Shown one piece after another: positions 1 to 35,751 of a DNA stretch of 35,751 bases. Under the pieces are notes generated by a model. That model saw nothing but the letters and a program-made list of their open reading frames with translations. It was not told where the DNA came from and ran no database searches. Both the position numbers and the translations under genes were made by a program. The stretch comes from a virus: IMG/VR virus record IMGVR_UViG_3300025120_000216, positions 1 through 35,751 of that record. The stretch is one strand, 5' to 3'. Position 1 is the stretch's first letter. Every line of letters starts with the position of its first letter.

Positions 1-1779
1 ACCGTCAACAGCACCTAAATTATTAATTCCTGTGCCTGTAGTAATCCTATTAGCACCTGTTGCTGTTCCTAACATTCCTGCTAAGAATCTACCACGTAAA
101 TCAGGTAGTCCAAATTTACCAGCACCCGGAGTACTATTATATGTATTTCCAATTACTGCTTCAAGTTTACTATAAACTGCTGTATCTACTTCTGTTCCGT
201 CACATAATAAAAACCCTGGCGGAACAGCAGCACCTGCAAAAGGTAATACAGTTCCAACTGGCATAAGTCCTTGGATAGATGAAAATAATGTGTTTCTTGA
301 CATCTTCTTTAATCCAGTATCACCTGTTACTCTGTTAATTAAAACTTCGTCATCTGAGTTACTAGAAGATGTATTAGTCTTATTACTAATAATTGTATTT
401 TTAATTTGTAAATTAAATTGTTTTGTACCAGCACCAAAGTCGCCTTCAAACTGTGTTTGTCCGTCAAAACGTTGTGTAACGTCTTCTACGTCTCCTGTAA
501 TCTTAAATAGTGTTGCAGAGGTTAGTTTATCAGCTGTTCCTGCACTACCTGAAACACTTCCGCTAACGTTACCTTCTAAATTTCCTTTAAACGTTGTTGC
601 ATAAATGTTTCTCCATTTAAGTGTAGGGTTACCTATGTTTCTTGCGTTATTACTGTCTGGTAATACAAGGTCACTTTCAGCAGTATCAACTAGTAAGTTT
701 GTATTACCTAAAGTAATCTTTTTACTTACTGCAATATTTTCTCCAACAAACAAATTTTTAGCAATACCAACGCCACCTTTAATTATAGCACTACCGTCGC
801 TTATGTTTGTAGAATCTGTAACATCTTGAATTTTTAAAATTCCACTTGCTTTTATATTTCCTGTTACGTCTAATGCTTCTTCTGGTGCAAGATTTGCAAT
901 ACCAACTTTTAAATCACTATCAATTCTAATTGCAGTTTGACTTGAGCCATCTTTTTTAACTCTAACATCAATACTAGAACCTTCAACTTGGTGTTGAATT
1001 AAACCTGCTTGGCCTTCAACTCCTATTGATAGTTCATTGTTTATTCCGTAACTAATACCTTCATTGTTTTGTACACGAATTGGAAAAGTAGTAGTGCTTT
1101 CTACATCACCTCTTAAAAAGTTTGCTGCTAATACTGTTGTTGTACCAACAATTAAACTTTCTGCTTTTTCTGCTGTACCATAAAATTTTGTTGTGTTTGA
1201 TAAGTTTATACCTGGACGTATTGTTCGTTCTTGGAAACCTATAATTGTTGCTTTAGGAGTAAATGTATCCTTTGATATAATTGCAACAATTTCGCTGTTA
1301 ACTTGAATTTGCAAAGTTGTATATGTTATGTCATCTTGACCAACAATTTCTACAGGTTGTGGACCTGTACTTAATCCTTCACTAAAACTAGGACCTACTA
1401 ATACCCAATTACTACCACTAAACAAATATAATTGCTGATTATCGGTGTCAACCCAAAGGTCTCCTAATATTGCTGTGCCTGTATCAGGAGCTGATGTTGC
1501 ACGTTTTAGTCCACCTGATGCTACCCAATTAGTACCATTGTATACTTTTAAAACATTTTCGTTACTATCATACCACAGTTGACCTTCTATAGGACGAGAT
1601 GGTTCTGTTCCACTGTTAAAGTTTTCTAACAGGTGTAAAAAGTTTTCCGATATAGCACTACCGTACCCGGTTGCGTTTCTACCAGGAAGACTTAAATCTG
1701 TTTCGCTGTTGATTATCCCGTCTTCAATAGTAATGCTACCATTGTTTGCTTGATCTGTAAAATTGATAGTATATGCCAT
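1..1779 (-). CDS. Tail fibre protein with tail-collar domain (C-terminus cut by window start)
   Basis: An open frame of 593 codons runs from ATG at 1779 off the left edge, so the stop is not seen. It begins MAYTINFTDQANN. Residues ~64-130 hold two fibre-type units of the form GxLWYDxxxxxLxVYxGxxWV, commonly seen in phage fibres. Around residues 295-310 is PEEALDVTGNIKASG, typical of trimeric fibre shafts. From residue 506 (MPVGTVLPFAGAAVPPGFLL), ending in GKFGLPDLRGRF, is a phage tail-collar domain as in T4 gp12 short tail fibres. The likely role is a trimeric receptor-binding or short tail fibre on the baseplate rim. It starts 3 nt after the upstream 204-aa gene ends, so it is probably co-transcribed. 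The T4 equivalent could be gp12, gp10 or a fused fibre; collar-domain identity is firm, the exact orthologue is not. Confidence 0.85.
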   Translation of the reverse strand, partial: MAYTINFTDQANNGSITIEDGIINSETDLSLPGRNATGYGSAISENFLHLLENFNSGTEPSRPIEGQLWYDSNENVLKVYNGTNWVASGGLKRATSAPDTGTAILGDLWVDTDNQQLYLFSGSNWVLVGPSFSEGLSTGPQPVEIVGQDDITYTTLQIQVNSEIVAIISKDTFTPKATIIGFQERTIRPGINLSNTTKFYGTAEKAESLIVGTTTVLAANFLRGDVESTTTFPIRVQNNEGISYGINNELSIGVEGQAGLIQHQVEGSSIDVRVKKDGSSQTAIRIDSDLKVGIANLAPEEALDVTGNIKASGILKIQDVTDSTNISDGSAIIKGGVGIAKNLFVGENIAVSKKITLGNTNLLVDTAESDLVLPDSNNARNIGNPTLKWRNIYATTFKGNLEGNVSGSVSGSAGTADKLTSATLFKITGDVEDVTQRFDGQTQFEGDFGAGTKQFNLQIKNTIISNKTNTSSSNSDDEVLINRVTGDTGLKKMSRNTLFSSIQGLMPVGTVLPFAGAAVPPGFLLCDGTEVDTAVYSKLEAVIGNTYNSTPGAGKFGLPDLRGRFLAGMLGTATGANRITTGTGINNLGAVDG

Positions 1780-1782
1780 CTA

Positions 1783-2397
1783 TTATTCCTCGTTAAAGCC
1801 AGTTAAACTTTGTACTCTTACAGTATAATCAATTTGTATTAATCTGTTTAAACTCTTTTGTACTGGATGGAAGACTACGTGTGTAAGTAATTTTCCTGTG
1901 CCTGTTGGTGAATAGCTTTTAAGTCCAAGTTCATCAAACACATATAAACTTGCATTATCTGTTGCAGTATCAAATGCATCCTGACCACTTGGTTCACCGT
2001 AATCTAATAAGCATGTTACTAATACATCTGTGTAGTTTGTACCGCTTACGTGTCTTGTTTCAATTTTGTTTCTTGCTGGATCAACGTTGTTTATGCTTTT
2101 ATCATCTACAACTTTAGTAAATGTTTGATTGTATAAACTAGCATTTGTTCCTGTGCTGTTAGGAGTAAGATATGTAATAATTCCAGTAGGATCTACTGAA
2201 GTACCTCCATTACCTAGTGATAATTCATATATCCAACCCTGGCCTGCATTACCTACACTTTCAGCTAAAGCAATACTCATGTTTTCGTAGTGAATAGCAT
2301 TACGCTTATCTACGTGTACTTCACCCGATTTTGGATCAAATATCTTGATATGTCCTTGGATTAGTACACCACTTTTTTCATTTATTTTATCTGTCAT
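1783..2397 (-). CDS. Conserved virion structural protein, baseplate/fibre region
   Basis: A 204-aa protein with an ATG start and AGGAAAG about 5 nt upstream. It is rich in beta-forming segments, with motifs such as HYENMSIALAESVG, LGNGGTSVDPTG, VTCLLDYGEP and HVVFHPVQKSLNRLIQIDYT. The overall pattern recalls a structural protein widespread in marine myoviruses, usually left without a function. No signal peptide, membrane segment or catalytic motif is visible. Its position between the giant baseplate protein and the collar-domain fibre suggests it links or decorates fibres, but this is inference from context. A late promoter core overlaps the stop codon of the preceding gene, so it and the fibre gene may have their own late transcript. 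Confidence 0.75.
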   Translation of the reverse strand: MTDKINEKSGVLIQGHIKIFDPKSGEVHVDKRNAIHYENMSIALAESVGNAGQGWIYELSLGNGGTSVDPTGIITYLTPNSTGTNASLYNQTFTKVVDDKSINNVDPARNKIETRHVSGTNYTDVLVTCLLDYGEPSGQDAFDTATDNASLYVFDELGLKSYSPTGTGKLLTHVVFHPVQKSLNRLIQIDYTVRVQSLTGFNEE

Positions 2398-2413
2398 ATT
2401 TACTTTCCTAAAT

Positions 2414-2422
2414 GTATTTATC
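2414..2422 (-). promoter_or_regulatory. Late promoter core GATAAATAC upstream of the 204-aa gene
   Basis: On the minus strand the bases read GATAAATAC, matching the T4 late -10 element TATAAATA at seven of eight positions. The TAA stop of the giant gene lies inside the motif. Transcription would start about 6-7 nt downstream, leaving a very short leader that still contains the AGGAAAG ribosome site. The motif recurs near other virion genes in this window. Confidence 0.55.
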
Positions 2423-5400
2423 TGGGCAGGTCAACTTGCTTTGCACGTAAGAATCTTGCTATGTCAGAATCAGCACCACTTAGTGGTGTTCCTGGGTCTG
2501 ACCAAAGTTTACCTTGTCTTCTAACTATAATTATTTTCTGATTGACTCCTGGAGCATCGGTTAAGGTTAACATATTTCCGCTTACTGTAAATTCAGCTGG
2601 TAATGTAATATCACCTTCCGGTGAGTCTTGAGCAATCAACGGTGTTGCTATTGTACCATCAAGATTGTATGTTTCTCTCTGGTAATATTCAATATCGTTC
2701 TTTCTTAAACGCTTGCCTCCCACAAATACTTCAAAATCATTAACGCCAGTTGCTTCAAAATCTAGTTCATATACTGTGCTTGTTCCATCAGCTGTTAAAA
2801 TAGTTGTTAATGCTTTGTCGCTATATGGTAGATTTGTATTTGAACTCTGCGGATATACTTCAGATCCTTGATTAAGCAGTTTATTTGCACCTGTGCCTAA
2901 AGTTCCTCTTCTTATTTGCTGTAACTCGTTGCCTTCTTTAACAAAATATTCTATTCTTTCACCATTAATGAATATCACGCCAGGGTATTTTGCATCTCTA
3001 CTAGGCTCACTTAATGTACTAGCATCATTTACATATATTACGTTGTCTGTAATGTTTAAATCTTGACTTAGAATAATATCTTGTGTACCATCTAAACGCT
3101 TATAATGGTTTCTATTAAGCATATCTTTGAACTGTCTCCATCCAAACTTATCAACAGTTTTATCTCCAGCAAAGTGGATTACGTCAATTACATCATTATC
3201 TGCAATACTTGCAATAATTTTTACATAATTTTTGTTATCTGTTACATAATAATCAACACTTGGGTTTAAGAAATTGCCGTTTATGGATACCCAAACATAC
3301 TGTGCATCTAACGCAGGTGTATCTAATTTAATAAGTCCGTTAGCAAGGTGTCTACTGTTAAACCAAGATTCGCTACCAACTGTTAATACTGTTCTATTTA
3401 CAACTTCATAATTTAGTCTTTCAATTTTTTGCTTACTGTTATTACTAAATTGATAAACTTTTATTATTTCGTTTTCGGCAGGTGGATTTACCAATCTTAG
3501 TTGATTAGGTGTTTCAATCCAAGAATTTATACTACTATCTAAATATCCTAAACTGTATTCTCCATCTGATAAAACAAATACTTTTAGATCTTTACCATTA
3601 GTATCTAATTCGTTTTTTAATCTTATAATATTTGCATCTTGATTTTCTGCGTCAATACTACTATCATAAACATCTGAACCAATGAATGTAAAATCTTTAC
3701 TTTCTTGTAATTTTTGGTCGCCTAAGTATACATAAACTTCTGCAGAACCTACAGATGCAACTGGAATTTGCCATAGCTCTAATTTATATTCTAATACACC
3801 AGCTTGTGTTTTAAATGTTTTACTGTAACCAGGATTTAAAATTTTGTTGTTTACTTCTACAATAATATCAAATGCACTCGGTTCCGATGTAAACGGAGTA
3901 GTTGATAAATCGTAAACAGTAGATGTACCGTCAGCAGTAATAGTTTCTATATTTACTTCACTAAAGTTTTGTAGTACTGTACTATCTGCTAAAGTTAGTC
4001 CTTTAAATATTGCAAACCTTACTGGTGCATCTTCTGTAGGTGCTGAACCAAAGTTAAGCAAAGCATTTCCTGGATATTCGTAAGTTTTTGGTGCTTCAGA
4101 TAAATTACTTTCAACACGCTTGCCGTTTACAGTTGCATAAAATTCTAAATTAGGCTCATATGGTACACTTGTTAAGAATTGTGTAGTTGACCCATCACCA
4201 GTAAATTCGTCAATATCTAAAATTTGTGCACCGCTTACATCAATTGTAATCAAAGTAACACGTTCTCCTAAAGTAGGAGCAGTTGTAAATATAACTTCGT
4301 CTGTTGTTAGGTCTAATGTATAAGAACTTGCATCTTGTATAACATAACCAACTTTAACAAATACACTTGATTCTAAAACAGGTTTGTTACCTATTTTATA
4401 TCTTACAGTAGTTCCATCGCCAACATAATTTGTTGCATAGATTTGACTTGCACCACCTGTTGGTCTTTCGTATACTTGAATATCAAGTGTATCTAAAATT
4501 TGTCCTGGAACAAGTTCTTCAGGTCCTTTAGATGTAAGTTGTGTAACAAATCCGTCGCCGTCAATATTAATATCAGAAGCAGCAACACCTGTTGCTGTAG
4601 AATAATTAAGTGCTCCGCCTTGTATAACACTATCATAAGATATAGGATCAGGTAGGAAAGTTCCGTCACTTGTGCTTTTTCTAAATATTATTGTATCAGT
4701 ATTTGCAAACGGAACAGCTTCTTCGTCAAAAACAACTATGTTTGTAGGAAGGGCGCCGTCGTCAGTTCTAGACCAAGCTGTTTGCCCAGATCCTGTAATA
4801 CTTTGCATGATTGCATTTTTGTTTGTAACAACAGTACTGCCGTCCCATTTAGGATCATCAATTCTTACATTATTTTTGTATACATGGTATTGGACACCTG
4901 TTTCTAAGGGCTTAGTAAATGTAAACTGTGTGGTACTATCTTCTAATTTAAATATTTCATCTTCATAGGTGTTATCGTAAGTATCGTATCCTGACTCATA
5001 GAAGTTATCTGAATCATAACCTGATGTAGTATCAAATCCAAAACTCTTTACTTCTACGCCGCCGTAATCAACACCGTCCATTAACTGTGAAAGCTCTTTA
5101 CCTAATTGTCCTGTAGTAGGATCGTAAAATAAATTAATTCTATCTGCTGCATCAAGTAATTCAATGCTTTTCTTATAACTGATAATTACGGTAGCATCTT
5201 TAACTGGTTTAGTTACAAATGTAATTCTACCATAGTATCTATCATAACCTTTGGTAACATCTAGAACATTAGTAAAACTATATTCACTACGTAACGCTTC
5301 AGTTCCTGAAACTTTGACTTGAACATCTTTTCTACCTAATGACATAGGCCAATCTAGATTAAAATCAAATGCACTTCCAGATGCTATAAATGTTTTTTCA

Positions 5401-8400
5401 GCAGGTAAAGTCTTTATTTCAAAATTACTTTTTATTCTATCATATTTTACAATAGTTTTTGCACTTCTAATAGTATTGTTTTCTAAAATAACACTTGCTG
5501 TACACGGTGTACCTGTTTCTTCTTGGTTTACATCAAAACTTATAATAGGAGCACTTAAATATCCTGATCCTTTATTGGTAATTTCAATTTTTGTTACTTT
5601 ACCATTACCAATATACGCTTTTGCGGTTGCACCTGTTCCACCACCGCCGGAAAATTTAACTTGAGGAACACTTAAGAATCCTGAACCACTGTCTGCAATT
5701 ATAACTTTAGATATTTTATGAGTATGGTTATCTAACCAATGCTTATTAGGATAAGTTGTAATATTTGCATCAGTACCTATTAGTAAATCATTCTGTACTT
5801 TAATATATTCAGGAAGTATTTCTTGATAATCACTGTTATATTTAGGCGGTAAATCAAAATCTGTTACACTTGTTCTACTCTGTTCTATCTTTTCATAAGC
5901 ACTTAGATACTCTCTTACCTTTGTTTTAAAAGGTTTTACTTCTTCAACATATTTTTCATAGCTATCTAAGTTGTCATTATTAAATGTAATGTCTTCTCTC
6001 AACGTTCCTACGTTATGTTTTGCTTTTATAAAGCTAGTTTTAAACAACCAATCAACATAATTTTGTTCTGACAATACATATCTTACACTACTAAAGAATA
6101 ACTTATTATATTCAATTTTTAATTCATCTATTAATATATCATATTTTAATGCTTGAAGAATTTGTTTTGTTTCTTCAATAGGCTCATTGTCAAAGTATTG
6201 TGTATCAAAACTAATAGTATCATAACCTACAAAACTTTTAGAAGTATTATATAATTCTTCTTTAAACTGAATAGTTCCGTTTTGTCGACCAATTGTACTA
6301 TAATTTACAGTATAATCTGTAGTATCTTGATTGTCTATTTTTCTAAGTAATAGCCAGCCGCCGGAACCTATGTTTTTAATTTTTACAATATCGCCCATAC
6401 TGTCATCTAAAGCAGTAAGTTCATAAGAGCTATCTATAGCAAAATTAATTTCTGTAAGGTCACTATAACTAGTAGCATACCAATCTGCATAATTCCAATA
6501 TTTTGTTACATCAAATGCTGAACTAGTTACACGTCTCCAAATCTTCTCTACTGGAAGTCTTTCGTATATTCCCCACTTGCCTTGAATTGTTTCGTCAGCA
6601 TTAACAAGGACACTATAGTTCCTTACTTCTATTGTGGTTGCATCAGTATAATTAGTACCTTGCTCAACCATTGTTACATCAGTAATTTTACCAAGTGCAT
6701 TAATAGTAATATTAAACTTTGCTCCAGTACCTTGGCCATCAATAGTGTATGTAGGTGCAACACGATATCCTCTACCTGGATTATCTATTAATACTCTTGA
6801 AATTTTACCATCTTTAATTATTGGTCTTAGTTCTGCTCTTTCAGCTTTAGCAACACCTAATAAACTTAAATCTGCTAATGTATCAACACTTGTGTCATAT
6901 AATCTAGTAATTGTACTAGGCGCAGGATCTTTGGCTTGTAATTTAGTTAGGATCTTGTCGTCTATAATTAAATTTGTTAGTAGAACACTATTTGTTCTAT
7001 CAATAAACTGTTTAAATGCTTCAACTCTATTAATAAACCAACCTTGTCTTGGTTTAGATAAAGAACCATATTTTAATTTTTCGGGTAATGTTGAATCTGG
7101 AACAGGTCTGTTAAATTTATCATAACCTACTAAACTATCAAACCATTTGTTTTCAACATCAGTATTAGGAACACTTGTATCTAACCCTTCTGTTATAAGT
7201 TGATATTCATTATGTATATTTTGTGTTTGGTTATCTATAGTCCAATATTGTAAACTTATTGCTACATCATTGTCTTCAATTAATTTATCGCAATTATGTA
7301 AAACAAAACTATTATTGCTTAGTAAGTTAACAAATTTATATCCAGTAGAAGCAGGATCTTGAATATACTTTGCAACATTTTGTATACTTAAATTTCTACC
7401 TTCAACATCAGGTATTGTAACTTTATTTTTTACCCAGAAGTAATACTTGTTACTAAATGTTTGTTTTACACTATCGTATACTCTATTTTGTGCATATGAT
7501 GCATTACCGTATTTTGATTGTCCGGAATAACCTTGTGCAAAGCCGTCATTAGTATCTGCTAATGTATCCCAATCTGCAGGTAATATATTAGATTCTACCC
7601 ATTCGTAAATATCTACACTATTTCCTGGAAATACTCTGTTCCAATTATTCGTACTGTAAATTATACTATCTTGATACGGATTTACAAATTTACATGTTGT
7701 TAAATCCCACCATACTTGTCCAATTTGCCTTGTACCCCATGCATCAGTTGGATCAACATTTACACCCATTCCTCCTATAGAATAGTTTGCTGGGTCGTAT
7801 AAAGTTTTATATCTAATGTTTTCTTCGGCTGGTCCTGCAATTTTACCTTGTATAGGATCAATGTAATCTATATAAGTTAGTAATTTGTTAGTTTTTGTAT
7901 TGTATAAAATTGCTCTTTTAATTTTTGATACATCAACAGGATCTTTTGCAACACGATAATTGCTATAAATTTTTTCGTTAATATTTTTTCTATAATTTAT
8001 TAATCTACCTTGTGTATCAGTATTTGATAAAGCAGGTAGTCCTACATATAAATGATTTCGTCTTGATAATATATTTCTTCCAAAGTAATTTACATTTGTA
8101 TTATCAACATTTATTGTTTGTCCAAATAGTAGACCAGCATTAGAATTTTCATAAAGGTAAACTACACCACTATTTTCATTTACGTTTTGGAAACTTGTAA
8201 ATTGGTTGTCAAATGTAGTTGGTATCTGTTGTGTAGATGTATTATCTAAAACATAACCTGTACTAGGCCTAGTGTATGTGTCAAATGTAGTTTTAATAAT
8301 ACTATCGCCGTTACGAGCTGTAATAGCAAGTGTATTTCCATCAAACTGTAAAGCAGATCCAAACATTTCTGCTCTTTCGTTATTAGGACTGTTAAGAGTT

Positions 8401-11400
8401 TGTGTTAAATTAAATGTACCATTTACTTGCTTATAAATTAAAACTTTACCTTGATCTAACTTTTGATCATCATCGTATGGTGTACCTACTGCAATAGTCA
8501 TACCATCATTAGAAATACTTAATGCGTGGCCGAATCCAATAGTATTGCTAGGAGCTTCAATTTGTTGTGCTCTATAATAAAATCCTTTGTTTTCTCTATA
8601 TACAAAAATTAAATTAGGTTTATCATTTCCGTAAATTGCACTTGTAACAAGTACTTGTCCAGTTCCATTTACATCATAATTTTTACCAAAGGATATTAAA
8701 CTTCCTTGATCAGCTGTTGTGCTATCTAAAGAACTGTCACTTATAACACTTATACCTTGATCGTTTGGAATATATCCAACGTAATCAATTAAATCGTTTG
8801 TTGATGTCCAGTCAGTAATATTAAATGTACCAGGAGCAATATTAGTAAGTGCAGTATACAACCTGCCTTCGCCTGCATTGTCGCTTTCTAAGTAAACAAT
8901 GTCTCCTGTTGCATATGTATTTGCACTTGAAAATTCCCCTTGGAACTTTTTATTACGTGCAATTTCCCAATTATATAATATATTATTTTCTGTGCCGTGT
9001 TTTGTAAAATGTATGCGTCCTGGATTATCATTGTCACTGTGTATAAATGCCCTGTACAAATCATTATGTTTAGATATTTTAATTTTGCTACCTAATTTAT
9101 AATTGCCTGTAACTTCTGGTAATGTATAAGCATTAATAAATTTATAATCGCCTTGTGTATTACGTTCGTATACTGAATAATGTCCTTCATTTGTATAGCT
9201 ACTTGCTACTCCGTTAATAGATAAAGGAATATTAAACACTTGAGTCCAGTCATTATTTACACTAGATGGAATGTTTGAGTTTCTTGCAATACCTGATACT
9301 ACTCTTTCTTGGTATACATAGTATTCAACATAACGTAAACTACGTGATGTAACTCCTGTTATTGAAATATTACTTGAATCATCTGTTGTTAATACTAATA
9401 GTTTACCAATATCGTTTGGTGCATAACCTAAACTAGTAAATTGTATTTGTCCTACTGTTCTATCAACAGTGTATAAAGGATTTACACTTCCTGGAATTGC
9501 TAACATTCTTAAATTACTATTAGCACCAAAATCAAAACCTTCAGACCAAGTACCAGTTACATTTTTTAAAAACACTGTTGCAGTTAAACTGTCTCTTTCA
9601 TAGTGTGCAATTATACCCTCTGCACCTGTATTAAAGTCTTGTACTGTTTGTCCTACTAGAGGTTCTAAAGGATTTCCTCCATCAAATTGTGTTATATTAT
9701 ATGTTACATAACCGTCATATATGTCGGTAATTACATGCGACCTATTTGTTTCTGTAGTAGATAGATTTGTAGCTTCTATATTAATAAAACTATTATCGCT
9801 ATATCGAGGTAATTGGTTTACATATAATGAAACTGTATCTCCAGAGCTAACACTATCACTTAAAGTTTTAGAAACTCTTACATAGTAATTAGGACTTGTA
9901 ATAGGACTAGTTACACCATAAGCGCCTGGTGCGCCTTGATTTGTGAAAATTCCAATTTCACTACCGTATGTGTTTCTACTATTAATAACTGTTGTATCGT
10001 TATCTAAACTATTGTTGTAAACTAGGCCTGTATTTGCACTATCTGTAATTGTATCAATATAAACTAATCCACGTCCTTGATCGGAAGTTTGTGTACCAAC
10101 TGCTGGTGCAAGAGGATTTGTAATTGTATAATTTGGTGTTTCAATTACAAAATAACCATTCCAAGTACTTGAAACATCTATATTTTCGTTTGGTGCTACA
10201 AGCTCAAATTCGCCAATAAAATCACTATCTTGATTAAACAATGTGTCTGTAGGTTCAAAGGTTCCTGTTTGGTTGTTTACATAAACTGATACTTCGTTAC
10301 CATTACTTACAACTTGTGTTACAGTTGCTGAAGCAGTTGCAGTTGACACTACATTGCCTTCATCTGGTATTATACTAGCTGAAGAAATATATAAAATACT
10401 TTCAACTTTTCTTTGTATTGTATGTGTCGTATTTTTGATAAAGTCTTCGTCAATAATAGACCCATAATCTCCGCCAAAAGGTTGAGTAACAGTAAGTGTA
10501 GACTGATCTTGGTATGAATAAGATTTTGTATTCCAGTCTAGTTCTAATTGATCGTTTTCGCCTGCACCGTCAAATATTTCTTTTGGTGCTCTTACAAGTA
10601 TGTGATTAGTAGTAAACCCTCTAATAGGAAAGCCGCCTGTTAAAATTGTTTTTACAGGATTAGAATTATCTGTTGCATTAGATGTGTCTAATATAGATTT
10701 TGTTACTGAATAAAAACTATTAAATGTAACAGCAGCAGTTGCTGGTAAAATAGCAGTGGTTGCTCTCCATAGTAAATTATCTTTACGTACAATATCTGCT
10801 TTTGTATATGCAGATGCACTTGACCAATCTTGTTTATAAGTAGTTTTGTTTTCACTACTATTAGGACTTCCTACAATTAAATATTTTCCATCTTCTGAAA
10901 TATCTAATGATGCACCAAATCTTTCATCTTCATTTCCAAATTGAGTAGGTATTAATTCTTCAACAAGTTGTAAAGCAGTATTATCCGAGGGTCGCTTGTA
11001 AATGAAAACTTTACCATTACCATTATCAGGAGCTCCTACTACAAGTACACTATTTCTAATATCACTTGCTAATGCTATACCATAATTGTGATTATTTCCT
11101 GAATCATGATTTTCTAATTCAAGAAACTTATTCCATACTTGGCTGTTTTTCTTTACGCTCCAGTTTCCATCGCCAACATCAGATATCCAAATTAGATCAT
11201 CTTTGCTTACGCCTTTTTGTAAAATAGTATTTGCTTCACTAATATTAGCTACTTTTACACTAATAAATTCTGTAATATTACCTTTACATTTTTCTAGTTC
11301 TTCAGGTGGAGTACTTGTTAAGAATGTTAATTTATCATTTTCAATTGTTGCAATTTTATAAAAACCTTCAAAGTTTACTTTTTGATTTTCTACATTAACA

Positions 11401-14400
11401 CTACTATCTGCACCAGCTGTTATTGTTTCAGTAACTATACCACCTAATCCAATAATATCACCAACTGCAAAATTTGGAATTGTTTTACATGTTATACCAA
11501 ATCCACCTGGTTCAGTTGTAATACTATCCATAACTAGATCAGTATCAATGTGTTTTACAACGTCCCATGTTAAATTTACATTACCTATCCAGATATAATC
11601 ACCATTGTCAATATCTTTGTATGTTAGATTAATAATATCATCTTTAAATGTTACTAATTTTTTAACATCATTAGTGTTAACAAATCCACTATCTCTAGTA
11701 AATGTCTTTTTTACATTTTTTGTAATAAAAGGTTTATGATCATAATTATCAGGTGCTACATACACCTCAGAAGGTAAAATGCGGTAAACTAAATCCTTAC
11801 TATCATTTGGAATACTGTTTGTTAATTCTATTGGTTGCGGCTTTAGTCTAAATTTAGATTCATCTAATTTATATTCAACTTCGTCAAATCCTTCAGCGGC
11901 TCCGTATTGTCCATTCTTTATAGCCCATTCTTCATAAAATTCTAAACTGTCTTTATCATCACTTGCTAATGCGTCAAATAATTTTGTTAGTGCATTTTTT
12001 GTACCCTTGTCTAATATAAACCCTTGATAAAATTTATACTGACTTACATTATCATTAATGATATTTTCTAAATAATCACGTTTTTGATAACCAATTAAAT
12101 GCTGTGCTAAACGTTGCTGTTCAACATCAAAATTATCTGAGTCTAAGTCATAGAAATCGTTAAATTGATTTGTTTTATAATCAAAGTTACTAATAAGTTC
12201 ATTATTAGGTTTTTCGTCTAATCTAACCCAACTAGTATCAACAAATGTTTCTGTACCTGCTATTTTTGTTAATGCACTGTAATAAAATTCTTTGTATTTT
12301 ACAACACTGCCAATTTGATAATCAGTGTACTGTGTCCATTCAGTAATTTTTACATCATCGTAAATAAAGCCAGGAATATTTAAACTACCGTCCCAATCTG
12401 TAGTTCTATATCCTGCAATCTTAATTCTTTCTTGTCTATATCCCGGTTCTAAATCATAAATTATATCACCAAATACAGTTTTATTATCTAATAATACAAC
12501 ATGTTCTTTTTGTATAAGACCAATATTAATATTAAAAATTCCATCTGCTGTATTTTTAGGAGCCACACTAAAGTTTTTAATTGACTCTCTGCCAATACTT
12601 GCTAATTCTTTTTCTAATTTTTTACCATCTGCTTTAAACAGACTATATCCATAAAAATTATCGTAAATGTCATCAACTGTAGCATATTGTGTTTCAAACT
12701 GCAAATCTGTTGCACCAGGACTTAAAGTAATTACACTGCCTTCGCCCCAATTTTGTGTAGTCCAAAATAAGAATTCTTTTGCACTGTGTACAAAATCAAG
12801 TACAGTCTTTTGTTCGCCATTATATGCTTCAAAAGAAAAACCTTTTAATTTTAAAAATTCACCATATCCTAATAAAAAGTCAACAACATCTTGTATTGTT
12901 CTTAATAATGTTCCATAAGGTAATTCACTAACTTGTGTATTATTAAATGTTTTTTTAATTACTGCATCTCTGCCGCCTACTAGTGGTAAACTAGGTAATT
13001 TTGCTAAGTTTGTGTTGTCAAAATCTGTACCTGATTGAAATTGTGATTTTACTCTGTAATAAGTTCCTTGGTATTGAACATTAGTTCCAGGAACATATGT
13101 TTGTCCACTAGCCCAATCTATATAATTTTCCGATACGCCTCCAATATTAATAATAGGATCGTTTGCTAATTTAATTGCTGGCAAATATTTAAATGAACTT
13201 GATACTTCGCTATACCCTTTAATTATAAAACCGTTTGTAGCTTTTTCAATAATAACACCACTATAATTTAATATTTCAATAGGTACACTTTTGTTTAAGA
13301 AAACTTTATAATTTTCTTCTGGAACAAAAACATTACCTTTATTTAAAGGTGTTCTGCTATCTAAAATTAACTTAAATTTATTCTGTTCAGTAAATCCGCC
13401 TAACTTAAATCCAAGTTGATTAGATATTAATTTTAAATTACTTTTGTATTGAGTATAATTAGACAATACATTAGACGCCATATAATTTGAAATATAATTT
13501 ATAAGCCCACTTGTATAAACTTGTGCTGTATCTTCTACTGTATTTGGAAATACAATATCTTGTAGTCTAATTTGTTTTTGTGTTTCTGAATAAACAATAT
13601 TTCCTGCATTATTTTTTACTTGTCTAATTCTATCAAAACCTTTTGAAAATATTTCACTAGGTTTATTTAATATCCAAGATGTAATTAAACTAAATGCATA
13701 TTCGCTACTACGGCGCCAGGCTGTTTCAACAGGAGATCCATCGCCGAACACCCAGTTACTATCTAATCCGGTACCATCAAACTGACTTACATAATTTGAA
13801 TCACTAGGTGAAAGCAATTTTCCGTTACTGTTTACAGGAATATGATTTGTTAAATTAGGACGTTTGTATTTCTTAATTGCATAATATTTTTTTCCAGGCT
13901 CTCTAACAATGCCTTTTTCCATATCCTGCCATAAGTTTAAATTATCAGATGTATATGGTGCTGGTCCGTATTGTGTTTCCCACCAAGAAGGTTTAATAAA
14001 AAAGCCAACCATTTCCCAAGGATGTGTATGAGGGCGATCAGTATCATATGCATGTTTGTAAACACCTCTCCAAAATCCTGGTAATTTGTTTCCTGATTTA
14101 TCTGATTGTGCATATAAGTTAAATGTAAAACTTTGATCTCTATTGTAAGTGTCATTGTCAGTGTAGTCAGTATCAATTAATTTTGACCATTGTACAAAGT
14201 CTTGTAACATTGCTTTATTAATATTTGCAGATGCTACATTCGTTTGTCTTGCTTCGCCGCCAACAAAATCATGTATGTTAAGCATTGAGGTGTCATAAGT
14301 TACTTTTATATTATTAAAAATTCTTTTTTCTAATTCTAAAAGTAGATTATCTCTAAAATCGTCATATGCAACTACAATAGAACCGTCATGACCTTGTATA

Positions 14401-17400
14401 ACCTTTGTAGGAGTTTGATAAGTGTTGTCTTCGTATATTGAAGGCTCATATACAGGATATAATCCTAACTTAGACGGAGTTGGTGGTACATAACTTCCGT
14501 TGGTGTTTTCGTATTCGTAAATACCTAATTTATCACCTGGTTGTTTTGTTGCAGTACAATTAACAAACCCTTCTGTTGTAAATGTATAATCTTTGTTTAA
14601 TACTAGTTGTACGCCGTTAAGATATACTCCTACAGCTTTCCTACTAGGAGTAGAAGCTGAGTATACTTCATTTAACGCAAAGTATTTTTCATCTTTATCA
14701 ATAACATCATGTTCAGTAAATTTAGTAGCACCAGTAGGAACCATATCGGAAAAATAGAAAGGCATTTTACTAGTTTTATCAATATTAAGTTCTGCCATTA
14801 TTTTATCAAAATGGCCTTTTACTGGTCCTTCATATCCTAAATTTTCTGCAACTTGTAAGAACAGTCTTTTAAATTTTCCATATTCACGTCTAGCATATCT
14901 AATTGACTTTATAATATTAGCGTCTTTATCTAATAAATGATATAAAGATAAATTTAACGGAGCACTGTGTTTTAAAATTTTCTTGCCTTTTGATACAAGG
15001 TCACCAAAATCTCTTAAATTACTTTGTCCAGGATATATTCCAGTAAAGTTGTCAAGTGATTCTATTATAGTTGCTACATGATCATTGACTTCGCCTAAAG
15101 TAAATTCTGTAAGATCATTGTTTAACGGATTCTTTTCTAAGTTTGATGCTATCTCATAATATCCGTTGGCATTTTTTGTTGCCATTGTCTGTGTTTTAAT
15201 AATAATGTTATCATTAATACTAGGAGTTTTTACAAAAGTTACGACTGTATTATTAAGTGCATTTATTGATAGTGTGTAGTCTGAAGTATTTTGTAAAACA
15301 TTATTTTTATAGATAACAATTTTTAAATCAGTTAATAATCCACTATTTTCATAAACATCAATTTCAAAATCATTAGTAGAATTATCATAAATTATTTGTT
15401 GTATAACAGGCTGTGTACTTTTTTCTTTTGCTTTTTTCCATCCAGTAAACGACTCGTATGTTGTTAAATCAGTATACTTTCTTAAAAAACCAATATCTGA
15501 TCTTTTAGTAATAACAGCGTTGTCTTGTGTATATGTAGATGTACCAGTAAGTAGATTAAAGTTAAAAACAATATCTCCTACATTATCGATACTTCTATAA
15601 CTAATAGGAAATCCTAATTCGCTATCGTTGCTACCAGAACCTTGCTTATAAGTGAAAATAGTATTACCTATAAATGTAGTTGAAGAGTATGTTGTTGAGT
15701 TACCAAAACTTTTACCATTAGCATCGTACAAGTCAAAACGTGGAGCTTGATTTGTTGCTGTTTTATCTTGTGCTAACACCCATGCAGTGCCGTTATAAAA
15801 ATATGTTTTACCTTTGTTAACAGTACCCTGTGTTACTAGCACAACTTCGTTTGTAATAGGATTAGTATCTGAAACTTCTTTAAGAGTAATTTGGTTATTA
15901 TTACTAAATTTAATTACATCAACTTCAAAAATTTTATTTTTAACTAGTACATCAGTATCTGCTGCAAATAGTACTCGCATTCCTTTAGTAACATTAACAC
16001 CGTCTATGTTATATCCAATGCTTCCTTCTATTATAGAAAATGCATCCTTAGTAAATGTATCAATTAAATCAATTGCTTTTTTGTTTTTTGTACCATAATT
16101 AAAAAGTTTTAGTCCTGCATCAAATTCGATAATAGGACGTATTGCTCTTTGGCTTTGGTCTATTTCAACTGGTTGATTATTAATACTAGCTGATTCAATA
16201 ATAACATCTCTGTGGAACCATCTGTTATATCTACTCCACAAGTTACCGTCGCTACTTGCTCTATTAATTAATATATAATCTTTGTTAGTTGGATAGCCTA
16301 TTGCTTTACTAAAAGGCAATCTATCAAAACCGTTGCCGTCAAATTCTACATCAAAATCTTCTGTATACGAAGAGGGAATATCTAAGTCTGTTTCAGAAAT
16401 AAGTTTTATTTGTGATCCTACACCCTCTATATAGTACGACCCTTCAGCATAAGATGTTGGAGTAACTTCGCCACCAAACTTAACTTTCATGCCGTTTGTT
16501 AGATTAAACCCTGTTGAGCTTTTATAAGATATTTTACCTAATATTTCTGCTTCAATGTCAATAGCACTTGCTTCTTCTATATTAGCAACTTTTATCATAC
16601 CCGAAGCGTTGATGTCGTTATCAGCAACGTAGTATATTACATCTGGTGTTTCAGCAGTAAGTGTTAGTGTAAGTTCTCCTACTTCTGTACCTTGGCTTGA
16701 AATTCCTGTTGCTGTGCTGTCTTGATTAAGCAAGAACTGGTCGTCTAAAGTTTTTCTCGTTCTAAAAGTAATAGGTAAATTAGGTGTATTTAAAATAAAT
16801 TTGTATGTTACACCTCTATATAATTTTAACGTTGGGTTTTGTGTTTTACCATCAGGTGAAAAAATGTAAGCATTGTTGTCGTCGTTGTCTGCTAACGTTA
16901 CAGTATATGTACTTTCAACATCTTTAGTTTGTCCAAAAACAGTTATAGTTTGCGGACCTTGAGGTAACCAATAATACTCACGGAAGTTAGTAAACTTATC
17001 AAAGTCAATACTAGGGTTCCATGCATAATATTCTTGGCTGTTAAGCACAGAATCATTTAAGTTTCCGCTGTTAAAGTTCTTTATTTGATTTACATAATCG
17101 TTATAGTCATTATAAAATTCAATTTCGCCTATGTTGTTTTTTATTACACTTGCAGGTTCTAATTGATAATTTTGTCTATTTGTAGTTACGTCACCAAGGT
17201 AGTTGTCATTGACATTATATGCTTTAGCTGCTTTCCTGCCTATGTATCCATTTATTTTTTCTACTTGTCCCGGTTGTGTCAGCTGATCAACTGTAGAAGA
17301 CAAAAACTTTTTATTAGATTGTGTTCTAAAAAACCTTGGTAGCAAATCACTTGTAGATCGTTTTTGCTCTCCATTGACAGGTAAAGTTGGTTCGTTTTGA

Positions 17401-17417
17401 TCTTTATCATATGCCAT
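2418..17417 (-). CDS. Giant baseplate/adhesin structural protein, 4,999 aa
   Basis: One uninterrupted frame fills 15 kb. It occupies the place that gene 7 has in T4 (just after gp6), but is nearly five times the length of T4 gp7, and I see no clear gp7 similarity. The N-terminus contains YYAWNPSIDFDKFTNFREYY (near residue 135), a style found in large marine-myovirus baseplate proteins. FG-GAP-like propeller blades occur near residues 2113, 2166, 2773, 2909, 2962, 3018 and 3109. Modules resembling CBM5/12 carbohydrate-binding domains lie near 1433, 1690, 2196 and 2825. GxGYxxxP repeats lie at ~3530-3585 and ~3898-3975. Repeats with DG(S/T)T starts lie at ~4334-4999. No membrane segment or signal peptide is seen. 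The start overlaps the gp6 stop by 1 nt (TAATG). The likely role is a baseplate-attached, host-surface-binding scaffold. Being a late virion protein is secure; its contacts and ligand are inferred. Confidence 0.8.
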   Translation of the reverse strand: MAYDKDQNEPTLPVNGEQKRSTSDLLPRFFRTQSNKKFLSSTVDQLTQPGQVEKINGYIGRKAAKAYNVNDNYLGDVTTNRQNYQLEPASVIKNNIGEIEFYNDYNDYVNQIKNFNSGNLNDSVLNSQEYYAWNPSIDFDKFTNFREYYWLPQGPQTITVFGQTKDVESTYTVTLADNDDNNAYIFSPDGKTQNPTLKLYRGVTYKFILNTPNLPITFRTRKTLDDQFLLNQDSTATGISSQGTEVGELTLTLTAETPDVIYYVADNDINASGMIKVANIEEASAIDIEAEILGKISYKSSTGFNLTNGMKVKFGGEVTPTSYAEGSYYIEGVGSQIKLISETDLDIPSSYTEDFDVEFDGNGFDRLPFSKAIGYPTNKDYILINRASSDGNLWSRYNRWFHRDVIIESASINNQPVEIDQSQRAIRPIIEFDAGLKLFNYGTKNKKAIDLIDTFTKDAFSIIEGSIGYNIDGVNVTKGMRVLFAADTDVLVKNKIFEVDVIKFSNNNQITLKEVSDTNPITNEVVLVTQGTVNKGKTYFYNGTAWVLAQDKTATNQAPRFDLYDANGKSFGNSTTYSSTTFIGNTIFTYKQGSGSNDSELGFPISYRSIDNVGDIVFNFNLLTGTSTYTQDNAVITKRSDIGFLRKYTDLTTYESFTGWKKAKEKSTQPVIQQIIYDNSTNDFEIDVYENSGLLTDLKIVIYKNNVLQNTSDYTLSINALNNTVVTFVKTPSINDNIIIKTQTMATKNANGYYEIASNLEKNPLNNDLTEFTLGEVNDHVATIIESLDNFTGIYPGQSNLRDFGDLVSKGKKILKHSAPLNLSLYHLLDKDANIIKSIRYARREYGKFKRLFLQVAENLGYEGPVKGHFDKIMAELNIDKTSKMPFYFSDMVPTGATKFTEHDVIDKDEKYFALNEVYSASTPSRKAVGVYLNGVQLVLNKDYTFTTEGFVNCTATKQPGDKLGIYEYENTNGSYVPPTPSKLGLYPVYEPSIYEDNTYQTPTKVIQGHDGSIVVAYDDFRDNLLLELEKRIFNNIKVTYDTSMLNIHDFVGGEARQTNVASANINKAMLQDFVQWSKLIDTDYTDNDTYNRDQSFTFNLYAQSDKSGNKLPGFWRGVYKHAYDTDRPHTHPWEMVGFFIKPSWWETQYGPAPYTSDNLNLWQDMEKGIVREPGKKYYAIKKYKRPNLTNHIPVNSNGKLLSPSDSNYVSQFDGTGLDSNWVFGDGSPVETAWRRSSEYAFSLITSWILNKPSEIFSKGFDRIRQVKNNAGNIVYSETQKQIRLQDIVFPNTVEDTAQVYTSGLINYISNYMASNVLSNYTQYKSNLKLISNQLGFKLGGFTEQNKFKLILDSRTPLNKGNVFVPEENYKVFLNKSVPIEILNYSGVIIEKATNGFIIKGYSEVSSSFKYLPAIKLANDPIINIGGVSENYIDWASGQTYVPGTNVQYQGTYYRVKSQFQSGTDFDNTNLAKLPSLPLVGGRDAVIKKTFNNTQVSELPYGTLLRTIQDVVDFLLGYGEFLKLKGFSFEAYNGEQKTVLDFVHSAKEFLFWTTQNWGEGSVITLSPGATDLQFETQYATVDDIYDNFYGYSLFKADGKKLEKELASIGRESIKNFSVAPKNTADGIFNINIGLIQKEHVVLLDNKTVFGDIIYDLEPGYRQERIKIAGYRTTDWDGSLNIPGFIYDDVKITEWTQYTDYQIGSVVKYKEFYYSALTKIAGTETFVDTSWVRLDEKPNNELISNFDYKTNQFNDFYDLDSDNFDVEQQRLAQHLIGYQKRDYLENIINDNVSQYKFYQGFILDKGTKNALTKLFDALASDDKDSLEFYEEWAIKNGQYGAAEGFDEVEYKLDESKFRLKPQPIELTNSIPNDSKDLVYRILPSEVYVAPDNYDHKPFITKNVKKTFTRDSGFVNTNDVKKLVTFKDDIINLTYKDIDNGDYIWIGNVNLTWDVVKHIDTDLVMDSITTEPGGFGITCKTIPNFAVGDIIGLGGIVTETITAGADSSVNVENQKVNFEGFYKIATIENDKLTFLTSTPPEELEKCKGNITEFISVKVANISEANTILQKGVSKDDLIWISDVGDGNWSVKKNSQVWNKFLELENHDSGNNHNYGIALASDIRNSVLVVGAPDNGNGKVFIYKRPSDNTALQLVEELIPTQFGNEDERFGASLDISEDGKYLIVGSPNSSENKTTYKQDWSSASAYTKADIVRKDNLLWRATTAILPATAAVTFNSFYSVTKSILDTSNATDNSNPVKTILTGGFPIRGFTTNHILVRAPKEIFDGAGENDQLELDWNTKSYSYQDQSTLTVTQPFGGDYGSIIDEDFIKNTTHTIQRKVESILYISSASIIPDEGNVVSTATASATVTQVVSNGNEVSVYVNNQTGTFEPTDTLFNQDSDFIGEFELVAPNENIDVSSTWNGYFVIETPNYTITNPLAPAVGTQTSDQGRGLVYIDTITDSANTGLVYNNSLDNDTTVINSRNTYGSEIGIFTNQGAPGAYGVTSPITSPNYYVRVSKTLSDSVSSGDTVSLYVNQLPRYSDNSFINIEATNLSTTETNRSHVITDIYDGYVTYNITQFDGGNPLEPLVGQTVQDFNTGAEGIIAHYERDSLTATVFLKNVTGTWSEGFDFGANSNLRMLAIPGSVNPLYTVDRTVGQIQFTSLGYAPNDIGKLLVLTTDDSSNISITGVTSRSLRYVEYYVYQERVVSGIARNSNIPSSVNNDWTQVFNIPLSINGVASSYTNEGHYSVYERNTQGDYKFINAYTLPEVTGNYKLGSKIKISKHNDLYRAFIHSDNDNPGRIHFTKHGTENNILYNWEIARNKKFQGEFSSANTYATGDIVYLESDNAGEGRLYTALTNIAPGTFNITDWTSTNDLIDYVGYIPNDQGISVISDSSLDSTTADQGSLISFGKNYDVNGTGQVLVTSAIYGNDKPNLIFVYRENKGFYYRAQQIEAPSNTIGFGHALSISNDGMTIAVGTPYDDDQKLDQGKVLIYKQVNGTFNLTQTLNSPNNERAEMFGSALQFDGNTLAITARNGDSIIKTTFDTYTRPSTGYVLDNTSTQQIPTTFDNQFTSFQNVNENSGVVYLYENSNAGLLFGQTINVDNTNVNYFGRNILSRRNHLYVGLPALSNTDTQGRLINYRKNINEKIYSNYRVAKDPVDVSKIKRAILYNTKTNKLLTYIDYIDPIQGKIAGPAEENIRYKTLYDPANYSIGGMGVNVDPTDAWGTRQIGQVWWDLTTCKFVNPYQDSIIYSTNNWNRVFPGNSVDIYEWVESNILPADWDTLADTNDGFAQGYSGQSKYGNASYAQNRVYDSVKQTFSNKYYFWVKNKVTIPDVEGRNLSIQNVAKYIQDPASTGYKFVNLLSNNSFVLHNCDKLIEDNDVAISLQYWTIDNQTQNIHNEYQLITEGLDTSVPNTDVENKWFDSLVGYDKFNRPVPDSTLPEKLKYGSLSKPRQGWFINRVEAFKQFIDRTNSVLLTNLIIDDKILTKLQAKDPAPSTITRLYDTSVDTLADLSLLGVAKAERAELRPIIKDGKISRVLIDNPGRGYRVAPTYTIDGQGTGAKFNITINALGKITDVTMVEQGTNYTDATTIEVRNYSVLVNADETIQGKWGIYERLPVEKIWRRVTSSAFDVTKYWNYADWYATSYSDLTEINFAIDSSYELTALDDSMGDIVKIKNIGSGGWLLLRKIDNQDTTDYTVNYSTIGRQNGTIQFKEELYNTSKSFVGYDTISFDTQYFDNEPIEETKQILQALKYDILIDELKIEYNKLFFSSVRYVLSEQNYVDWLFKTSFIKAKHNVGTLREDITFNNDNLDSYEKYVEEVKPFKTKVREYLSAYEKIEQSRTSVTDFDLPPKYNSDYQEILPEYIKVQNDLLIGTDANITTYPNKHWLDNHTHKISKVIIADSGSGFLSVPQVKFSGGGGTGATAKAYIGNGKVTKIEITNKGSGYLSAPIISFDVNQEETGTPCTASVILENNTIRSAKTIVKYDRIKSNFEIKTLPAEKTFIASGSAFDFNLDWPMSLGRKDVQVKVSGTEALRSEYSFTNVLDVTKGYDRYYGRITFVTKPVKDATVIISYKKSIELLDAADRINLFYDPTTGQLGKELSQLMDGVDYGGVEVKSFGFDTTSGYDSDNFYESGYDTYDNTYEDEIFKLEDSTTQFTFTKPLETGVQYHVYKNNVRIDDPKWDGSTVVTNKNAIMQSITGSGQTAWSRTDDGALPTNIVVFDEEAVPFANTDTIIFRKSTSDGTFLPDPISYDSVIQGGALNYSTATGVAASDINIDGDGFVTQLTSKGPEELVPGQILDTLDIQVYERPTGGASQIYATNYVGDGTTVRYKIGNKPVLESSVFVKVGYVIQDASSYTLDLTTDEVIFTTAPTLGERVTLITIDVSGAQILDIDEFTGDGSTTQFLTSVPYEPNLEFYATVNGKRVESNLSEAPKTYEYPGNALLNFGSAPTEDAPVRFAIFKGLTLADSTVLQNFSEVNIETITADGTSTVYDLSTTPFTSEPSAFDIIVEVNNKILNPGYSKTFKTQAGVLEYKLELWQIPVASVGSAEVYVYLGDQKLQESKDFTFIGSDVYDSSIDAENQDANIIRLKNELDTNGKDLKVFVLSDGEYSLGYLDSSINSWIETPNQLRLVNPPAENEIIKVYQFSNNSKQKIERLNYEVVNRTVLTVGSESWFNSRHLANGLIKLDTPALDAQYVWVSINGNFLNPSVDYYVTDNKNYVKIIASIADNDVIDVIHFAGDKTVDKFGWRQFKDMLNRNHYKRLDGTQDIILSQDLNITDNVIYVNDASTLSEPSRDAKYPGVIFINGERIEYFVKEGNELQQIRRGTLGTGANKLLNQGSEVYPQSSNTNLPYSDKALTTILTADGTSTVYELDFEATGVNDFEVFVGGKRLRKNDIEYYQRETYNLDGTIATPLIAQDSPEGDITLPAEFTVSGNMLTLTDAPGVNQKIIIVRRQGKLWSDPGTPLSGADSDIARFLRAKQVDLPR

Positions 17418-20400
17418 TAATATCCATAGCCTCCGCTACTGCTACCGCTACTAGAACTGCTACTAGAACTGCTACTAGAACTGCTACTAGAACTGCTACT
17501 AGCTGTTGTACTACTAGAACTTTGTATTCCAGTATTTGATGTAGTAGATGATGTTAATACATTACCCTGTGCTTTAAGTCTTGATGCTGTAATTGCATCT
17601 ACAATTTCTATATCATCAACTGTTGCACCACTAATGAATATTTCATCTGATTCTGATTTAATTTCAAGTAATGAACCAAATGACTGAGCAGATTGATCTG
17701 GTACTAAAACAAACATAACTAAATCTGGTGCAAGTTGTTGCATTACATATGCACTCAATTCAGTAAAATAAAATGTTTCGCCAAATTCCCAATTTTCTAA
17801 AGCAAAAAATTCGTTAATCGAACTAATTACTCTTGACTTTAAATCATTGTCGTTAATTGTAAGATCTGCATTTTTAACAATTTTAAAAGTTGCTTGTAAA
17901 TCATCCTTTGCTTTGTTTCCAAATAATACTTTATATTTTACAGGGTGATAAATTATTTCATCTGTTAAACTTTTTATTTTGTTTAATTCTGTACCATAAC
18001 TTTGGTATAACTGATCTTGACTTGGTGGTAAAGGTTTAGCAGAAATAGTTCCTTCTAAATATTGTCTATATGTATTATCATATGAACGTGTTAAAAGATA
18101 TGTGTCAATAATATTAGAAACACTAGGATCTATTCTTGAACTTGCGTCTGCAGCATGAACATATAAGAATTTTAATTTATCTCTACCTAATCTTGCTCTA
18201 AAGTTATTAGTAAGTGTTAAATTTCCAGTTAGTTTATCTATTTCATAAAATATATTTTCATCTACAAAATAAAAAACTTGTTTGTCTTCATAAATTGTTG
18301 TTGTTCCTAAAGATGCTAAATTTTGTAAAGTTATAATAGGTTGTGTTCTTGCTGTATTATCAACATAATTATAATCTTCACTTCCGTCGTTAGTAGATTC
18401 TTTTTGTAAGAAAACAAATTTATTTAAAGGTGTAACTTTAGGTGCAACTATATCTTCAAATATTTGAGGATTATCTACAACACCGTCTTCGTCTTCGTCA
18501 AAGAAACTTACTTGTATTTTTTTACTATTAATATAACCATCTGTATCTCTAAACTCTTCAACAATTTCCCAATCAAAATCAATTGTAAATGGAGATGTTA
18601 TATCAGGTTGTGTATTAATATTTAAAATACTTATTTTATCTTTAACAGTTTTTCCTGTTAAATTGTTATAAATTTTATCACCTGAATCATAATAGAATTT
18701 AATTTCTTTATCACTCTCAAATACGTACCTACTTGCTCTATATGTAATTGTGTAAGTTTCGCCATCAGTTTCAAAAAGTAATAACCAACTTGCATCTAAC
18801 TGTTGATTAGTACTATCGCCAGTTTTACCTATACTGAAAGCACCTCCAATATTTAAATCGTTTTCTGTAATTAAACGCCATTGTCTAAGATCTCTATCAA
18901 ATCTTAATCCAAATGTTTTATATGCAAATGCTTGATCTACAATTTGTGTTTTTACATCATTTTCTAATGCAGTTGCTATGCGAGGCATAATTTCAACTAG
19001 CTTGGCTCCTGTTGGAATAGGGTCAGCTAAAATAACTCCGCCGCTTCCGTCTGCATTTGTAACTGTTCCATCGCCTGTTACACTTACAACTTTAGTCCAT
19101 TTGTAAGATATAGCATTTGGATGATCTGGTAATCCAGCCATTAATCCGTGTTCGTTATTTGCCATAAAGTGTTGACCAGTTGGTGGAACAAATTTTATTA
19201 ATGTTCCCGGAACTATTAATTTTAATAGACTTCCTGTAAATGATCCTATTTGACTTCTAACACCTGTAGTATTTTTTAAATATCCTGTATTTAAATTTGT
19301 ATCATCAGACAGTGATGTCCATGTATTATTCAAATCTTCTGTAAGTAGTTTAGGATATTCGCTCATGTAAAAGTTTTTTACTTTGCGGTCTGTTAAAATA
19401 GGCTCGATTGTATTTTCAATCGCTCCTTCAATATCTGTTTGAGTAGCAAACGTAAATGTATTTTGTAATTCAAGTTTTTCTTTTGTAATAATACCGTCAA
19501 TACCAAACAAGTTTGTTTTACTATATTTTCCTGTAGCATCAGTTAGATCAAAATATCTTGATATACCACTTGCAATCCTGTTAATAGATTTTGCTTTTAC
19601 AATTTCTTGGTTAACTGTAAGCGGACCAATTTGATAATCTTCAGCAGTAACCATTCTATTTTGAGTATAATAGTTTGCTGGTGCCGAATTTTTTATGCTA
19701 CCATTTGTTTCGCTTGTTGTTGCATTATCAACAGTGTATCCTAATTCAAAAACAAGACTTAAAGTTTCACTTCTTCCTTTACGTGAAACATAAGGAATTT
19801 TAATACTAACACCACGCATATCTGCTGGGTCAATAATTTGTCTTTGATTTTTACTAGTTCTATAATATACTCTAAAATTACCTTTTGGTAGGTTTCCAAA
19901 AACGCCATCACTAAAAATTAAACTTATTCTATCATTAATTCTTGTTAATACAGAATAAATGTTTCTTACTTTTTTACTTAAACTATTATAAATTACATTA
20001 TTGCCTTCAACAGCATCAACCTTAGACCATTGTTCGTCTTCTAGTCCAAAGCCGTCTAATTTATAAAGCCATACATCGTTGTTGTTTATATTAACAGCAT
20101 CAATAGCAACTACTTGATTAGTGCTAGGTGTCGATATATTAAATGTACCTTGATCTAAAGTACCTTGCCTAAAGTGACAAAAGAAACCATTATTAGTACT
20201 TGCTGGACCACGGCCGTCATCTCTATACAAGAATGCAAAGTTATTACCTGGGAACGGTGATTCTTCTTCAATGGCTCCGTTGGTTACATCTGTACTTACT
20301 ATTTCAAATCTTGTACTTGTACCATTAACTACTTTAGAAAAACCAAATACAGGAACTTCTTTATTTGTACTGTTAAATCTATACTGTTCAGTAGGAATGC

Positions 20401-20941
20401 CAGCTACAGTTTCTTTTTTAACAGGACGTCCGTATGTGCCGTTAATAGGTAACGATGCATTAAGTACTTTTGTAAATTGTTCGTTCCAATCAGGGTTACT
20501 TGGATCATTCCATATAATTGTTTGGTTTTCTAAATTTATATTATTAGCATCAAACAATTCTTCTGTAGTCTGTACACTAGTAATTTTAAGTAATCCGTTT
20601 GCAGGTTGATTTCTCTTTGGGTTATATGAAAGCAAACGTGCTAGACGTAATACGCTTTCTCTACGTTCTGCTAATTCTAGAAAATTTTCTCTAGCATTAA
20701 GATCGATTCTGTATGATATATTTTGTCCTAAAAATGCTATCAAATCTATTAATGCAAGGTACTCTGAGCTTTCAATATAATCATTGAAATCCTCAGGGTA
20801 ATTTTCCCTAATATAATTAATCATTACACGGCGAAGATTGTCAAAGTCGTAACTTTGGAAATCCGCATTTCTATAACTTTGATAGATGCGTTTCCAATCT
20901 TCTGCAACTAGTAATCTATTTTGTCTATCTGTTGATGACAT
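17417..20941 (-). CDS. 6: Baseplate wedge protein gp6 (Baseplate_J-like), extended, with poly-Ser C-terminus
   Basis: An 1174-aa protein with an ATG start and an AGGA ribosome site. Residues ~10-110 carry the gp6 N-terminal signature, including YIRENYPEDFNDYIESSEYL, IAFLGQNISYRIDLNARENF and RLLSYNPKR. The region at ~1020-1130 (INEFFALENWEFGETFYFTE, MQQLAPDLVMFVLVP) matches the conserved C-terminal part of the family. In T4, gp6 forms the ring that joins the baseplate wedges. T4 gp6 is ~660 aa, so this homologue carries several hundred extra residues, mostly in the middle. The last ~40 residues are almost all Ser/Thr/Gly and end in GGYGY. It follows gp25, with which it interacts in T4, and is preceded by its own late promoter core. 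Confidence 0.9.
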   Translation of the reverse strand: MSSTDRQNRLLVAEDWKRIYQSYRNADFQSYDFDNLRRVMINYIRENYPEDFNDYIESSEYLALIDLIAFLGQNISYRIDLNARENFLELAERRESVLRLARLLSYNPKRNQPANGLLKITSVQTTEELFDANNINLENQTIIWNDPSNPDWNEQFTKVLNASLPINGTYGRPVKKETVAGIPTEQYRFNSTNKEVPVFGFSKVVNGTSTRFEIVSTDVTNGAIEEESPFPGNNFAFLYRDDGRGPASTNNGFFCHFRQGTLDQGTFNISTPSTNQVVAIDAVNINNNDVWLYKLDGFGLEDEQWSKVDAVEGNNVIYNSLSKKVRNIYSVLTRINDRISLIFSDGVFGNLPKGNFRVYYRTSKNQRQIIDPADMRGVSIKIPYVSRKGRSETLSLVFELGYTVDNATTSETNGSIKNSAPANYYTQNRMVTAEDYQIGPLTVNQEIVKAKSINRIASGISRYFDLTDATGKYSKTNLFGIDGIITKEKLELQNTFTFATQTDIEGAIENTIEPILTDRKVKNFYMSEYPKLLTEDLNNTWTSLSDDTNLNTGYLKNTTGVRSQIGSFTGSLLKLIVPGTLIKFVPPTGQHFMANNEHGLMAGLPDHPNAISYKWTKVVSVTGDGTVTNADGSGGVILADPIPTGAKLVEIMPRIATALENDVKTQIVDQAFAYKTFGLRFDRDLRQWRLITENDLNIGGAFSIGKTGDSTNQQLDASWLLLFETDGETYTITYRASRYVFESDKEIKFYYDSGDKIYNNLTGKTVKDKISILNINTQPDITSPFTIDFDWEIVEEFRDTDGYINSKKIQVSFFDEDEDGVVDNPQIFEDIVAPKVTPLNKFVFLQKESTNDGSEDYNYVDNTARTQPIITLQNLASLGTTTIYEDKQVFYFVDENIFYEIDKLTGNLTLTNNFRARLGRDKLKFLYVHAADASSRIDPSVSNIIDTYLLTRSYDNTYRQYLEGTISAKPLPPSQDQLYQSYGTELNKIKSLTDEIIYHPVKYKVLFGNKAKDDLQATFKIVKNADLTINDNDLKSRVISSINEFFALENWEFGETFYFTELSAYVMQQLAPDLVMFVLVPDQSAQSFGSLLEIKSESDEIFISGATVDDIEIVDAITASRLKAQGNVLTSSTTSNTGIQSSSSTTASSSSSSSSSSSSSSSSSSGSSSGGYGY
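17447..17502 (-). repeat. 6: 12-bp tandem repeat encoding poly-serine at the gp6 C-terminus
   Basis: Four perfect plus-strand copies of GCTACTAGAACT lie at 17447-17494, followed by a partial fifth copy. Read on the minus strand each unit gives four serine codons. Because the unit is a multiple of three, gain or loss of copies would change tail length without shifting frame. Strand slippage is the likely origin. Confidence 0.95.
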
Positions 20942-20961
20942 GGCTATTCCTTTTTACTAGT

Positions 20962-20970
20962 GTATTTATT
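20962..20970 (-). promoter_or_regulatory. Late promoter core AATAAATAC upstream of gp6
   Basis: It lies in the 54-nt gap between gp25 and gp6 and reads AATAAATAC on the minus strand. Expected transcription start is about 20955, giving a ~14-nt leader with AAGGA before the gp6 ATG. Its placement in one of the few real gaps of the operon supports function. Confidence 0.6.
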
Positions 20971-20995
20971 TAAATGAGATAAGTGCGTATATAAT

Positions 20996-21442
20996 TTATG
21001 CACTTAGTAAACCTGCTTTTTCATCGAACTGAAATCGCAGCTGTTCACTAATATTGTAGGGTAAAAACAATAAACTTACTTCTACTTGAATACCACTTTC
21101 GTACTGATCAACAATAATATTATTGACTTGTACTCTCGGATCTAAATTTACAATATTTGATACATTTGCTACTATTGCATCTTTTAATGGTTCTGTTAAC
21201 GGCTCGAATAAAATGTCCCAAATAATTGTACCAAATTCTGGATCGCTAATTTTTTCACCTTGGCGAATATGAAAATGGTTGATAATATCCTGTTTAATAA
21301 GTTCTATATCATATAAAACAAATTTACCAGTGTTGTTTACTGTACTAAAGCCTCTATACGCCTTAGTACCAACACCAAAGTCAGTTTTTTGATTAGATTT
21401 TACTTCTACTTGTTTATATAATTGTTTTTCTAATGAGCTCAT
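20996..21442 (-). CDS. 25: Baseplate wedge protein gp25 (GPW/gp25 family)
   Basis: A 148-aa protein, close to the usual length of the family (T4 gp25 is 132 aa). The conserved core is visible: IRQGEK (59-64), EFGTIIWDILFEPL (69-82), then a helix and the C-terminal strand pair. gp25 is a wedge component that contacts gp6 and gp53 and helps anchor the sheath in the contractile tail. The ATG lies 12 nt after the gp5-like stop, with AAGG about 11 nt upstream, so it is read from the same message. Identification is confident from the core motif and position next to gp6. Confidence 0.95.
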   Translation of the reverse strand: MSSLEKQLYKQVEVKSNQKTDFGVGTKAYRGFSTVNNTGKFVLYDIELIKQDIINHFHIRQGEKISDPEFGTIIWDILFEPLTEPLKDAIVANVSNIVNLDPRVQVNNIIVDQYESGIQVEVSLLFLPYNISEQLRFQFDEKAGLLSA

Positions 21443-21454
21443 ATTGTATTTACC

Positions 21455-22864
21455 TTAGGTTGGTTTGCTAAAAGTATCCAGCACAGGTGTGTATTCGCCT
21501 GATGCTGTAGCACCATTTAGACCTAAAATGTTTGCTGAATTTGTAGCATCTGTTTTAAGTGGTGTATGTTCTGCAGGATTTAAATTTTCATGACCAGTCC
21601 ACGGTTCGTTCTGGGGTTGTCTTAATGGCGATTTAGCATCACTGGCTTGTTGAGCTACAGGTCCGTTTAAGTGCAACGGATCAGAAGTCAAATACATACC
21701 TGAAGAGCTTACATCATGTCTGCCTTCACAAGTAATTTTGCCATTTGCGCCCACTTTAACTTCCCAGTTCTCTCCAGTCTGTGTAAACATGCTTTGTCCA
21801 GATATCATGTTTATATTATTTCCAGCTTCAATATTAATATCTCTATCTGCTTTGAAATTAAAATCATTTTCTGAATGAATACTAACACTATCTTTTGCGT
21901 AGATATCAATTTTACCGTTTGATGTTAATTCAATCCAAGCAGTACCCTTGCCGTTTGCAATATAAATTAGTTCTTCAGAATTATGCATTAATATCTGATG
22001 ACCTGTTCTTGTCTTTAATCTTATTAAATCATTATGAGGTAACGTTACATCTCCTGATTCGCCTTTTTCAATACTAGCATATTCTGAAGGACCTTCAGAA
22101 GCAGACGTTTTCCTTAACAAACTTGCATCTCCGTCATCCATTACAAAACTAGATCCACTTAATCTGTTAAATGCAACATCACTTTGTGCAAATTGTTCTC
22201 CGTACTTTACTTTAGGAGATCCTGGTCTCCTATCAGCTGGACCTGGAGTGCTAAATCCAAATACCATACTAGGTGTTTCACGTCTAGCACTACTTGTTGT
22301 TGTGCCTCTAGTATGATCTGTAGTTAAGCCTGCGTTTTCTAAAATACCTTGTCTATTTAAATCTGTTGGTTTTACAAATTTTGTTGCATCTTTGCCAGCG
22401 CCTTTTTCAACTTTTTTATTATATTCGCCAACAGGTAATGGTTTGCTTTTATCTGAATTATTAAATGAAGTACTTGCATACCCTGGTAACATAAAATTCA
22501 TGTATTCTTCTTGTACACAACCTATCCAATACCCTTGTCCAAAATTACCTTCAGCAAATATTACTAATACCTTTGTACCAATGTCTGGTGGTACTGCCCA
22601 CATTCCATAACTTTTTTGAGTATAGGCATAACCTTCATTATTACTAACACCTTTGTAGGGAGTAACACCGTAAAAAGGATTTAAATATTTTACAGGAACC
22701 ATTTGTCCTGTTTTTTCAGTACTGTTTCCTGCATCTGTTACTTTTAATAGTTCAACTTCTAAACTACCCATATTTTTGCTGTCAAGATGATTTACAACTG
22801 TTGCAAGAAATGGGCCAGGATTTCCGCTTAGGTCGGTTTTTGCTGAACGTTGATTCTCTGCCAT
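21455..22864 (-). CDS. 5: Baseplate hub/spike protein gp5-like, lacking the lysozyme domain
   Basis: A 469-aa protein. Residues ~18-120 form an OB-fold of the gp5/VgrG/gpV type (FLATVVNHLDSKNMGSLEVE; PPDIGTKVLVIFAEGN; GYWIGCVQEEYMNFMLPGY). Residues ~280-385 form a beta-helix spike shaft with short repeats such as GKIDIYAKDSVSIHSEND and INIEAGNNINM, introduced by LIRLKTRTGHQILMHNSEE. In T4, gp5 carries a T4-type lysozyme between these parts. Here residues ~130-280 are a low-complexity, Ser/Gly/Pro-rich linker without the Glu-Asp-Thr catalytic arrangement. The product should be a trimeric membrane-piercing spike bound below the hub. The ATG overlaps the stop of the preceding hub gene by 1 nt. 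Confidence 0.88.
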   Translation of the reverse strand: MAENQRSAKTDLSGNPGPFLATVVNHLDSKNMGSLEVELLKVTDAGNSTEKTGQMVPVKYLNPFYGVTPYKGVSNNEGYAYTQKSYGMWAVPPDIGTKVLVIFAEGNFGQGYWIGCVQEEYMNFMLPGYASTSFNNSDKSKPLPVGEYNKKVEKGAGKDATKFVKPTDLNRQGILENAGLTTDHTRGTTTSSARRETPSMVFGFSTPGPADRRPGSPKVKYGEQFAQSDVAFNRLSGSSFVMDDGDASLLRKTSASEGPSEYASIEKGESGDVTLPHNDLIRLKTRTGHQILMHNSEELIYIANGKGTAWIELTSNGKIDIYAKDSVSIHSENDFNFKADRDINIEAGNNINMISGQSMFTQTGENWEVKVGANGKITCEGRHDVSSSGMYLTSDPLHLNGPVAQQASDAKSPLRQPQNEPWTGHENLNPAEHTPLKTDATNSANILGLNGATASGEYTPVLDTFSKPT

Positions 22865-25431
22865 TATTGTGCCTGTCCTAATTTACCCCATTGCGTGTCT
22901 GGTTTTGTTGGATCAAAATCTCCTGTGCTTTTAGAAGATTGGCCGCCTGTGCCGTCTTTGCTACCTGATGTTTCTGTACCTGTTACTGCTCCGTTACCGC
23001 TAGGTGATATTGCATTTTCGCCAGTACCTTCTTTCATAACTGCTGATGTTGTAGCTACTTCATCAGCTTGTACATCTTGGTTACGTCTTCTAATACAACT
23101 TAATTCTTGTGTAAACTGTCCATCACTAAATCTATTTGAACATGTTAAGACTGTATACAATCCACTAAATGCACCAACTGGTTGTGTGCCGCCGCCTGGA
23201 AAATCCATTCCGCCGTTATTATTATAGTCTAAAGGTGTTCTAAAATTCATTAATATATCTACTTCACTTGATTGTTGATTCATTGCACCATCTGAATTAA
23301 CATTTAGTAGACCTTCTACAGGACTAGCATTATAGTTTCCTACTCCGCTATCTGCAATGTAATAAGGGTCGCCCATTATTTTAAAATCAATTGATACAAG
23401 GTCTGTTGGACTATTTACTATTGCTTCATTAAAATTACGTGCTACCTGGCTTTCAGCACTAATTGCTGCTCCACCTACTGCTCTTGCAGAACTTGCTGAT
23501 CCGTCTGCTCGTGTAGATGATTGTCCTTCAGCAGGTATAACTTCTGTATTACCGTCGTTAATTGCAGGCGATGCATCTGATGTACCTGCAGCCATTCTAC
23601 TTGCATCACCAGTTTTTTGATCTGAATTTAACTGACCAAGATCTGGTTGTAAAGCATTAAAGAATGCTGCATCAAAATTAATTTCAAAATCTAGTATATC
23701 TTTATTTTGTCCTGTGTAGATATAATTGTATTCTTTAACTGCTTGACGTTTTAATTTTTCAATACCAGGTGAAGGTTGGGTTGAACCTGTTAATTTACTA
23801 ATTTGTACTTTGTAAGGAACAATTCTATAGACATATACTCTAGGTGGTTTTCCTGTTTGTGTTACTTGTTCAGTGCTTGTAACATCAAAAACTTGTGATT
23901 CTACTTTATACCATTCAATCATACCAAATCCGTCTGGCTCTTGGAAAGCTAAGTCTCTGCCATAATCACTTAATAGTATAACTTCCTCAACAACATCTTG
24001 TATTCTTGTACCTTTAGGAAAAGTAATTCTACGACCTTCGTCACTTACTTGTACCTTGCCTCTAGAAAACACACCTGGTTTGTCATCAACTTCGGAAAAT
24101 GCTGGCTTACCAAATGGTGTTTCGCCTCCGTCTAAGAAACTTTTTACAATTTTGCCTGAGCCTATAGAATTTATATTATCATCGTTTTCGGAAAACTCTC
24201 TAATTGTTTCTCCAAAATCACTACGTTTAATTACAATTCCAAGTATCTTTTGTAATTCAGCATCAAAATCTGCAGGTACTTGACCGTTTTGTATTCCTGA
24301 AATAGTTTCAAATAACTTTTCTTTTTGCTCTGCTGTAAGTTCTCGTGTAGCTTCTGATGAAGGGTCTGAATCAGATTTTGTTGTTGCTCCTCCAGCATCT
24401 TGTATTGCACCTAGCAAATTTTCTGAAGCACTGCTATCAGCTGTTGGAAACATAATTATATATTGATCTGCATTTTTTAGTTGTTTTGCGTTTAACAACT
24501 CTAATTGTCTATCGTTCATTGCAACTGATAAACTTTGTCCACCCGATTGTAACATTTCTGATACAGTTGATCCAGTTATTGTAATATCTGTTTGTGTAGC
24601 TTGTACACTATCACTAAATGCTTCTTCGTTATAAGGAAATCCTGAAACCCTATATGTACTGCCGCCTTCGTTAACATTAAAAGTTACATCTGCAAGTTTG
24701 AAGGGAAACATGCGTCTTGCACGTGGTACAGTAAATGTTCTGCCGGTATCGTCGTGTCCTTTAAAATCTATTGTTATAATAAACGGAGCTTCTAAATAAT
24801 TTTTATGACCTGCTCGTAACGAAGCAACTTGTAGTGTTTGTAAAAATAATCCCATACTATATGGTTCGGTTACTTCAAATTCTACAGAAGTAGCATTTGT
24901 CTGTCTAGTTTTTTGATTAGGTATAATTAATGATTCTACTTGCAAGTTGTCTATAAAATATTCAACCCTACCGTTAGTTTCATATAATGTTGTTGCTTTG
25001 TTTGCGCCAGCGCCTCCTCCTGTACTTGCAATAATTACACTAGGTTCACGTTTTCTATAAGTTGCATCTGGAAAGTTTAATTCTAATGATGTTAAACATC
25101 CAAAAGTTAATACGTAATTAAAAGAAGCAAACGCTTCTAATTCATTTTTAACAGGTAGTCCTCCACCAAGCATTCCGCTTACTAAACTACCAACTACTCC
25201 GCCTAGTGCGCCACGGACCTCTGCATCAATAGTTTTATAATCACCGCTAAGTGGAAAAATTTCTTTGACTGCTAAATCAATTTCTTCAATCGATCCTTCT
25301 ATAGAGTTAGCAATACCATTTATATCTATGTTAGCTGAGGTTGGTACAATTACTGAATTTTTTACATTCTCTTGTATTGTCTTACCTGCGGCTTGTGCCC
25401 TAGCAAGTGCGTTTTGGATCGACATTGACAT
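22864..25431 (-). CDS. Baseplate hub protein, gp27-like candidate
   Basis: An 855-aa protein. After a variable N-terminus, residues ~102-270 contain segments expected of a tail-tube-fold hub protein: SFNYVLTFGCLTSLELNFPD, EYFIDNLQVESLIIPNQKTR, EVTEPYSMGLFLQTLQVASL and PRARRMFPFKLADVTFNVNE. The C-terminal ~250 residues are Ser/Gly/Ala-rich and end in a disordered-looking tail. No catalytic motif is visible. It sits immediately upstream of the gp5-like spike gene and overlaps it by 1 nt; in T4 the spike binds the gp27 ring, so a gp27-type hub role is the best inference. Homologues in marine T4-like phages are usually labelled only as structural or hub proteins. The start codon follows the gp53 stop directly, so coupling is likely. 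Confidence 0.65.
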   Translation of the reverse strand: MSMSIQNALARAQAAGKTIQENVKNSVIVPTSANIDINGIANSIEGSIEEIDLAVKEIFPLSGDYKTIDAEVRGALGGVVGSLVSGMLGGGLPVKNELEAFASFNYVLTFGCLTSLELNFPDATYRKREPSVIIASTGGGAGANKATTLYETNGRVEYFIDNLQVESLIIPNQKTRQTNATSVEFEVTEPYSMGLFLQTLQVASLRAGHKNYLEAPFIITIDFKGHDDTGRTFTVPRARRMFPFKLADVTFNVNEGGSTYRVSGFPYNEEAFSDSVQATQTDITITGSTVSEMLQSGGQSLSVAMNDRQLELLNAKQLKNADQYIIMFPTADSSASENLLGAIQDAGGATTKSDSDPSSEATRELTAEQKEKLFETISGIQNGQVPADFDAELQKILGIVIKRSDFGETIREFSENDDNINSIGSGKIVKSFLDGGETPFGKPAFSEVDDKPGVFSRGKVQVSDEGRRITFPKGTRIQDVVEEVILLSDYGRDLAFQEPDGFGMIEWYKVESQVFDVTSTEQVTQTGKPPRVYVYRIVPYKVQISKLTGSTQPSPGIEKLKRQAVKEYNYIYTGQNKDILDFEINFDAAFFNALQPDLGQLNSDQKTGDASRMAAGTSDASPAINDGNTEVIPAEGQSSTRADGSASSARAVGGAAISAESQVARNFNEAIVNSPTDLVSIDFKIMGDPYYIADSGVGNYNASPVEGLLNVNSDGAMNQQSSEVDILMNFRTPLDYNNNGGMDFPGGGTQPVGAFSGLYTVLTCSNRFSDGQFTQELSCIRRRNQDVQADEVATTSAVMKEGTGENAISPSGNGAVTGTETSGSKDGTGGQSSKSTGDFDPTKPDTQWGKLGQAQ

Positions 25432-25731
25432 TTAAATTCCTAATAATCGTTGTAACTTGTCACCTTGTGGTAGATAAATCTGTAAACCTGCTTCAAGATC
25501 ATAAACAGGATCTTTTAAAATATCCATATTTCTCTGCGAAAACACCCACCATAACTTCCTATCACCATATAGATCGTGTGCTAATAAATCTGGTCTATGA
25601 GTGTATTGTACTTCTACTGTATATAACACATCATTAGGTTCAGACGGTACCGGTCTGATTGAAAAATAACCAAGTGCTCCACTTTGGAATTTTGTTTTAT
25701 GATATGGACTTGTTGTTTCATAGTTTGCCAT
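25432..25731 (-). CDS. 53: Baseplate wedge protein gp53 (LysM-like)
   Basis: A 99-aa protein with the gp53 signature: VQYTHRPDLLAHDLYGDRKL, WWVFSQRN and KDPVYDLEAGLQIYLP (residues 41-89), a LysM-like fold. T4 gp53 is 196 aa, so this is a short form common in marine T4-like phages. In T4, gp53 joins adjacent wedges and contacts gp25 and gp6. The ATG overlaps the upstream gene's stop by 1 nt (TAATG). Neighbours and motif agree, so the call is firm. Confidence 0.9.
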   Translation of the reverse strand: MANYETTSPYHKTKFQSGALGYFSIRPVPSEPNDVLYTVEVQYTHRPDLLAHDLYGDRKLWWVFSQRNMDILKDPVYDLEAGLQIYLPQGDKLQRLLGI

Positions 25732-26624
25732 TATAAGAATCCTGGTCCGTTTGCACCGCCTTGTGTTGCGCCTCTTACAAATGAATCTAAACTAAAGCCT
25801 TCAACACTACGTCTACTGTAAACTGGAAGAACACCAACTTGTATTTGACTTCTTGTAGGAACATACGTTCCGTTTGGTCCAAGACCTGGAATATGAATAT
25901 AATCAATATCAGGACTTAATTCAACTGTAAAGTTTGTTACTACAACAGGAACATTTTTAAAAACATAATCACCATATCCGTTTAGTTTAACTACAGGTGG
26001 AGGAGCACCTCTATTTGAAGTTTGGCCGTATGCCATTTTTGTTACACTTCGTAAATAGTGTACTGCTGCAATCCAATACTTACCTTCCTCTGCATTTTCA
26101 ATAAAGAAATCTCCAACAAGAGTCATCTGTTCAACTCTGCTATTACGGTAGGCATAAAAAGGATAATTACTATGAACAGGTTCAAGAGCATTATAGTTGG
26201 CATTGTGTTGCATTAAAATAGTTGGAGTATAAGGAAACACTAATCCGTTAGTGTCTATTAATTCTTGTAAAATTGCACTATCTTCGAACGCAAAATTTCG
26301 GGGCATTGATAATCTAACACGCCAATCTTGATCTCCGCCTGAAGCCCAGGAGCCATCTTTGAAATTACTTAAACTAGGCATGCCCATACCAGGTAAATTT
26401 TTACCACGTATTAGGGAACCTATACCTAAATTATCTGCAAAATTTAAAGCAATGTCTTTACCAACGCCAGCTACTGCACCTAATGCATTCTCGCCAAACT
26501 TCAACGCCGATCCAACAAGATTCTCAACACTTGCTTGCGGTGAAGCACTATTACGTGCTTGCGAAGCAAGATTGTTTTTTATTGCTGGGTTTGTGCTAAT
26601 ACCTGGACTATTATGTAGTTCCAT
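25731..26624 (-). CDS. 48: Baseplate tail-tube cap/initiator, gp48-like (gp54 paralogue possible)
   Basis: A 297-aa protein, first gene of the minus-strand operon, with AGGAG before the ATG. Residues ~1-80 are Ala/Gly-rich and probably flexible. Residues ~100-280 hold a tail-tube-like core with VFPYTPTILMQHNANYNAL, HSNYPFYAYRNSRVEQMTLV, AAVHYLRSVTKMAYG, KLNGYGDYVFKNVPVVVTNF and VGVLPVYSRRS. T4 has two paralogues, gp48 and gp54, that cap the hub and start tube assembly; only one is in this window. I favour gp48 from the pattern, but separating it from gp54 needs profile searches. Confidence 0.65.
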   Translation of the reverse strand: MELHNSPGISTNPAIKNNLASQARNSASPQASVENLVGSALKFGENALGAVAGVGKDIALNFADNLGIGSLIRGKNLPGMGMPSLSNFKDGSWASGGDQDWRVRLSMPRNFAFEDSAILQELIDTNGLVFPYTPTILMQHNANYNALEPVHSNYPFYAYRNSRVEQMTLVGDFFIENAEEGKYWIAAVHYLRSVTKMAYGQTSNRGAPPPVVKLNGYGDYVFKNVPVVVTNFTVELSPDIDYIHIPGLGPNGTYVPTRSQIQVGVLPVYSRRSVEGFSLDSFVRGATQGGANGPGFL

Positions 26625-26646
26625 ATTAATTGTCTCCTATATACAT

Positions 26647-26654
26647 TATTTAGT
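26647..26654 (-). promoter_or_regulatory. Weak late-promoter candidate ACTAAATA for the baseplate operon
   Basis: On the minus strand the bases read ACTAAATA, six of eight matching TATAAATA, 22 nt before the gp48-like ATG with AGGAG in the leader. It touches the -35 box of the opposing gp55 promoter. The match is poor, so this is tentative, but the operon head needs a promoter here. Confidence 0.3.
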
Positions 26655-26682
26655 TGACTTTATTAACTACATAGTTTATAAT
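26654..26682 (+). promoter_or_regulatory. Sigma70-type promoter for gp55
   Basis: TTGACT at 26654-26659 and TATAAT at 26677-26682 are separated by exactly 17 nt. Only one base differs from the host sigma70 consensus. It points into gp55, whose ATG is 22 nt downstream of the -10 box, with GGAG in between. Host polymerase should therefore make the late sigma factor. Confidence 0.85.
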
Positions 26683-26704
26683 ATAACAAACAACTGGAGA
26701 AAAT

Positions 26705-27532
26705 ATGAGAAAAATCAACTATCTTAACAATAAAGATATATTAAAAGAGATACACAAGTCAAAAAGTACCTTTTGTAGCTATGTAGCACCAGAATACAGT
26801 TCTTATGACATAATTCTACTTGATATTGATAAAATTAACATACGCACTATTGCGGAAGCAAAGAGAAATAAAGCAAAAAAATTACAGCAATTAGATTTTG
26901 AAAGTAAAAAAGCATCAGGAATGAAAGTTAAACTAGCAGAATGTGAAGTAGATTATAGAAAGATGAAAAAAGACGAACTTGTCTTTCGGATCATGACTTT
27001 TGATCATATACCAGAAGAACCTGGTCGTAAGAAGAATCCTAAAACAGTCGCTGACACAAAAGTTAAACTAAATTTTCCGCCTTTTCATCATTACAAATTT
27101 GACGATAAAGATAATTTAGTTTGCATAGGTAAAAGCCACTGGGAAGGCGGTATGGAAAACGGATTTTTTAATCATAAACACGGAAAAGCAACAAATAAAC
27201 TTGCTATGATGTGGATGAAGTTATGTGATAGGTATGCTACACGAGGTAATGTACGTGGCTACACCTATAACGATGAGATGCGAGGACAGGCAATTTTACA
27301 ATTAGCACAGATTGGTTTACAGTTTGATGAATCAAAATCGCAGAATCCATTTGCATATTATACTGCCGCAGTTACAAATTCATTTGTAAGAGTCATTAAT
27401 ATTGAAAAGAAAAATCAAAACATTAGAGATGATATTTTGGAACAAAATGGCTTAAATCCTAGTTACACAAGGCAACATGCCGGTGAATGGGACGCACAAA
27501 TGCAGAGACAAGCAGAACTTAATAAAAAATAA
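26705..27532 (+). CDS. 55: Late-transcription sigma factor gp55
   Basis: A 275-aa protein. Its start, INYLNNKDILKEI (4-16), resembles the T4 gp55 N-terminus. Residues ~163-240 form the sigma region-2-like core: RGYTYNDEMRGQAILQLAQ, GLQFDESKSQNPFAYYTAAV and NSFVRVINIEKKNQN. gp55 binds host RNA polymerase and recognises the TATAAATA late element. T4 gp55 is 185 aa; the extra length here is mostly an inserted segment at ~25-160, Lys-rich, including LVFRIMTFDHIPEEP and KLNFPPFHHYKF. Such a long form appears common among marine T4-like phages. The C-terminus is polar and basic, without an obvious hydrophobic/acidic clamp-binding tail as in T4. It opens the plus-strand operon with gp47 and gp46 and has a strong sigma70 promoter. 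Confidence 0.88.
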   Translation: MRKINYLNNKDILKEIHKSKSTFCSYVAPEYSSYDIILLDIDKINIRTIAEAKRNKAKKLQQLDFESKKASGMKVKLAECEVDYRKMKKDELVFRIMTFDHIPEEPGRKKNPKTVADTKVKLNFPPFHHYKFDDKDNLVCIGKSHWEGGMENGFFNHKHGKATNKLAMMWMKLCDRYATRGNVRGYTYNDEMRGQAILQLAQIGLQFDESKSQNPFAYYTAAVTNSFVRVINIEKKNQNIRDDILEQNGLNPSYTRQHAGEWDAQMQRQAELNKK

Positions 27533-27546
27533 ATTTAAATTTCCGG

Positions 27547-27575
27547 TTGACAACGTATACAAAAGAGCGTATTAT
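27547..27575 (+). promoter_or_regulatory. Sigma70-type promoter for gp47-gp46
   Basis: A perfect TTGACA at 27547-27552 is followed after 17 nt by TATTAT at 27570-27575. It lies wholly in the 66-nt gap between gp55 and gp47. The predicted start near 27582 leaves a ~17-nt leader containing GAGGAG (27586-27591) ahead of the TTG start codon. Confidence 0.85.
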
Positions 27576-27598
27576 ATACAGGAAAGAGGAGTATTTTT

Positions 27599-28609
27599 TT
27601 GTTTAAAAAAGCAGCAGTATTCACAGATATCCATTTTGGCCTTAAAGGAAACAGCAAGGTACACAATGATGACTGTGAAAGATTTGTAGATTGGTACATA
27701 GAACAAGCAAAAGCTAACGGTTGTGAAACCGGAATCTTCTGCGGAGACTGGCACCATAATAGAAATTCACTTAACCTTACAACTATGGACGCAACAATAC
27801 GTTGTATGGAAAAATTAGGCAAATCATTTGAGAAGTTTTACTTCTTTGATGGCAATCATGACTTGTATTACAAAGACAAACGTGATGTTAACTCAACAGC
27901 CTTTGCAAAACATATTCCAGGTATAACATTTGTTGACAGTATCTATCAAGAAGAAGATGTTGCACTCGTTCCTTGGCTGGTCGGTGACGAATGGAAGAAG
28001 ATTAAAAACATAAAAGCAAAATATTTGTTTGGACACTTTGAATTACCTAGCTTCTATATGAATGCTATGGTACAAATGCCAGATCACGGTGAACTTAAAG
28101 CAGAACACTTTGAACATCAAGAGTATGTGTTTAGTGGACATTTCCATAAAAGACAAAAACAAGGTAAAGTACATTACATTGGTAATGCATTTCCTCACAA
28201 TTATGCAGATGCATGGGATGACGATCGAGGTATGATGATACTAGATCGTGAAAACAGCAAAGAACCAGAATATATTAATTGGACTGATTGTCCTAAGTAT
28301 CGAACAACTACATTAAGTAAGTTGTTAGATCCTAAAGCAAATTTGATAAAAGACAATATGTATCTTAGAGTAACATTAGATCTACCTATTAGTTATGAAG
28401 AAGCAAGTTTTATTAAAGAAACGTACATTAACCAACAAGGGTGTAGAGAGATTACACTTATACCACAAAGCCAAGTTGAGGAAATTTCAACTGAACTTGA
28501 TATTTCTAAGTTTGAAAGTGTTGACGAAATTGTATCAAAAGAAATATCAGCAATTGACACTGACAACTACAGCAAGAAAACACTGCTAGATATCTATAAC
28601 GAGCTATAA
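27599..28609 (+). CDS. 47: Recombination endonuclease subunit gp47 (Mre11/SbcD family)
   Basis: A 336-aa metallophosphoesterase (T4 gp47 is 339 aa). All nuclease motifs are present: D10-I-H12, GDWHH (49-53), GNHD (85-88), FGHFE (144-148) and SGHFH (179-183), which bind the two catalytic metals. With gp46 it forms the Mre11-Rad50-like complex that processes DNA ends for recombination-dependent replication and helps degrade host DNA. The start is TTG at 27599, chosen because GAGGAG lies 7 nt upstream and the frame then begins FKKAAVFTDIH. No ATG lies nearby in frame. A dedicated promoter precedes it, and the gp46 ATG follows its stop directly. Confidence 0.95.
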   Translation: MFKKAAVFTDIHFGLKGNSKVHNDDCERFVDWYIEQAKANGCETGIFCGDWHHNRNSLNLTTMDATIRCMEKLGKSFEKFYFFDGNHDLYYKDKRDVNSTAFAKHIPGITFVDSIYQEEDVALVPWLVGDEWKKIKNIKAKYLFGHFELPSFYMNAMVQMPDHGELKAEHFEHQEYVFSGHFHKRQKQGKVHYIGNAFPHNYADAWDDDRGMMILDRENSKEPEYINWTDCPKYRTTTLSKLLDPKANLIKDNMYLRVTLDLPISYEEASFIKETYINQQGCREITLIPQSQVEEISTELDISKFESVDEIVSKEISAIDTDNYSKKTLLDIYNEL

Positions 28610-30382
28610 ATGATTAAAATAAAAGACCTTACTGTTAAAAACTTTATGAGTGTGGGCAATCAAACCCAAGCAGTTGATTTTGATAAACAACAACTTACTC
28701 TTGTGCTAGGTGAAAACTTAGATCAAGGCGGTGATGATGCTGGTTCACGTAACGGTACTGGTAAGACTACTATTATTAATGCACTAAGTTATGCACTATA
28801 CGGTACTGCACTTACAAACATTAAACGTAATAACTTAATTAATAAAACTAACAGCAAGGGAATGTTGGTTACTTTACATTTCGAAAAAGACAATGTAGAC
28901 TATCGTGTTGAACGAGGTCGTTCTCCTAATATTATGAAGTTCTATCTTAATAACGAGGAACAAGAACTAGATGATCTAAGTCAAGGAGACAGTCGTAAGA
29001 CACAAGAATTTATTAATAAGTTGCTAGGTATGAGCCATGAAATGTTTAAACATATTGTTGCACTAAACACATACTCTGAACCTTTTTTAGCATTACGCAC
29101 TAACGACCAACGTGCAATTATTGAACAGTTACTTGGTATAACAATTCTAAGTGAGAAGGCAGCTAATCTAAAAGATCAAATGAAGATTACAAAAGATGCT
29201 ATTGTAGAGGAAGAAGCAAGATTACGTGCAGTACAATCAAGTAACGAGAAAATACAATCTACTATTGAAAGTTTACAAGGCACACAACGAGCTTGGATTG
29301 CAAAAAACCAACAAGATACAAATAAATTAGCATCTGGGATTGATGAATTAGAACATTTAGACGTTAATATTGAACTAGACGCTCATGAAAAATTACAAAA
29401 CTGGAACGAGCATAATAATGCTATTTTGGCTCTTAAAAAAGAACTTAGCACATTAGAGCCAGCACTACAACGTGCTGAAAAGTCTGTTGAAAAATCATCT
29501 AAAGATATCACAAATCTTGAAAATGCAACATGTTACACATGTGGACAAGAACTAAATGTAGACAAAAAAGCAGAACTAGAATCACGTAAAGAAAAAGAAT
29601 TAGATGAAGCAATTGACTATCGATCAGAGATTTCTAAAAAGGTAGATGATGTTACAAAAGGTATTACAGATATTGGAGAAATAAATGGCAGACCTACTAC
29701 ATTCTACGAAACTGCAAAAGAAGCATATGAACATAGACAAAATGTTGATAGTCTTAAACAAGCTCTTGCTGCAAAACAAACAGACACTGATCCTTATCAA
29801 ACGCAAATTGACGAATTAAACAATACTGCTATGCAAGAAGTTGATTGGGAAACAATTAACTCTTTAAATAGCTTTAAAGATCATCAAGACTTTTTGTTAA
29901 AACTTCTTACAAACAAAGATAGTTTTATACGTAAAAAAATTATTGATCAAAATTTAGCATATCTAAACAATCGACTTACATATTATCTAGATAAGCTAGG
30001 ATTGCCACATCAAGTTACATTCCAAAACGATCTTGCTGTAGAAATACAACAGTTAGGTCAAGACTTAGACTTTGATAATCTATCAAGAGGTGAGCGTAAT
30101 AGACTTATACTTGGTATGAGCTTTGCATTCAGAGATGTTTGGGAAAGTTTATATCAAAATATTAACTTGTTATTCATTGATGAACTTATTGATAGTGGTA
30201 TGGATACTGCTGGCGTTGAAGGCGCACTTGCTGTACTTAAGAAGATGGGTAGAGAACGCAGTAAAAATGTATTCTTAATATCTCACAAAGATGAACTTAT
30301 TGGAAGAGTTAATCATTTAATGAAAGTAATAAAAGAAAATGGATTCACATCATACGAAAATGATGTTGAAATAGTAGAATGA
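28610..30382 (+). CDS. 46: Recombination endonuclease subunit gp46 (Rad50/SbcC-like ATPase)
   Basis: A 590-aa SMC-type ATPase (T4 gp46 is 560 aa). Walker A is NGTGKTT (48-54), set after a longer than usual loop following GEN. A coiled-coil region (~190-420) contains the zinc-hook CYTC at 308-311. The ABC signature is LSRGERN (491-497), Walker B is LLFIDE (520-525) and the switch motif SHKDE follows. It partners gp47, using ATP to open and tether DNA ends. The start is adjacent to the gp47 stop and the 88-aa gene begins inside its stop (ATGA), so the three are translationally linked. Product assignment is secure. Confidence 0.95.
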   Translation: MIKIKDLTVKNFMSVGNQTQAVDFDKQQLTLVLGENLDQGGDDAGSRNGTGKTTIINALSYALYGTALTNIKRNNLINKTNSKGMLVTLHFEKDNVDYRVERGRSPNIMKFYLNNEEQELDDLSQGDSRKTQEFINKLLGMSHEMFKHIVALNTYSEPFLALRTNDQRAIIEQLLGITILSEKAANLKDQMKITKDAIVEEEARLRAVQSSNEKIQSTIESLQGTQRAWIAKNQQDTNKLASGIDELEHLDVNIELDAHEKLQNWNEHNNAILALKKELSTLEPALQRAEKSVEKSSKDITNLENATCYTCGQELNVDKKAELESRKEKELDEAIDYRSEISKKVDDVTKGITDIGEINGRPTTFYETAKEAYEHRQNVDSLKQALAAKQTDTDPYQTQIDELNNTAMQEVDWETINSLNSFKDHQDFLLKLLTNKDSFIRKKIIDQNLAYLNNRLTYYLDKLGLPHQVTFQNDLAVEIQQLGQDLDFDNLSRGERNRLILGMSFAFRDVWESLYQNINLLFIDELIDSGMDTAGVEGALAVLKKMGRERSKNVFLISHKDELIGRVNHLMKVIKENGFTSYENDVEIVE

Positions 30383-30645
30383 GTGTAGACGAAGTAGTAT
30401 CTAACTGTATAGGACCAAATAAAACACCTATTGATAGGTTATATGGATCAATATACGGTCAACAATATATAATACAAAAAGATTTTTCAACCTATAAAGG
30501 GAAGATACATAAAAAATCTTTAATTAAAAAAGGTATGGACGGTAATAAATTTAGAAGCCATTGTTATGTTACAGACGATAATAGATGGTTTGACAGATCA
30601 GGACTACCAATAAAGGAACCAAAAACGGTTATAACAGATGAGTGA
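30379..30645 (+). CDS. Small protein of unknown function coupled to gp46
   Basis: An 88-aa protein whose ATG overlaps the gp46 stop by 4 nt (ATGA) and whose end overlaps the next gene by 8 nt. It is basic and polar, with YGSIYGQQYIIQKD, IHKKSLIKKGMDGNKFRSHC and TDDNRWFDRSGLPI. No domain or catalytic motif is recognised, and no membrane segment. The tight overlaps argue that it is a real gene of the recombination operon. A DNA-binding or regulatory role is possible from its charge only. Confidence 0.7.
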   Translation: MSVDEVVSNCIGPNKTPIDRLYGSIYGQQYIIQKDFSTYKGKIHKKSLIKKGMDGNKFRSHCYVTDDNRWFDRSGLPIKEPKTVITDE

Positions 30646-30841
30646 CATTAGAGATGATACACACGATCTTTTAACAAAGGCTTATATGGCTTATTTTAAG
30701 GCAAACGAAAAGTTCGAATTAAGAAACAGTGTAAGAACACATAGAGAATCAAGGCGCTGGCTCAGAGAGATTAGAACTCTTTCTAAAATAAGAATGGAAG
30801 AAATACACCATAAACATCAGGCAAAAACCAAGATCGATTAA
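30638..30841 (+). CDS. Small helical protein of unknown function
   Basis: A 67-aa protein starting inside the end of the previous gene (8-nt overlap). It looks entirely alpha-helical and strongly charged (LLTKAYMAYFKANEKFELRN, ESRRWLREIRTLSKIRMEEI), possibly one long helical hairpin or a short coiled coil. Proteins of this type are seen next to gp46 in other marine T4-like phages, to my recollection, without known function. It overlaps the preceding gene and is probably translated by coupling. Confidence 0.65.
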   Translation: MSDIRDDTHDLLTKAYMAYFKANEKFELRNSVRTHRESRRWLREIRTLSKIRMEEIHHKHQAKTKID

Positions 30842-30871
30842 AAGGCATGGAGCATTACGGTAAGTACCATT

Positions 30872-31321
30872 ATGGAATGGACTTATCAAGGAAAACCTAT
30901 TGACTCACTATCTAATGATGTTGAAGGATTTGTATACTTGATAACCAATCTTACTAATAATCAAAAATACGTAGGCAAGAAACTAGCAAAATTTAAAACT
31001 ACTAAACCACCACTTAAAGGCAAAAAGAACAAGCGTAGAGGCTACAAAGAATCTGACTGGAGAGACTACTGGGGAAGTTCAGATAGACTTAATGCAGATG
31101 TAGCAGAACTAGGCGAAAACAAGTTTACAAGAGAAATACTATACCTATGTAAAGGTAGGGGCGAAATGTCCTACATAGAGGCAAGAGAACAGTTTGATAG
31201 GCGTGTACTTGAAACAGATGAATACTATAACGGTATTATTAATGTTAGAGTAGGCGGATCAGACAAACTCAAACAGGCATTGCTAGAACAAAACATCAAG
31301 GCAAAACAATCTAACACCTAA
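30872..31321 (+). CDS. GIY-YIG family endonuclease (Seg-like)
   Basis: A 149-aa protein. The first motif is GFVYLITN (19-26), followed by KYVGKK (32-37) in place of YIG. A basic stretch (KGKKNKRRGYKESDWRDYWG, 49-68), the Glu-bearing helix EMSYIEAREQF (98-108) and YYNGIINVRVGG (118-129) complete the fold; these match the GIY-YIG nuclease layout, in which an Arg and a Glu are catalytic. It stands free rather than inside an intron and has no long DNA-binding tail, as in T4 Seg proteins. It could be a homing endonuclease or a phage repair/host-DNA nuclease. The ribosome site is weak. It is the last gene before the non-coding stretch with possible structured RNA. Confidence 0.7.
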   Translation: MEWTYQGKPIDSLSNDVEGFVYLITNLTNNQKYVGKKLAKFKTTKPPLKGKKNKRRGYKESDWRDYWGSSDRLNADVAELGENKFTREILYLCKGRGEMSYIEAREQFDRRVLETDEYYNGIINVRVGGSDKLKQALLEQNIKAKQSNT

Positions 31322-31337
31322 GGTTGGCGGGCCAGTT

Positions 31338-31343
31338 TATAAT
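31338..31343 (+). promoter_or_regulatory. Perfect -10 box (TATAAT) ahead of the candidate RNA
   Basis: TATAAT at 31338-31343 would start transcription at about 31349-31350, exactly where the first predicted hairpin of the non-coding stretch begins. No good -35 hexamer is found 16-18 nt upstream, so it is either an activator-dependent promoter or coincidence in AT-rich DNA. Confidence 0.35.
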
Positions 31344-31349
31344 ACCGCT

Positions 31350-31724
31350 GTGTAAAAGGCATCCGAGAGGAGCACACGTACACGTTGAGCCGCGTCCGGT
31401 AGTAGGGCGGCAGGATTAGCGTAGGTTGACTGTTAGCAATCAAAAAACACAACACAGTTCATAAAAACTCTTTAGCAATAGGAACGAAGCGAGAGGTATT
31501 ACGGTGTAGCGTATATTTTTAGAATATACGGCGTAGCGTAAGATGTCGACGTAGGTTGGGAAAGGTCAGAGCCCATTGAACTAAGTGTATAAACAATTAC
31601 CTACTTCCGAATCTCGGCTGTGACGGACTCACATGAAGACCAAGATTAGATGGAACCAGCGATTAGGTTCCGTCTGACTGAAACAATCTACATGAAGTAA
31701 CTACAATATTACTTCGTAATATTG
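31350..31724 (+). ncRNA. Candidate structured non-coding RNA (unknown family)
   Basis: The 521 nt between the GIY-YIG gene and the next CDS hold no supported ORF and are visibly less AT-rich than the genes around. Stem-loops read by eye: 31350-31377 (GTGT/ACAC enclosing a GAGA tetraloop stem, 31359-31373); GCCGC/GCGGC at 31389-31393 and 31407-31411; CGTATATT/AATATACG at 31510-31530; a 12-bp stem at 31646-31657 with 31666-31677; and a 9-bp stem at 31704-31712 with 31716-31724 followed by T-rich sequence. This fits a transcript of up to ~375 nt ending at a weak terminator. It lacks the T-loop signature of tRNA or tmRNA. Family, ends and strand are inferred. Confidence 0.35.
31704..31724 (+). 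terminator. AT-rich hairpin followed by T-rich tract, possible terminator
   Basis: A perfect 9-bp stem (CAATATTAC with GTAATATTG) closes a 3-nt loop and is followed by CTTTAATTATTGTTTATC. It is weak because the stem is AT-rich and the T-run is broken. The left arm can instead pair differently (GAAGTAA at 31694-31700 with TTACTTC at 31709-31715), so two structures compete. Confidence 0.3.
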
Positions 31725-31790
31725 CTTTAATTATTGTTTATCATTTCTATCAACAAACGAAGTGTAATAGTTTGAGCTTTAGCGAAAACT

Positions 31791-31809
31791 TGTTTCGTGT
31801 AACGAAACA
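31791..31809 (+). other. Hairpin abutting the late promoter
   Basis: TGTTTCG (31791-31797) and CGAAACA (31803-31809) are perfect inverted repeats around a 5-nt loop. The right arm ends on the base before TATAAATA. It could be a terminator for upstream transcription, a protein-binding palindrome, or chance. No T-run follows, so a classical terminator is unlikely. Confidence 0.5.
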
Positions 31810-31817
31810 TATAAATA
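31810..31817 (+). promoter_or_regulatory. Perfect T4-type late promoter TATAAATA
   Basis: The exact T4 late element TATAAATA is followed by CAAATAAG. It lies 25 nt before the ATG of the 354-aa gene, leaving a short leader with AAGGA. It directly abuts a 7-bp hairpin (31791-31809). Confidence 0.85.
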
Positions 31818-31842
31818 CAAATAAGTTAATAAGGATATTTCG

Positions 31843-32907
31843 ATGAAAGTCTATGAAATCTTAAAAGAAGAAGAATTTACAGTTGAGCCTAATAAACCTG
31901 GTGGTAGAGGTCGTACTAGGGGCTTTAATGTAGTTAATCCTGATGGCACAAAAACAAAATTCTCTACTAAAGGTGATGCTACTAAATTTGCAAATGCACA
32001 AAATGCAGATCTTAGAGTAAGAAACGAACTTGCTAAGTTTAGATCTGGTGGAAAAATTGATGGTCTTAGACCTAAAGGTGTAAATAAGTGGGCCTGGCAA
32101 GAACTTGTTAATGGAAAGTATGTTAACAAAGTTGGAAGTTTAGCTGATTTAGAAACTGCAATTAGTAAAGTTGATCCAACAGCTGCAAAAGCAATTAAAC
32201 AAGCTAGAACTTCAATATTTAAAAAAGCGTTCGCAGTGTTCAAACGTTCTCCGTTTTTTATCTTAGGTACAGGTGTTATTGCCCTTGAAGTACAGCAAGA
32301 ATTTACAGCAAGAATTTCAGCAATCAAAGCGGTCATGGACAGCAATTTTTCCAAACACGTTTCAACTGAATTACGACAGCAGATAACACAAGAAGCTATC
32401 CAAGCAACAGTTATTCATCATTGGTCAACACATGTTGTAAATGTTGTAACACAAATTGCAGCAGCTGCTACTGCTGGTGCTGCTGGGAGAAAGATACAAA
32501 AAGGTTTGCAAGCACTTAGGCTTGTGTCTAGAGCAACAGGTCCAATTAAATGGTTTAACCCATGGACAATAGTAGGAGCAATCGGAGTTGAGGTTGCAGC
32601 GTATTCGGTAACAAAATGGTTTGCAAGTCGAGATTCTGAAGCAGTTGCTCAAATGTATAAAGATGCTACATCTGCAATTTTTAGCGTTGTTGGTGTTGCT
32701 TTTGACACAGGAATCGCAGCAGTTGACTCAGTAAGCATTTCAAACGGTGACGCAGTAAAAGAAATTTTAACTGGCCTGGATGGAGAGAAAAAAGACGATA
32801 CTAAACAAAGTGCTCCAAAAAGCAACGGCAATGCAGCAGGTACCCCTACTAACACAAAACCAACATCTGCTGACATGAAACAGAGCATACTAAGCGTATT
32901 AGACTAA
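31843..32907 (+). CDS. Putative internal (ejected) head protein with capsid-targeting peptide
   Basis: A 354-aa protein with an ATG start and AAGGA upstream, under a perfect late promoter. The N-terminus MKVYEILKEE resembles the T4 capsid-targeting sequence of internal proteins (MKTYQEFIAE), including an LxE site (L7-K8-E9) as cut by the prohead protease gp21. Residues 28-56 have a small basic motif GFNVVNPDGTKTKF. Hydrophobic stretches lie at ~134-149, ~198-215, ~236-258 (WFNPWTIVGAIGVEVAAYSV) and ~277-295. The C-terminal ~40 residues are Lys/Ser/Pro/Thr-rich and probably disordered. No enzyme motif is seen. It could be packed in the head and ejected into the host, perhaps acting at the membrane. 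Other options are a head-decoration or tail protein. Its stop overlaps the convergent 66-aa gene by 3 nt. Confidence 0.6.
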   Translation: MKVYEILKEEEFTVEPNKPGGRGRTRGFNVVNPDGTKTKFSTKGDATKFANAQNADLRVRNELAKFRSGGKIDGLRPKGVNKWAWQELVNGKYVNKVGSLADLETAISKVDPTAAKAIKQARTSIFKKAFAVFKRSPFFILGTGVIALEVQQEFTARISAIKAVMDSNFSKHVSTELRQQITQEAIQATVIHHWSTHVVNVVTQIAAAATAGAAGRKIQKGLQALRLVSRATGPIKWFNPWTIVGAIGVEVAAYSVTKWFASRDSEAVAQMYKDATSAIFSVVGVAFDTGIAAVDSVSISNGDAVKEILTGLDGEKKDDTKQSAPKSNGNAAGTPTNTKPTSADMKQSILSVLD

Positions 32908-33104
32908 ACTAGCGGTAAGCCAGTTTTATTAGTTGCTTCGATATTTTCTTTAATAATTTTATTTAAAATTTCTCTATCTTCGCTAGTATACTTCCACAAT
33001 AGATCATCAGCTTGAACACCACCACGCATGTACCATGCAATAGTAAAGCATTCGTCTTTGATACGTTTACAAGTATTTTCGTATTCGTCTACCAGCTTAA
33101 TCAA
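32904..33104 (-). CDS. Small conserved baseplate-region protein downstream of gp26-like gene
   Basis: A 66-aa, mostly helical protein: LVDEYENTCKRIKDECFTIA, WYMRGGVQADDLLWKYTSED and NKIIKENIEATNKTGLPLV. The style is familiar from small genes beside gp26 in marine T4-like phages; function is unknown to me. T4 gp51, a hub-assembly factor, lies next to gp26 in T4, but this protein is far shorter and I do not claim orthology. The start is uncertain: TTG at 33104 has no clear ribosome site. The frame stays open upstream through VTYHESD to at least 33125, overlapping the end of the preceding gene. It ends tail-to-tail with the 354-aa gene. Confidence 0.6.
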   Translation of the reverse strand: MIKLVDEYENTCKRIKDECFTIAWYMRGGVQADDLLWKYTSEDREILNKIIKENIEATNKTGLPLV

Positions 33105-33121
33105 GTCAGATTCGTGGTATG

Positions 33122-33955
33122 TTACGATTTGGTTGCGAAAAAATCCGAGTTATCCAGAGTAAATTTAACTTTGTTTTCTGCACTACATTCAGAACAATTA
33201 GTTGTTTGAGATTGTACTTGCCAGGCGTCTTGTTGCCCTTCTAAGTGTGCTTTTATTTTTTGAAAAAATCCTTTATCACTGTTATTGATAAAATCATTAA
33301 TCTCTTGAGCATCAGCAACACGGATGTCATCGGCCTCAACTGTAGCAATTTGTTTTTTGTAGGCTGTTATTTGATATTTTGCAAGTGTGTTATAAAACTC
33401 ATCAAGTTTTTTGTTGCGATCTTCTTCTGGCATGTCTTTGTCACCAGTTGATTGAAGTAATATTCTACGTAAATTATATTGTTGGTGTTGTAATTCTGTT
33501 TGTTCTTTATAGTTAAATGGACGCAGTGATACAGTTAATGGATAACAATCTACTGTAGGATCGTATTCTAGACTTGCAAAATAGTCCAAAGTTTTAGTTA
33601 AATCAAGCTGTGTGCCGTTTTCAGCCTTGCATTCTGTACAACTGTAATTACTATCTAAGTATTGTCCATAAGTTGCAATTCTAATTGCAATTAAAATGCT
33701 ATCAAGATCAATCTGCGGAATTTGCCAAGGATCTTTAATTGCAGGAATACAACTTTTAATACAACTCACAGTGCTTTCTCCACTAAACAAAGCATCAGGT
33801 GTTTTGAAGATTATTTCATCCATAGCAGTCATACCAAAAACAGGTAAGTTTTTTGGATCACCGTCGATGCCATTTTCAGGGTAATACATACCTTTTGAGG
33901 GCAAACTCAAATAAATCTTAGGTTGTCTATAATATTTCTGTAAACTATTTTCCAC
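33122..33955 (-). CDS. 26: Baseplate hub assembly protein, gp26-like, with two CxxC pairs
   Basis: A 277-aa protein starting at GTG (33955), with GGAAG 8 nt upstream; no in-frame ATG is available upstream. The N-terminus IYLSLPSKGMYYPENG (14-29) and the region PVFGMTAMDEIIFKTPDALF match the family annotated as gp26 baseplate hub subunit in marine T4-like phages. Two CxxC pairs, C106/C109 (CTEC) and C254/C257 (CSEC), each followed by a short beta segment, suggest one shared zinc-ribbon-like site. In T4 the gp26 group is needed to build the hub. Its late promoter is back-to-back with that of the tape-measure candidate. Whether the T4 counterpart is gp26 or gp51 is not settled from sequence alone. 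Confidence 0.7.
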   Translation of the reverse strand: MENSLQKYYRQPKIYLSLPSKGMYYPENGIDGDPKNLPVFGMTAMDEIIFKTPDALFSGESTVSCIKSCIPAIKDPWQIPQIDLDSILIAIRIATYGQYLDSNYSCTECKAENGTQLDLTKTLDYFASLEYDPTVDCYPLTVSLRPFNYKEQTELQHQQYNLRRILLQSTGDKDMPEEDRNKKLDEFYNTLAKYQITAYKKQIATVEADDIRVADAQEINDFINNSDKGFFQKIKAHLEGQQDAWQVQSQTTNCSECSAENKVKFTLDNSDFFATKS

Positions 33956-33968
33956 TGGTTCTACTTCC

Positions 33969-33977
33969 GATAAATAA
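33969..33977 (+). promoter_or_regulatory. Late promoter core GATAAATAA for the tape-measure candidate
   Basis: GATAAATAA matches TATAAATA at seven of eight positions. Transcription would begin near 33983, leaving a ~40-nt leader with AAGGGA (34007-34012) before the GTG at 34022. Confidence 0.55.
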
Positions 33978-33987
33978 CTTATATAAA

Positions 33988-33996
33988 GTATTTATG
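33988..33996 (-). promoter_or_regulatory. Late promoter core CATAAATAC for gp26-like gene
   Basis: On the minus strand the bases read CATAAATAC, seven of eight to the late consensus. Predicted start near 33981 gives a leader of ~26 nt containing GGAAG before the GTG. The two opposing late cores lie only 10 nt apart. Confidence 0.6.
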
Positions 33997-34021
33997 ACTT
34001 AAAATCAAGGGATTTTTAAAA

Positions 34022-35751
34022 GTGGCAACAATTAAAATTACTGGCGACGAAGTACAGATAGACGACATAGCAACGGAAACTACACAAGCCAAATTGCTTA
34101 CTGCAATGGGCGGTGCTGCAGGTGCATCTAAGGGTTTTAGCGGCTCTATGAACGATGCAGCTAAAGGCACAAATCTTGCAAGCAAGGCGTTAAATGCATT
34201 TGGATCAGTAGCAACAGGAACCGGTAAATCACTTGTAGATATATCAGGTGCTATATTTGACGGTAGTGCAAGGGTTAGTTCAGCAACAGATGCACTTGCA
34301 AAAAACTTCACTGGCGGTTTAGGAGGTGCAGTTACAGCTTCTGCTAAAACACTATTTGCAGGCGCTGAATCATATGTAGATACTTTTAGAAAAATTTCAA
34401 CATCAGGCGGCGGTTTTGCAGGCGACATTTTTGAAATGAAGAACTCTGCGGCACAAGCAAGAATGACACTTGATGAGTTTGCAGGAGCTATTATGAATAA
34501 TAGTACTGACCTAGCGGCAATGGGCGGCACTGTTAGTAAAGGTGCAAGACAGTTTTCAGACTTTACAAAATCATTTTATGAACAAACTGATGGATCAGCA
34601 CAGTCACTAATGGCTTTGGGTATGAGTACTAATGAAATAAATGAAGCACTGATGGATCAAATGAAGACCAACAGACGTTTAGATTTTCAAGATCAAGCAA
34701 CTAGATCAATGGCGATGGCTGCAACAAAGTCTCTGGCATTTGAAATGGATGAAGTTGCAAAACTTACAGGTAAAAGCAAAGATCAGTTAAAACAAGAGAT
34801 GGAAGCATCTGCAAGAAAAGGACAAGTAGAAGCAAAATTTAGAGAAATTGAAATGCGTGAAGGGCCTGCAGCTGCAGCCGCGGCAAGAAATGCATACAAT
34901 ATGGCATTAACAAGTGCAAGTAAAGCAGGACCAGATGCAATCGCTGCACTAGAAGAAACATTTGTACTAGGTGGAATTGCAGGCGAACAAGCACGTAAAG
35001 GTGCAGTTGCATTAGGTAGTAGTTTTGATGAACTTCAAGCAGTTGCAAGAACAGCGGCAAGTGCAACAGCAGGTAATGCTGCAACACTTATGGAACAAAC
35101 AAAATCTATGGGGGCACAATTTGAAACTGCATTAGTTGCAAGAATAAACGAACCAGGATTTTTAGGACAAGCAAAACTTGCATCTGCAGGTAATGACTTT
35201 GGTCAAGCGGCTGCATCATTATTAGTAAGTGCAGGAAATTTAGAAACAGCTATTGGCAAAGGCGGCAAAAAAGCTGCACAAGACGAACAAGTGCTGAAAG
35301 ATACTACAGGCGGCAACACAACAAAAATGGTGAATGCATTAGATCTTTCAATGAAAGATTTGACCGCACAACTTAACGAAGATTTATTAGGAAAAGGTAA
35401 AGCAATAGATGCGTTAGCAGGAGAAGCAAGAAAAGCTGCTGATGCTGTATCAAAATTTCAATCAAGCGGCGGAGCTCGAACAGTTACAAAAGAACTAACA
35501 GATGCTTTAAAAAATACACTAGGTATAGCTGATGCAGTTGAAGGGTCTAATGTAGAAGGCACTGAAGACCAGAAAACAGCTATGGGTGACGTAAGTAAAG
35601 TCCTTGACTCAATGGAAGGTGCAGATGCAGAACAAACAAAAGCAATTTATGCATTAATGGGCATATTAGCTGATGCACAACAAGGACCTGAATACGCAGA
35701 AGCTATAGTAAATGCTGCTAAAGAAAGCGGCAATGATCTAGCAACAACCAT
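34022..35751 (+). CDS. Tail tape-measure candidate, Ala-rich (C-terminus cut by window end)
   Basis: An open frame of 576 codons begins at GTG (34022) behind AAGGGA and continues past the window end. An in-frame stop at 33995 limits any earlier start. The protein is Ala/Gly/Lys-rich, mostly helical with few aromatic residues: IKITGDEVQIDDIATETTQA, GAAGASKGFSGSMNDAAKGT, FEMDEVAKLTGKSKDQLKQE and LMEQTKSMGAQFETALVARI. Such long helical, low-complexity proteins behind baseplate hub genes are usually tape-measure proteins that fill the tail tube and set its length (gp29 in T4). No hydrolase domain is visible in the part present. A different long structural protein is possible. Confidence 0.6.
   Translation, partial: MATIKITGDEVQIDDIATETTQAKLLTAMGGAAGASKGFSGSMNDAAKGTNLASKALNAFGSVATGTGKSLVDISGAIFDGSARVSSATDALAKNFTGGLGGAVTASAKTLFAGAESYVDTFRKISTSGGGFAGDIFEMKNSAAQARMTLDEFAGAIMNNSTDLAAMGGTVSKGARQFSDFTKSFYEQTDGSAQSLMALGMSTNEINEALMDQMKTNRRLDFQDQATRSMAMAATKSLAFEMDEVAKLTGKSKDQLKQEMEASARKGQVEAKFREIEMREGPAAAAAARNAYNMALTSASKAGPDAIAALEETFVLGGIAGEQARKGAVALGSSFDELQAVARTAASATAGNAATLMEQTKSMGAQFETALVARINEPGFLGQAKLASAGNDFGQAAASLLVSAGNLETAIGKGGKKAAQDEQVLKDTTGGNTTKMVNALDLSMKDLTAQLNEDLLGKGKAIDALAGEARKAADAVSKFQSSGGARTVTKELTDALKNTLGIADAVEGSNVEGTEDQKTAMGDVSKVLDSMEGADAEQTKAIYALMGILADAQQGPEYAEAIVNAAKESGNDLATT

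Follow-up and report, generated by a model that had tools for sequence, protein, structure and literature searches.

A giant virion protein of an uncultured, jumbo-type phage (P0001, 4,999 amino acids) contains a seven-bladed FG-GAP-type propeller in which further domains are nested, and we consider it probable that this arrangement, a propeller set in a hairpin of the protein that hosts it, a CBM5/12-like module in a loop of blade 2 and a long arm in that module, is a display platform for cell-surface binding. The window, that is, the whole stretch of DNA analysed here, is a metagenomic virus record of 35,751 bases, within which gene context was read; residue N of P0001 ends at window position 17418-3N on the minus strand. 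The blades, their nesting, the empty sites and the stepwise series among relatives were all computed in this analysis.

The seven FG-GAP-type blades span residues 2104-3145. A strict FG...VG-type pattern has five matches over the 4,999 residues of the protein (at 2112, 2167, 2910, 2962 and 3019), every one inside the propeller region, and shuffling of that region yielded a mean of 0.52 matches (P=0.0015). Pfam FG-GAP_2 (PF14312) matches the window at 1.1e-9 and was found in 28 of the 29 relatives of alignment A5, and a sequence profile compared with PDB sequences reached integrin alpha-6 at 1.7e-4. The FG-GAP motif is present in the blades, those of blades 3 and 7 being degenerate.

By sequence match (E=0, 1111 bits), P0001 is a member of phrog_10938, annotated 'virion structural protein'. 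Its gene adjoins a gp6-like baseplate wedge gene (window 17417-20941); the other upstream neighbours match a wedge subunit of the gp25 type, a hub/lysozyme protein and one more wedge subunit. The same order of baseplate genes, with phrog_10938 after the gp6-like wedge gene, is seen in PA5oct, Atu_ph07, Phosso and 121Q. The record of the PA5oct homologue, gp355, is annotated ESI-MS/MS, and the phrog_10938 family is therefore present in virions; it is supported that a virion protein of the baseplate gene cluster carries the propeller as a decoration. Relative to the phrog_10938 proteins of Rak2-like, PA5oct-like and Atu_ph07-like jumbo phages, P0001 is alike along residues 1-1868 and 3150-3850 and in gene order, whereas its propeller has no equivalent in those of six named jumbo phages. 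The position after the gp6-like gene is that of gp7 in T4; in a check of homology to T4 gp7, this protein was absent from the PDB matches of the host-region profiles A1 and A2, and Pfam Gp7_5th matched one of 29 arms, weakly, at 0.022. The gp6-like wedge protein itself ends in a serine-rich C-terminal tail that includes 18 consecutive serines, encoded by a 12-base tandem repeat, GCTACTAGAACT (window 17420-17515, minus strand).

Comparison of relatives locates the site of insertion. In propeller-less relatives the slot reads as a hairpin (e.g., YVDG..PWKVYQKYGVWFEYR...VD in L154), whereas in propeller-bearing relatives the first hairpin strand (IW[IV]D...W.V) precedes blade 1 and the second (W...R....VD) follows blade 7. 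The hairpin strands flank the propeller and the hairpin is empty in propeller-less relatives, and the propeller is therefore inserted at the hairpin turn. The six named jumbo phages (121Q, Vibrio 2.275, PA5oct, SCTP-2, Atu_ph07 and Phosso) conserve the flanks and lack the propeller, and the slot of the first three comprises about 220-320 residues. Other sequences occupy it elsewhere. In Atu_ph07, which forms the L005/L006 pair with Phosso, the slot holds about 1,500 residues of GSGY..[AP]P repeats, as it does in Phosso, and these repeats resemble residues 3537-3598 and 3906-3970 of the window's protein. In gene 140 of the Salicola phage SCTP-2 (L007), a LamG/concanavalin-type lectin-like stretch, recognised by eye, replaces the propeller at residues of about 2110-2330. 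The Sinorhizobium phage Phosso additionally encodes, far from its phrog_10938 gene, a separate 3,692-residue protein (L010:8399-19477) with 24 FG-GAP_2 matches and laminin-G domains; FG-GAP propellers therefore occur elsewhere in related jumbo phages.

The propeller is interrupted within a blade (Table 1). In the AlphaFold2 model, strands a and b of blade 2 lie at residues 2170-2184 (b at 2179-2184) and strands c and d at 2745-2765 (c at 2745-2752), with about 560 residues between strands b and c. Since these strands flank the insert, and a short loop joins the two halves of blade 2 in two relatives (L059 and L075), the interruption lies inside blade 2. The original prediction had two blades separated from the other five by some 600 residues inserted between blades 2 and 3; the large interruption is real, but that location is ruled out because strands c and d of blade 2 come after the insert. 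In L064, L084, L049, L056 and others, the same loop carries one module of about 60-80 residues. Of 29 slot sequences, 18 match Pfam CBM_5_12, the best at 2.7e-13; the score is 30.0 bits in L084 and, at another site, 18.9 bits in the window, against a cut-off of 26.2. The profile of the blade-2 module matched in the PDB a chitinase domain, 2rts, chitin deacetylases and the tail fibre or spike chains 9rkv and 8fqc. An HMM of the module, trained on armless relatives, aligns to the window in two separate pieces, its positions 1-47 falling on residues 2178-2224 (3e-11) and its positions 50-83 on residues 2712-2746 (E=0.055), and the arm of 487 residues that parts them is therefore nested inside the module. 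Complementary module halves were detected in 45 of the 61 arm-bearing rows, and it is from the family that the split proposed for the window is read, its second half being weak when taken singly.

The arm itself is an internal duplication, and it is missing from 11 relatives of the first search, which show a gap of about 480-490 residues. Its profile has no PDB sequence match up to E=5, comparison with Pfam gave no family worth naming, tblastn gave no match in phage records, and no arm modules were found elsewhere in P0001 or the window. An integrin-like A domain, or any other Pfam or PDB family, was rejected as its identity, having no sequence match. The arm, whose sequence matches nothing in Pfam or PDB, represents a new family.

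Additional insertions were observed in several relatives. A further insert of ~200 residues lies inside the first arm repeat in L030 (13310-15409) and L042 (12854-14956), and one of 130 residues lies near that repeat in L055; Pfam gave nothing useful for these extra inserts. The pattern 'HGLVDGDQV...YYVK' is common to the arm inserts of L030 and L042 and a 90-residue insert between blades 1 and 2 of L049, and this insert is probably a mobile phage module. Large unrelated extra sequence, hundreds of residues long, lies between blade 1 or 2 and blade 5 or 6 in L119, L170, L175 and L200; it has no match to the arm model and perhaps represents other arms in the same propeller. In L052 (6587-13570) the reading frame for the giant protein ends within the arm while the contig continues, which could be a frame error or a real break.

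Table 1. Features of P0001 and its slot, with residues of the protein and positions in the window.
Feature	Residues	Window positions	Strand	Basis
Gene of the 4,999-residue virion protein P0001		2418..17417	-	phrog_10938 E=0; adjoins gp6-like wedge gene
Host hairpin strand 'IWIS..GNWSVKKN' before propeller	2073-2091	11145..11201	-	empty-site comparison with propeller-less relatives; model strands
Strand like d strand of other blades, probable ring-closing strand	2092-2104	11106..11144	-	strand at model residues 37-43; consensus QxIxN...FGxS
Blade 1	2111-2158	10944..11087	-	strict motif; model
Blade 2, strands a and b	2166-2187	10857..10922	-	strict motif; model
CBM5/12-like module in blade 2, first half	2188-2224	10746..10856	-	family HMM positions 1-47, 3e-11
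Inserted arm (487 residues)	2225-2711	9285..10745	-	gap in armless relatives; arm HMM
Arm repeat A	2268-2390	10248..10616	-	hhalign of arm halves, E=5.7e-14, probability 98%
Arm repeat B	2506-2627	9537..9902	-	hhalign of arm halves, E=5.7e-14
CBM5/12-like module in blade 2, second half	2712-2735	9213..9284	-	family HMM positions 50-83, E=0.055
Blade 2, strands c and d	2743-2767	9117..9191	-	model; contiguous with a and b in L059, L075
Blade 3	2772-2821	8955..9104	-	model
Second CBM5/12-like module, between blades 3 and 4	2822-2880	8778..8954	-	model; HMM; Pfam CBM_5_12 5.1e-7 at same place in L084
Blade 4	2905-2956	8550..8705	-	strict motif; model
Blade 5	2960-3010	8388..8540	-	strict motif; model; HMM
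Blade 6	3017-3104	8106..8369	-	strict motif; model
Blade 7, strands a to c	3112-3145	7983..8084	-	model
Return strand of host hairpin (W...R....VD)	3148-3165	7923..7976	-	model; empty-site comparison

We propose that a seven-bladed FG-GAP (integrin-like) propeller was inserted into the beta-hairpin turn of a gp7-position virion protein in the baseplate of a jumbo-type myophage, that a CBM5/12-like module then entered the loop between the second and third strands of blade 2, and that the internally duplicated arm was inserted within this module. The propeller would serve as a rigid platform, both ends of which leave through the host hairpin as a two-stranded stalk, so that it would stand off the baseplate, and its loops would point one whole and one split CBM-like module, together with the arm, at the cell surface. 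The modules and the arm may attach to glycans of the host or to some other surface molecule and thereby aid docking of the baseplate before contraction, as secondary receptor binding. Surface exposure and binding are what we infer here, and a role of the protein as a phage adhesin binding the host surface from the baseplate is plausible. Propeller-less relatives are viable phages, and the propeller is therefore not essential to the baseplate.

The main rival to this proposal, possible if unlikely, is a purely structural role, in which the propeller and its inserts are a decoration that packs between wedges or braces the baseplate of a very large virion without binding the host. Its location in a protein of the wedge cluster accords with such a role, propellers often act as scaffolds, and the slot takes other folds in relatives, such as the LamG-like stretch read from the SCTP-2 sequence. 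However, presence in some relatives and absence from others, faster divergence than the core and the CBM-like modules better fit an exposed binding part. With respect to conservation, the values are 50% for the blades, 53% for the arm and 66% for the core in L016, and 43, 34 and 55%, respectively, in L028; the slot is less conserved than the core, as expected for exposed binding parts. The host segment that precedes the slot varies as much as the arm, and divergence therefore gives weak support to display and does not single out the arm as the receptor binder.

The display platform that we favor presupposes a single propeller. An AlphaFold2 model of residues 2060-3165 of P0001, built with a 53-sequence alignment, contains strand sets for seven blades (mean pLDDT 88.5, pTM 0.75), and that of the armless relative L084 has pLDDT 84.8 and pTM 0.87; among the possible counts of four-stranded blades, seven is best supported by these models. 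In Foldseek searches of the PDB, integrin alpha chains (aX, aM, a5 and a6) lead the matches of the L084 model (5es4, E=1.2e-10), and target-normalised TM scores are 0.58 with alpha5 and 0.62 with eIF3i, a WD40 protein of seven blades. Integrins are also the top matches of the window model, with 470-510 columns aligned. The rmsd values of the Foldseek matches are high, at 9-13 A. Ring closure in P0001 was judged from model confidence, strand order and Foldseek, from which we infer one closed ring in the window's own protein. The last outer strand of the ring is probably supplied by the N-terminal strand of the model, and the likeness of the strand at 2096-2102, before blade 1, to the fourth strand of other blades suggests that it closes blade 7. 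The bare propeller of L075 had no tblastn match in phage records.

That blades 1-2 and blades 3-7 are instead unrelated partial domains, with no single ring, is highly improbable. About 560 residues separate the two blade sets, the pTM of the whole-slot model is below that of the armless one, and the aligned columns cover only part of the window model; yet all seven blade units are contiguous in armless and bare relatives, where the fold is predicted confidently as one domain and matches integrins over its full length, and the two halves of blade 2 flank the insert on either side. A fold break into two partial domains was rejected on the contiguous blades of L059 and L075, the L084 model and its integrin matches. 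The seven FG-GAP-type units of the original prediction lie where it had placed them, as borne out by the strict motif matches, Pfam FG-GAP_2 and the modelled strand sets, although its span of 8078-11090 ends too early and truncates blade 7, which extends to about 7983. Its seven-bladed propeller with a large inserted arm was supported by structure prediction, Foldseek and the contiguous blades of relatives, and the structure prediction showed neither two separate partial domains nor the absence of a propeller.

Relatives were gathered with alignments led by the window, a bare-propeller protein and Atu_ph07, and they retain the successive states of the slot, the predicted insertion being present in some and absent from others. 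The 142 distinct relatives comprise 28 without a propeller, 33 with a propeller and no detected blade-2 module, 20 with propeller and module, and 61 with propeller, split module and arm, counts that are not frequencies because the relatives were ranked by similarity. Trees were made outside the slot, using residues 1000-1860 alone, and on them a single change accounts for the propeller; the deepest branches with a propeller have no blade-2 module, which comes next, and the arm comes last. These trees suggest that the propeller was gained first, then the module and then the arm; in a few later branches the module has apparently disappeared or become too divergent to detect. The arm amounts to two changes on the large tree (one gain, and one loss in a clade of ten) and to one change on a smaller tree with a better model, without useful support. 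A first tree, limited to the 80 best matches, had placed the arm at the base of the propeller clade, with two later losses; this was overturned by wider sampling, a reversal that urges caution on similarity-ranked samples. An assembly artefact or contig chimera, conceivable for a metagenomic record, can practically be dismissed, given that the reading frame is open across 4,999 codons and that the arm-bearing gene recurs in independent contigs (L002 at 98% and L003 at 84% over the region) and in 61 distinct rows.

Domain insertion is a main route by which viral surface proteins grow, and to our knowledge its intermediate steps rarely survive. Here one gene family retains every stage, from the hairpin alone, through the propeller set in it, the module in a blade and the arm in that module, to further inserts in the arm. 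Frames and folds are apparently intact at each stage, and the order and rules of nested insertion are therefore directly testable. We speculate, as a rather doubtful extension, that the blade-2 loop is a standing dock through which a marine-type jumbo phage lineage adds arms for receptor binding through one insertion after another (a module into the blade, an arm into the module and more modules into the arm), as an independently evolved viral counterpart of the integrin I-domain arrangement. The baseplate propeller loop of large phages is also marked as a putative site at which new binding parts are gained, and the arm defines a family without known structure.

With regard to known systems, the phage propeller matches the same Pfam family, above threshold, as the bacterial and viral FG-GAP_2 propellers (PF14312). 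BFVD contains many such propellers, including the phage proteins A0A6J5S3H5, A0A2L0UZX4 of Atu_ph07 and H6WG31 of S-TIM5; these matches cover the propeller part only, and none was found with the split module and arm. Likeness to the CBM5/12 chitin-binding modules through Pfam CBM_5_12 is shared by slot sequences, whereas in the window the arm cuts the blade-2 module in two, and carbohydrate binding is putative. Propeller lectins have been described in the fibres of contractile injection systems (PMC12923769). In the open literature that was searched, we found no description of a nested propeller arrangement or of a phage FG-GAP propeller with inserts.

The closest parallel is offered by the integrins, with features of the propeller and the Cage motif as defined previously (PMC3192720; PMC8023676). 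The propeller has no calcium loop of the DxDxDG type joining strands 1 and 2 in blades 5-7, the sole D.[DN].[DN]G of P0001 lying outside it, at residue 4282. A loose Cage pattern with properly placed glycine and proline occurs only in blades 1, 5 and 7, rather than in every blade; in blade 2, the FG and P are present and the glycine lies beyond the insert. Judged by these features, the protein falls outside the integrins, and the predicted integrin-type character stands in blade count and fold but not in calcium loops or Cage motifs. Moreover, unlike integrin, the phage propeller has no partner beta subunit, and its insert shows no detected relation to the A domain. Nevertheless, the two architectures are alike in having seven FG-GAP blades and a large extra domain in the region of blades 2 and 3, and integrin alpha chains give the best fold matches. 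Integrin A-domains are placed between blades II and III (PMC12383024), whereas the phage insert lies inside blade 2, where it separates strand b from strand c, and is nested in a CBM-like module.
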